Shown here: positions 1 to 64,000 of the stretch, piece after piece
How the letters are laid out: every line of letters begins with the position of its first letter
Numbering within the stretch: the first letter of the stretch is position 1
DNA from: Patellaria atrata CBS 101060
Lineage: Eukaryota > Ascomycota > Dothideomycetes > Patellariales > Patellariaceae
Length of the DNA stretch: 64,000 nucleotides
Direction of reading: 5' to 3'
Assembly (NCBI GenBank): GCA_010093705.1
Contig: MU006093.1
Coordinates: 553,557 to 617,556, forward strand
Program-made: the position numbers and the translations under genes
The notes under the pieces: generated by a model
The model's input: the letters and a program-made list of their open reading frames with translations, nothing else
The model's database searches: none
What the model was told of the DNA's origin: nothing

Positions 1-1162
1 GATGTCTCGAGATTTGAGTTTCGACGGGTTAATCGCTTGGGAGGTGGCGCAAGAGGATACTCTATCTCTATTGCTGTGCCGTCTAGAGGTTCCCTGTCGA
101 TAATTATAGAATCCGTATTTGTTGCAGTAGTTTTTTTTGATTGTGTTCCCTTCTTTCCAGTTTTCGGTGCTGCTTTGCTCTTTGCTGGTGCTTTACGTCC
201 TTTGCCTGCTTTGGACGTTGTAGTCGCTACGGTCGCGATAGTCATGACACTGTCATCTAGTCCGACAGGAAGATCACCTCCAAGTGACATCAATGAGGGT
301 GCCTCCGAGAAAGTAGATTGTGTTGATAATCTGGAAGTTCTAGATGCTTTTGAACCTCGTCCCTTCTTTGCAGCCGGTTTCCTAGCTGCTTTGTTTTCTT
401 CAACTAATGTGAAGAAACAGCAATCGGGAGATCGCTTATAGTGCTCATCCCTAATATAATTAGAACAACTATGAGGAGAAGGCGCAATCTATCATACCAT
501 GGATTATCCTTTGGTTCCCAACCATCCAGTGATAAATTGCAGTACATGCAAGTTACTCCATCTTCAAACTCTGGGCTTGGATCAAAACACCAGCCAGCTT
601 CCACCATCTACAACAACACAGTCAGTCACAGCAGTTGTGGACTAGGAAGGTACTCATTACCTTTTGTATCTTGCATTTCCACCCTTTCTTATTCTCATGA
701 GGCCATAAATCGCCAAAGGTCGCCGTACGCGCATCTACCATGCGTTCACTCATAGGATCTTCCTCAACTCGCTTCATATCCTCTACTCGCGCTCGAATGC
801 ACGAAACAAGAGCCCAACTGCAATCCGGTGAATGTGCAAGGTGTTCAAAAGCTGCATTATCTCCAAGTTCCCATCCGTCTAGTTTTCTCTGGCAGTGGAA
901 ACACATAACATTGTCGTTACTAGTTGCGTCTGGGCGGTAGAAGAAGCCGGCTAAAGCAAGCTGTAATGTTATCAGTATTAACAATCAATTGAAAGTGATG
1001 CATTCCACATACCTCTTCTGGGGTAGGAGTCTTATGGGGCCATGATACAGTCGAAGGAGTTTTCTTTTTTGTAGATGAAGCGCGACGTTTTGGAAGTTGT
1101 ACTGGTTCCTGGAAAGTCGCTAGGCGACCTATTAATGTGTTGACACCCTCAGGAAGCTTCAT
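1..1162 (-). CDS. bir1: BIR-domain protein, Bir1/survivin type (3' end cut by window)
   Basis: Likely the chromosomal passenger complex subunit that targets Aurora kinase to centromeres and the spindle midzone. Four exons are inferred: 1162-1013, 960-661, 607-498 and 450-1, continuing past the window edge. Two BIR domains are seen. The first (about residues 48-100) has CFHC, a DGWELGD stretch and HLAHSPDC. The second spans introns 2 and 3 and has CMYC, DGWEPKDNPW and, after the splice, DEHYKRSPDC; each has the CxxC-H-C zinc set. Splicing restores the second HxxRSPDC exactly, which supports the exon model. After the BIRs the protein becomes Lys/Ala/Ser/Thr-rich and disordered, as in fungal Bir1, whose long tail binds partners. 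The ATG at 1162 gives a short lead-in (GRLATFQEP) typical of the family. The gene is divergent from TAM41. Confidence 0.9.
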
Positions 1163-1653
1163 CCTGAGAATTCGCGGACCAAAGCTCTTTCAAGCTTGAT
1201 ATATTTCTTCGTCCTCAGGGATTGGCGTTGATCTGGTCTGTGGATCGTTGTTTCCTGCGGTGGATAGAGTGATACCTTTTAAAGAAGTAAAGTAAACAAA
1301 ACATGAGACGCGGTTGGTAGGGTACCTGGAAAGAAAGACTAGCCCCGAAGGATGTTAGCGGAGTTTACTAGTTTTAGCGAGAGGCGATCATGACTGTGAT
1401 CACGTGGCGTCATATTAAGCTCGGTCTCTGACCGGACAAACGTTGAATTACGGGTTTTGTTGCCCATCGACAATCTATTTCACACTTCCTGTCAGTTCCT
1501 GCCATTGCGACCGTACATAACCTCAATTCCATAAAATTATGGCGCTACAACCTCCGACCAATATTGCACTTTCACCGGTCTCAGGTTTTGTATAGGTAGT
1601 ACAACTGAGTTCCCCATTGTCGCCTTAAGAATTTCACAACCGTCATTACCATC
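1163..1653. promoter_or_regulatory. Divergent promoter between BIR1 and TAM41
   Basis: This 491-bp gap separates two divergently transcribed genes and must hold both promoters. A perfect CACGTG E-box lies at 1401-1406 inside GATCACGTGGCG, a possible bHLH or Cbf1-type site. There is no obvious TATA box. Role inferred from position only. Confidence 0.4.
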
Positions 1654-3310
1654 ATGGCTCTATCGCACCCAGCCGTAAGTGGTTCACGACCGCAAATTCT
1701 TTGGCACACGTCTTCTGGGTGAAACACAATCTGACTGACTTTGATAGTCTCTTTTTACTTTATTCAAATCTACTTCCGCAGTGATTATTCGGGAATCAGT
1801 TCCAGCCAAGAGAAGAATAGCATATACTTGGGGATATCGTCCGCTGCGCTACTATGCATCGGGAACACCCTCAAAGAAATCTGCGGAGCAAGAGGAGAAT
1901 GCGGTGGATCATTCGAGAGCGGAGAAATTCGTGTCCAGTGCTCGAGATGATAAAAACCCATCTCAAGTGTCATCTTCATCGTCGGAAACAGGAGAATCTA
2001 CTATTTCCGACGTGTCATTACCCGAAGGATGGGAGGATAACCCTGACTGGAACATAACAAAGTTCTCGGAATTACCACATGCAAAGTTTGGTTATAACCA
2101 GCACATAATTATCAATGAGGAGTTTAAAGAAGCCTTAAGACAGATGCTATGGCAATTCCGTGCGCCCATCAGGTATGCTTTCGCATACGGATCAGGCGTC
2201 TTCCCACAATCATCCTCGACAGTTTCTAGTAGTGCGACATCACCTCATCCACACCCCCCGGAAGCTATCACAAAGTGGCAAAAAGGGGGCGGAAAGATTA
2301 TTGACTTCATATTTGGCGTGTCGTTTACCCAACACTGGCATTCTTTGAATCTAACTCAACACCGGGACCATTACTCATTCCTTGGTTCATTCGGATCCGG
2401 TTTAGTTTCGCGAGTGCAGGACAGCTGGGGAGCCGGCGTCTACTTCAACCCTTACATTACTGTCAATGGCACCATGATCAAGTATGGTGTTGTAAACCTT
2501 GACACTATTGCTCACGATCTTAGCCAGTGGGATACTCTTTATCTTGCTGGACGCCTTCAAAAACCTGTCAAGATTCTCCGCGACGATGCGCGTATTCGCC
2601 TTGCCAACCAGGTTAATCTTATTTCTGCAGTTCGCACTGCACTTCTTATGCTTCCCGATTGTTTTACTGAGCGCGAACTGTTTGAAGCTATTGCAGGTAT
2701 CAGTTATATGGGCGACCCGCGCATGTCATTCGGCTCGGAAAACCCGCAGAAAGTTAAGAACATTGTTTCAAATCAGTTGACCAACTTCCGTCAATTATAC
2801 TTACCCTTGATTGAGAGTCTCCCAAATGTAACATATAATGATTCTCGATGTACTCGGTCTGACTGGACAGAAGATCCTTCAGGCGAATTTAGACTCAGCC
2901 AGGACATGGATCCAGTGAAACGGGGGAACATGGTTCGCCGTCTTCCCAAATCTTTCAGGAACAAAGTCTACTTCCAGTATCAACGCAAATTCCAAATTCC
3001 TGGCGGAGAGTTCAAGAAGATGTTGGAAGAGACCAAGGATGAAGATGAAAATGGTATCAAACGCCAACAGGGTGGAGAATTTGAACGGAGAATTGCAGGA
3101 GAAGATGATATCAAAACTCAGGTGGGACACGCAATTAGGGCCACTGTTAAATGGCCCTCCACCAGTCAGTCAATCAAGGGTATTTTCACATCAGGTCCTA
3201 GTAAAAGTATTCGATACCTAAAGGAGAAGAGGGAAAAGTCGAATCAAGGTAAGAAAGAGGCTGCTGCTACCTCAGAGAAAACTGGAGGAGAGGACAAAAA
3301 GAACGATTAA
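1654..3310 (+). CDS. tam41: Mitochondrial CDP-diacylglycerol synthase Tam41 (Mmp37)
   Basis: Makes CDP-diacylglycerol from phosphatidic acid and CTP at the matrix side of the inner membrane, the first step towards cardiolipin. Two exons are inferred: 1654-1674 (MALSHPA) and 1748-3310, giving about 527 aa. The intron has GTAAGT, a CTGACTGAC branch region and the TAG at 1745-1747. This join yields an N terminus rich in Ser, Arg and hydrophobic residues with no acidic residue before Glu at about 23, a good matrix presequence. A later CAG at 1779-1781 would break the frame. Family motifs seen: YGSGVFPQ near residue 154 (nucleotidyltransferase GSG), IDFIFGVS, the HRDHYSFLGSFGS stretch, GAGVYFNPY and KYGVV. 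The C-terminal ~80 residues are charged and linker-like, longer than in yeast. Confidence 0.93.
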
Positions 3311-4005
3311 TGTCATATCCTTGAAACAAATTTCTCATTTGTACTATACATAGACGGGCTACAATTTTAGTATTGGATGGCACGCGTGGAAGGTGCTGGA
3401 TTATGGCGTTGGATTAACTTCCCTAAAGGGGTATGGAAGTATATTCGAGTCAGTTGTACTTGACTGAGGAGCCGGTGATGAAGGAAAGCACATTGTAACT
3501 GTAAAACATCATGGAGAACTAGAATTCTAGTGTTCGACAAGAACTGATGGATAGAGGACTCGCTTAGGGTCAGATCATTCCCCCCATTCAAACGCGGGTC
3601 CCCTGCTCCGCTCCTCTGAGCCCGGTAATTTCTTTCATTCTATCTCAAAACTTCATCAAGATTTCCACAACTTCAGGCATCATCATCTTACAAAATACCT
3701 TCATGTTTGACCTCAATTGGCGATTGACATGACCGCTAATATCGTACAGTTGCGTCTCTGTACATTGTGCGTGGTAAGTGGTAAAGGTCCTCGGCCCCAA
3801 GCGAGAGATGAGGCTGCATTTACGACATCCCTCTCATTGGATAGCCCCCTATACCTGCTTGTGGTATGGGAGAGGCTCTGTTTTCTACAGGCTTAGGGTT
3901 CGATTGCGGCACTAAATGTTCCTTCTTGTCGGTCGTATACTGTACATGTTAAGATCTCGTCGTTAGCAAAGTGTCAATTCTTCGTATTACTACTTCTTCA
4001 GTGTT
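3311..4005. other. Intergenic, no gene seen
   Basis: The gap between TAM41 and the kinase gene lies on the same strand. It should hold the TAM41 3' UTR and the kinase promoter. No convincing ORF, repeat or RNA gene is visible. A GGGTTCGATT at about 3896 resembles a B box but has no partner A box. Confidence 0.4.
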
Positions 4006-5773
4006 ATGAGCTTCCTTGTGGACAGAAGAGGAGGGAAACGGCGGCGTTCCTCTTCGCCCGCGCCCCTTTCACTCATTGCACCATCTGAAAGTTCTCTTTC
4101 CGAGCCTGTATCCTCGGACCGCTTCCCACGGCAATTCAACGAACATGTTGACCATAGAACACGTTTTCAAGGACCCCTAAGTATTGAAATCTCGCGAGAT
4201 TACAGTTTCAGGAAACCCCTAATGCAGATTAGAATCAGAATCGGCTTTAAAACTCGAAAAACCAGAGGAACTGGTTCATTCAAGACTAAGAAGCCATGAT
4301 AGTCCTTCGAACGAAACGTCTAGGAACCGAATTAGAGCTGAAGCTGGTCCCTCCGATGTATCCACTCCCGAGGATAATCTGCATTCCGACTATCAACTTG
4401 GAAAGACAGAGAGTAGAATCACTATTAGCACAGTTGAAGAAGTTTCTGGTATAAGAACCGTGGGATATTGCTTAGTCTGCCATATAAGGACCAGGAAAGT
4501 TAAAAGGATCACAGACGGAGGCGAAGACTTTTTGTGTCGACAGTGCGGGACAATGCGTACTGGACCGCCAAACAACCTTCAGGAGGATGACGAAAATGAT
4601 GTGCTATTAGTTGATGCAGACTTAGAGAAAGACATACGTACAGAGGAGGAAGATGCAGCTATAGAACAAGCCGAGAAAGTATTGCAAGAGCATTCTGAAG
4701 TCTTGAACCAGGATTGTGACAGTATAGCTTCGAGCTGTGGATGGCTTTACACCTCTGTTCAGTCGTATGCATCTTCGAACGATGTACCTTTGAGAACGCT
4801 TCAGACCCTAGGTCATGGAAGTGTAGGAATAGTTGAGGAAGTGGAATTAGCCACCCAGCAAGAAGAAACACTACGTTCATTCGTGAGGAAACGGATTCAG
4901 ATACCACGTTCACGTCGTCGACAACTTTCTCAGCTTGTTGAGCAAGAAATTGATGTCCTAAGGCGTCTTAGACACCCTCACATTGTGAAACTCATAGGAA
5001 CCTACTTAGACGGGCCATTAGACCGTCACTACTTCCAAAGTCTGTTGTTATACCCCGTCGGAGAGTATGATCTTCGCACCTTTTTACAACTAACGGCAGA
5101 TGAAGAAGACTTATCATCTGCAGATTTCAGCACCTCAAGACTTTGGCTTCAGACTTGGTTCGGTTGCTTGGCAGGGGCTCTGTGTTACATGCATGAGACA
5201 GGTGTCCGCCATCAGGACATAAAGCCATCCAACATCATCCACCGAGGTCGCGATGTTTACTTTACAGACTTTAGCTCCGCTGATAAATTCGAACTGGGCG
5301 GCACTACCTCCACCGAGAATCCTGCAAGCACGACGGCAATGTACGCAGCACCAGAAACACTTCATGATGGAGATGAATATCAGCGCCATGGACTAGCCAC
5401 TGATGTCTTTTCCCTTGGATGTGTTTTCATAGAGATGCTAGCAGTATTGGCTGGTAGCACTGTTGACGAATTGCAGGATTGGTGCTTCGATCAATCTGGT
5501 TCCAAGTATACCCCTAGGTTTCGAAACTACAATCGCACGTTGCAACGGGTCGAGCAATGGTTCAATGGGTCTATGAACAGTCAGGAGACTCAATTAGCTA
5601 ACCCTCCAGTACGGGAATCCGAAGCTGCTTGGGGTTGCTCGTATTTCTATAACAACTGTGTTCGTCTAATGCTAAACGAAGAGCGAAAGGAGAGACCAAA
5701 CATTCGAGAGGTATGCTCCCTGATAAATAGACAACAACCATGGCGTACCCTACCATGTCCTTGCAAAATGTAA
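4006..5773 (+). CDS. Protein kinase with N-terminal Cys4 knuckle
   Basis: Two exons are inferred, 4006-4180 and 4233-5773 (571 aa). The reading frame downstream is open well upstream of the first in-frame GTG, and only an intron ending at the TAG of 4230-4232 links it in frame to the ATG at 4006. Residues about 135-160 carry CLVC and CRQC, spaced like a small zinc ribbon. A protein kinase domain follows (about 240-565): glycine loop LGHGSVGIV, candidate Lys in VRKRI, alpha-C Glu in EQEID, catalytic HQDIKPSN, DFSSAD in place of DFG, and an APE-like AAPET. Asp and Asn of the catalytic loop and Asp of the metal site are present, so activity is possible despite HQD and DFS. The first 130 residues are disordered. 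No named family recognised; substrate unknown. Confidence 0.85.
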
Positions 5774-6236
5774 GGCGCTCTGTTTGTGGAATTTGCATAG
5801 AATAAGAATAAGAGAGTAGGCTACAGCGTTGGCAGTTCGGAGTTTGTAGATGAAATAAAAACCGGAGACGATAACGAAGCAATCCAATCCAGGAAGGTTA
5901 AAATATCCAGTTCGATTCATGATATATCTTCAAAGCGGATCATGTGCTAGTTTTGTACCCCTCACAACTCCAGCCTTGCTGTGATAAATGGTGGGTTGCT
6001 GCAGTCAGCGTATCACTATCTTGGCACCATATTCACAATCTACACCGGAAATCAGGTAAATCAACTTTGACCTCTTGATCATCTAGAGTTTGAAGTTTCG
6101 CGTTCATCTTTCAGTTCCTTCTTTAAAGTCCTCTATTTTGATGGTCCTTTCTTTTATGTTTAGTAATTATCAATTGTTACTAAAATTAGCAATAGGCTAC
6201 CATCGAGCCTTGAAATCTCGTATAACTATCAACACC
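5774..6236. other. Intergenic, promoter of RBR ligase gene
   Basis: This gap lies between tandem genes. The reading frame of the next gene stays open for 49 codons upstream of its chosen ATG (6237), from another ATG at 6090. That extension is hydrophobic and unlike the family, so I treat it as 5' UTR. Nothing else is seen. Confidence 0.35.
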
Positions 6237-7753
6237 ATGGGTCAAATATTAGCGAGACTTGTTTCTATCTTAAAGTCGGAAGATCAACATCCCAGTTTTA
6301 GAGTCACGAGATCTACATACGGAACGGTAAGGAGTCATCATAATCCACCGTCGACGACAGGTCATAGACGTCGTGAGGGAGACGATGATGTGTGCACAGG
6401 AGGCCATGCCCAATTATACGGACGAGGGCAAAAAAGTAGTGGCAAGGAAGGAAAGCGCAAATGGCCGTCAACGTTTCGGGATACGAAGCGGAGATCTGGT
6501 CACGTGAGTGATAGTCAAATTCGAAATAGGACCAAGGATGGTAGATCTGGAGGTGCCTCAGAGCGAGCGGGTAGGAAGTCACCCAAGAAATATCAGGTCG
6601 GTGGAGATATGACAATATTGACAGGTTTATTCGCAAGCTCCGGGAAACGGTCTGGTAAAGGGTCTTTAGGAGACAGAAAGGACCACGGGAATCGTAGTGA
6701 TACGGATTTGAGTTCCAGTAAACAACCACGACGGAGTAACAGTACGGATATAAGGAGCGGTGTCGATGGCCCAGATCAACCATCTTTAAAAAGAGTTCCG
6801 CGAACCACTAGGAAAACCCCTCCAGGCGCCTCAAGTGATGTCGAGAGGAAGCAAAAACATTCAAATAAAGCTGACAGGGAGCACATCCGACAGGACAGTC
6901 TTCTAGACGTTCAAGAACCGTTGAATCCAAGGAAAAAAAATCCTCAGCAAACTTTTGAATGTATGATTTGTACAGATACTCTCCCACTAGACCGGTTCCC
7001 CGGCCGCGCCCCAACTCGCCAGTGTAACCATAGCGCCCACACCTGTAGAAAGTGCTTACGGCACTGGATCGACTCCGAATTCAAAGTCAAGATATGGAAT
7101 CAGATCGGGTGTCCCGAGTGCTGGCAACCATTGCGGATGAGGGATATGAAGAAGTTTGCTCCCAAGGAGGTAACTAAAAGGTCAATACCTTGGACTCCGC
7201 CATTAATGTACCCTCACAAATCCTGATCTTGAAAGTTTAGATACGAATACCTTCATGACCGCCACGTGCGCTCTCAAACTAAGAATTTCATGTGGTGTCC
7301 GTCTCTGCATTGCGAAGAAGGACAAGTCCACAATCCCAAAAATCCTAAGTTCACCTGTAACAAATGCGGCTACAAGTTCTGCGTCGCGCATAATATCCCG
7401 TGGCACAGTAGTGAAAGTTGCAAAGAGTTTAATCGGCGGCAAAGCCAGAAGAGGCGGAAAGAAGAAAATGAACAAAGTGTGAAATTTGTAGAGGGGAACT
7501 TCAAGAAGTGCGAATGTGGATGGTGGATCGAGAAGAATGATGGTTGTGACCATATGACCTGTGAGCTATTCTTTCCTTTTTGCCCATAATTACTCACAAC
7601 TGCTGGCCCTTGCTTCTGGGTGAACTACAAACTGACTACGCACCAGGTACTAAATGTCGTCGGGAGTTTTGCTATTCATGTCTTGCGCCGTATAAACCAA
7701 TTCGAGACCATGGTAACAGAATGCATAATGTTGGATGTCAGTACCATATGTGA
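6237..7753 (+). CDS. RBR-type (RING-IBR-RING2) E3 ubiquitin ligase
   Basis: Transfers ubiquitin through a RING/HECT hybrid mechanism. Three exons are inferred: 6237-7180, 7241-7560 and 7647-7753 (456 aa). The first ~235 residues are basic, Ser/Gly-rich and disordered. RING1 starts FECMICTD and holds CNHSAHTC and CPEC. The IBR holds WCPSLHC, CNKCGYKFC and a His/Cys pair. RING2 holds CECGWWIEKNDGCDHMTC, then CTKCRREFCYSC across intron 2. The Cys in GCDHM is the expected catalytic residue. The second splice rebuilds a perfect CTKC, which supports it. Intron 1 uses a GTCAAT donor, chosen because the frame then continues KEVTKRYEYL into the IBR; a nearby GTAACT donor would break the frame. The protein ends soon after RING2. 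Substrate unknown; ARIH-like features beyond the RBR are not evident. Confidence 0.88.
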
Positions 7754-7894
7754 TAGGGGAACACGTCTGGGCCGACAACGAGTAAGTGAGGAACGAATAA
7801 TGAGTTTACGACCGGAATAAACACGTAATATTTATAATACTTCATATTGATAGAATGATACTTTTCGAACTTTAACTCATTATTGTAATCAATC

Positions 7895-9313
7895 CTATTC
7901 ACTCTCACTTGCACTATCTCCACCGCCTGCATCATGCTCCATTCCATGAAATCCTTCCCTTTCGGCTCCAATCAAGGGAGCTCTTTCGCCCTCTTTCCTT
8001 CTAAAGTGACTTCCAACACTTATTGCGAGCGTGGAAAGGCCGTGCACCATTGTTGAACCGAGCACAACGAAACATATTACTGGCCATATGATGTCTACTA
8101 CGTGCCTCTTCGTTGGATCAAGCTGTGGCGGTGGGCGTTCCAAAGGTTCAGATGTATCCGTTTCTAACTGAGCCCGTGCTTCAATTGCCAAAAACAACGC
8201 CCCTACTCCCATGGGACCGAAGTGTCCTGCAAATAACGCTTCCCGGAATGTGTGTAAGTCTGGAGTAATACGATACAGTAACAGCGTGGCAGGTAATCTC
8301 CTGAATAGGAGTATCAGTACCAGTAGGCCAAATAGTTTAGGGACAGTCAACTCGTAGAAACCATGGAACTGCTCCCAGGGGATGAGTGCCCCAAAGTAGA
8401 TGAACATGCTCGAATTAACCAATAAATCTATGATCTCTGGCAACTTTGTTTCGGCCATATTTGCTGCGAACCATCCATCACGTGAGAATCCAATACCGGC
8501 TGAAAAGGAAAGGAGGAAGTCATCTAACCCGAGGATACTTGCTAGGCCGACACAGAATAACGCTAGAAGGATGTAAAAAACTAGGTAAGAAGCCCGGCTT
8601 ATTGTCTCTTTCGCATCAGCGAAGCGTAGGAGCTTGTTGGCGAAGTGTCCAATGGTGAAGCCAAGAATGATTCCTAATAGACACTGCCAAAAGATGGTAA
8701 TGAGCAACCATTTTTTGAATGTCCCTAGAGCGGTGCTTCTCAGGAGGATCGCGAGTCCAAAATATAAAAACGGGAACGACACACCATCATTACACCCTGA
8801 CTCCGCGGCCAGGAGGTCCCTAATCCTTTTCGGAACTCTTGAACTGAACTTGCTATTGTTCAGCACCGAAGCCGCAAGCACAGGATCCGTGGGCGTCAGG
8901 CAAGCCGCAATAACCAGACTGGTCGGAAATCCCACATTGAGAATCCAATGGATAAAGGCCGCGGAAACGAGCCATCCAAACGCCATGACAGGCCCTAGCA
9001 GCATAGCAACGCTCTTCCAATGCCGCACGAAATAGTACTTCGGCAGCCCGATGCCGACAGCGAAGCACTCAAGGCCAAGCACGACGCGAGTTAGTTCCTG
9101 GAGCTCGGTATCGCCGAGACCCCATCGCACTGGGTCCAAGGCGCCGATCCCTTTGGGGCCAAATATGATCCCGAAGAGGGTTGCGAGTGGTGGCTCGGAG
9201 AGGTGCAGGCGGTTGCGAATGAAGAGGGAAAAGAGTGCGTATGTGAGGAGGAAGAAGGAGATGAGGAGATAGGAGAGGTGGGGACCGGTGGGCTCGAGCT
9301 GTTTCCAAGCCAT
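7895..9313 (-). CDS. Na+/H+ antiporter, Nha1/Sod2 type, short form
   Basis: Plasma-membrane cation/proton exchanger that removes Na+ and often K+ in exchange for protons. Single exon, 472 aa. About twelve hydrophobic segments run from residue ~12 to ~430. Fungal Nha1 signatures are visible: TPTDPVLAASV (about 140) and AAESGCNDGVSFPFL (about 168), whose Asn-Asp pair is the ion-binding motif of CPA antiporters. The tail after the last membrane segment is only about 40 residues (ending DSASESE). S. cerevisiae Nha1 carries a tail of several hundred residues; fission yeast Sod2 is short like this one. The start at 9313 is the first ATG and lies just before the first membrane segment. The 3' end converges on the RBR gene (141 bp gap). 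Confidence 0.93.
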   Translation of the reverse strand: MAWKQLEPTGPHLSYLLISFFLLTYALFSLFIRNRLHLSEPPLATLFGIIFGPKGIGALDPVRWGLGDTELQELTRVVLGLECFAVGIGLPKYYFVRHWKSVAMLLGPVMAFGWLVSAAFIHWILNVGFPTSLVIAACLTPTDPVLAASVLNNSKFSSRVPKRIRDLLAAESGCNDGVSFPFLYFGLAILLRSTALGTFKKWLLITIFWQCLLGIILGFTIGHFANKLLRFADAKETISRASYLVFYILLALFCVGLASILGLDDFLLSFSAGIGFSRDGWFAANMAETKLPEIIDLLVNSSMFIYFGALIPWEQFHGFYELTVPKLFGLLVLILLFRRLPATLLLYRITPDLHTFREALFAGHFGPMGVGALFLAIEARAQLETDTSEPLERPPPQLDPTKRHVVDIIWPVICFVVLGSTMVHGLSTLAISVGSHFRRKEGERAPLIGAEREGFHGMEHDAGGGDSASESE

Positions 9314-9949
9314 TGTGAGGGAGATGAATGGATATTGTTTGTGTTAGATGTTGTATTAACAGAGCATCTCATAGACGACTTCGATAAGTTTTAGAAACGT
9401 TCATTTTCATTGCAGTTGCTTTTAGCCTGGAACTCTTCGTTAACGTGTGATCGCGAGTTTGTCAGTTCAGATAATGAGTATAGAACTAGTCTAGCATCAA
9501 AGTAGCTAGCTAAATCTCTAGGACGATTAGATTCTAGCGGTGTATGACGTCGCCATCAAGCACACCATTTCGTCCGGTGCATCGAGTATTTCAAGCACAA
9601 CACCGGTTATGTTAGTTATTAGATTTGGAAATATATGTATTCCCTACCGATACGTTTGTATGAATGAAAATGGGGGAATTGCTGAGCATGGGGAGCACTC
9701 CCCAGGAATCAGGGCACAAGTTCGAAGCGGTCAACGGACCATAGTTGGTAGGATACCAACAGATGTTCTGATACCATACTATTAAATACGATTACTGTAC
9801 TTCAGATATCTCGTCATATTCAATAATTAGTCATGTATGCGGTATTCAAGTCCTGAACTGTTGCAGCTAGAGACTTTTAAGCTTTAGTGTGCATTTTTTC
9901 GCGTCACTTAGAAGTCTAATCCACGTTATGCACGGATATAGACTATGCC

Positions 9950-10110
9950 CGGCTATTCTATAAAGTTATACTATTACTTTATAATTAAGTATCTCTACTA
10001 ATATAGCTACTATTAACCTTTATAATCAATAATCTGAATATATGATTGAGCCCTAATATTAACTATATCGCTAAAAAGTTTAAAGTTAAATATTTTGTTC
10101 CTGACGTGAG
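9950..10110. repeat. AT-rich, TpA-dense stretch (possible RIP-mutated relic)
   Basis: The stretch is strongly AT-rich, with dense TA steps (TATAAAGTTATACTATTAC and similar) and almost no CpG. It differs sharply from its flanks. This is the look of repeat-induced point mutation on a small repeat remnant in Pezizomycotina. No element ends or coding trace can be seen, so the family is unknown. Confidence 0.4.
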
Positions 10111-10455
10111 TTTATAACTTCTCTACGCTGGAACCAGATTGGTATAAACACGCGCAAGGTTTCTCCTGATGAGAAACCTCCTTCCTAGAAGGGTAGGTTT
10201 CCGCTTCGTGATAGAACGTGTAAAGGTTTGCACTTCAAGTTAACGATATAACTTACTTCCCCCTAACTCTCTCTCAAAGGCTTCACTGTAGAGACAAGTG
10301 ATACTGTACGAACACAGTATGACAAAGGTGAGTTAAGTCAAAGATCGTAACATCCAATCATATAGTAAGATATGTTGGTAAGAAGACCTACGAAGAAACT
10401 AAATACATGCGTAGAGGAGCGTCCTTGAGTATTCCTTCTTCACAGTCCTATTTCA

Positions 10456-10530
10456 TGCTGGTCGTCTGGTCGTTCTGGTCGTTTGGTCGTTTTTCTGCGA
10501 CCGAACGACCAAACGTCCAAACGTCCAAGT
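10456..10530. repeat. Imperfect hairpin built from TGGTCGTT units
   Basis: The left arm has four near-tandem copies of (C)TGGTCGTY. The right arm has the complementary ACGACCAAACGTCCAAACG series. The arms meet around a short loop near 10488-10498 (TTTTTCTGCG). The right arm runs directly into GTCACGTGATC. The symmetry makes small ORFs appear on both strands. Function unknown: it could be a transposon-end remnant, a regulatory array or a structured RNA. Confidence 0.6.
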
Positions 10531-10783
10531 CACGTGATCTCCGTATCACTGTCTTTTCCCGTGGTTGTACCGAGTGGTTGTTCCTCTCTTCCCCATGTCC
10601 GTTCTTACGTCTTGTGGCCGTAACACTGGATTTGACTTCTGAATTCCACGACATTCGTTCCACGAAACGTGTAAGACAAGGTCTTAGCTGTGCTATTAAC
10701 CAAAATTTCAATTTATTCTTACAATGACATAGAACGCCATAAAACCCTCATTTATGCCATATATTCAATAATTAGAAGAGGAT

Positions 10784-11819
10784 ATGTCTAGAAATTCTTT
10801 TTCATTCCCGCCTCTACCAGCAGGACCACCTACCACATACAACTGGTATCAAGCACTGATAGATCATCCGGACTGTCAGGGAGATCCTGTAAGTTGTCTT
10901 TGACTGGCATCTAGGACTACTGCATTATAAAACCTATGGCATTAATGAACTTTTCTTTCAGCAGAAGATACAGGAAGCATACAGTGCATTCCGATCTCAG
11001 AACTACAGAAATGCAGTTCAAAGTTTCACCTCAAGGTCTCCCTCTGCTCCGGTATCGGATACAACACTCATTAGCCACTTGAAAAGGCAGAAAATTCTCA
11101 AAAGCCACGGTGTAGAGGATAGCATGAATCATTCAAAAGTGGGCGATAATGAAAGAGAGACCCAAAATGTCAATTGCCTCGTTGTTTGGCTACGTCCCAG
11201 CGCCGCTGTCCTGGATATTGTGATGAAATTGCAACTTAGAATTGCTGAGATGGTTGATGGTGATCTTCATATGATTCCTCTGGGAGACATGCATATTTCT
11301 CTCTTAGAACTCTCCCATCGGCACACTGTCACTCACTTGGAAGACGTAGCTAAGAAGATTGGAGAAGCTACACTGCTTAACATTTTGGATTATCCCTCCA
11401 AGCACTCTTCGAAACCTCGCCTCGTTGCTCCGCGGATAAATTTCGACAAAGCGGGAATAGCGTTGAGCTTTCTACCGTCGCAAGAAGATGATTATACGTA
11501 CCATCACCTGAGAAACGATATGCACAAACTGGCGCTACAAACCGGCATAGAGATTGATACGTGTTATACGGCACCTACAGCACATATAACATTCGGTCGA
11601 TTCGTTGATACGACGAATTTTCGAACCGAAGTAGATATGAGAAAGTTTCTTGACCTAGTTGAGAACTTGAATACCGAATTAAGCACTGAATATGGGCTCG
11701 AAAACGGATCCCCAAAATTTGAATGGATAGTAGCCAATGAACTAAGTGCAGAGCTACAGTCAGGTTATGTGAAATTTGGAAGAGCCAGAGAGAAGGCAAC
11801 ACTTCTCGGGCGTAGGTGA
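10784..11819 (+). CDS. 2H phosphoesterase / RNA ligase-like protein
   Basis: Two exons are inferred, 10784-10888 and 10962-11819 (320 aa), joined by a clean GTAAGT...TTTCTTTCAG intron. The protein begins MSRNSFSFPPLPAGPP. The 2H fold is marked by two HxS/T motifs: MHISLLEL (about residue 145) and AHITFGRF (about residue 242). In this superfamily the paired His and Ser/Thr residues act on cyclic phosphates or 2',5' bonds, for example in tRNA-splicing cyclic phosphodiesterases and 2'-5' RNA ligases. The region between is mixed alpha/beta. The precise substrate cannot be told from sequence. No organelle signal is obvious. The acceptor could alternatively fall 3 nt later, at a second CAG. Confidence 0.85.
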
Positions 11820-12041
11820 GGGTGTTATGTCACGAACACTAATAGGACCTTATGAGACGCTGGACTTTGACCACACGCTAAAGACTTGGATATTCTTCAA
11901 TGTCGAATCTGATTATCATGACTCGTGATCATTCTAAAGAATACTAGAAGGTTCAATTCCCGAAAAAACCCACTACATTCGGATTCCTCAAATAGGAAAG
12001 CAAAATACTTTAGCCATCTTGAAACATGAACCTCAATTTAC

Positions 12042-14298
12042 CTAAACCAACGTAAACGATTCCAATTTCACATTTCTCGCTTTCAGTGCATCTGGTAACA
12101 TTCTTGGATCCGAGTTCATGGTTTCTCCTGTCTCCTTGTGTCGGAAATAATCGTATACCTGAGGGTCATCGGCATCAGGTTTATGATCAAATCTTTCCCA
12201 GTCCTTTATTATTCCAAGTCGCGGATCATCGTCAGTGACCTTATGAGTCTCTTTATTATGGAAGCGGTATTTATATCGATTCCCATAGTCTCTGAACATC
12301 TGAACCTCCCATGGCTGTGGCAATGGCCCGAGAATACTGAAGGCGTCTTTTAAACCATCAACATAGCATTCGCCTATGACAATAAAAGTCTCAGGCTCCT
12401 TCTCTCTAAGCACAACTGGGACGTCGCAACCTAGGAGAACGCACAGAAAGTCGCCTGAGATGCAGATTCATTAGTATCACTCGATCAATTTCGTCAAAGG
12501 ACCTCTTACCAACTTGAGTGTCTGGTGGCGCCAATGCGACATAGCCGTCCCCCGTTTCGATATACGCGTGCCCTTTACAAAATTCAATGGTTTGGCGGAC
12601 ATGGTGGTTTGCTATGACCGGGTTGCTTGAAGGAGTATCTTCTTGCTTGCTGTCTTCTTCTAAGAAGTGAAGCCAATCAGGCTCCCACTCATCAAATAGG
12701 GGGTATATCCGTTCCCAACCTGCCCAGCGTTCACGAACCCTCCCTTTCCGAAGGGTGATTAGATGGGCATGCCTCCTTGCCCTCGCATCATCAGAATCAG
12801 ACAAAGCGGTCGTATTAGGTGTACGTTTTGGTCCCCACGTGCGGATCACTGTAAGAGGATGGTCATTTCCATCAAGTAGCGGACTGGACACACTAGTGAC
12901 GATTGAACCCCTTACACCTAGTACACGAAGGATATTCGGCGCCTCGTATGCGAAATGTGCGCGAGAATGACCCGCAGAGAACTGCCCACTACATGGGAAT
13001 TTTCTAGCAAGTTTTGCGGTGAGATCTGGCACCCACGAAGGCACATTGATCAATCGTCCATATTGACAAGTCCTTTGAATTAGCTCCAGCCTTTGAACAT
13101 GGTTCATATATACCAAGGTGGTTTCGGTATATACTTGTGGCACAGAAAGAGAATAGTCCGGTCGAATCTTTGCTGCCAGTCTTTTTGGAGTTAACCCAAG
13201 GATACCGTAGACATAATCCCTTGGATCAGTACATCTTCTCTTGTCTGGCAAGCGTACAACACGGTTGAAGGGAAGTCCTACGGACGGATTCGTAATCTTA
13301 GCTAAGAACCTCAATCTGCTTTCTATCTTCAATGGGGTATAGTGATTTTCTTTGAAACATGTAGCTGCTCGACGGAACAGCTTGAACATGATGGTATCCT
13401 GACCACACTGCATAACAGCATCCGGGTTTGCCAATAATATTTCCTGAATTATCCACACACGATTGAACCACTCTCGGTTAAGAAGCAAGTCGATAGCATC
13501 CCAAGTTTGAGTGCAAGAACAGACCTTAATTCTCGGATCATTCCAATTTCTCTCCACAGCATCCGGTGAGGGGCATAGTGAACCAGTCTCCAACAGTTCG
13601 ACTTGTTTCCCAATGTATTTTATTGTTTCCAGCGCCTCGTGGCTTGAATCTGATTCTGGTCCAAGCCAGGCAATCACACGAGAAGCAGACGAGTATATAT
13701 CAGTCATTCGACGTACTTGGCTCTCTCTTTCTTTAAAATTATTTTGGTCGATGCAGATAGCATCTATCCATAATATGCGAGATGACGTTGGATTGCGGAG
13801 GTACGACAGTGCTAGATGCAATCCTTTTCGAACTTCTAACTCCTTCAGTTCGACAGATTCTCCTATTGTAGTTTCTCCCACCAATAGACTGTCATGCTCG
13901 CTGGACTCGCCCCATACATAGGACAGAGCCTCATATCCTGTTTCGCGCAGTCTCACGTCGTCTTCGAAGGCTGTGTAAGACGAAGGTGGATCAATACTTG
14001 CTGAAAAAGCCCACTGCCAGCGGCCGGGGTCCGGTTCACGGGGATCCTCGATTATAAACCGCTCCTCTACAGTGACATGTGCCCGTAACGGCTCAGAGAG
14101 TTTTCGGTTCAGCTCCTGCAAGGACAACTCTGACTTTGCTGTTTTCCTCCATTCGGCGAGGCTTGCAGAGAATATTCGAATACGGATCTCTTCGTCTACC
14201 TCTCCCTTTACAAGCTCAACGAGACGGATATCAGTTGACGGGTTCAGCAGAGGTGAATAGGTGTACTTTTCCAGCGGACGAGGCTCTGTGTCCGCCAT
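12042..14298 (-). CDS. HET-domain (heterokaryon incompatibility) protein
   Basis: Two exons are inferred: 14298-12510 and 12454-12042 (733 aa). The open frame extends 10 codons upstream, but only from a TTG, so the ATG at 14298 is chosen. The HET domain is clear: GYEALSYVWGES, a long alpha region with LALSYLR, RILWIDAICIDQNN, and an IYSSASRVIAWLGPES stretch. The C-terminal half carries the part common in these proteins; the splice rebuilds VGDFLCVLLGCDVPVVLR followed by GECYVDGLKDA. HET proteins can trigger cell death when hyphae of unlike genotype fuse, though most family members are untested. No NACHT, WD40 or ankyrin partner domain is present. No obvious signal peptide or membrane segment. 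Confidence 0.9.
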
Positions 14299-15554
14299 TT
14301 CTCTGAACCAATTCACTGGTGGAATCAACGAAACTTGTTCAATCCTAGAGGGGTTGCAGTTATGGCGACGTATAAAAAGTTCAGGTTTAACTTTTCAAAG
14401 GTGAAGCTTAGGGATGAAATATCAGAGATCCCAGCCGCTTCCCGCTGAAGTAGGGATTGGGGGCCAACAAGGCTATGTGTGGGGTGATCATGAGGGGTAC
14501 ATAATGAGGCTCCAGGCGCTATCTGTGTTTCTCACCTGTCCCAGTACGATCTAGACGTATATTCGCGGGTCACCAACATTTACAAATAGAAAGGAAGTGT
14601 GTACTTCCGTACTAGTCGAGTAACTACGCAAAGTTGACAGTTAATATTCATTATAGCAAATATAGGATCGAGGGAAGCCTAGATTGTCATTTAGCATAAG
14701 AAATACTCTATGTCTTAAACAAAAAGAGCGTACGAGTTGAAAATCCAGTTGGTGGTTTTCAGATTTTTCGCACCTTCAGGGGTTGCAATAAACAACAAGC
14801 ATGAGAAACCGCTTATCCACAAGTAGATATATCCCGAGACAGCTGGTTTTAGCGTCCGTTTAGTTTGATCCTCAAAAATACTACCCGTCTATATTTACTT
14901 TCTAAGTTTCGCCCACAAGTTTTCCTCTAATTCACCGTTTACATTATGGTTTAGACGAGAATGAATTGCAGACTTTTGAATAGCTGGTAGAACCAGTCAT
15001 TAATCTCAGTTCAATTAATAAACTACTATAAGTCTTTTTATAGGACTAGGAATTAAGCAAAAGAAGATTGAAATTAGGAAAAAATAACAAAATGAAACTC
15101 GCACTCGTGAGAGGGACGTCTTACTTGAATCGCCTGGGCATTTTTGGTAATCACAGTAAAATTTCAAAGTATGAGGATGCCACGGAGCCTGTTCTTCTTC
15201 ATCTGACGTAATAACTGAGTTATATCACTATCTACAGCTCACTAAGCGCACGTATGCTGTCTCAACTTATCCATTTTGTGGTTTCATGGCAAACAACACC
15301 ATCGATGTTTAAATTAGCTATGTAGTCATAAACTAAGTCATGAATTGCTAAAACTCATCTAGCTTTTTCATCGTGTATGCGATGATCTAATAACATACCC
15401 CACAAGGGTTGGGGAACTGCCATGTATACGCACTAGGCATTCACATAATCCCAAAAAATATGCTTTTTCCCATGTACCAATACGTCTAGTGACGGACCAA
15501 ACCATACTTACAAAATACAAATGGGCATCTCACTGAACTCTCAATATTTCCTGA
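14299..15554. other. Intergenic 1.26 kb
   Basis: Contains the HET gene promoter on the left and the 3' flank of the next gene on the right. From about 14640 to 15110 the sequence is AT-richer than its surroundings but not clearly RIP-like. No ORF, repeat or RNA gene can be supported. Confidence 0.4.
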
Positions 15555-17282
15555 TCAATCTTGGTAGTCTCTATAGACTGGGACGGTGCGGGGAGTCCTT
15601 GCTTGTCGCTCCCTCGCTGCTCGCGAAGGCGTACGGAATTCATGCGCCTCTCTAACGCTGGCTACGCTATCGGATCTCTGACCTCCTCTCCTCATCCTCC
15701 TTTCTCTCAGAGGTGATGTATGGGATTCTGGCATCTCACCCCCATGAGTTCGGCGGCCAGACCTCTGCCCATTTTGAGGACTCCCTCTAAGTCGGCGTGG
15801 CGTCCTGTCGGGCGTATCAAAGTCTGGAAAGCGTAATCGTTCGCCCGGAGGTGTGCGCATGTTTCCGTTTACTACCATTGGTGATCTCGAAGGAGTCATT
15901 GTTGGGCGAGGAGGTCTAGGTGTAGGAACTGCACTAGGGGGTAAGATAGAGATAGGAACAAGCTCTAGTCGTTCAAGAGGCGAATAACGATTCTGCAGAA
16001 CCTCATTAACTGCATTGGTCGAGACTGGAGCATGCGAATCTGGAGAGCTTGAGAGTGGCGTGACGTTCCCGGAACGCGCCATGAGATCCGGCGACGACCG
16101 ACTCTGCTCTGAAATAGGGGAAGCATGGAGATTATTTGGAGATGCTGGTTGCAAGGATACAGTGCGTGAATGCGGGGTCGGGTTTATGCGATTCCGGGCC
16201 ATGTATTCTCGCATGTTAGGCATCTCTCCCACTACATGCGGATGTGCCCTTGGCACGGAATGTCGAGGCATTGAGTGTGGTGTGTGTGCACGGTGACGAA
16301 ATGGTGGCCCTTGATGAGACCTATGTCCCGCATTCTGCGCGAACGTGTACCATTCATCTCGGAGAGGCGGAGGAATCTCGAGAGAAGGGTGTAGCCGCAC
16401 CCGAGATGACGGTCCGGCGGAATTATGATGTCTATAATCATGACGCTGCTCTGTATGGGGCCTCCACTGTGCTGGTTGCTGAGCAGAACCTGTGTGTACG
16501 GAAGTGGGATGGGTCCACATAGCAGCTGTTCCCCTACTTCCTGATGCTGAAGAGGGAACACGTAAACCTGATGCTCTTGAGTCTCGGCTAGTGGGAGGGT
16601 CGTCGTAGGGCGCTGCTTCTGAATTTGGTCTTATTCGAAACCTTCGAGCGGGTTGGCTTAAGAGGCCAGGAGAAGATTGATCCCCGTGTCTCATCCCATC
16701 CACTATACGCATCGGGGAGCGGGAAACTCTTGGTGGATGGACGATATTTCCTGAAGGCACTCGAGTGACAGGAGGTCTGGTCCGCATCAGCGGAGTTAGA
16801 GACAGGTCGTAATTTCCATCCAAGCCCAATTGAGTCGAGAGCCGCTGTGACAAATCCTCGACTGAAGTCACATCATTCGAATTTGGAACGGCGCTTTTCC
16901 CAAATCCTGAAAAGCCAAATTGGTCCTTAAGCGGAGAGGATCCAGGTTCACGGTCTGATTTTCCTCTCAACAGACTGACCCCTTGATTTGCTCTTGCATG
17001 AGAATCTGTAGAATCCTTATCGTCTTCACTCAAATCATCATCTGCAGTAGTACTTGTAGCTGCCCGGAAACCAAAGCCAAGTTTCGAGGGGGAAACAAGT
17101 GGTTCGCTCATAGACTTATCTACGGATCGTTCGGGTCCTCTCTTGATGAGTGGCATCGCGTGTATCGGCGGGGGACAGTTCTTGTAAGCATATCCTGCGG
17201 CTTTTCTTGCGTCTACTCTACGAAAGGTTTCGTTGATATCACCAGCTGTGAGCGTAATCTCCGTAGGTCTACAACGAAGCAT
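15555..17282 (-). CDS. Long disordered fungal protein, function unknown
   Basis: Single exon, 575 aa, rich in Pro, Ser, Arg and His with low complexity throughout. The only ordered-looking part is the first ~35 residues: MLRCRPTEITLTAGDI followed by a helical NETFRRVDARKAAG. The start of this segment at the very N terminus supports the ATG at 17282. Beyond it are many SP/TP sites and RxxS sites, so phosphorylation by CDK- or AGC-type kinases is plausible but not shown. The C terminus is Arg-rich (RERRMRRGGQR). No enzyme domain, membrane segment or signal peptide is seen. I do not recognise it by name. The long uninterrupted frame and the non-random composition argue that it is a real gene. 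Confidence 0.8.
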   Translation of the reverse strand: MLRCRPTEITLTAGDINETFRRVDARKAAGYAYKNCPPPIHAMPLIKRGPERSVDKSMSEPLVSPSKLGFGFRAATSTTADDDLSEDDKDSTDSHARANQGVSLLRGKSDREPGSSPLKDQFGFSGFGKSAVPNSNDVTSVEDLSQRLSTQLGLDGNYDLSLTPLMRTRPPVTRVPSGNIVHPPRVSRSPMRIVDGMRHGDQSSPGLLSQPARRFRIRPNSEAAPYDDPPTSRDSRASGLRVPSSASGSRGTAAMWTHPTSVHTGSAQQPAQWRPHTEQRHDYRHHNSAGPSSRVRLHPSLEIPPPLRDEWYTFAQNAGHRSHQGPPFRHRAHTPHSMPRHSVPRAHPHVVGEMPNMREYMARNRINPTPHSRTVSLQPASPNNLHASPISEQSRSSPDLMARSGNVTPLSSSPDSHAPVSTNAVNEVLQNRYSPLERLELVPISILPPSAVPTPRPPRPTMTPSRSPMVVNGNMRTPPGERLRFPDFDTPDRTPRRLRGSPQNGQRSGRRTHGGEMPESHTSPLRERRMRRGGQRSDSVASVREAHEFRTPSRAARERQARTPRTVPVYRDYQD

Positions 17283-18654
17283 CTTTGAACAGGAGTAATG
17301 GAACTGGAACCGGAGCTGACTAAGTGATATTTGGACACGTTATCACAGCTATTAAATAAGTTGAATAGAAAAAAAAAATCAAAGTTACCGAGGAAGGCAC
17401 AATCTCCACGTTTATAATTATCACCCTGCGCTGGTCTGGTAGAGAAGCTACAACTGATTACCGGGAAAGAGTAAATAATAGTGATACAAGACTGGGAGTC
17501 AACGCAAATTAAATAAACTAAACACTTTCCAATTTGAGTTTACCGTTTTTGATGGTATTACGTACGGAGGAGCTTCGTTAACAGATACAAAGCGAGTGCT
17601 TGAACTGTAATGTATTATGTATAGACATGTTCCAGAACAGAGATACCAATATCCGTATTGCGAGCGATATTTTGAAGGCAGAGCGCTTCTCTTTGTAATA
17701 TAAGAGCAGGTAGTCATACAGACTGGTACTAACAGCTCAAGAGGGCTCACTGACCCCATCCATCCAAAACTAGTGGAAAGAGTATTGATATAAGAAGATT
17801 TTTTTAAGCAATATGATCTGACGGCATTTGTACTTTAGGGAACTTGTCCTACAGCTTTGTATTGACATGGTTGCTTCACCCGTGAACATGGTTGGCTTTG
17901 AGGCCCCTGGAATATGCGTGTTGCATCAATTTTCAGCTGGCGAAAAGATGATGGGGTCTTGAAGATACAAAACAGAAGACAATCCCATCATGCTGTTGAA
18001 TAATAGATATCAGCCCAAGAAATACACGAGCGACAGTTGACGGAAAAGAGACGGCTGAGATCAGTTTAAGGAATTGTATCGATGAATCTGTGACGTCAAC
18101 ACATTTGTTTGCTAATTGCATGTTTGTTATAGACCGTTTGGAGACAGATCGGATCATTTACCTCACAAAACCCAACGCTAAGGACGATACATCCGCAAGT
18201 TGGACATCCTGGATGTGGAGATGTAGTGTTGATAGAGTTTCAAGTCGAGTCAACGGCAGTTACATAAGCGGCTCTGCGTTCTGGGCAGATTGCGATTGCG
18301 ATGGCCGCGCCTCAACAACACGATCGAACACGAATCTAGTTACGAAGCCACTTTCCGCTGTACGCATGCTTGAGACGTGAGGCATCAGCCGCTGTCTACC
18401 GGCACATAAATGCCATAGTCTTTGAAGAAATCGGGCGGATTTCTGCATCGTCACTCGCTCGCCTCCACTGCCCGCCCTACTCCCAGTCTTCCAACGTTTC
18501 TGTGTCTCCCCGGCTAGGACTCGGTTACCTGCTATCACCAACCTTCGTTCTAATTGCCTTTGATTTTACTTTGACCAGCTCGAAGCTATTCATTCGTTTC
18601 TGCGTACTGAAATACTTATTAACGAGCGACTAACGGTCGCTGGTGAGCCACAAG
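17283..18654. promoter_or_regulatory. Long divergent region upstream of the PDK1-type kinase
   Basis: This 1.37-kb region lies between divergent genes and holds both promoters. The last ~190 bp before the kinase ATG is pyrimidine-rich on the + strand (CCACTGCCCGCCCTACTCCC and onward), a common feature of strong fungal promoters and 5' UTRs. An ORF at 18090-18380 has no recognisable feature. A spliced 5' UTR is possible but not demonstrable. Confidence 0.4.
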
Positions 18655-21331
18655 ATGAACAACGATATCAGTTTGTCTCAAACTCTTGGTGGCTTGCGTA
18701 TTGCCAATCCAGACGAGGATGTTGATACACCACCTTCAGAATCAAGTCTAGCAGTACAACCAGTGGATAGATCTCCTTCGCCGCTATTAGATTCAGATGA
18801 TACCGCTACTCCGATCGCGCCCCAGCCTCCTCCAGCGTCGTCACACTCGTCCTCAAGCACAATAACAGAAAAGCAGCTGGCACAAACTGGAACGTCACTT
18901 TCACAGCAGGAGACCTCTTCCTCGACTCATTCCCAAGCTATCAGCTCCATTTCCTCACAATCGCCGAGCGTAAACGGACACCCTGCACCCCCCAGCAGCG
19001 ACCAGCAATACCCTCCGCGGCTTGTTCATCGCTCATCCATGCCAATCGCACACCAAGCACAGCAACAGCTCCAGTATGCCCCGAATTCGTCTTCCACTCC
19101 TCAAGTTCGAAACTACATACAGACCCAGTCGTCCATGAACCGTCCTGTGTCTGGTTTCTACGACCACCCAAACTTGTCCTCTTCCTCTCAGCCGGGATCA
19201 TATCGCTATCGGGATGAGCCACTGGCACAAAACTCCCCTATAAATGTTAATCGAAGTGCTTCAAGAGCCGCAGCTGTGGCTATGCCGGCTGGCGTACCGA
19301 CAAGAGAATCGAGTCGGAGCGACAGAAATTATCGACCACAAATGCCCAATGGAGGAATTAGTCCACTACCGCCGCGGAGAAGTTCACAACGGATACCGAT
19401 GGGTATGGGAGAAGGGTCTAGCCCTCCCACGATAGGACAGTTGTCTGGATCCCCATATGTAGGAGGTCCACTCCCCAGCGCAGATGACTGGCAAGAGAGG
19501 GGTGCAGCCGTGGGTATTCGACGAGAAATTGACCAGAATGGTAATCCCGTGCAGAGACTTGTGAAAAAGGGAGTTAAAGATTTCAATTTTGGGAGAACAT
19601 TGGGTGAAGGATCATACAGCACAGTCCTAGCTGCGACTGATCGTCAGACGCTTCGAGAGTACGCAATTAAGGTTCTAGATAAAAACCACATTATCAAAGA
19701 AAAGAAAGTGAAATACGTGAACATAGAAAAAGAAGCTCTCAACCAGTTAACGGAGCACCCGGGGATCGTGCGGCTTTATTACACTTTCCAGGATAAGCGT
19801 TCGCTGTATTTCGTTCTGGATCTTGCTAGTGGAGGCGAACTATTAGGAGTTCTTAAAAAGATGGGAACGTTCGACGAAGAATGTACAAGGTTTTATGGTG
19901 CACAGATTCTGGATGCCATTAGCTACATGCATTCCAGGGGCGTCATACATCGAGATCTGAAACCGGAAAATGTACTACTGGATGATCAGATGCATGTTAA
20001 AATCACCGATTTTGGGACTGCGAAAATATTACCTAAGCCGACTCCTATCTCTGGCGATGCCACGCCTGGGGACCTTCTGGATGGAGCAGAGACTAGTAGG
20101 GCTTTGTCATTCGTCGGAACTGCTGAGTACGTCAGTCCGGAATTACTCAATTCAAGAAACGCTTGTAAGGCCAGTGACCTGTGGGCGTTTGGTTGTATCA
20201 TATATCAGTTGCTAGCTGGTCGTCCACCCTTCAAAGCAGCTAATGAATATCTAACATTCCAAAAAATTGTCAATCTGGAGTACACCTTTCCTGAAGGCTT
20301 CCCGGAAATCGCTAAAGATCTGGTCGAGCGCCTACTAGTTTCAGACCCAGACAAAAGACTGCCTATTGAGCACATACGGAACCATCAGTTCTTCGATGGC
20401 GTGCAATGGGGTACAAGACTCTGGAAGCAGAAGGCTCCCCGTCTGAAATCTTACGTTCCACCTGCTCAACAGCCCATCAAATTAAATGGTAACGACCAAA
20501 CCTCATATCCACCAAATATTAGCATGCAAAAGTCTATGTCCAGCGGTAATGCCCTTCGACCACAACCCAGACTGATAACGGAGCTTCCGCCCCCAAGTCA
20601 ATTGGATATTGAATGGTCCCCAGTGTTGACCAGGAATAACGAGCGCATCCTCAAGTTGGGCAACCTTGTTGTCACATCAGCGCCTCCGCCTCACAGCCCA
20701 AGTTCCAGGAACGGCGAGTACCCTAAAGACACGTCGAGTAAATTGTCCCGATTGTTCGGGGGAAGTACAACCAAGAAAAGGCAGCGGTTAGTTATGATCA
20801 CATCAAGCGCGAGAGTCATCTTAGCTGCTGCGGGCGGGGACGAGAAGAAAACGAAGATGGAGATCTCTTTACTGGGACCAAGCACATCATGGAAGAGTTT
20901 CAAGGACTCAAAAGGCCTAACAGCATGGTGCATCGATACAGTAAGTAAAACTCTGAAGGCTCCTCGACTGGAAATACTAATCGGGTTAGCGTGACAAACA
21001 CCTCGTCTTTGAAGACCCCAAAACTACTATTTCTGATCCAGATGGGAGCAAATATTCTACTCAAGAGTGGCTTGACTCCATTGAACGAGCTAAAGAGCTT
21101 GCTATCTCCCAGAGCATGACGAATTCTTACTCCGGAGACACAAATTTCAATGACCTCAGCTCCACCTTATCAAGTCCAGCTAGTACCCTTGGGGGCGACG
21201 CTGCACTTGATGCAGTTAATATTCCTACTACAAGACATCTAAGAAAAGAACAAGGCGATAACGAAAGCATCAAAGGCAGGAAGAGGTTCAGCAAACGACA
21301 CTCGAAGAACGGCCTTTCAGCCGTGTTCTAA
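18655..21331 (+). CDS. PDK1-type AGC kinase (Pkh/Ksg1-like) with PH domain
   Basis: Master kinase that phosphorylates the activation loop of other AGC kinases (Ypk, Pkc, Sch9 types) in cell-wall, sphingolipid and TOR signalling. Two exons are inferred, 18655-20940 and 20990-21331 (875 aa). The first ~300 residues are Ser/Gln/Pro-rich and disordered. The kinase domain (about 311-590) has GEGSYSTV at ~317, the VAIK-type Lys in YAIKVLDK, HRDLKPEN at ~432, DFGTAK at ~452 and the APE equivalent SPELL. The loop ALSFVGTAEYVSPE is the PDK1 autophosphorylation segment. After it a PH-like domain runs from about 660 to 805 and crosses the intron (WCIDT then RDKHLVFEDP). The intron has GTAAGT and CTAATCGGGTTAG. 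The ATG at 18655 is the first in frame. Confidence 0.95.
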
Positions 21332-22143
21332 TCTTTTCTTCGGCACCTCTAGCATTTAATTGGTCTAATTTGGAACCTTAGGAAAACTTACATCAAAACT
21401 TCTTTCACATATATTCTTACTCACCGTTAACGACTTACTTTTGACGCAGCGATTTTGTTTTCCAATTCATCACGAGTCCTTTTCTAGTCGCCATACTTCC
21501 AGCATCATTTTTATTTAACAGCATCCTTGTGCACGGTGTCTTGGTGTTCGTTCTGCTTACTTTGGGTCCATATCTATTTCATGTTACTTACACAAAGAGT
21601 GAAGCGGCTTGTCAGTCTTATCCATCAAATCTGTTATAAGATGTAGATTTTTTTCCCACCGTTATCTATCTATTACCTTCCAGTCCTACTTAGAGGTGGA
21701 AATGAGGTACAGGCACGAAGTACTGGCACTCGTGGCTCTCAGACGATTGGATTAGGGGAAGGAATACTGAGTGGAAAAGCACGCAATGATATACTGAAGT
21801 CGAATTGCAGGGGAGGACATAGGATCTCCCTATCTGCGGGATGGTAAAGAGCGGAGATCAGCTCTAGCGTTTGGCTGCCTCGCATGGAGAGAATTGTTTA
21901 TTACTAGGTTTAGTTGCTGCAAATAGGTATCTTATTCGACGCAAGCTGACACTGACTTTTTTCCTCGCCTAAAGTCTTCGTAGCTTGCAACATCCATGAA
22001 AGCTTGACAATATCTTAATCCAACGTGACCAAGGCTAAAAGCCAATCCCGCCCGCACACCCAAACAGTAAACTCCAAAACTCGTACACCACAGGCTGAGA
22101 AAGAAGCACAAATACTCGACCGGAACCTCAGTTCAGAAAATGT
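21332..22143. other. Convergent 3' region
   Basis: The 812-bp gap lies between the ends of two convergent genes. It should hold both 3' UTRs. No ORF, repeat or RNA gene can be supported. Confidence 0.4.
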
Positions 22144-23864
22144 CTAATGCATCTTCTGTCTCGCCAACCACAATCCTACACCCTCCCTCGCCTGCTCGCC
22201 TCCCCAAACTCCAGCATCTCCACCCCTCCTCCACTCCTCCGAAGTGCCCTCCTCACCAACACCCCTCACGGCCTCGCCGAGGATGACCTCCATATCCCTC
22301 CTCTGGCTGCTGGTCCAGCGTCTCACAAAGCCCACCGGATCTCTCGCCATGGAGCTGAAAAAGGCGTGCTTCGCCTTCGCGTCGTGGATCGCTTGGACCG
22401 CTTCCGCTAACTGGGTGTCGAGGGTTGAGATGGTTTGCAAAGTGGACAAATAGATGGGCGAGTGGGTTTGTTGGAGATAGAGGGTGCGGAGGGGATCGGT
22501 GGCGGGGACGCGGATGTCGTAGATTGTCGCGGGGGGGTGGGGCTGCATGGTGATGTAGTCTTTGTCGACGCGTATGGTGTAGGAGAGGGTTAGTGGAGGG
22601 AGGGCGGTGAGGTGGGGGAGGACGGCGTCGGGAAGATAGGGGAAGAAAAGGCTTTCTGATTTGAAGACCTGGATGGGGGTTAGCGGGATTTAAACATGGA
22701 GAAGAAGAGTTAGTGAAAAGGGGTGGTCGGGCCGGGAAGGGGCTAAATAAGCGACGTACCGCTTTGAGACGAGCATCACAGTGGATGCGCCGCGTTTCTT
22801 CGTCTTCTTGCAAGCCCATCGCTTTGACGTAGTTCCAGATGTTCATCATGACACCGGCGCGGTCATCTTCTTCGGTGTCGAGGAGTTCGGCTAGCTCTTT
22901 ACTTAGGCGGTAGCGTTCAGGAACTTCGTCACGCACGAGGTTTATGGTTACATTGATGTTCTCGTCGCTCTTGCGCTCGAACTCAAGGGTATCGAAGTTA
23001 GCTTCTGGGGCAGGGTTGGGGACGTTCGGACGCGGGGGGACGGGTTTGGTCCAGTCGATAGAGGTGAAGTTGTCGGGTTGCACCGACTTAGAACGGTCGA
23101 AGTCAATTGTGATCTGTTTAAAGAAATGGGAGAGCTTCGTGCGCTCTGGGATGGTTGAGGAATGCGACGGGGTTGCGGGCTTTTTTGTTTCGTCGCCAGT
23201 GGTGTCCATAGCCTCGCCATTCGCTTTCTCTTTCTCATCTGCGCTTTTTCCCTTCTCATTTGAAGTGCTATCTTCATCTATTAGCCTTCCTTCGATCTTC
23301 ACGCGATAAGTAGCTTGCGATTCGCTCCCAAAGTCGAACGCATCTGGATTCATGCCACTTTGCTGCCATGGTTGGTTTTCTGCGGTATTTGATATCCATA
23401 TCCTTAAAGTTTTGTAGCCTTTAGTTGTGCGATTCACAGAGTCTTGAATATCCAGCCTCTTCCTCATCATAACTGCATCCAACCTCTTCTCTACATCTCG
23501 AAGCGCCCGGTACCGTTGCACACCATCTCCAATCACCAGCTCCTCCACACCATCAGGAATGTTCTTATCGGTAGGCTTTTTACTCTGGCGTTTGATAAGC
23601 TCTCGGCGCTGTGCTTCCATCTGTTGCTGCTGTTGCAACTGCTGTTGCGACATTGCGGCAGGAGGATGCGGACCACCGGCAACCAGAGGACCTGGACGTC
23701 GCAAAGTTTGACTCAGGTCAGCCCATTTGATCATATTGAAGAACTTATCTATACAGAGTACAACAGGGGAACGTGATATCAAGGAAGGGGTTAACGTTAA
23801 GCTGTGCAGTTACTTGGAAAGAGGTACCTGGACCTTTCCGGGGAAAATTGTAGCGAGCTTGCAT
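22144..23864 (-). CDS. SWI/SNF- or RSC-complex subunit with SWIB domain (Snf12/Rsc6 type)
   Basis: SMARCD-type subunit of ATP-dependent chromatin remodellers. Three exons are inferred: 23864-23828, 23691-22760 and 22668-22144 (497 aa). Exon 1 begins MQARYNFPRKG and joins in phase to GPLVAGGPHPPAAMSQQQ. That start fits the family better than an ATG lying inside intron 1. Family features: a Gln-rich N terminus, SKKPTDKNIPDGVEELVIGDGVQRYRAL, a beta-rich middle with TLRIWISNT, an acidic Lys/Glu linker, then the SWIB region (about 275-350) with YRLSKELAELLDTEEDDRAGVMMNIWNYVKAMGL. The C-terminal part (VFKSESLFFPYLPDAV, SPIYLSTLQTISTLD) matches the helical tail of Snf12. The short N-terminal intron is inferred; the second is well supported. 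Confidence 0.9.
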
Positions 23865-24390
23865 CTTGCTTGGTTAAGTGCGAAAGTGTAGCGAGAGCGT
23901 GATTACACCACCAACGATACAGTTGAACCTTGATGGCGCGAAGGTTGAAGAACGTTCAGATGAGGTCGCAAAGAGGTGAAGGAAACGCGTTGATATAAAA
24001 ATAAAGGGCACGAGGATGAGATGCGTGACTGGCCACCCCTATTCCCACCCCAAGCGAAGTGTCAACGCGGGGCACCACAACCTGCATCAGCCATTCACCA
24101 CCTTTTTCATCCTGTTTGCTTCATTGTGAACAATTATTTGCATCTCTTCATCATGTTTTCCAGCTTTTTATACATTTATTGACCTCTTATGGCTCCCTAT
24201 TGGCCACCATCGACGCGTTATACGCGTCTACTTCCGTTTGCTCGGCAATCGTCCCTAAAGAATCCATTTGAGATGTGTTCGTCATAGACCATTTTATATT
24301 AGTTGCATCTTTCAGTTCATAAGTCTTTCTATTGTCTGTACGGATTACCATACAGTACAGCGTTAAGTCTTTCTTTGCCTTGTAAGGAGT
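23865..24390. promoter_or_regulatory. Divergent promoter, SWIB gene / amidohydrolase gene
   Basis: 526 bp between divergent genes. Close to the amidohydrolase ATG lies a pair of related motifs: CAGTACAGCGTTAAG at about 24353 and GGTACAGCGATGG at 24403-24415, the second reaching into the coding start. Either could be a binding site; this is not tested. AT-rich TATAAAAATAAAG at about 23995 could serve as a core promoter. Confidence 0.35.
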
Positions 24391-26330
24391 ATGATATTGT
24401 ACGGTACAGCGATGGCAGCAGAGTCCCTAACATCCGAAGGGATAGACTTGGACGTACAGATACCAACTGAACTATCTGGGGACGGCTCATCATCTGGAGA
24501 TCACCGGCCTCATATACAACATATATCAACAATTCTTGGTGTGCGTTTACCCCGTAGAGATCCTAATACTCTCTGGGATATTTCTATTGACCGTGGCCAA
24601 ATCTCTCAAGTCACTCCCCATGAAACAAGGGACTCCAGTTCAGAACCCTTGCCAGGAGTATTGGACGCTACAGGAAGATTAATTGCCCCATCCCTCTGTC
24701 ATGCTCATATCCACTTGGACAAATGCTTCCTTCTACAAGATCCGAAATTTGCCGATCTTCAAATTACAAAAGGCAACTTCGAAGAAGCGATGGAACTGAC
24801 CAGCCAGGCAAAATCACGATTTGAGGAGGAAGATTTGTTGCGACGAGGAAGGAGGCTTGTTGAGGAGAGTATTAACTTTGGGGTGACATCGATGAGGGCT
24901 TTCGTGGAAGTTGACCGAGTCGTACAGCTGAAATGCCTTACTGCTGGACTTATTTTGAAGAAGGAATTCATAGGACGCTGCGACATACAAATATGTGCAT
25001 TTGCTCAGCTTCCATTGTTCTCGGGGTACGATGGAGATGATAACAATTGCAATTTGCTTGCTGAAGCTGCTACGAGATATGGGGTGGATGTTCTCGGTAG
25101 CGCGCCTTACGTGGAGGAGAATGAACAGAATATGGTCCGTAATGTCTACTTCATATCAAAACTTGCAGTTACTCATGGAAAACATCTTGACTTTCATATG
25201 GACTACAACATCGATTCCAGTTCGGAACCCTTCATCTGGTCTGCATTCGAGGTCGTTAAGAGCAACCGCTGGTTTTGCAATGCTAGTAAAGGTAAATTGC
25301 TAACTTTTGGTCATTGCACACGCCTCATCTTTTTCAATACTGAAGAATGGATTCGACTACGACACATGACCCGAAATTTTCCTATCTCTTTTATCGGACT
25401 CCCAACATCGGACCTGTTCATGATGCGGTCAGCATCCAAAGTACGGGGCACGCTAGACATTCTTGAAATGATCAAAGCGTACGGACTAAAGGCTGCTATA
25501 TCCGTCAATAATGTTGGAAATGCCTTCACGCCTCAGGGCAATGTTGATCCGCTAAGCGTGGCTTGTCTAGGGGTCGCCGTGTACCAAGCAGCCACGAAAG
25601 AGGATACTGAGATATTGTTTGTGAGTACACATTTTTGTACCGTGTGAACTCTTCAGGCTCTTCATTCCGCTACGTCGCTTTTCCTCTATTCCCTGTACTA
25701 CCTATGAATACTGCCTCGTCCATTCTTCTTCGACCTCGTACCCTGCCGTATGCTTGCAGAAGATGTACTGGTGGATGTGATTTCTGCAGCCTTAAGTATC
25801 CACTATTAGCTGTACAAGCATGCCCTACATATACTAGGCAAACTTTTGTATTTGCCTTCTTTCGTATACCGAGACCTTAAAAGAAAGCGTATAGTGAAGG
25901 AGGAATACCATGTCCGGGGGAGGGATGGTAGCTGAAATTAGTGCTTTCGTTCTCATCAGTCAAGTTCTATTATGATCTTGTGTCAGTATATTGTCTTCCT
26001 TATTTTAAAAGACCGCGAGGTTCATTCGCTGTAGAAATCTTGATATTGGCCAAAGATAGCGTTGGCATACCACAGTACTACCCTTTTCTTATATGATTCC
26101 TATCCTTGGCGGTAAGATATTGACTTAAGCAGGAATCCGTGTCAACCCGAGCTAAACGTGCCATTGGACTTCGTAGTGCCTCACTTGACATTTCTCCTGG
26201 AGAGCCCGCAGACTTTGTCATCTTCGATGCTGTTGATGCCAGCTGGAGGAATAGGAAGAGCATCTCTGAGGTCGTTTATGACGCTGGGATTGCAAGACAG
26301 ACAATTAAGGCAGGTCTCTTAGTCTCGTAA
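24391..26330 (+). CDS. Amidohydrolase, cytosine-deaminase-like
   Basis: Metal-dependent hydrolase of the amidohydrolase superfamily. Two exons are inferred, 24391-25620 and 26133-26330 (475 aa). The metal site is marked by CHAHIHLDK (HxH, about residue 104), FHMDYNID and GHCTRL, each with a His. The usual late Asp region reads SVNNVGNAFTPQG, with Asn where many deaminases have Asp, so the substrate may not be cytosine. The splice joins DTEILF to ESVSTRAKRAIGL, the expected continuation of this family; the C terminus (PGEPADFVIFDAVDASW) is the usual small beta-domain end. The intron is 512 nt, far longer than any other here. The ATG at 24391 is used, although one at 24412 (MAAES) is as good. 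Confidence 0.87.
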
Positions 26331-26726
26331 ACAATATCAAATGATCTAGCATTTCGCGTGGGTAACGCGCTGTAGCACGTGAATACGAGCGTTCCGTGGC
26401 CTCCAACAACAGCAATTTCTGTGAATATTCGTCCCGCATAAACAAACAACAGAGAGTCTAGATCCCCCCTCTTCTAAGAGCTCTTCACAAGAATGGCCCA
26501 AGCTTATCATTGTGTTGATACTTAGGCTAACGCGGCAAGTTCGCACTCTTCTTCTATCAACACAAAATTATTACGCTCTCATCGTCTCTCCTTCCGTACA
26601 ACATTATGGAAGCATAATTGTTGTGAACGATTGAACGACTTAGGTAGCAATTCGTATTCGTTCTCAATTCTTTTGGATAGAAAAATAAGTTTCGTTAGCA
26701 AAAGGCAAAGGCGTAACGTCATCAAT
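26331..26726. other. Short intergenic, no gene seen
   Basis: This gap lies between tandem genes. The next gene's frame remains open upstream of its chosen ATG from 26631. Those residues (hydrophobic then basic) look untranslated. No other feature seen. Confidence 0.35.
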
Positions 26727-28494
26727 ATGTCCGGCACTTGGTTGAACCTTCCTCTAACGCCAATAACTCCTTCTACAAACCCCATCTCACGCTTCATCAA
26801 TCAGGTTAAGGTAAGTCAAACACAACCTAAAGCGCCATTACCCCATAAAGTCCCCGCTCACGTCAAACAGGTGCGCATGGCCAATGCACCGGACAGCGAA
26901 GTGATCATTCTGAACACGTATAACACGTTCGTTAGATCAATTGGAGCCTGGAGACGTGGAGCAATGGATCAGCAGACACTTGAAGGTGTCGCGCAGCACT
27001 TGTTTGCAGCTAACTTTCCTGACCTGCTTACTGCTTTCGAACGACTTGTTCTCGCCTCTGATTCACCTAACCACGGGGTTCAAGCCGTTGGCTCAACCAA
27101 AGACGCGTACCATCCAAGCGGCTCAACAACCCTTCCGGATAACGGAAGTAGTTCCTCTGACTTGACCAGCATTAATAGTAACCCAATTCTAGACGCGGCG
27201 TCAGAGCTTGTTGAGGTCGCTGGCGCCTTCAAGAAGCCAGCATTACCACCAAGAGTCCAAACACTCCGACAAGATACCACTTTTGCAAAAATCCTTCGCA
27301 AGGCGCCAGAAGATCCCCTTGTCAATTCAACCAAGCGCCAGAAGACCCATCCATATTATTTGTATGGGTATAACATGGAGCAAGCACCAACTCCCGGTTA
27401 TGTTCCTTCAACCATCAGTCCTTACGACGAAGAATGCAATGTTCCGTATGAGTATGTCCCCCCCCCTCCACCCTCCCGCACCCCGCCAACGCCAGGATGG
27501 GCTTCTGACGACAACATCTACGTGGGCGTCCCATATCAAACCTTTCACCTAGGATACCAACATTCCGAAGAACTTCCCCCACTACCAACGGCGCCAACCA
27601 CTTTCGCGGACCCCCTGGAGCAGCCGGAGTCCTTCCAACCCGCGGAGATTGTATCCCGACCCAAGCCCCGCAAGTCGGCGAGACGCACGGCCATGCAAAT
27701 GCAGATGACAACAACTGCCACCGGATGGAAGGGAGTTTCGAGGACCAGCGGTAAAGGACGGTATGTTCACGCCATCTGTGGAGACCGATTTGTATTTCTG
27801 TCGAGCCTGAAGACCCACCATTTCGGCCGCACCAAAAAGAAAGACGGCAATGTGGGCGCGGGTTGCTGGAACCGAGCTGGGAGACCACCGATAGAGTGGT
27901 GAGTCCTCCTGCCATAGTAGTTCCATTCCAGAATTGGATTGTCCGGATCCTCGTTATCATCGCAACTCTTAAATTCTCAGGCTCTTCCCATAATGCACAG
28001 TAAGAACTAAAAGGTAAAGGAATAGTGCTAATTGTGGTTATAGGAATGCCCACCCTACCTGCAAACGCGGCTACAAAGGCGAGATGGACGTTGATGATAA
28101 CGGCGGCAACCTTGCTGGTGGACAAGGAGTTGAGAATGATGTTGGAGAATATCACGTCGAGGAAGAAGAAGAAAGTGGAGACGAAGATGCGGAAGGCGAT
28201 ACCGACGAGGAAGCTCTTACCTTCAAACCCGCTCCGAAGATGGCAACCCCAGGTACCAAGGCGAAGCGAACACCCAACAAGAAGGTCCCCGCTGGCTCCT
28301 CCGCCAAGAAAGCTGCCAAAGCTGATACCGATAATGATTCCGCTTCGGAGTTTGATGATACTCCCAGCAAGAAGAAGAAGACGACCGTCATCAAGAAGGG
28401 ACCGGTTGGAGGTGGCGCCAGTCCAGCCACGGCTGCTGCCAAGGCTGCTAGTTTCGGACTCAGGGCTAGGAAGCGCATTTCCTATAAGGAGTGA
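26727..28494 (+). CDS. Fungal protein with WNRAGRP motif, function unknown
   Basis: Three exons are inferred: 26727-26810, 26871-27898 and 28044-28494 (520 aa). The 60-nt first intron (GTAAGT...CAAACAG) keeps the frame either way, so it is likely but not certain. A short conserved core, about 360-425, has HAICGDRFVFLSSLKTHHFG, then GCWNRAGRPPIEW, and after the second splice NAHPTCKRGYKG. The Cys and His residues look like an atypical zinc-binding motif. The splice restores W-N-A-H-P exactly. Before the core the protein is Pro-rich with PPPPPSRTPPTP; after it a strongly acidic run (EEEEESGDEDAEGD) and Lys-rich tail (KKKKTTVIKKGP) suggest a nuclear protein. The family is seen in fungi but I know no function for it. 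No signal peptide. Confidence 0.78.
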
Positions 28495-29289
28495 GCTTAG
28501 ATATGCCATTGGTCTTCTTGTTGAAACGACGTATGAATTCAAGAAAAGAGATATGAGCTCAAGAGATACGAGATGATGATTCTATCAAATGTCCGGAGCT
28601 CGACTCACGACATCCCTTATGTCTTTCACATGTACAACAGCACTGCATCAATGGGTTGGAATCTTCCTGATCTTGGCGCGGATTTTCTCATGTGAATCCT
28701 ACTCACTGTCTAGTTAGATTTACACATCATGGTTTCAATTCCCTATTTCCTTGTTTTCCCATCTACACCCAGAAACGATGTTTCTGTTGGACTAGCTTGT
28801 CCTACACACATCATGGAGTTCTGGAACACGGTTTTAGCACGGAAGGCATTTTGCAAGATACCCCCTATATCGGTTGAACATTGAGATGGATGGCTGGATT
28901 TACTTCGTCTCGTACGATTTTCATTATGAAAAACCCTCCTTTTGCTGTGTAGCCACATCTGTACGTTTACGTAAATAAAATAAAAATCTCTTTCTGGGTT
29001 TCTGGAATGATCATTGTGACCTATAAAAATGAATAATACCTCATAGATGATCGTAAAGGCCCATAAGGACAAGATGAGAAAAAAGCTCACCCTCGCCTGC
29101 AAATGCATGCTCGCTCGCTATGAAGAGATATATCTGATCATCAACGGAGTCAAAAAGAAATAAGAGGTAGATAATGTGCAGATCGCCAAGAATGTACAAA
29201 GAATTTGTAAACATCTCCTAGCCCGGCTCACCCGGTTCATTCCGTAACTAACTTCAACTTAGACCTCATTTACCTGTATCAAAATCCGT
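28495..29289. other. Convergent 3' region
   Basis: This 795-bp gap lies between two convergent genes. An ORF at 28743-29108 on the minus strand begins with a hydrophobic run but is not matched by any motif; I treat it as chance. Nothing else is visible. Confidence 0.35.
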
Positions 29290-29989
29290 TTAGAAATCCG
29301 CCTCCAAACTATCTCTCACACACTTCCTCACTCGCTTCTTAAACTCTTTCGGATCATCTCGCCACTGCGCTGCCGCTTCAACGTTGGCCGGTGACTCGTC
29401 GTTCGGGCTCGAGAGCATGCTGATCACGCTTAGGAGGATGCTTTCTGGGGTTTGAACTGGTGACCACCGTTCCGCCGCCGATTCGTAGCCGTATTTGTCT
29501 TCTTCAGGTGGGTGTAGGATCGAGATACACACGTCGCCGTTTTTGTAGACTGGAGAGGGTTAGTGGGCGAACGCTGGGACGTGTATAAAGGCTCCAGTTG
29601 GTGAAAATGAGAAGGGGATATGCGGATGCGAGATATGGCAGAAACAGGACGTACTATTCGGGTGCCAGATTGGGGTCTCGAATTTCATCTTCGGTGGCAG
29701 CAAAGGGTATTCGGGGGGGAAGCTGAGTCGTGCCCGAAAGAAACCACCTAGGTATCATATCAGCGTATTGTTCTCCTTATTGATCCTCATCTTCCTCGCC
29801 GAGTCTGATGTGAGGTTGCCACATACCGCCATAGAACTTGCAATCGTCCGATATCATGAGCATGACCTCCCACTCGAACACGTTGTTATCCACCAGTCCG
29901 CAACTTATCCCTGGGATATCTTTGTCTGACTGCATTAGCTTTAACTGACGGCCTAGAAGACCCGCGGCGGCTGCTGATGATGTTGCCAT
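29290..29989 (-). CDS. ubc15: Ubiquitin-conjugating enzyme E2, Ubc15/UBE2G1 type
   Basis: Carries activated ubiquitin as a thioester. Three exons are inferred: 29989-29827, 29747-29655 and 29549-29290 (171 aa, the usual length of UBE2G1). Residues: helix 1 with LLGRQLKLMQ, the beta sheet KFYGGGFFRARLSFPPEYPLLPPKMKF spanning intron 1, and HPN at the exon 2 end. The active-site Cys lies in NGDVCISILHPP, followed by the acidic loop PPEEDKYGYE that marks the UBE2G subfamily. Then come WSPVQTPESILLSVISMLSSPNDESPAN and the final helix. Both introns split codons and the frame is restored only with these junctions. The acidic loop separates it from canonical Ubc4-type E2s; the GYESAAERW sequence resembles UBE2G1 more than UBE2G2. 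Confidence 0.95.
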
Positions 29990-31055
29990 CTTTGCTGGAC
30001 GTGGCGATCCTTGGTGATGTGCGACGAAGAAGCTGCGGGAGGGGACGGATGTTCTAGCGTTTCGTTGTAGTATCTCAGGCTTTCTGAATTCTCTTGAGGA
30101 CCTTGATGTGGACTTTAAAGAACGTAGTGAGGTTGTCTATGGAAGGACTGCGGGGTTGGAGGTGGGAGGCGGGAAAGTATCTAGAAGGTCGCGAAGCAGC
30201 TAAATGAGTGGGTCAAATGATGGGTATATGACTCTATATAACTTGTAGTCTGCAGATGTAGGAATTCAGGCGCAAGAAGATTAAAATTCATGTGCGTATA
30301 GGCTAAGGTAATATGAGATGGGAAGCTGGGGGAGCTCCTTCTAGTTTCGGAATTTCCGGTTTGGGATCTGGCGGGACGGAGAGACTTCTTTCTCTTAAAA
30401 CCCTGTCGGCATGAACTGAAGGCTGATTTTCATGCAGATCGCTCTACAGTACACCTTTGAGCCGAATCCGACCCGACCGGTGATACTGTCGTTGAGATTT
30501 CATCTTCCAGAGACTTGTAATAGAACCGGTTTGTCTGAAACTGTAGAGCCTCGGCCTGTATCGTGCTGAATAAACATTAGAACTGTCAGGCCTCCCATCT
30601 AGAATTCTGCAAAATTCAAGTACACAAGTAGAACTAACCAAATTCTTTCGTATTCAAATGGTAACTTACAGTAGGTTGGGCGCAACATTAATTTCCGTCC
30701 TGGGTTCTTCTCTGCATCTTTTGAGTTTCTTGATTCATCGTACTACGAAGACCTTTAGCCAGAAGCTCTTCCTTGTCGTGTCTCATTGGAAACAATCAAT
30801 CGAAATTTCAACAATCGTCGTCCTTGCTCGATTCAATTCTTCGTTCGTGGATAAGTTTTCAGTGACATCTGACCAAGTATAGCAAATATCCTTCACAAAA
30901 GGCAAGAGCAAGAGCTGGGCGTTATCGACTTACTATAAAAGGTTCATTCGAAAACCCACCCGCTCTTTCCTGCATAACGCCTCTGCACCCAAAAAATTGA
31001 ATCGTGGAATATCAAATCCTCCCCATAACTCTAACATCTCAAATTGAGCACCACA
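29990..31055. promoter_or_regulatory. Divergent promoter, Ubc15 / SDR gene
   Basis: 1066 bp between divergent genes. A good TATA box, TATAAAA, lies at 30934-30940, about 115 bp upstream of the SDR ATG. The ORFs at 30444-30641 and 30658-30882 have no features of real genes. Confidence 0.4.
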
Positions 31056-32150
31056 ATGGATCAGAAACCTGAGGAACTCGTCCATATGTCCGCAAGCATT
31101 CGCCAATCTCCACCAATTGACCTCTCAAAGTCCGTCACTCCAGCATGGATGAAGGACAAGGTCGTCCTTATCACGGGTGGTGCTTCTGGCTTCGGCGCAG
31201 CTATGGTCAAAGCATGGGCCGCTGAGGGTGCTTGCATCATTGTTGGCGATATCAATGTTGAGAAAGGAGATCCACTTATACGCCAAATCCGCAAAGAGAC
31301 GAACAACCAGAACGTACATTTCATTCGTTGTGACGTTACAGACTGGCAGTCTCAAGTCAACCTGTTCAAAGAAGCAGTTAAGCTCAGTCCTCATGGCGGT
31401 ATTGACACTGTTGTCCCCAATGCCGGTATCGCAGCTCCGGATATCTTTCACCTTCCTAGGAATATGGATGCTCCGGAACCAAAGCAACCTAGGTTTAAGG
31501 TCGTTGATGTCAACCTAATTGGCGTCCTGTATACTACCCATCTCGCTTGGTGGTACTTACCTCGAAATCCAGGATCAAAACCGGCAGATCCGAAATGTGA
31601 TCCAGCTTCAGTCAAACGCGACCGCCATATCCTATTCATTGGATCCGCTGCGTCTTTGCATCCTATCTCTGGACTCCCTCAATACGGCACGGCGAAGCAT
31701 GGTGTCCTCGGTCTTTTCCGCTCTCTTCGATCAACATCGTCTCTCGCTGGCATCCGCGTCAACATAATATGCCCCTACTACATCGACACTCCATTGATAT
31801 CAACCATGGCTCGAATCTTCCTCGCCGGCGGAGCTATGGGCACACTTGAAGATATTGTGGAGGGAGTCAACAGACTTGCCGCGGATCCTACCGTTGTCGG
31901 AAGGGGTCTTTCTGTCGGCCCAAAGATGAGAGTAGCGCAGCAAGAAGACGGTGTTTGGACTCTGGAACCGAAGGACTCAACTAAAGGGTTTGAAAGTGGT
32001 GTTTGGGAAGCTTTTATGGATGATTGGGAGGTGCAAGAACTGTTCAACAAGAGGATGCTGATGACGCTAAATGCAGTTGCTGCTACAAGGGGCTGGATAG
32101 GATGGGTTAAGGACATTATGGGTGCTTTCAGGCATAACTTTGGCTTCTGA
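31056..32150 (+). CDS. Classical short-chain dehydrogenase/reductase
   Basis: Single exon, 364 aa, NAD(P)(H)-dependent oxidoreductase. Rossmann motifs in order: VVLITGGASGFGAAM (TGxxxGxG, about residue 41), CDVTDW (acidic residue after the third strand), PNAGIA (NAG), FIGSAAS (catalytic Ser) and YGTAKHG (YxxxK). An Asp in VGDINVEKG after strand 2 favours NAD over NADP. The C-terminal region is long (residues ~250-364) with LMTLNAVAATRGWIGW, which may associate with membrane. This shape resembles fungal 15-hydroxyprostaglandin-dehydrogenase-like SDRs, but the substrate is unknown. The frame opens at a TTG at 31044; the ATG at 31056 has a good CACAATGG context. A TATA box lies upstream. No secondary-metabolite neighbours are seen. 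Confidence 0.93.
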   Translation: MDQKPEELVHMSASIRQSPPIDLSKSVTPAWMKDKVVLITGGASGFGAAMVKAWAAEGACIIVGDINVEKGDPLIRQIRKETNNQNVHFIRCDVTDWQSQVNLFKEAVKLSPHGGIDTVVPNAGIAAPDIFHLPRNMDAPEPKQPRFKVVDVNLIGVLYTTHLAWWYLPRNPGSKPADPKCDPASVKRDRHILFIGSAASLHPISGLPQYGTAKHGVLGLFRSLRSTSSLAGIRVNIICPYYIDTPLISTMARIFLAGGAMGTLEDIVEGVNRLAADPTVVGRGLSVGPKMRVAQQEDGVWTLEPKDSTKGFESGVWEAFMDDWEVQELFNKRMLMTLNAVAATRGWIGWVKDIMGAFRHNFGF

Positions 32151-33174
32151 GGTGTTCAATGAATGAGGATACAAATTGCCTTACGGACGTGGTCAGAGAG
32201 TGGCACGGTAGTCTACGGTTAATAATGGGAATGGGCAAAAATCTCTCTAATTCGGGTGCTTAGTAGCTCGAAATGAGGTGGTTGCATGTCTCATGCTCTC
32301 ACCTCTCAAAGGGAGCAGCTGTTTCGTGGAGATATCGTACTCCTACGGATCTAAGGTTGGGAGGCCGGGTAATCGAAAGCTATAACATGATTGAAATCTC
32401 CTTTGAAAGTGATAATGCCCGTGACTAACGTGCAACCAAAAGAGTAACTTGAGCATCAACTCCGTTCATGAGCAGAGGTGCATATCTTAGTCTTCCCTTA
32501 GAACTACCTTCACGGGTTGAAACGATCCTACGGGTTGGTCTAAGGAATCGTTTACGGAATACTGTGATTCTGTACTTGATGTCTACTCCTCCTAAAAATA
32601 GTGACTTAGAGGTTAAAGCATTCAACACGACGGGAATGATTGAAGTTGAAAAAGCGTTCAAGTCCAGACGAGAGCTGGCTAAAGTGTTGACGCTAAGATC
32701 CTTCTAATATTTCCCGTCTGATACCCAAAGAGGAACAGTGCCTTGGTTCCTGATCTAATGCTCCTTACCCGTTGTGGCGTAAGGGTAATTTAAGAATGCC
32801 ATCAGTTTCACGCGCTGTCATATATCGTCATCGTGTGTACTTCTAATCTTTGATATACCTTAGTCGCGTGAGGTAGGATACTTCATGCTCTATTATATAT
32901 CCTTTACCTTTAGCACTTTCTTAATATCAACCGGCAAGTGGAATGCCGAGATCAGATGGACGATAATAACTAACGCCTTCTGCGTCGAAATAATGGTAAG
33001 GTGGCCCAGTGAAAGACACCAGGATCATAAGCAAGGAACCTACCAGCGCAAACAGTCATTGAGAACTCGAGAAATACCACGTACGCCTTTGTAATTCAAT
33101 TATCAAGATCCTTGATAGTATCATACTGATTGCGGACGCGTTCTATTTCTATAGTATTTTAACATCATGTCGCA
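32151..33174. other. Intergenic between SDR and glycosyltransferase
   Basis: This gap separates two genes transcribed in the same direction. Overlapping ORFs at 32425-32661 (-) and 32468-32707 (+) carry no motif that I can name, and either could be chance. A tiny upstream ORF lies at the end (see next entry). No other feature seen. Confidence 0.35.
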
Positions 33175-33178
33175 ATGA
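33167..33178 (+). promoter_or_regulatory. Three-codon upstream ORF overlapping the main start (ATGA)
   Basis: ATG TCG CAA TGA encodes Met-Ser-Gln-stop. Its stop codon overlaps the main ATG at 33175 by three of four bases (A-TGA/ATG-A). If the transcript begins upstream, a ribosome ending here would lie on the main start. This could lower initiation or couple it to reinitiation. A second in-frame ATG at 33187 could also be used. Confidence 0.6.
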
Positions 33179-36100
33179 CTACCACTATGGAAAACGTGGG
33201 CGATTCTACCACGATGACAAATATACCTCCCGGAAACTCAACTTTTTCCCAGAAGTCCCCAAAACATGGAATGTCCTTTAAAAACAACAATTCGTTGGGC
33301 CTGGATACTCAACTAGATGCAACCGTGTCGCAAGAGATGGCTGATGGGCATACAACTCCTCAAAAGTCCGCTACAGCACCAGCTGCCTCAAGACCCGCAT
33401 TAGATAAGAAATGGGCAACTGAAAGACCACAGGCTAGTACTAGGGCATCATTGCTGGGAATGAAGAGGAGAGGTACCGCACAACTACCCAAGCCAAATAG
33501 GGCATATACGTACAACTTCGAGCCGTCGAGCGATTCAAGTTCGTCGTCTTCGAGTGATAGCGAAACGTCAGACACAGAGGACGGACTTAATGGGACAACA
33601 TCCCGTAAACATAGAACGGAGAACTATAACAAATCGAAAATCAAAAAGAAAGATCGTAGCTCAGACCCATACTCCAGATTTTCTGTTGGCAACGAGCAAT
33701 TTAGAACGAAAGGCAAGGTCTCAAAGAGGGATGGTAGACTCAAGATCTCGGTTAACGAGACGGCAAATCGTGGATATCTCGCAAAGGCTCTCGGTACGGG
33801 CATTCGCCATCATTTATATCCAGGCGGAGAAAAGGATGAAGAAAAGGATATCACGTCACCTGTCACAAGGGAAAAGATTGAGGAATTGGAACAGCCTATT
33901 GAAATTTACGAAGATGAACGCTCTCCAAATCCGAAACTTAATATTGTAGTTATCGTAATTGGCTCAAGAGGTGATATACAGCCATTCCTCAAAATAGGAA
34001 AGGTATTGAAAGAGGAATACGGGCATCGTGTTCGGATAGCTACACACCCGGCGTTTAAGAATTTTGTGGAGCAGGATTCTGGATTAGAGTTCTTCTCAGT
34101 TGGTGGAAACCCTTCGGAACTGATGGCTTTCATGGTCAAGAATCCCGGATTGATTCCATCCATGGAAACTGTCAAAGCTGGCGAGATAGGTAGACGGAGA
34201 GCATCTATGTATGAGATGTTCAATGGGATGTGGAGAGCTTGCATCAATGCGACGGACGATGAGAGTGATAAAGTGAATGCCAAAATGAGTAAGTCAATAA
34301 CGTTCTGGCTAAATCTATTTATCTAACAGGATCATACAGTGGGGGAGAACCATCCATTCATCGCAGACGCAATCATTGCAAACCCTCCCAGTTTCGCACA
34401 CTATCACATAGCTGAACGACTTGGTGTACCACTCCACATGATGTTTACGTTTCCTTACACGCCTACCACACAGTTTCCTCATCCTCTCGCGAACATTAAA
34501 GCGAGCAACGTTGATCGAGAGTACACCAACTTCATGAGTTACCCCCTAGTAGAGATGATGACATGGCAAGGTCTTGGCGATCTTGTGAATAAATTTCGGG
34601 TGAAGACTCTTGGATTAGAACCTGTGTCGACCTTATGGGCCCCTGGTCAGTTATATCGGTTAAATGTACCGTATACATATATGTGGTCACCAAGTCTCGT
34701 ACCAAAGCCTCCCGATTGGGGTCCTGAAATCGATATTGGCGGTTTTGTATTCTTGGACCTGGCATCATCTTTCAAACCATCTCAAGAGCTTATGGATTTC
34801 CTCAACGGTGGCGAAGTTCCCGTGTACATAGGTTTCGGAAGTATTGTTGTTGATGCCCCCGATAAGTTCACTAAGATGATATTCGACGCGGTGAAAATGG
34901 CCGGTGTGAGAGCGTTGGTAAGTAAAGGTTGGGGAGGCCTTGGTGATGAGGACAACACCCCAGATAACATCTTCATGCTCGACAACACTCCGCATGACTG
35001 GTTATTCCCTCGTGTCAGTGCGGTTGTACACCACGGTGGAGCAGGCACGACCGCTATCGGGCTGAAGTGTGGCAAACCAACAATGATCGTGCCTTTCTTT
35101 GGCGACCAACCATTCTGGGGAGCGATGGTTGCTCAGGCTAAAGCTGGAGCTCACAACTGTATCCCATACAAGAAATTAACAGCTGAGAAGCTTGCTGAAG
35201 GAATCAAGCAATGTCTAACCGACGAAGCAAGAGAGAATGTTGGGAGAATCGCCGAAAGTATTGCAAAAGAAGGTGACGGTGCACAGAATGCGGTTCGCTC
35301 ATTCCACAGAAGCTTGCGGCTTCGCGGAGGTCGGTCCATGAGGTGCTCAATTCTTGATGACAGGATTGCGGCATGGCAGTTGAAATCCATACCACTGCGA
35401 TTATCACCTTTGGCAGCGTATATATTAGTGGAGCGGAAGAGTATTAAATGGAACGACCTGCGCTTATTAAGGCACCATGACTGGAACGATTTTGAAGGAC
35501 CTGGAGAACCTCTCACGGGCGGCACATCCGCCGTCATAGGCACGGTTACTGATGCTGCGAAAGGCGTGGGACTTGTCCCGTTGCACATGGCTCGCTCAGT
35601 GAAGCACCGTGTCGATCACAATAAAAAGAAGAAGCGACACCAAGAGCGGAAAGCCAAACTCGTGACAGCCAACCAAGATACGAATGGCGCCCTAAATGGA
35701 CAGGATCGTCCACATTCGAAAGAAGGTGTTGAAGAAGTAGAAGAATCTCTTTCCCTTCAGACCCTTAACTCTCGACCACATCCCCAACGAGCGGAGACAA
35801 TGGAATCTGCTCTCTCCGCTGACCCTTCCGAGAACATTGCCGAACAACTTGCTCATGACACCTCACATGGTTTCAAGAAGACCGGTGTAGCAATCGCCAA
35901 AGCACCCATGGACCTGTCACTTGCTATCGCTCAAGGCTTCCACAATGCACCTCGCCTCTACGGTGACGAAACGGTGCGTCGGCCGGTCCGTGTTGAGGGA
36001 CTTCATTCCGGTCTCCGCGCTGGCAGAGACGAGTTTGTGTACGGTATCCATGACGGTGTCAAGGGATTATGGTGGCACCCTTATCAAGGTGCGAAGGAGA

Positions 36101-36897
36101 GGGGCGTACTGGGTTGTTTAACTGGAGTTGGAGTCGGAATAGGGGGCGTGGTCCTGAAGAGCAGTGCAGCTATGTTCGGACCTGCGGCATATGGGCTCAA
36201 GGGCCTGCATAAGGAGCTCCGAAAGAAGAATAGCCCAACAGGGTACATGCGCAGAGTAAGGATCATGCAGGGTCAGAAAGATTTGCAGACGCTGCAGCGA
36301 GTGAGGTCAGAAATAGAGAGGCATGAGGAAAATGTGCAGGACGATGAATTGGCCAGAGTCAGGCAGCAGGTCACTCATGCGTGGGAGATCGTGACTGAGA
36401 TTCTAGAGATGAAGCACAAAAGAATTGTCCAGGGCGGCCGTTTTAGGGGCCATTTTATGGTCAAGAAGGCACAGAAGGAGTGGGAAGACAATGACGCGGC
36501 GGAGAATATTCAGACAGCTGAGATGGCGCTCGATGCACGAAAGCGAGGACTCGATTTCTACGAAGTCTTCAAAAAGCATAGGGAGGATGTTGCGAAGGCG
36601 AACGCAGCGAGAATGCCAACGATGGAAAGTGGTAAGCAACCGATTAAGAAGATCGGAGCTGGCACAGGGCAGACACAAGACAGGAAACTGGTGTATGGGG
36701 ACGATAAAGAGACAAGAAGGCGTGATCTCAACGCGTTGATGGAAGCTACAGACAAGATGCAAGAAGTCAGCGGTGTGGAAAGGGAGGTCAGACGTGATGT
36801 AGGTATGCGGGATGCTGCTCAGCAGAAGAACGAGACTGCGACTATGGATTTTGCGAAGCCAGCTGGGGAGGGGATTAATGGGTATGCGAGATTGTAA
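33175..36897 (+). CDS. Large UDP-glycosyltransferase (sterol-glucosyltransferase-like)
   Basis: Two exons are inferred, 33175-34288 and 34340-36897 (1223 aa). The first ~250 residues are disordered and Ser-rich. A GT-B fold follows (about 255-690): LNIVVIVIGSRGDIQPFLKIGKVL at the N-terminal Rossmann half, IIANPPSFAHYHIAE, WSPSLVPKPPDWG, YIGFGSIV, and the UDP-sugar signature [31 protein letters not shown]. This is the CAZy GT1 fungal sterol-glucosyltransferase type. The PH and GRAM domains of Atg26/Ugt51 are not seen. Instead a long C-terminal half contains a Gly-rich stretch (CLTGVGVGIGG) and long charged helices (about 1000-1200). The intron skips a CAG at 34327-34329 and uses that at 34337-34339, as required by the frame. 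A lipid acceptor is likely but not provable. Confidence 0.92.
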
Positions 36898-39800
36898 CAA
36901 AAGTGTAGTGTATTTGCTTTACTTCGTTCTTTTCTGATACCCCTAGCGTAGATCCGTTGAAGTAATACCATATTCTTTGAAAGCATGCATGCGTGCTATT
37001 TCTCCTTTTTCTCTAATCTTCTATAGGCATCATCTTCTTTCTCATGAGAGTTCTCACCGTAACTTTCCCTCTGACCTTTCGTACATGTCATCTCCCTTAC
37101 GTTGTGCATGCTTGACCACAACTCTTCTGCAGCATGCATAGCCAGCTCATCGCCTGAACTCGGCCGATAACGAGTGCTCAGACCGTCTGTTCTCCCTTTG
37201 GGTATAAGTATCTTCCCTCTTCCACTTTGATTCCTCTTTCCTTTTCCTGTTTATCAGACAGAGATTTCTGCGAAGGCAGGAGTGACACAGCTTATAATTG
37301 GCGTCGTATTGGAGGGCTAGCGTTCTATTGCAGAGGAAGATAATGCATGTCAAATCTTGTTCGTTGGTCGTGCTTTATAGGGATTTCGCCTCTTATCATT
37401 TCCAGTTGGACTTTCTGCCCCATCTCAGCCCGTAAACGGTTTCTATGGTTTTATAATATTTTACAACATTTTCATTCTCGATACACTCATTCTCCTCAAC
37501 CGTCACTATCTAGAAGACCCGACAATATCACCGATTCTCTAAGTCCTTGCAAGAGTACTACACGACAGATTCTTGCTAGGCGAGTCCGTGGCTAACTCGC
37601 GCATACGCTGGATTTTAGTCGCTCTGCTGGACATCTGAGTATCTCTTTGCGAGGATGTCCAACATTTAGCCAGCACATTGGCGCAGCCTCTTCACTCAAC
37701 CAAGCAAAGAAACCTCTCCGTCTATTTGCTGATATTATTCTGGTGGATTCCCTTGCCGAATGTTCGTTCCGCATGAATTATATTCAGTTCATTGTCGCGG
37801 CCGGCTCCTAGACAGCCGTGGACTACATACCATGCCATGGGTACTGCATTCCTGGGGTCCTGCTTGCTATTACAGCGCGAGAAGATAGAAAGGATTCCGT
37901 TTCCTTTCCATGTCCGAACGGTCGCTATGTTCATTCTCTGCGGGTCAACTCCAAAGAAGAATTCCTTTGCTGGGTATGCTACCGGTGCACCATCGATGCT
38001 TCAGCTCGGCCGGAACATATTGGGGTGGTCGGTTTTTGTTAACTTTGGCCATCATGTCGGAGTGGTGGATGCTTGGAAAGAGACAAGGGTTTCAGTTCAT
38101 TGCTCCGCCTGCGCAACGCTCCTGGAAATGGATAGGTCCTATGCTAATTCCGCGCGCGAATTTCTACGAGACTTCAATTTGGCCGGTCCCCGCTTTCGAG
38201 ATATTTCCGTTACACACTAGTCCATCAAACAATTATCGCCCAAATTGTTGACGGGGATGGGATGGTGTTGCAGACCTTCGCTTGGGCGTTTTCGAGCTTG
38301 TTATTCCCTGTTGTGCTGCCGATGACGTTATCAGTATCGATTCTTCTGTGTGGAGAGATGCCATTCCTACGTCCCGTTTCTAGATAGATATGAGAGAATC
38401 ATTTGCTCTTTGGGTTGCATTGTTGAATCTTGAGCAGCGGCCCCGAACATTTGTTCCATTCGGCTCCTTTTGACCGACAATTTCTCGCTATTGGACTGAG
38501 CTCTCTCCAATACACGACGAACTATCTTGTGAAATTCGTATTGTTCTGGCACGGGCGCCTTTAAGATTACTTTAACATGCCCGAAAGAAAGGGGTCGGCA
38601 CCCAGAAACCTCACATTCCGATCGGATTCTGATGCAATATTCTTCTTGTTAGTTCCTCCAGCTATATCGAATGTGGTTCTAATTCTGGTCGCGATGCTGT
38701 TAGCACATCTCTGCACTATGTTCGGGTTATCCTATCGAGGACTAACGTGTTAATTGTTCATTGATTTGGCGGGCTACTTCAAACCCCGAAAACTGGCAAC
38801 CGCTCGGTCTCATACCAAGTCATTCCGAGAGAACAACTCCTTCATGGCCCGTGAGGCTTCGGCACCGCGTTCAATTAAGGGTAACAAATGGATAATATGC
38901 AACTCAGGTCTTGCAGCCTGGACTGAGCTATTGTTCTGGCTGCTGTGCCATCATATCGCTTCTCATCTACATGTCACTCTGATTGGAGACAATATTCATT
39001 TGTTGCTATGTTGTGGTGAGTTTGGTCTTTCATCTCGATATCTCGAACTTGTCTGCTGTCTGGGGTTGAAAAGCAAGACATCTTCCATTCTGGTCGTTCG
39101 GTACAGGATCACTCAGTACGTAAAGACATGTGTTTTCATTGCTGTGTTTGGCTTCGGAGATCTAACTGCACGACTATTGGGTCTTTGTTCGACCTCGGAC
39201 GCCCTAAGAAGTTCCTCGGTACGAGATGAAGTTGTATTTCCTTGTCCGGTCCGAAAACAGCTTTCATAAAGACGTGATTGTAGGACAGACGTTAGGAGCA
39301 GCTGAGTGAAAAATTGGCTGTCGTCCAGGGCCATCATTAGTATTAGTTTTGAGGCCGATCTAGGACCTGAAATACAGAGTGTTCTATTCTTCCGGCACAT
39401 TCATGCTCGCGGTCACAGACCCTATTATCAGAATCCACCGCTCTTCGGACGGGGGCTCTAGCTTACCCCTTAAATATTCATTGCTGGATGCTCGGTCTGC
39501 CTCCTGTGTGTGCTTCATAGTTACGCATTTCCTGGGCACCAGTAGCACTTCTGGCTGCGTCAATTCTTTTCAATATCAAAGCCGTCCTAGTAGGTCCTAT
39601 CCATATATTTCGATGACTCCACATTTTAAAAAGGGATTCTGATCGTTTCTTCGTTCGATATGACCTCATGTTTGCTCTGGTTACGCTATTCCTGGTAGTT
39701 CTATTCTGCCTCCAGCGTACAGAGGATTAAAGTTTTCTCAGAACACATGCTCTAGGGGTATGTTCCGTCTAACCTTGCTCGGTCCAAGACCACGAGGAGT

Positions 39801-42800
39801 ACACCGACTTGATGTTGCCCGGCAACCACCCCCCAGGTTCACTTCCCACACTTTTGGAAATATTCGTCCTTTCACTTCGTAATCTCGTGCAGGATCTTTG
39901 CGGATCATACGGCATTATGGCGCTCTGTCATTGATCCTTTTGCTACTTACTCTGCTTCCAGCGCTGCTAGGACCTCTGCTTGAGCCGCAAATATTATTTT
40001 TTGGGTATCTAGGGACCCCTGGATCCTTCCTCTAGTGGTTCTTCAAAGAACCTACGATCCACTCAAATATACAGTGGCTCTACTGGTAACGCTGATAGGA
40101 CGTTCGATTTTGGGATCTTCCTTAAGTAGATCACTTGAGAGAAGAGCATTTCTGGGAGTCCATCAAGTTCTCGGTTAATCAAGGTAAAACTGGACCATAC
40201 GCAAACCCGCTCGTATTGTGGTGTTTTTCGTATATCAACGTATACGGCTTGTCGAACCCCGAACTCACATTCGCGAGGCGCAATCATCCCACAAAGGTAT
40301 ACCATTCCTCCGCTGTGAGAGCTCCTGAGATCCCGGGTGGATTGAAACTGCTGGTTCGGATCCTTTAGAATACTGTGACGCGGACGAGATTTTTATTTCC
40401 ATTATAAATCAATGCGGTAGATGGCAAATGCGACCCGATAATTGCTAAGCCGTCTTGCCATAAACAGGTTCTCGACATTGCTACTATCCCCATTCCACAT
40501 CACTTTTGCTCAATCGATTGTGCTGGAGCTTGATCTCTGAGTCGATCTCGCTGAGTGGGTTTGCTCCTGCGCTACCAGCCAGCTCAGTGTGCTAATACAA
40601 TGGACGTACACAATTGCACAACTACATTTGGCTCGTGTTGTCCTCATTCACGCTGTGGGTACTTTAGGGTAACGAACCGGGAGGGCCCATCATTCATTAC
40701 AAGTAAAAGACAGATCACACAGGAATCTCTATGGCGATTTGCTTTTCCAGCTTGCTCCCTATGACCTTGTTCATGAAAATGGGTTTTTCGTATTCCGTGA
40801 CAGCCACGTTGGATTTCCTTCGGGTGCAGTTAGTTGGCCCCACAAATCGAAATAGAATCTTAGGCGACATTCCGGTTGTGCGGGTTTGGTGTCCAGGTTC
40901 TGATCCAATCCTTCGTTCAGTATTGGACAACCTATCGGAAGTCCACATATTTCACCGGATAACTGGTCTCCTTATTGCTGGGTCGTGTTGCCAGACGATC
41001 TACTACCCAATATCAGGATTGGGGTGGTTGCTTCTGAGCTATAAATGAAGCAAATGCTCGGTATATATACCTCTTTAGATGCGTTCCTCGATATTCAACA
41101 TTGCTGGGCCAGAATCTAAGACTATATATATATTCATCCTCGCCGTTATCAGAGTATAGCAGGAACAAGCTTAATAAGGATAAACATTCGGGCTCTCTGG
41201 TACTCTTCCCTGAAAGCATCTTGTTGGTGTGTCCGTTCTGGGAAAGGCTCACATATACCACCTCTTTCTTCGGCTGTTATGCTCAAATACATCAGACGAT
41301 TGGTCTTCGGTCACCGGCTAGATCCAACGGATTAGGGATGCTTAGATCTGTGTACACGTGGATATTCTGCGTCTCTTGGATGCACAATGTCGACCGTATT
41401 CCAGATCCTTGCATTACGAGAACAACGAGGAATGCGAGAGAAGCACACATTTCCAGTCTGTCTTTTGACAAATATCTGTGGGATGAATCCCATAAAAACA
41501 CCATCATGATGGAAAATTCCCTTCGGGCTAAGGATCTAGCTTATCCTGTCCTATTCTGCGGGACTGGCGCGACGTTCAATGGAAAAATCGTGGGTTTCAA
41601 TTATTGGACTCTCGGGGGGTTTTGTGAACAAAAAATATCGATTGAAATTCTACTATGGTCTCTGGGGGAAGTCTTAAAAACTTAGAGTCTACCGGAGATT
41701 AGTTCATCGAGCTCTTTGGAGTAATCTCGGTATTGGACGACATCGGGGCGTGGTCCCGCGATTGCTTCATCTCAGAGACGGGTTTTCCCCTTCCAAAGAG
41801 TGTCGTAACAGTGTGCGTGGAGAGAGAGCCCAAAAACACCCTTTAGCATTCGCCTAGGCCGCCAGTTTATGAGAGATTTCCTCGCCGAGTTCTAGTGTAT
41901 TGTATATTACATTGCCTAGATGTCAACACATGGTAGGGGTTGATCTGAAAGGCTGTGACTTTGATGCGGTGTTCAGTCACTAAAAGTAACGCTGTATTTC
42001 TGGAGAAATCTCTGGAAACCAGGAGTGAGGCATCGATATTCAGGTACGATCGTCGAAGCTCTATAGAGCTGCGTATCTTCCATTCACTCTGTGTCCTCCT
42101 TGACGAGGAGAAAAATGGCTATAAACCCTTTCCCTATGAGATGAGCATTAAACAACCTGAAAGCGAATTGGTTCATTCTTCGGCATATGAGGCGCATGTT
42201 TGGACATGACGTTCGGCCTTCCAGAATGATTAGCTCAATCGCTGCATCATGGCGAGGGATTAGTTTTCACCCGGTGACGCAGACATATTTTGGGCCTCTT
42301 CTTACATTGTTAGTTTCAGTTCCGCCGTCACTGCCGCTGATTCTACAGACTCTCTTCGACTCTAAACAAAGCTTGCACGGTATAGCCTTAGCTAACCCTC
42401 GATTGTATCGGATTTTCTGGGGAAAGGCGACGGATGAGCAACCCATTGTGTTTCTTTTTGCTAAGCCTCTCACGAGCAATTATGTCCTCTGAGATTGGAG
42501 TCATAGCAGAATGAGACGATGAATGCTATTTTTGAAGCAATCAGGAGTATAGGGGCGAGGTCGACTGTACTCATTGGCCAGCGCGAATTCCTTGGAAGAA
42601 TACAAGATAGTACTGTGGGGTTCCGCATTAGAGGTTTTCGGAAGGTTTTATTCAGGAAACTAGTAGTACATAAGGTTGTCTATGCTCAAGGAATCTGTGG
42701 TTCACCATCCTATCTATTTCTTGCAACTTTATTCTACCTACCCACGACAATTGTTGATCAAAGGATAAGACTACTGGACCAATTCCCGACGTGGAGGTCC

Positions 42801-45800
42801 GCTTTGTGTATGGGAAATTATTGAATCCCTAACCGAAGAAATATTGAAACTGGATCCTAGCGCAACGGATGCTCCACATCTGGACGCGATTGGAAACCCC
42901 AGTGTATCGCAGCGCTATTGGCCGCTGCCTTCACGATCTAGTGGGAAGTTATGTGTGGTGCGTTCTGTTTTCTCTTGAGAGTACCAATGGAGAATCGTCT
43001 AATGAAAGAGCAGGACGGAAGAGTGTCCTGTGATCCTGGAAGTTTTGCTCTAGATCAACGTTGCTATTTCATTTTAGCCTTCAGTTCCGTATCGAGATTT
43101 TTCCAAGTTTAGGGAGAAACAAAACAAAAAGGATGTTCAACGACATTAGAATTGCGCCTTTTTCGGGAAGTTAAGAAATAACCATATTGTTTTTCGGTAG
43201 CAGCGTGCTACAGTCTATTGGGAAATTCAGATTGGACTGCGAACCACCAAAGTAGCGTACTACCTCGTGAAGATTTCTAGGACGGGGCATGGAAAGCAGT
43301 ATGAGGAATGGAACACATTTTTGGAAAGATGAAGGGATCGAAAAACAATTTTCCGATTCAAGAACGTTTTTGCCGGCCTTCAGGGGTTCAAACCGTGTCA
43401 GCTCATAGTTCCGTATTTTGTTCTTACAACCGAGAGCGCTGTATCTTTGAGAGCGTTGGGTCTATCCGCATTCAATGTGACAGGTACATACACTGCAGGT
43501 CCTCTCTGCCACTAGAAAAGCTTGTCCAAGACGCCTTTCTTGTGGGTTCCCTGCATTGTCCAGACTATTACGAAATTTCCCCCCGGGCTGCCATTAGAAT
43601 ATATGAAGGCAATGTAATGATCTAGAGGTTCATAGCGTTCCCTATACCGGCGCAGCGATTGGTATTTCTGGTTCTTTAGGAAAAGGAGAGTATAAGGATA
43701 CTATCAGTAAAAGACTTTCTAACATATATCATACGGAAATCTTTTGGATTAGCTCCTAACCTTATTCGGGTTGAGATTAACGTTATGGCAAAGCTAGGCC
43801 CAGATACAAGCTCACTCGCGGTATTGGATATCACATCCATTCTTTAAGACTAAGTGCGATAGATTACATTCACCTGACAAGGAATTTCAATCCCTCACGG
43901 CTTTATCCTAGGTGGCGCCTGCAAAACCACATCAACATTATCTCGGCTGACAAGTGATGGACAGACGAAGGTAGCGAGTATACGGATCAATATCTCATTA
44001 TGCCTCCAGCTAAGAGTCCGCGATATCAAGACCATCATTGCAGCGCATGACACTTGTCGTAACCATCTTCCTGGTGTAAAGGGAATTGGAACTCGGAGAT
44101 TAAATGTTGCTTCAGCCTAGAAAGTCTAAAAGGCCTTGGATTCCGAAATATTCGCGGTTCTCCGTGCGCATTTATAATAAGCCTCCAGGTTTCCTTGACA
44201 TTATTCTCCCGTGCGAGAACGATAGTAAGAATGATTGTGCACCTTCTGGGTATAATTTAGAGCAAAAAAAACGTATCTCAACCCTTAGAGCGACATTGCG
44301 TTCTTTGAGGAAAGTTCCTATCACAGCCCTGGCTGATAGGAGTTGCTATAGCAGCTACAATCAATCTTTCATAAGGCGAGTACATTGAGATATATTGTCT
44401 CTGCGCAGAAACCAATGCTTCAACAACACATTGTAGTAACTTGCGACTTTCTCTCATTCGTACAATACGCCTGGACATATACCGCCTCGTATATTTCGCC
44501 TTGACGCCATTCTTGAATAGTTCAGTCCAAGTATTTCATTAGGGTTGCATGAGCATTATTCCGCCTCCACTGTTCTCCTGCTCACAGACATTGTTATAGG
44601 GGAGTTAGAAAGTACTCACGCCTGTTGGCCGATTACTACAGAGATTTATTCATGCGCTTGAACCGCAACTGACTTTCTCGCTTCTTGGGTTGTAACACTT
44701 CGGCATCTATTATACAATTCCGTTGTCCGGTTATTGGAGTTTTACTGTCCTCAGTTGGCTTGCCTGAATTCCATCGTAGGCAGTAATGAACTAGATGAGG
44801 TTATTCATTGGACCCTCTCGTTCCTGGAGGACCAGAAACTGGGTATATTCACGGGTAGACATTCATGATTGTAATTTTCGCTGAAATGATAGTACTTGGA
44901 ACCCATACGGTTGCGTTTCTCGATTGCATTTCAATTAACAATACCCGTTCCCTGTATCCTCAATGTGAACAACTTAGTTTGTAAGTACTTTAATCATTCA
45001 AGGATATCGCAACATTGCGATACCTGTCAAGGGGTATCCTAAAAGAAGCTCTCCGTATATTCAAATATGCAAGGGGTTCGGAAAAGCCATTCTATAACAC
45101 ATTGGGAAGATTTATTATTGCGACGCCAATGAAGAAATCAATGAGTAATGAATGGATTCGCCGGTCAGAAAGGGGTCTATTCAGTGCTAAAACTATGCAC
45201 AAGCATCAAATTGTGGACAGAAAGGCATTAAAGGTATGATCCCGCCGAGGTTAAATCCGATTCCCCCAGGAAGTAACAAAACACAGAATATCTATTGTGG
45301 ATTTGGAGAAATGTTTGATTTCATGACCCACTGAATCTTCAACATATGGGGTTGTTCTTTTTGCTCTGTACCTCCTATTACTGTTGTCGGGATGCAAACC
45401 TGGTCTGCCACAGAGACAAAACGGTCTACAAGACGTCCTTTCATTTGGAGGTGTTCCCTGGAACATGCATGTGAGTATCATTTTTATACCGATTATTCCC
45501 GGGTCCGTATTCACTTGAAAGACGACGATTTGGAAATGAAGAATTCGCTCCAAGTATCCCATGGACAGGATCTGGGGCGTTCATGTGGAACCCCCTGGGA
45601 CAATGGAATACTTGGTGAGTTGAAAAGTATTTCTGACAATTAATGCCGCGAATACACACTGCGTGGACGTAAAGCATCCAGCTATCACATTCTGGGTGTT
45701 CTTTTTTTAATGGTAGAGAAGTGTGCCTATTCGTTAGTCTACGCCGTAAGTCCCAAAGCGCAATAAGGTGAAGGGTGGTAAAGAACGAATTTGAATCGGA

Positions 45801-45977
45801 GGTACCTTCGTTAACTGGCCACGGATGATCTGCTTACGTTCTTCAGCTTTACGAAGCATGCATTCATTATCATCGGTTATTCTAATCAGGATTGGCATGT
45901 AACCCCAAAGTGGTCCTGCGCTTTTCAATACGTCGATTTACACCCGACCTCATTGGTAGACTCCCAAAGCGTATAAG
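36898..45977. other. 9-kb stretch without supported genes
   Basis: No ORF above 194 codons, no domain motif, no RNA gene, no terminal repeat and no array were found on either strand. GC looks close to that of the coding flanks, with frequent CpG, so it does not have the AT-rich, TpA-dense look of RIP. Some parts, such as 43600-45000, are AT-richer. The longest ORFs (38754-39269 and 41101-41685, both +) have Cys- and Trp-rich translations typical of non-coding frames. The stretch begins just after the glycosyltransferase stop and ends at the stop of the Zn2Cys6 gene. It could be an old, diverged insertion, a long non-coding transcript or decayed gene space; I cannot decide. Confidence 0.6.
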
Positions 45978-48105
45978 TTAAACCATGAACTCCCACCCGT
46001 TCTCAATCATCACATCGAGCCAAAAGACGTTGCCGCCCTCTTGCTCTTCTTCAAGGATATCGAGTCCAGTTATGGCTGGATACTCATTGCCGGAAACTTC
46101 CATCACCATATTTTCACTGTTCCAACGGCCAGAAACTCTCTGGTATCGGTCGGCCGCAATCCTATCCATCTCTTCCCATACTTTATCCACAATCAGTAAT
46201 GCCATGCGCATTGGCTTTGGTGGAAGCACGTTCAGTAATGTGGTCAACCGGCCTTTCACGAATTGACGCATGCGGCTAGTTTCGACGACATGAATGGATG
46301 GGCACACAAAATCAGAGCCCAGTTCCTTAAGTTGTGGGGGTAGATGAGCATCTGTAATCATGATTGTATCTGAGAATGATGTAGGCATATGCAACTCGCT
46401 TGACAAGGCGACTAGGAGAAATGGTTGAAAATCCCTGGTTCCAGATTCGATTGGTATGGATTTGAGAAGAGCTAATGTAGAGAGTGTGAATGTTGTAAGC
46501 CAAGTCTTATAGTCTGTTTGGCATACTTTTATGGACTCTTCGAGGTGAGCTGCTGAACTAGAGATATTCAGATCATCTCTCTTCAAACGACGAGATAGAA
46601 TGTCTGGGAAGACGTGGTAGAGTTGTACTAGACCTGTACGACGGTAAATCTCTGCAAGATGGAGGAGATGCCAAATGGGCGTTTCGTGGTCTTCGGGGTT
46701 TAGGATCTCATTTTCCGAGGGATAGACAAGCGAGAGTAAGCGCGACTCGAGTTCACCAGCCAGTGCTAAAGAACGTTGGAGCCGAGTAATATGAGCTTTG
46801 GTTATGAATGTCTTTGAATGGACTTGAATTCGTTGTTGACGGATGAGTTTACCAACTTGCTGAAGTATTATTTGCGTCTCCTGTGCTATTCCTGACCAGG
46901 GGTGTGGTACTTGATGAGACGGTAGGATATTTCGGATAGGTAGACGTTTCGTACAGAAATCGAAAGAGTTATAGTCAGTTATAAAGGCTAGGAGCATCTC
47001 CCAGTATACTGTACATTCATGGAAGAATTGATTTCCGATGTATGTGCCTACAACATGTTCGTCGTGTATAATTGACTTGAGACGAGCGCGGTAGATATTG
47101 TAAATTGGAATCCCAAAATCCTTCGTATCAAGCCAATTACCACTTCCACCGAGCATTAATATTGCGAGGAGTGTTCGAAAATCTGGGTTGTTCTCCAGAT
47201 CTAATAGTGCTAGAGCTTCGCGACGCAGTTTCTGGCCCAGTGGCCCCATTTGAGGGAAGAGCTCTGTCAAATTTGCGGCTGCCATGCTTTGCATTGTCTT
47301 TTGAACCAGAGGAGATTTATCCCATATCTCGGCCACGGACGTGCGGAAAGGGTTCATTCTTCCGTCATAGATAGAGTATATCTTTGCTGTCTCCCTGAAG
47401 TATACATCTATCAAAGTGGATGACATAGTACTGATAGAGGGAACGATAGGAGCATGTGACATGTGCCATAACTGTTCTTTTACGGGCAACCTAAAGCTGA
47501 ATAAATTGAAAGGCAGTTCAGGATCATCATTTTGAAGAGGAAATATGACATTGTTGCCTCTCTTTGACTTTATATTCCTTGTGTTTGTTAAGAGGTCCGG
47601 GGAGATACTTGGAAACTCCTGCAACGGAAAGTCATGTTGTGCTGCAATTTCGGGCAACATACTATCGGTATTTTGGACCAAGGGACTAGAGGCTCCCTCA
47701 TCTAGATGTAACTGTTCCACGAGCGATTCTTGGCCGAGATCAAAGTCGAAAAGGTCATCAGTTGCGAGGTTGTCCTCCGGGGATTGAGTACTACCCTGCG
47801 GCAGCAGAGCTGACGGAATTATACCACTGTGACGATTGTGCTGAGAGCATTTAGATAATGGAGAACTTGTGATTTCTGCGTTTGAACTGAATGCTTCGTA
47901 TTTGGTACTCCATTTGAGGAGCCTTGTATATCCAGGGCATTGACCTCCGACTCTAACGCAACGCCCACATTGAGGCTTTGTTTCATCACATTTCAACTAC
48001 AGGGCCCACAGTTAGTTTCAGCTTATTGGAGTTGATATGGTTGGATAATACCTTTTGTCTCTTACACCTCAGACACCCGTTGCGAGACTTCTTAACGCCC
48101 TTCAT
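45978..48105 (-). CDS. Zn2Cys6 transcription factor
   Basis: Two exons are inferred: 48105-48052 and 47996-45978 (690 aa). The zinc cluster is at the N terminus and is rebuilt only by the splice: NGCLRCKRQK joined to LKCDETKPQCGRCVRVGGQCPGYTR, a correct Cys6 pattern. The 55-nt intron inside the zinc cluster is a common position in this family. A central region from about residue 190 to 640, with RETAKIYSIYDGRMNPFRT and a run of alpha helices (HLLHLAEIYRRTGLVQLYHVFP), fits the fungal_trans_2 domain. Between the two is an acidic, Gln-containing segment that may activate transcription. Target genes are unknown. The neighbours (the 9-kb gene-poor stretch and a PARP fusion) do not suggest a cluster. 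Nuclear. Confidence 0.93.
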
Positions 48106-48888
48106 TGATGATTAATACTGATATGTGGGATTTGAATTTCAGATTAGTTACACCTATACTAAAATAATTGTGTGGAGGCGATCTAGTCCAGGATGACGCC
48201 GTTCACCGATAGACAATTTCGGAATAGCCCAAGCTATCAAGCTACTGTATATGAAGCAAGGTCAAAGAGTTGTACGTTGATTGGCTTGAAACAAACGATA
48301 GATAGGATTTTCTCCCCCCTCAAACATTTTCCATACCTTCAGTCGTTTGGAAAGTTCATTTGATATCGCATCAATGATTCTGTACGAAGCTGATGGTTTA
48401 CAACTGGAGGCATCATGGTGAGATGCGACTGACTCAACCGGTTTTTTGACGAAGACACTATGATAAAAGAGCAGGTGACAACGGGTGCGCAACAAATATC
48501 AGAATTGAGTTTGGAACCTGGTGGTGAGGTCAAGAATAATGGTGCCACTAGTTCTAGAACTATTCCTAAAATTGCCAATAAATGCGAATCGCACACAGTA
48601 TATTACGTAATCGGTACTAATACGAACCTCCTACCTTAAAATTATGTGGAAGTGGATTCAAAGACATGACTACGGTACTGTCCTGAGATTTGGCTAAGAA
48701 TTACAATCAGGAAATAGCACATCACATGCATTGGAAGGTGTAATGGGACAATCTTTGAATATTTGTCCCCCCAATTACCTCATTTTTGCAAGCCTAAGTT
48801 CATCAAACACCGCCGCAAATGCACTCATGATTTGATTTTAAGAGAGCCGTCCATAAGAACCGTAACTCATAGAACTACCCTGCTGTTA
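48106..48888. other. Intergenic, no gene seen
   Basis: Gap between two minus-strand genes: promoter of the Zn2Cys6 gene and 3' flank of the PARP fusion. Overlapping minus-strand ORFs at 48262-48596 have no recognisable features. Nothing else supported. Confidence 0.35.
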
Positions 48889-51800
48889 TTAGCCTCCGTA
48901 TACCATCTCCCTGAATCCTACTGGGACAGTCCAGTTGTGAGCCTGACAAGCGCGAATATACGCCTCAACTGCTTCTCCAACATTGTAGTCGCGGGGTGGA
49001 CCATTCTCCAACCGTGCAGGCCTCGGTTCTAGCGAAGATATGGCAAGGCGGACTTGAAGAAGTACTGACTCAATCGAAGAAACCGCAGACCATCCGTTGT
49101 TTGTGAGCAACTATTCAAAAGTTAGCCATATTCATATCGTCAACAAGGAAGGGATAACTCACTTCCATACAAAGAGCTCCACCAGCAGTGATATGTCCAC
49201 CACCGCCAGCCATGAAGCTCAGAAACCTCGGCCGAACGACGCGTACGAATGGTGGACTCATGGGGTAGTCACCACCAAAACGAAGCTCAAGAACAACACT
49301 CGTGATCTTTCTATCCTTCATGTCTCTAGCAAGAGGAAGATGGGGCTCGAATGAATGCAACTCGATTATCCACTGATACAGATTCTCGCAAAGCTCGGGA
49401 TCGACATACCAACCCAACTCATGTAGTGGAGTTGTCTCCTGTGTTTTAATTAGAGCTTTGAGATCTGCTGTGAGCCGCTTAGTGGCATGGATAGTCGCAA
49501 AAGCTGGTGGCTCGAGCCGCTGTAGTGTGCTTGAGTCCAAAGATCCTGGAACAAAGTCTGTCATGGCTTTTTCTGAAGCATTGCTTCCTATCGCAGCAGA
49601 TTCCTCCTCAAACAGGATCTCTAGATCCTCAATATCTGTATCAATGCTTTGAGTATCATCATCATAATCGTCATTAACAACAATGACTGTGTTAACTGTA
49701 TCATCATCATCGAGGACAATTGGATCGTTTGTGGTACCCGAATTTTTTGACTTTCCCTTGTCCTTGCTCTTAAAATTTCCAGCTGATCCTGGTGCTGGTA
49801 CTCGGTTGATGGTCACCGGCCTACGGGACTTGGAAACGGCACTTATGGGGATTACGATCGGTTCTCGGACACCAGTAGGTCTCATGATTGGATCTTGTTT
49901 GTACTCAATTGCCGGTCTGGATTCCTGAAAGTTCTTTGTTTCGGAGCTCTGGACAAAGAGATATCGCGTTTGAATCCACTCTAGTTGAGAAACAACGAGA
50001 TGGGGATCCTTCGAGACGTATTCACTCGGTGCGTTGACAATTTCGTTCAAGGCCAGTGCGCATTTGATTTTCAATTGACTGTTCGGCCAAATATACCCGT
50101 AGGCTTGTGACTGGAAGGAATACATATTAGAATATCCCATGCTAGTTTGATATTGCAGGGAATGGTACACCCCATTTCCGAAAGCACGGCCATGAGCAAT
50201 ATCATTGAAATGAAGACCTTCGCGGATGATGCTATGCCAATTCGCCAAAGAACTACCGTGCCAGGCAAAAAGAGTGGGATATGTCAAGCCCAGCCGAGCT
50301 GAAGTTTGCCGGACGGAATTCAAGAACCGCCTCTCTTTATCAGGCGCACCCATGGCGAAACGGAACTGGACCCAACCGCTCATCCCATAGACGCGTTCCT
50401 CAGCGTTCTTGTTCTTAGGTGCATTTTCAGTGACTTCCAGGTCGTCGACTTGAACGATGCACGCTCGATTAGAAGCTATGACCCATCGCAGAATCCCCAA
50501 AGCAGCCGGGGAGATGCGCTCTACCCATTTCTGCAAATCTTTCATGGGGTTCTGTAGAAGCCAACGTCGCATCTCCTGCACAGAAGGTAGCGTGTCTAGC
50601 ATATCACAAATAACATCTTGCTTTTGACGGGCGCTCATGAGATCAAAATTGATGTCATATATGTAGAAACTCGCAGGTACCAATCCTGGGGTCGTTGCAG
50701 GGGTGATTAATGGCCATTGCTCTACTGGGGCAGATAGGTTGCTTGGTCCATATGATCCCACATAGTGCTGCCTCGGATCATACGTATTTAGGGGTATAGG
50801 TCCAGTAACCTTTACAGTTGGGAAGAATGTAGTCTCAACTACACGACAGTGTAGGTGTGGCTCTTTCGAATTCGGTAACTGAATCACAATCCAGCTCCCA
50901 GGAGATACGGGACACGTCGCTTGAGTGTCAAAAATGAGCTCAAGGCGAGATCTATCAAATCGCATCTCATACACCTTTGGTTGTGTGATATTTCCGGCGG
51001 TAGCTGAAGGTGTCAGACTCGTCACAGATAATCCATTCGTGGGTGCCGTATAGTAACCTGGTACAGCGTAGTTTGCCTTCGGCGGAAGGGGTGGAGGAAC
51101 TAACAATGCCAGGCCGGATGGGAAATCTTTGAGTTTCAGGGAGCGCGCACTAGCGTAACAGAAACTGACAAGTAGGTCGACCACGTGAGGTTGCGCTATG
51201 ATCTCATGCTCGATACTTGGTCCAAATCCCAAACTCATATATTGATATAGACAGAGTGGACTATCGCAAACGTACGGCTTAAGCGCTTCGAGATCGTTTT
51301 CTAGCTTTGTGTGGCAATTCAAGCAAAATTCCGTACATCGAACAAAATGCCGAAGCATATATTGCATCGCAATTAGAGGAAAGGAGTGAATATGAGACAT
51401 ATTGTTTTCTCGTATGTGATCTGCGTTGACTATCGAAGGATATGCTGGATTGATTTGTTCATCGATGATGTACTTATCATTCAGCATATCACTGTTCGTA
51501 GTATGTATTCCCATATGTTCCTGATAGAATGCCTCCGCACCTCGCCACGTCATGCCCATGTATCGAGTGTTTATAAGGTAGATCAATCGTTCATTCAAGA
51601 GGCCATTAAGAGGTTTAGAGATGAATGTTTCTCGGAAATCCTCCAAGTAAGGATCTTCGGTCTTGGAACGAGAGGAATTCTTAGTGATATCACTAGTGTG
51701 CTTCGATAACTCTGCGAAGATCCGAATCGCTTCGCCCAGGGACGGTTTGTACGTTGGACCTATGGCAACCCGCATTTTGACCTCATCCTTACTCCCTCCC

Positions 51801-52537
51801 GTTAACATTTCCATAGGTTTATAGCCATGTTGATAATGCAAAATAAGCACCAAGTACTCTTGCGGTTTGACTTGCCAAGCATGCATGGCTTCTTCTGAAA
51901 TGCCTAGTTTTGCCACTCTGCAAGAGACTGTCACAAAACAAGGACCACCGTCTAAGAGGGAGGCAAGATGCCCAATCTTAAATCCTGCATCCTTTGCTGT
52001 CTTCAGGTCTCGACGTATGCGACTTCTTAAGGAAGACAGAATGGGCGCATTGGATGTAAAGTATTTGTACGTGCTTGCATCTGGTGCAGTGTTTCCAGCC
52101 CTATTCTCCTCCTCCTCGGAATCGCTAAAACCGTAGTTCTCACTTTCGGAATCTGAACGGTCGGCCCCCTCTTCCTGACTATCTGGCATGGGTGTATCAC
52201 CATCTCTGTCCCGGGAGTCTGCCGAATCCATCGACCTAGACACGAGTTCAAGTAGTTGTATTACAGATAGACCGGAAGTGCGGGTCAAGCCCATGAGAAC
52301 ATTCGATATCGAGCTTGGAGCTCCATCTTCAGCAAAGACGTGATAATCGTGAGTTGAGGGATAATCAGAGACGTCGGGTATTATCGCAGAAATAGTGTAT
52401 GATAGTCCCTCTTCCTTGGGAGCAAGATTGAATGTGAACTGTCCATCATCTTCTCCCTTTTGTACGTTAGATATGTAAGGAATATTTACACCTTGGATAG
52501 CAATTTTTAAGTCGGCAATGAAAGATTTTCGCGGCAT
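48889..52537 (-). CDS. PARP - UBE2Q-type E2 fusion protein
   Basis: Two exons are inferred, 52537-49163 and 49110-48889 (1198 aa). Residues ~1-400 hold a divergent N-terminal region with an acidic segment. A Cys pair cluster follows (CLNCHT ... CDSPLCLY, about 415-445). The ADP-ribosyltransferase region runs from about 640 to 880: WRIASN-like lead, FAWHGSS with His near 760, and GNGVYHS with Tyr near 791, the H-Y pair that binds NAD. The third catalytic position is unclear (ALNEIVNAP), as in mono-ADP-ribosyl PARPs. An acidic linker (DDDDTVN, DDYDDDTQ) leads to the C-terminal E2 domain: YPMSPPFVRVVRPRF, then GGALCMELLTNNGWS with the active Cys near 1123, an exact UBE2Q-like site restored by the splice. 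Such fusions are known from fungi. The start is the first ATG (MPRKSF). Confidence 0.93.
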
Positions 52538-53384
52538 TGCTTCGAGGTAACGGCTGCTTGAGGTCAACGGTTAGGTTAAAACAGTTTGGGGTAAGAATCG
52601 TATTCCATGGAGGATCTGTTACGAGGAAGTGTAGGGATGACTAGAAGTTTGGAGAGAGCGCGTGTGTTTTAAATAAGTTGGAAAGAAGGCATACACATCT
52701 TATTGTGCAGATACAGCTCTAGATGTCTTCGATGATATTGGTAGTTCAAGCAACCAGATGGTTAAGGGCGCCCAACGCTACCTCGACTCGAGCGAGAACT
52801 AATCTTGGAGATTGAAGTAAAGTGACGAGCCCGTAGAATGCTGCACTATTAAGACTTGGGACTTGGTCAGAGCATCACAGTTCAACGTTGCTTACGGACA
52901 ATGTAAGTGAGAGGTGCAAACAACCCAGTCGTTGTGTGCTGTCAAGTGAAGGACGTGGTGAACCGAAGGTAAAGACCAAACCTACATGGCATGAAATTTA
53001 AGAATTAATTGTATTTGTACGTTTCTGAGGCTACGAAGACTGAAAGTAAGGTAAAAGAGTGAATTGTGGCCAACAGGCAGCAGACCTCACAAGGCTTTGA
53101 GATCTGATGAGGTAGCACAGCTGTGTGGGCAGGAAAGGTGATGTAGTCCCTTGTTGCAGGTTGAACTAGTACAGTACTAGCTATCTACAGCCTAGTCTAA
53201 TTCTAGGCGTTAGATACCTTACCCATCAGCAAAACCTTTCCCAAACTCAACCTAGTCTCGCCTACCACCAAACCTTCTTCCGTTAGACTGTTCTGTATAT
53301 TATCTTGTTTCTGCCCTATCCAGAATATCAATTAACAACCTCAGATGATCCAAGTCATCCTCAGCTTAATGCTCACGTATTCTA
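52538..53384. promoter_or_regulatory. Divergent promoter, PARP-E2 fusion / coiled-coil gene
   Basis: 847 bp between divergent genes. A perfect 15-bp palindrome, CTAGTACAGTACTAG, lies at 53166-53180 (7-bp arms around one base). The final ~130 bp before the right-hand ATG is pyrimidine-rich, a usual fungal promoter feature. No ORF supported. Confidence 0.4.
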
Positions 53385-54440
53385 ATGGCGGTCACGATAG
53401 ATGACGAGAACATACGAGCCAAACCGGTGACGAGTCATGTCTCGGATCCAGGTCTACGGCCGTTCCTCCAACCAGATTTTGATACCGCCGACTACCTTAA
53501 CTCTGCATTATCGAACCTATCGCTATCGTCTACTTCTAGACTCGCAAAACAGACCAATTCCGTCTCCCTCTCAGAGCTTTCTTCCGAAACCCAGACTCTT
53601 CTTTCCACCCTCAATGCTCAGAGCAGCCGGTTGACAAACACACTTACTCAATTGACGGATGATATATTGAGGGCAGGAGGAAGATTGGCCTATCAAGTTG
53701 AACTATTACGCGGAGAGACGGTCGGGCTCGTGGAAACCCTTTCGGAGACGCTGCAGGATGATATACTACGGTTTGTCCCTGAGGGTATCGAGCTTGAGAG
53801 TGCGACGAAAGACAACGCAGATATCAAAACCGACGAGGGGCACAATGATGTCAAAGCAGAGACGGAACCTGATACTACGGATCTATCAAAATCAACACCA
53901 CCCATAAAAGAAAACGGTCCGCAACCTGCTCATATCACTCAGTTACGCACGTTGACAGCTGTGAAATCGCGCTTAGAAGGCGTTATCAAGGTGTTCGGAG
54001 AAGCCATGCAGTGGACATTGCCCCCCTCCGAAGTGTCTATTACGTCTTCTCTCATCTCAGTTTCGGCACCTGAACCAGATTCGAAAAGCCAGAGCCGTGA
54101 AGAGCGAGGGCGAGAGTTTGCAGAAAAACTACGCGCAGAGATTGCTGATATTGTTATCGGCAGTACTAGTCAGGATGATAACGGTTTTGATGGCGCTATG
54201 GCACGCATCAATACCCTTAGGGAACTATCTAAAGTCTGGAAAGGCACTGCAGAGGAGAAGGCTCGGACCAGGTTTGTCGACGGGTTGGTCAAACTTGCGG
54301 AAGAGAGACAGAAATCTCTCGAACGTAGCGGAAAGTCCCACGTCAGACCAACTGCTCGCAACTCTTCACCAAAGAAGCAAGGAACTCGGGGCTTCTTGGA
54401 AAATTTACAAAATATCCGGAACAATATTTACCTCGATTGA
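53385..54440 (+). CDS. Coiled-coil protein, possibly COG complex subunit 7
   Basis: Single exon, 351 aa. The N-terminal part reads PGLRPFLQPDFDTADYLNSALSNLSL, followed by helical segments with heptad patterns: ETQTLLSTLNAQSSRLTNTLTQLTDDILRAGGRLAYQVELLRGETVGLVETLSE. This shape, a short extended leader then a long N-terminal coiled coil, is that of COG/CATCHR tethering subunits. The sequence recalls fungal proteins annotated as COG7, which tether retrograde Golgi vesicles. A variable acidic linker (about 147-175) follows, then more helices and a basic C terminus (KKQGTRGFLENLQN). The identification is from memory of the family pattern, not from a search. The gene itself is clear: a long frame with coherent helical periodicity. 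Cytosolic or peripheral on Golgi if the assignment is right. Confidence 0.8.
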   Translation: MAVTIDDENIRAKPVTSHVSDPGLRPFLQPDFDTADYLNSALSNLSLSSTSRLAKQTNSVSLSELSSETQTLLSTLNAQSSRLTNTLTQLTDDILRAGGRLAYQVELLRGETVGLVETLSETLQDDILRFVPEGIELESATKDNADIKTDEGHNDVKAETEPDTTDLSKSTPPIKENGPQPAHITQLRTLTAVKSRLEGVIKVFGEAMQWTLPPSEVSITSSLISVSAPEPDSKSQSREERGREFAEKLRAEIADIVIGSTSQDDNGFDGAMARINTLRELSKVWKGTAEEKARTRFVDGLVKLAEERQKSLERSGKSHVRPTARNSSPKKQGTRGFLENLQNIRNNIYLD

Positions 54441-55086
54441 GTGATGACCCCTTGAAGCAAGTACTACCTCTAGGTGGATATGGAGCCTGAATGGTACCTA
54501 CGCAGGGAGGTAGCTCGACTATTATTACTTCAAACTAGATAACACCTCTAACACGGTCTTGCCGCGATTGTACGGTTATTCTGAAAACAGAATTTTTGAG
54601 CTAGCTTGTACGGAGTACTGTACAAGATCGGCCAGATAATCGCAATCCATGGTAACCGTGCTTCATACAGTAACCGTACAGCAAGTTCGTATCACCAAAT
54701 ACGAGAGGAGGACGGCATATTCACAACCATACCGTAGTGGCTGATCTTCTTCCCTCGGCTTTGCGTACATAGAGTATACCGTATCGTTATACCGTACAAA
54801 CCGAGCCATTCATGTATTCATCTAGATTGTATTTTATTCTCATCCCGTACGAGCCGGTCCTGTATCATCATCGATAATTTCAACTCGAATATTTACGTTG
54901 CTAAGAAAGGTGGATTCCTAGATCACGTGTTGATCGCATAGAACTACAAACCCTGTAGCTCCTCTGGTGGGGTTTCCGTTTACCAGGAATGACCTTCGAA
55001 ACCAAATGCAAGATGCAACCCTATGAGACTCACAGATAAAAAGCTCAACAACTCAGAATTGCTACCTCAGTTCCCTTTCCAACAGA
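54441..55086. other. Intergenic with many GTAC motifs
   Basis: 646 bp between tandem genes. From about 54600 to 54800 the motif GTAC/CGTAC recurs unusually often (GTACGGAGTACTGTAC, AACCGTAC, ACCGTAC). This might be a regulatory array or a remnant repeat; no unit could be fixed. A GATCACGTG lies near 54921. Confidence 0.35.
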
Positions 55087-56232
55087 ATGGCAACCCTACC
55101 GTATCCCCAACGTCCCATCATAATCCTCGGCGCCGGCATCATCGGACTCACTGCGGCTCACACTCTTCTGCAACACGGATTCCATGTCATACTCGTAGCT
55201 GCATTCTTGCCGGGTGACACCAGTCACCTGTATGCGAGTGCATGGGCCGGAGCGGCATGGTAAGCTCCCCGATTACCCCAGGAATCGAAGTGTTCGTGTG
55301 ATTGCGGGGAAAGCTTCCTTTATTTAATTTCTCCCCCGTTGCGGGGTAGGCATGCGGCTGCGAATGTCTCGGACGAGAAAAAGGGCATACAGGTTATGTC
55401 GCATCGGGTACTGAGAAAGTTAGCGAGGGAGGAGCCTGAGGTAGGGGTTAGGGTTGTAAGATCACGTGAGTATTTGAAGGATGTACCTGATGAGAAAGGG
55501 TCGATTTGGGAGAAGAAAGTACTGTCAAATGTGAGTATCTCTTGATGTTCTGCGATGAAATATTTTCTGATGTTTCAGTTCCGGGTATTAGCTAGAGGAG
55601 AGTTCCCGGAAAATTTCGCCGCCGGATGGGAATATGATGGAATTGTCATTGACCCCACAAAACATTTACCATGGCTGATGAAGAGTATTGATGCTGCTGG
55701 AGGACAGTCCATACAAAGGAGGGTCAGATCAGTCTTGGACTTATTCTACTCCTTTCCAGAAACTTATATCATCATCAATTGCAGCGGGTTGGGGAGTAAA
55801 GAGCTCGGAGGTGTGAATGATAGGAATTGCTTCCCGGAACGGGGCCAAAACGTCTTATTGTAAACGAATGACACAAGCTCAAGTTATTTTAGAAACGGAA
55901 AAGAGTATACTTATATCATTCCTCGGCCGATGAGAGGCATACTCGTGCTGGGCGGCGTAAAGCAGAGGGACAATATTTCCTCCGATATCGATATGGATAT
56001 TGTGCGAAACGAGATCTTAAGGGCACATCGATCAGCTCCTGAAGTCGTTCCAAAAGACCCTCCAGCAAGCTCCCTCGATTACATTGTTGGGATCAGACCT
56101 TCGAGGGATGGCGGGTTTCAACTAAAGAAAGAGACTATAGGACTCTATACTCCTCTTCATGCCTATGAATTCGGTGGTCAGGGCTATGCATACTCCTATA
56201 GCGTTGCCTACGCAATTGTTGCGGATGGGTGA
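55087..56232 (+). pseudogene. D-amino-acid oxidase-like FAD enzyme with an internal stop
   Basis: FAD-dependent oxidase family that deaminates D-amino acids, often in peroxisomes. Exons 55087-55259, 55350-55530 and 55579-56232 are inferred. Seen: the FAD-binding GAGIIGL near the N terminus, SAWAGAAWHAA across intron 1, GWEYDGIVIDPTKHLPWLMK, NCSGLGSKELGG, PERGQNVLL, YIIPRPMRGILVLGG, the IRPSRDGG region and HAYEFGGQGYAYSY. All are colinear with a complete enzyme of about 380 residues. One TAA at 55861-55863 lies in frame shortly after GQNVLL, before PRPMRG. A 33-nt intron at 55860-55892 could remove it but is shorter than any other here. No PTS1 is present (ends IVADG). I think it a recent pseudogene or one with an unusual intron. 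Confidence 0.72.
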
Positions 56233-57021
56233 AGAGACCGAATTTGATAACATGGTACGGAGCAAGTTGTAGCTTGAGACTTGAGACTCCGACCGTATCG
56301 AATATCTAATAGGTAAGGATACTATGTCGAAATATCTAAGAATCACCTCTTTTTTAAATAAGGGAGATCTCGAGATACTTTGTATGTACCTTACGCATAG
56401 TATCTGAGAGCGGATGGTCGTCGGAAAACTCGGGTGGCAAGCGCCAAGACAGATTTCCAGGGGCGTGAACAGGTTTCACAAAAATTATGTGCTGTCGTAG
56501 TGTTTCTCAACTCCTCCAACCTCCTCATAGTTCCTTATCTAGAAAGCCCGGTAAGGCAACCTCAACGCTTCTGTGCAATCAGAACAGCGTGTATGCCATA
56601 GGGCTAAGGTCTGAAATCCAGGAACAGAAGTACAGGACGTGAAAATACAATCTGAAAATAGATACCCAATCATACCCTTGCGGGTAATGAGCAGACTAAT
56701 ATGGATCGAATCTTCCCTTTATACGCAAATCACCGTTAGGCGCTTGTTCCCGTGGTTCAGGGTAGTATCAAGGTTCTATTTCATTGCATCATACTGTTCT
56801 TTGTATGTCAACTGTCTCAAAATGCTATATCTCGTGGCACTGTGGCAGTCGCTCTCCGTACGCCGAAATCAACTGTTCGTTCTAGAAAAGGCAAGGGCTT
56901 CTTTATTATTTAGTATCTTCGCATTCGCTCTAAAAACCGCCTAAGTAATTCAACCCTAAGTCTACATTCTTTACAAACCTATGAATATCACGTATGAAAC
57001 ATATAGGGACTGACTTTAACT
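56233..57021. other. Intergenic, no gene seen
   Basis: 789 bp between the oxidase pseudogene and the GH64 gene. The ORF at 56639-56944 starts with a hydrophobic run but has no family signature; I treat it as chance. No repeat or RNA gene can be supported. Confidence 0.35.
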
Positions 57022-58290
57022 ATGTGCAGCAATATGGGCTCCTTACTCGACAAGATCAGGAACCGACTTGGCCTATTCAAAAGAACTAACACGCCACAAC
57101 CACCCCAAGAGAATCAACGGCGAGGCGATGACCAGCAGGTTCCTATGCCTAAGGTGACTTCCGGGACTCTACGAGTAGATCTTGCCAACCAGACATCCTC
57201 CAACAGAGTTTATGCATATATTACCGGCCGCGCTATTGACAACAACAATGCTCTATTCCTCCTAAGATCGGACGGCAAAACACCCTTCTATCCATCATCT
57301 CCTTCTGCTATCGGCTCCAATTTGCCTGCGGACATTGCTATTTCACTCGGCGGCCCTGGGAACACTATACATTGCATTATACCTCGAATTGCTGGAGGTA
57401 GGATTTGGTTCTCTGTTGACCAACCTCTCGTATTCAAACTCAATCCCGGTCCCGCGCTGGTTGAGCCCTCCGTGACAAATCCCACTGATCCCAATATCAA
57501 CATCAACTGGTCATTCGCAGAATTCACGTACAATTCTTTCCAGCTATTTGCAAATATCACGTACGTTGACTTCGTTGGTGTACCTATCGCCCTAACCCTT
57601 ACCGGTGATGGTCACCCAACTCAACACGTCTCTGGGATGCGCGAAAACGGAGTAGACCTTGTCGCCAACGGACTGAGAGCTCAAGAAGCTAAAGACGGTC
57701 GGAAGTGGAGCGCGTTGATTGTTCAATCAGGAGGTCGTAACCTTCGTGTTCTGAGCCCGAATAATGTTCACATGGCAAACCCCGACCTATTCAAAAATTA
57801 CTGGGACCCATATGTTGACCAAGTATGGAATCATTACCGCTCCGTTGACGTTGCTATCAACACTCAGGCAGGCTATGGAAACGTTAGAGGTAGGGTAGCA
57901 AACAACAATCAACTCGCCTTCCAAGGAGCCGGTGGGTTCAATAGACCGTCCGCGATGGATATCTTCAGTAGCAATACCGGTCCCTTTGCTACTGGAAGTA
58001 ATCAGGAGAGGAATACGGTCATTCCGCGTCTCGCTGCTGCGTTCAATCGTTCCACATTGCTGCTATCCAATAACCACCCCAACGGAGTTCGAGCAGATCA
58101 GTATTATAAGAACCCCATAACGAACCATTACTCTCGCATTGTGCATGAAACGAACTTGGACAAGAAGGGTTATGGGTTCCCTTATGACGATGTCACGCCT
58201 GATGGAGGGGAAGGACAGGAAGGGGCTGTTGCTAGTGGAAACCCTACGTTGTTCACTCTTACTGTTGGTGGCCGTAACGCTCATACGTAA
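57022..58290 (+). CDS. GH64 endo-beta-1,3-glucanase (thaumatin-like), no signal peptide
   Basis: Single exon, 422 aa. Family GH64 cleaves beta-1,3-glucan, releasing pentasaccharides. The fold is visible from residue ~45: LRVDLANQTSSNRVYAYITG, GGRIWFSVDQPL, INWSFAEFTYN and YVDFVGVPIAL. The Glu in FAEFT (residue ~167) and the Asp in YVDFV (~183) are 16 residues apart, exactly as the Glu/Asp pair (E154/D170) of the Streptomyces enzyme, so it is probably active. The C-terminal part carries VIPRLAAAFNRSTLL and the NHYSRIVHETNLDKKGYGFPYDDV motif with Asp. No N-terminal signal peptide is seen: the start is MGSLLDKIRNRLGLFKR, basic and amphipathic, so the protein may be intracellular. An upstream ATG (57022) adds four residues. 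Role in wall turnover is inferred. Confidence 0.93.
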   Translation: MCSNMGSLLDKIRNRLGLFKRTNTPQPPQENQRRGDDQQVPMPKVTSGTLRVDLANQTSSNRVYAYITGRAIDNNNALFLLRSDGKTPFYPSSPSAIGSNLPADIAISLGGPGNTIHCIIPRIAGGRIWFSVDQPLVFKLNPGPALVEPSVTNPTDPNININWSFAEFTYNSFQLFANITYVDFVGVPIALTLTGDGHPTQHVSGMRENGVDLVANGLRAQEAKDGRKWSALIVQSGGRNLRVLSPNNVHMANPDLFKNYWDPYVDQVWNHYRSVDVAINTQAGYGNVRGRVANNNQLAFQGAGGFNRPSAMDIFSSNTGPFATGSNQERNTVIPRLAAAFNRSTLLLSNNHPNGVRADQYYKNPITNHYSRIVHETNLDKKGYGFPYDDVTPDGGEGQEGAVASGNPTLFTLTVGGRNAHT

Positions 58291-58832
58291 ATATTTCCGG
58301 TATTAGCGGAGGTGGTCGGTCAGTTCCGACATCTTGTATAAGAGGGCTATTGAGCGAGCATTTTATGGTTACTTTATTGATTTCATATGATAGCAAGCGG
58401 TTTGGAATTTCACTTCTTCTTGGTCCCCTAGCTTCCTATCCTTCCATTCTATTCGTTATGTCCAAACTCATGCCAAATTGACGACAACAGCTCTTCAGAT
58501 TTGCGATATTTTACCTTTGTGGTTCGAAATATATTTGCCGTCATATATGGTACTGTATAACTATAACATATATACAAGTACCTTAGAAGATGACGAGGCT
58601 TGATAGAAATGACATTATATTTCTATATTAATCGTGCAAGTTTGCTTTTTGATGATGTGGTTCTGACTTCTAACTTCTAACGAACGCGCGACGCGTCAAG
58701 ACGGGAATGGCTGGTATGAAACCCTTTTGGAGCTTGGGTCGCATGGTGGAGTGAGCTTCACGATTTTCGAAAGTCCGAAATGTACTCTCCGGCTCGAAAG
58801 AACTTCTTTCCAATTCAAAATCATAATTCAAA
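58291..58832. other. Intergenic, no gene seen
   Basis: 542 bp between tandem genes, AT-rich near 58510-58640. It holds the GH64 3' end and the promoter of the seryl-tRNA synthetase gene. No ORF or repeat supported. Confidence 0.35.
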
Positions 58833-60350
58833 ATGAAAGTCCTCAAATCATCGTTATTTAGCTGTATTTCCTGTAGGAATCATCTCTTTAGGACCTTTGA
58901 GCTACCGCCAATGCACACTTCCATGCGATCATATACCCGACCGTCAATTGCTCCGAAACCGTATCTCGATATAAAACATATTCGTCAGAACCCAGGACTG
59001 TATGCTCAGAACTGCATTGACCGTAATTACAAGGCACAAAGCAATCATTCATGGCGGATACTGGAGCTATTCGAGCAATGGAAATTATGTCAAGAAGCTG
59101 GAAGAGGACTGCGAGAGCGAAGCAATGCTCTTCGCGCACAACTATCTTCTCCGTCCGAGTCGTCCTCTACGACCAGAGACAGCATACTGCAAAAGTCGAG
59201 AGAAGTTAAGGGCAAATTAGGAACAATTGAGCAGAAAGAGAAGTCCCTGCAGGATGAAATGGAATACCTTGCATTGCAGCTTCCCAATCTCAGTAGCGTA
59301 CAAACTCCGACTGGAAACGTCCCTGAGGTCTTGGGATACATTAATGAGCCCTTGAAGCTAGAATCCACTGGAACGGACAGAATATGCCGGTCGCATGTAC
59401 ACATAGGATCAGAGCTCAGGTTGATGGATTTTGCTGGAGCCGCAACCGCATCCGGTTGGGGCTGGTATTATTTGATAAACGAGGGCGCTCTCTTGGAACA
59501 GGCTCTTGTTCAATACGCGTTAAATGTTGCTATGCGGAGAGGATGGAACGTTGTATCACCGCCGTCGATCGTATACTCCCACATTGCCGCTGCCTGCGGC
59601 TTCCAGCCAAGAGACCAGCATGGGGAGCAGCAAATCTATAGCATAGAGCAAGCAGAAAAGGACAAAGCAAAACCACCACTGGTACTCGCCGGTACGGCCG
59701 AAATACCATTGGCCGGAATGAAGGCAGGTGAATATCTTGAGGAGTCCGAATTGCCATTAAAAACAGTAGGTATTAGCCGGTGTTATAGGGCGGAGACTGG
59801 GGCCCGTGGTGTGGATACCAAAGGCCTCTACAGAGTTCATGAATTCACAAAGGTCGAATTATTCGCTTGGACTTTGCCGGACCTACCTTCGGAGGAGCAC
59901 TTTACAACGAATGACGAATTACACTCAACAGTCGTTTTCGATGAGATAATATCCATACAGAAAGAGATCCTTGAGAACCTTGGACTTCACTGTCGGATTC
60001 TGGAAATGCCCTCGGCTGACCTTGGCGCAAGCGCTGTCAGAAAACAAGACATTGAGGCTTTCTTCCCTTCGCGGAGAGCAAAGGACGAAGGTTGGGGTGA
60101 AGTAACTTCAGCTTCTATCTGTACAGACTACCAAAGCCGCAGACTGGGGACAAGAGTGCGGTTCTCAAAACAGTGTAGGAAATTTGACTTCCCTCATACT
60201 GTTAACGGAACTGCTCTTGCTGTACCACGAGTAATTGCCGCCATACTGGAAAAACACTGGAGTGAGAACGACAAGTCGGTGACTATCCCTGAGGTATTAA
60301 GACCATATATGGGTGGCGTTGAAGTAATACGAAAGCGAAAATTATCATAA
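58833..60350 (+). CDS. dia4: Mitochondrial seryl-tRNA synthetase
   Basis: Class II aminoacyl-tRNA synthetase that charges mitochondrial tRNA-Ser. Single exon, 505 aa. The first ~40 residues (FSCISCRNHLFRTFELP) are Ser/Arg-rich with few acids, a likely matrix presequence. The next ~110 residues are a long helical hairpin, the tRNA-binding arm of SerRS (LDIKHIRQNPGLYAQN to KLGTIEQKEKSLQDEM). The catalytic domain follows: PPSIVYSH, LVLAGTAEIPLAGMKAGE, motif 2 ISRCYRAETGARGVDTKGLYRVHEFTKVELF, and motif 3 NGTALAVPRVIAAILE near the end. SICTDYQSRR is the usual serine-binding neighbourhood. The C terminus is short with RPYMGG, typical of the group. The cytosolic SerRS has a different extension, so the mitochondrial assignment is preferred. 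Start ATG has the usual A-rich leader. Confidence 0.95.
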   Translation: MKVLKSSLFSCISCRNHLFRTFELPPMHTSMRSYTRPSIAPKPYLDIKHIRQNPGLYAQNCIDRNYKAQSNHSWRILELFEQWKLCQEAGRGLRERSNALRAQLSSPSESSSTTRDSILQKSREVKGKLGTIEQKEKSLQDEMEYLALQLPNLSSVQTPTGNVPEVLGYINEPLKLESTGTDRICRSHVHIGSELRLMDFAGAATASGWGWYYLINEGALLEQALVQYALNVAMRRGWNVVSPPSIVYSHIAAACGFQPRDQHGEQQIYSIEQAEKDKAKPPLVLAGTAEIPLAGMKAGEYLEESELPLKTVGISRCYRAETGARGVDTKGLYRVHEFTKVELFAWTLPDLPSEEHFTTNDELHSTVVFDEIISIQKEILENLGLHCRILEMPSADLGASAVRKQDIEAFFPSRRAKDEGWGEVTSASICTDYQSRRLGTRVRFSKQCRKFDFPHTVNGTALAVPRVIAAILEKHWSENDKSVTIPEVLRPYMGGVEVIRKRKLS

Positions 60351-60809
60351 TATATGAAATGAAGGATAGATCTAACAGCTCACTTGCATATTCTATCAGA
60401 AATAAAATACCCATTAATATAAATGGAGCTCACTAGATCACCAGGCCTGTTATATGACTCCACGGTGACTTAGCTTACATTCGGTTTCCATGTTCTCCTT
60501 GTCAGAGAGTTTGTACAATATTGTTCGCTTAAAACAGAAAGAGAAGTTGCCCTTCCCATACAGCAGAGTGCAATGTCGAAAACGGTCAGAACGAACAGTA
60601 TACAGAAATCGGTAAAGCGGGTGTACAGCTATCGGGAAGACCGAATTTCACGAATATTAAGACAGAACTTTCAGGTCAATTTGTGGCCGACATATGATTT
60701 TTATCAATACTTTAAGCTAACTAATACAGCATACAAAAGTATGAGATTCAGGATACAAAGACTAAGACTAATATCAAACGTACATTTATACAGCGCCTGG
60801 TATCATTCC
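60351..60809. other. Convergent 3' region, AT-rich
   Basis: 459 bp between the end of the seryl-tRNA synthetase and the end of the decayed SDR gene. A plus-strand ORF at 60573-60902 has no features and overlaps the pseudogene. Nothing else is supported. Confidence 0.35.
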
Positions 60810-62588
60810 TTATCTTCCAACTCCAACATCCATGTCAACACCATAGTGTTTCAGGAATTTGCCCCAGACGGCACAATGTTCACGCTCACCAATCGCAATT
60901 AGCCACAAAACTCTCCCAGCCCCATCTTCCCAATCTATGGGCCGTACACCATGAGCATCTTTGTACTCTGGTGCGGTTCCAATATAGCTAGGATCGACGG
61001 TATTTATGGCTACACGGTCTTTCATCCACGCCCTATAGGCCTCTGTTTCTGTGATCATGTTCAAAGCCGCTTTCCCTGCTGAACTGGGAATCATCTCGAG
61101 TAGGCCTTCCCGGGACGAGACATTAACAATTTACGCGAGGGGTTTGTTGCGTACAGTGTACCTCTCGGATGTTGAGTACCCTATTACTGGCAGCAGCTCG
61201 TGGCATAGAATCAGCGGTGCAGATATATTGGCCGAGAGCGCGATGATGATATCCTCGTACGGAATTTCCGAACGTGACCGTACCCGAATGAGTTTGTACG
61301 GGCATTGGCTTCAGTGGTATCATCACCTGAGGAATCTTCGCTCGAACGGGCCCCTCTCTCCTCGTATACGGGCTTTGTACATATTTCCTCTCACTAATGT
61401 CGAGCTACGGCTACCAGTAAGTAGCAATTTTTTCTCATTTTGTAAAACCTTTCTCTCCTCGTCAACTGTATCCGTCGAGGTTTGGGTAGCATTGGTGATC
61501 AATATGTCTAATCCGCAGTCCCATTTTCGTAGTATCTTCTTTGTACAAGATACTAAATCAATGGCGTCTCTGGCGTGTCTAAAACCAGCGCCGATAACCC
61601 TCAACCTACCTTTCCACAAATCGAAGTCTGGCTTTATGGAGTATCTTTGTACAGCATCCTGAGGATACCGAGTGGTTGCAATGACTGAGCCGCCACATCG
61701 GAGCACCCTCAGTGCTGTATGATAACCCAGATTTACCCTTGCCCCGGTAATCAATGCTACTTTTCCTTGCAGATTCAAAGCATTAGGCAATGAAAGGTTG
61801 GACCCTGCGATATTCAATCTGCCGCATGGTACGCACAAGCGATGGTACGATGGATGGGATACGGTGAGTTTGTACCGGGAAATATAGCAAAAGTTCAACC
61901 TTTGCCCTTTTCGAGAAGCCGTTTCGGTACGGAAACTTTGAACAGTCTCACCCCATGTTGGCCCTTTCCATACGTCTTCCTCTGCCGATGGTCCGGCTGT
62001 ACTGTAGGATCCTGGCTCGGTACAGGACTTTGTTGTTTCCATTTCATCGGCTAGTATCGCCGTCTGTTTCATAACATCGGAGAATGAGCTTCATAACGTT
62101 AGCCCCTTTGCTCGCATCAAGTAGTCGTACAACCGAAGCGCGGTATCGAGATCCTTCTGTGATGGTACGGAAATTGCATCCCTAGCCTGTCTCTGCGTCT
62201 CCAATTCTTCCTCGTCTTGGTCCATACCGAGCTTAACATCCATCTCTTCCTCATCTAAAAACTCAAAATCTACTCCATCTATCTCAACTCCTCTCGTATC
62301 TCCTATCGATCGTAAATGATTCAGTATCTTCTTCCTCGTCCGTTCGTACACATTGCGATTGACGCTACGGGGAATCGCCGTACGGTTGTCATCCAGTATG
62401 AGGTGCTCTGCTATCTCATCTGCGAAAGGGGTGGAATGAGGCGGGAGTTCGTATGCCAGTACGCTAGGAACCAGATTTTTGTCATAAGTCAGTTCGTCGC
62501 GCCGCATTTGAATTGCGATGCTACGTCGGTCTTCGTTGAACATAGAGTCTTCGTACTCTTTAGGGGTGCTTAGTTCAACCATTCCCAA
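60810..62588 (-). pseudogene. Decayed SDR gene with zinc-knuckle N-terminal part
   Basis: A colinear gene relic on the minus strand. Three parts are recognisable. 62588-62094: an N-terminal region with YERTRKKILNHLRSIGDTRGVEIDGVDFEFLDEEEMD and TALRLYDYLMRAKG. 62072-61326: a Zn knuckle-like CYISRYKL ... LCVPCG followed by a Rossmann start, QGKVALITGARVNLGYHTA, then LDILITNATQTSTDTV. 61130-60810: IVNVSSREG, GKAALNMITETEA, INTVDPSYIG and WLIAIGE. These match one fungal SDR family of about 550 residues. It is interrupted by an in-frame TGA at 62091-62093, by shifts and stops around 61195-61325, and by a TAA at 61131-61133; the knuckle also reads CYIS where CxxC is expected. It is clearly broken, though much of the frame is kept, so decay looks recent. 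Intact homologues elsewhere would be needed to date it. Confidence 0.82.
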
Positions 62589-63370
62589 GGTGTTAAGTGT
62601 ATAAGTGTATGGATTTGTGATAAGGATGTGCGCTTGTATAGGGGGTGTGAATGAGTGACGGTAAGGTAATGGTTGTATAGAATGTGTATCACATAATGGT
62701 GAGGCATCAACATTAGCAAAAAATAATCATGTTACACTTGATAGATGTCTTACCCACTTTACGTGCTGGGCACTCTTCCCTAAGAAGATCAAAATTCACA
62801 CACAACACCAAACCACGTGATCTACCCGCTCTTAGCTCTTGCACCTTATATACCAAATTTTCTGCAGCTATTTCCATAACCCCCGGGAGTAGCTCAGTGG
62901 AAGCGCCACTGGGCAACATCGACAGCCCCGGGGGTCGACTCCTCAAGGGGGCAAATAGCCCCCATACCTCGGGCCCATTTGGGGCAGCAGATGTACCACG
63001 TCGTCTTCGGAGGGCGTGGGAACTGTTTTGCTTCTTTTTTTATTCAAACATTTATGTTATGCATAGAGTGGATGCGCGATGCTTTTTGCAGGTTCGAGTA
63101 CTGACGTAAGCGTTATATGTATGGCTTGGGGATTATGGACACGAAGTGGGTGAAAAATATATAAGTCGAAAATATGTTACTATTGATTTATACAAGATAA
63201 TTATTATATAGACAATACCTCCTAAAGATCTTGCATTAGGACTCGTAGATTAGACAGTCCAATACAGATTCACTCACAAGATCCCAACCACCTCCCCTAA
63301 CTCCAATGACAAGACCAGAAAACTTCATTCCAAACCTTTGGACCCATTGTCCGCCCTCCCAATTATACCC
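62589..63370. other. Intergenic region with tRNA-like element
   Basis: 782 bp that includes the Pol III-type element listed next. The remainder, 63110-63300, is AT-rich (TATATAAG, TTATTATATAGAC) with no supported ORF. Confidence 0.4.
62881..63041 (+). ncRNA. tRNA-like / SINE-like Pol III element
   Basis: TAGCTCAGTGG at 62890-62900 is a good Pol III A box. GGTCGACTCC at 62933-62942 resembles a B box (GGTTCGANNCC with one T missing). The 43-nt spacing is that of a real tRNA gene. A T7 run at 63034-63040 could terminate Pol III. However the flanking acceptor stem does not pair and the T loop is short, so this is not a working tRNA. Instead the body has its own hairpin, GGGGGCAAATAGCCCCC at 62947-62963. 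A SINE or other tRNA-derived small RNA fits best. A single copy is seen in this window. Confidence 0.5.
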
Positions 63371-63715
63371 TCACAACCCCATCCCAACCCCAGCAGCCAC
63401 AGCACCCCATCTAAGCAGTTCCTGCAACCCCACCGTCGCAGTCGGAGCCGCACCCGAACTCGTCGGCGTAACAGGTGCTCCGACCTCCGTATTTGCAGAT
63501 CTACTCGTTGTCGCTGGGCCTGGAGGTGCACTGGTACCCGTGCCAGGGAGCATCTCTGTGTTCGCGGTTCGCGATGTCACGGCCGGGGCGGAAGAGACGG
63601 AGCCGATGGTGGTTGGACCAGCGGACTCGGTGTTGGCGGTGCGGGTGGTGATGTCCTCTGCGTAGGCGGTTGTGAGGAGGGCGAGGACGGGGATCAGGAT
63701 CGTGAGGAGATACAT
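63371..63715 (-). CDS. Small Ser/Thr-rich GPI-type surface protein with repeats
   Basis: Single exon, 114 aa. The start at 63715 gives MYLLTILIPVLALLTTAYAED, a good signal peptide; an upstream in-frame ATG exists but would bury it. The mature part is Ser/Thr/Pro-rich, thus likely O-glycosylated, and contains three imperfect copies of a (T/S)SR(T/S)ANTE motif: TTRTANTE, TSRTANTE, TSRSANTE. It ends with GLQELLRWGAVAAGVGMGL, a moderately hydrophobic stretch that could be a GPI-attachment signal. Such short glycoproteins decorate fungal walls. No cysteines are seen, so it is unlike a disulphide-rich effector. Function unknown. The upstream region (to 64000) holds its promoter. Confidence 0.75.
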   Translation of the reverse strand: MYLLTILIPVLALLTTAYAEDITTRTANTESAGPTTIGSVSSAPAVTSRTANTEMLPGTGTSAPPGPATTSRSANTEVGAPVTPTSSGAAPTATVGLQELLRWGAVAAGVGMGL

Positions 63716-64000
63716 AGTGTATGGTTTTTTTATGGGTGGTGGGTTGGTTCGATAGTGTTGAATGGATATAGAGCTCTCTGGTAGATTGTGGACGGTCAAT
63801 TGGGTGTTGAACAGAGCTCAGAGGGATATCTTCAGTTAATTGCAAGGGTTCGGTTTGTTGGAGGTTGGAGGGTGGTATGCGAGTCGGTTGGCTGGGAATC
63901 TAACACGGTATAAATATTCTCTGCATTCCCCTGAATATACTGGGCAGGCTCTGGTAGATTAGCGACGCTGTTACTTGACGTAGGTGGATCATCAGCATAT
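63716..64000. promoter_or_regulatory. Upstream region of the GPI-type gene
   Basis: This is the 5' flank of the small surface-protein gene, cut by the window end. A TATA-like TATAAATA (63911-63918) lies at the far end on the plus strand. Nothing else is evident. Confidence 0.25.

What the first reader, a model, noticed from the sequence alone, without database searches (positions are those of the whole stretch)
48889..52537. PARP fused to a UBE2Q-type E2: NAD-dependent signalling and ubiquitin transfer in one chain
Both ends look catalytically plausible. HGS/GVY residues for NAD binding are near 760/791, and the E2 Cys lies in GGALCMELL near 1123, restored by an intron. The extra Cys pair cluster and long acidic linker are distinctive. 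The fusion architecture itself is known from fungi, but its function is little understood. It raises the idea that ADP-ribosylation and ubiquitination are coupled on one substrate, or that the E2 is charged on ADP-ribose.
Basis: partly seen in the sequence, partly recalled or inferred. Interest (0 to 1): 0.75.

Follow-up and report, generated by a model that had tools for sequence, protein, structure and literature searches.

The report
Fungal PARP fused to UBE2Q-type E2
This fungal gene encodes one large protein that carries both an ADP-ribose-attaching enzyme and a ubiquitin-attaching enzyme, a combination already known from fungi whose chemistry is still open and which could join the two tags to each other.

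Summary
A minus-strand gene (52537 to 48889, one 52-nt intron) encodes 1198 aa with a PARP-type ADP-ribosyltransferase (ART) domain (H760, Y791) and a C-terminal ubiquitin E2 (Cys1123) whose best solved-structure matches are human UBE2Q2 and UBE2Q1 (1e-21, 1.2e-17). A CX2CX15CX4C motif at 405-429 fits the published PARP6/8 pattern. The protein belongs to a published kind: Clade 6A of Citarelli 2010, the PARP6/8 homologues with UBCc of Perina 2014.

Added here: (1) the E2 is UBE2Q-type (a name absent from both papers' text), lacks HPN, and keeps the His and a nearby Trp of UBE2Q1's YHW triad, with His for Tyr, so hydroxyl-directed, ester-forming ubiquitin transfer is the likelier chemistry; (2) the third ART catalytic position reads His, not Glu, so mono-ADP-ribosylation is expected; (3) the acidic ART-E2 linker holds three SIM-like motifs.

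Most likely mechanism: mono-ADP-ribosylation, possibly on the linker, then ubiquitin transfer in cis. Neither activity nor their coupling is shown. No orthologue was found in the collections available, and single-sequence structure models failed. A new member of a known kind that makes a timely question testable.

The parts
49163..52537 (-). Exon 1, aa 1-1125
   Evidence: Open frame from the first in-frame ATG; chance of 1151 open codons about 8e-28.
49111..49162 (-). Intron, 52 nt, GT-AG, two codons after the E2 active-site Cys codon
   Evidence: GTGAGT donor and GAATAG acceptor; its removal gives UBE2Q similarity on both sides. No RNA evidence.
48889..49110 (-). Exon 2, aa 1126-1198 and stop
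   Evidence: alone matches UBE2Q2, E 0.0027.
52226..52537 (-). N-terminal region aa 1-104, at the place of the published FPE (RWD-like) domain of Clade 6A
   Evidence: Position only. No Pfam hit there, no meaningful PDB sequence hit, AF2 pLDDT 42 with strands then two helices, no significant fold match. Inconclusive.
51251..51325 (-). C4 zinc-finger-like motif CX2CX15CX4C, aa 405-429
   Evidence: Fits the PARP6/8 pattern CX2CX9-19CX4C of Perina 2014; 1 of 2000 shuffles.
49943..50275 (-). ADP-ribosyltransferase (PARP) domain, about aa 755-865; H760 at 50258-50260, Y791 at 50165-50167, third triad position H846 at 50000-50002
   Evidence: PF00644 E 4.6e-9; PARP16 alignment of aa 755-835; H846 by alignment with the PARP16 tail, 4 of 2000 shuffles score as well.
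49538..49822 (-). Acidic linker between ART and E2, aa 906-1000
   Evidence: Sequence; 23 acidic and 11 basic residues in aa 896-1012.
49595..49723 (-). Three SIM-like motifs starting at aa 939, 951 and 972 (PIVLDDDD, VIVVNDD, LEILFEEE)
   Evidence: Only the first fits the published SIMa pattern; 3 cores by a looser count, 0 of 5000 segment shuffles reach 3, but that count was written after seeing them.
49163..49498 (-). UBE2Q-type E2 domain, first part, aa 1014-1125; Cys1123 at 49169-49171, H1115 at 49193-49195
   Evidence: phmmer to 1zuo and 2qgx; 59 of 157 aligned residue pairs identical to 1zuo.
48925..49110 (-). UBE2Q-type E2 domain, second part, aa 1126-1187; H1183 at 48937-48939, W1185 at 48931-48933

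Best explanation
A two-enzyme chain of the PARP6/8-like Clade 6A kind. The ART domain puts single ADP-ribose units on a substrate or on the protein itself, the acidic linker being a likely cis site. The C-terminal UBE2Q-type E2, charged with ubiquitin on Cys1123, then transfers ubiquitin to a hydroxyl close by. The most interesting candidate acceptor is the ribose of the newly placed ADP-ribose, giving an ester-linked ADP-ribose-ubiquitin mark without a DELTEX E3. Shown by sequence: both domains, their order and key residues. Inferred from relatives: mono-ADP-ribosylation and hydroxyl-directed ubiquitin transfer. Inferred from architecture alone: that the two reactions act on one substrate in sequence. 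The confidence given is for the weaker claim that both halves are catalytic and functionally coupled, with hydroxyl-directed E2 chemistry.
For: ART: PF00644 above cut-off, His and Tyr present, His instead of Glu at the third position by alignment with PARP16, in line with the report that no Clade 6 protein has the Glu (passage); PARP16 is the closest solved ART. E2: best matches UBE2Q2 and UBE2Q1, 59 of 157 aligned pairs identical, Cys present, no HPN. UBE2Q1 and UBE2Q2 discharge ubiquitin on Ser, Thr, glycerol and glucose, and UBE2Q1 depends on Tyr343, His409 and Trp414 (passages of PMC10971424); here these are H1115, H1183 and probably W1185. Ester-linked ubiquitin on protein-bound mono-ADP-ribose exists in human cells on Glu/Asp sites of PARP10 (passages of PMC12000418), so the proposed product is chemically real. 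The acidic linker lies between the two catalytic domains.
Against: No activity data. Tyr343 of UBE2Q1 is His here: Y343F kept discharge, the other YHW mutants failed; His was not mentioned in the passages read. The Trp is 2 residues after the His here and 5 after it in UBE2Q1, so it may not be equivalent. The UBE2Q relative UBE2QL1 was inactive in vitro. The UBE2Q1 paper has no ADP-ribose experiment in its text; its one match to that term is a cited title. The PARP1 tail, unlike PARP16, does not place H846 by ungapped score (best register elsewhere, 1326 of 2000 shuffles as good). Structure models failed. Orthologue conservation is untested here.
Confidence: 0.4

Rival explanations
1. Both halves are active but not chemically coupled: the N-terminal parts and the ART domain choose or hold the substrate and the E2 ubiquitylates Ser, Thr or Lys of it, with ADP-ribosylation as a separate regulatory step (for example auto-modification that switches the E2).
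For: UBE2Q1 modifies Ser and Thr of peptides without an E3; fusions often mean shared targeting rather than shared chemistry (general knowledge); SIM-like motifs in the linker could give targeting.
Against: Does not by itself explain why a hydroxyl-directed kind of E2 is the one joined to an ART.
Confidence: 0.3
2. The ART domain is a pseudo-enzyme or binding module and only the E2 is active.
For: No Glu at the third triad position; only a 48-residue stretch of the ART matches the Pfam profile.
Against: His760 and Tyr791, which bind NAD in PARPs (established knowledge), are both present; PARP16, a mono-ADP-ribosyltransferase by name, has Tyr at that position (its role as third triad residue is recalled).
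Confidence: 0.15
3. The ART domain modifies ubiquitin or the charged E2 itself, so the fusion blocks or redirects ubiquitin transfer rather than making a mixed mark.
For: ADP-ribosylation of ubiquitin in other systems is known (abstracts listed); UBE2Q1 binds the ADP-ribose-binding protein MavL (passages).
Against: Nothing in this sequence points to ubiquitin as the ART substrate.
Confidence: 0.1
4. The E2 half is not a working E2, or needs a partner, and serves as a ubiquitin-binding or structural module.
For: Tyr343 replaced by His and the Trp shifted; UBE2QL1 inactive in vitro; UQ_con score just under its cut-off.
Against: The active-site Cys and the block around it (GGALCMELLT..GWS) are shared with UBE2Q2.
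Confidence: 0.05

Closest known systems
Clade 6A fungal PARPs (Citarelli, Teotia and Lamb 2010, PMC2964712; passages read)
   Same: Fungal; long N-terminal region, Clade 6 PARP catalytic domain, C-terminal UBCc with active Cys; no Glu in the triad.
   Different: Nothing decisive. The N-terminal FPE domain could not be confirmed here. The paper calls the E2 part UBCc; 'UBE2Q' has 0 matches in its text.
PARP6/8 homologues with UBCc (Perina 2014, PMC4245714; passages read)
   Same: CX2CX9-19CX4C motif in the region before the PARP domain; an added UBCc in Ascomycota, Basidiomycota, a moss and a green alga.
   Different: 'UBE2Q' has 0 matches in its text. Human PARP6 and PARP8 have predicted RWD domains (E2-related, typically without the Cys; passages of PMC10450202); no C-terminal E2 is described for them there.
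Human UBE2Q1 and UBE2Q2 (PMC10971424; abstract, passages and Discussion read)
   Same: Best solved-structure matches; no HPN; Cys, His and a Trp near the active site.
   Different: No ART is attached; Tyr343 is His1115 here; the His-to-Trp distance is 2 instead of 5.
MARUbylation, a PARP followed by a DELTEX E3 (PMC12000418; passages read)
   Same: The proposed product: a ubiquitin ester on protein-bound mono-ADP-ribose.
   Different: There ADP-ribosylation and ubiquitin transfer are done by separate proteins; here one chain with an E2 and no E3 domain found by Pfam at E up to 1.
Human PARP16 (PDB 4f0d)
   Same: Closest solved ART by sequence.
   Different: ER tail-anchored and no E2; Tyr at the third triad position instead of His.

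Membership tests
Clade 6A fungal PARP (PARP6/8-like with UBCc) | PARP catalytic domain with His and Tyr | tested here: met
   PF00644 E 4.6e-9; H760, Y791.
Clade 6A fungal PARP (PARP6/8-like with UBCc) | No Glu at the third triad position | tested here: met
   H846 in the best ungapped and local alignment with the PARP16 tail (4 of 2000 shuffles as good). The PARP1 tail alone gives H846 only as second-best ungapped register, and not better than shuffles.
Clade 6A fungal PARP (PARP6/8-like with UBCc) | C-terminal UBCc with active Cys | tested here: met
   UBE2Q2 1e-21, Cys1123 aligned to the UBE2Q Cys; UQ_con just under its cut-off.
Clade 6A fungal PARP (PARP6/8-like with UBCc) | Cysteine-rich motif CX2CX9-19CX4C (PARP6/8) | tested here: met
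   CX2CX15CX4C at 405-429.
Clade 6A fungal PARP (PARP6/8-like with UBCc) | N-terminal FPE (RWD-like) domain | tested here: inconclusive
   No hit; weak model and no fold match. No FPE profile on hand.
Clade 6A fungal PARP (PARP6/8-like with UBCc) | Groups with Clade 6A in a PARP tree | not testable with these tools
   No fungal collection on hand; no orthologue found.
UBE2Q-family E2 | Sequence closer to UBE2Q1/Q2 than to other E2s | tested here: met
   1e-21 and 1.2e-17, next E2 0.00071, among solved structures.
UBE2Q-family E2 | Absence of HPN | tested here: met
   GGHITAGGALC up to the Cys.
UBE2Q-family E2 | Tyr343-His409-Trp414 triad | tested here: inconclusive
   His409 met (H1183); Tyr343 not met (H1115); Trp present but 3 residues nearer to the His. 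The triad was defined on metazoan sequences.
UBE2Q-family E2 | Hydroxyl-directed ubiquitin discharge | not testable with these tools
   Needs an assay.
ADP-ribose-ubiquitin (MARUbylation) writer | Ubiquitin ester on ADP-ribose made by the enzyme | not testable with these tools
   Needs an assay.

The most novel reading that the evidence does not exclude
A single-chain writer of ester-linked ADP-ribose-ubiquitin: the ART lays down mono-ADP-ribose and the fused UBE2Q-type E2 ubiquitylates that ADP-ribose directly, with no E3, the enzyme being brought to SUMO-modified targets by three SIM-like motifs in the linker. This would be an evolutionarily separate route to MARUbylation from the DELTEX one.
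Probability: 0.2. Interest if true: 0.88.

Novelty: new member of a known kind. Interest (0 to 1): 0.52.

Why it matters
Ubiquitin attached to ADP-ribose is a recently described hybrid mark; in the passages read its writers are DELTEX E3 ligases acting together with separate PARPs. A family that has an ART and an E2 of the hydroxyl-directed kind in one chain would be a compact system in which to ask whether the hybrid mark arose more than once. It would also bear on why human PARP6 and PARP8 carry E2-related folds, which a 2025 review calls enigmatic, with roles still to be described (PMC12687431, passage). The question can be settled with one purified protein.

Tried and rejected
Orthologues: the exon 1 protein against viral contigs and genome contigs, and its E2 and ART pieces against viral contigs, gave no relative. 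No whole genome is held for the window.

Structure: ART aa 640-891 and N-terminus aa 1-110 were folded without an alignment; pLDDT 32 and 42. The ART model was not searched. The N-terminal model, searched once against the PDB, gave 10 matches, none below E 3.2. These results say nothing for or against the folds.

RWD at the N-terminus: a strand-then-helix order in the weak model hints at it, nothing reached significance; left open. The NCBIfam hit to a lipoprotein (15.4 bits against a cut-off of 400) is noise. The bacterial promoter and terminator scan found no more than shuffles (5 against a mean of 6.6; 1 against 3.3) and does not apply to a fungus. The other PDB hits of exon 2 (E 0.067 and worse) were set aside as chance.

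SIM-like motifs: of four patterns, SIMa had 1 match in aa 906-1000 (68 of 2000 shuffles as many), SIMr none, the two looser core-plus-acid patterns 1 (250 of 2000) and 2 (24 of 2000); the 14 other window frames, 7557 aa, had 1, 0, 3 and 6 matches. The stricter joint count was devised after this.

Considered and rejected: that the fusion is a gene-prediction artefact. Exon 1 alone holds the ART domain, the linker and the E2 up to the Cys in one unbroken frame.
Full report
What is there. The window is eukaryotic and by its neighbours an ascomycete (inference): a Zn2Cys6 transcription factor with a fungal-specific domain and a HET-domain protein. No whole genome is held for it. On the minus strand an ATG at 52537 opens a frame that runs to an intron of 52 nt at 49162-49111 and resumes in exon 2, 49110-48889, giving 1198 aa. 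The stop-to-stop frame of 1151 codons is not a chance event (about 8e-28 at this composition). Exon 2 on its own still finds human UBE2Q2 first (E 0.0027), which supports the splice without RNA data.

Domains. Pfam gives PARP (PF00644, aa 757-804, E 4.6e-9, above cut-off) and UQ_con (PF00179, aa 1083-1150, E 4.2e-6, 26.8 bits against 27), and nothing else at E up to 1. Against solved structures the C-terminus matches UBE2Q2 (1zuo, 1e-21) and UBE2Q1 (2qgx, 1.2e-17) over about 170 residues; the next E2 is at 0.00071. Of 157 aligned residue pairs with UBE2Q2, 59 are identical. The ART half finds PARP16 first among PARPs (0.0046 with the whole protein, 0.0012 with aa 500-890).

Catalytic residues. 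H760 and Y791 lie in HGS and GVY and fall in the stretch aligned with PARP16. The phmmer alignments stop before the third triad position. Aligning aa 805-895 with the PARP16 tail (letters confirmed), the best ungapped register and the local alignment both put His846 against the PARP16 Tyr; 4 of 2000 shuffles score as well. That this Tyr is the third triad residue, like Glu988 of PARP1, is recalled knowledge. The PARP1 tail (confirmed) is too distant to decide: H846 is only its second-best ungapped register and 1326 of 2000 shuffles do as well, though its gap-penalised local alignment picks the same register. Lack of the Glu is reported for all Clade 6 proteins identified by Citarelli 2010 (passage) and fits mono-ADP-ribosylation.

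The E2 active site. Abdul Rehman and colleagues 2024 (PMC10971424; abstract, passages and Discussion read) showed that UBE2Q1 and UBE2Q2 lack HPN and discharge ubiquitin on serine, threonine, glycerol and glucose, and that UBE2Q1 needs Tyr343, His409 and Trp414 around Cys351. In the alignment, Cys351 is Cys1123, Tyr343 (eight residues before the Cys) is His1115 without a gap, and His409 is His1183. Trp414 is five residues after His409; here W1185 is two residues after H1183, so its equivalence is likely but unproven. The triad thus reads His-His-Trp. In UBE2Q1, all triad mutants except Y343F failed to discharge on the test peptide; a His there was not mentioned in the passages read. Citarelli's Additional file 13 legend marks a histidine near the Cys of Clade 6A E2s; the figure is not held, so whether it is this one I cannot say.

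The rest of the chain. Cysteines 405, 408, 424 and 429 form CX2CX15CX4C, inside the CX2CX9-19CX4C pattern given for PARP6/8 homologues by Perina 2014 (passage); 1 of 2000 shuffles of the protein has such a motif. [quoted passage not shown] whether an RWD follows the finger here was not tested. The N-terminal 104 aa occupy the place of the FPE domain of Clade 6A, which could not be confirmed.

A new detail. Between ART and E2 the acidic linker has three hydrophobic cores each followed by acids: PIVLDDDD (aa 939), VIVVNDD (951) and LEILFEEE (972). The first fits the published SIMa pattern; SIMa has 1 match in 7557 aa of 14 other window frames, and 68 of 2000 segment shuffles reach one. A joint count finds 3 such cores in aa 906-1000; of 5000 shuffles of that segment 22 reach 2 and 0 reach 3. 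That count was written after seeing the motifs, so the number overstates the case. A fourth match, at aa 694, lies outside the linker.

Mechanism. The best reading is a PARP6/8-like mono-ART that marks a substrate or its own acidic linker, with a tethered UBE2Q-type E2 that then adds ubiquitin through an ester to a nearby hydroxyl, perhaps of the ADP-ribose itself. That product, ubiquitin on protein-bound mono-ADP-ribose, has been shown in human cells on Glu/Asp sites of PARP10 (passages of PMC12000418), where DELTEX enzymes are named as the only E3s so far shown to make it in vitro. Shown here: domains, order, residues. Inferred from relatives: the two chemistries. Inferred from architecture: coupling. 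A distant hint that UBE2Q and ADP-ribose biology meet is the reported binding of UBE2Q1 (aa 396-453, which contain His409 and Trp414) by a bacterial ADP-ribose-binding protein (passages); it proves nothing for the fungal protein.

Comparison with what is known. The architecture is in print: Clade 6A in Citarelli 2010 and PARP6/8 homologues with UBCc in Ascomycota, Basidiomycota, a moss and a green alga in Perina 2014. This gene meets the four features tested with a clear result; the FPE feature is inconclusive and no tree could be made. 'UBE2Q' has 0 matches in the text of either paper. PMC11354881 finds UBE2Q-type domains among fungi primarily in Ascomycota and Basidiomycota (passage). Whether anyone has linked this fusion to hydroxyl-directed ubiquitin transfer or to ADP-ribose-ubiquitin I can state only for the searches made in a library of open-licence papers: searches listed no title or abstract start saying so (searches list 15 of 48,855 and 15 of 37 papers; of the 14 papers I read passages in four). 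Three of those are reviews; all three have 0 matches for 'fung', and one mentions 'PARP6/8's enigmatic E2-like folds' with roles still to be described.

Limits. No orthologue, no usable structure model, no expression data, no species name. Verdict: real, correctly read in outline, a new member of a known kind, worth following for its testable chemistry.

Noticed in passing
   Followed up: partly
window 10893-11819: 308-aa frame with HISL and HITF motifs reminiscent of 2H phosphoesterases (recalled resemblance); no Pfam hit at E 0.01.
   Followed up: partly
window 33163-36897: Two abutting plus-strand frames with glycosyltransferase 28 N-terminal and UDP-glycosyltransferase matches, perhaps one sterol-glucosyltransferase-like gene (name recalled) with an unmodelled intron.
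   Followed up: no
window 12406-14394: HET-domain (heterokaryon incompatibility) protein, PF06985 E 7.6e-34.
   Followed up: no
window 22144-23809: SWIB/MDM2 domain protein on the minus strand (PF02201); the overlapping frame 22144-22689 may be its continuation after an intron.
   Followed up: no
window 57007-58290: Glycoside hydrolase 64 (beta-1,3-glucanase), PF16483 E 3.7e-143, next to a seryl-tRNA synthetase at 58827-60350.
   Followed up: no
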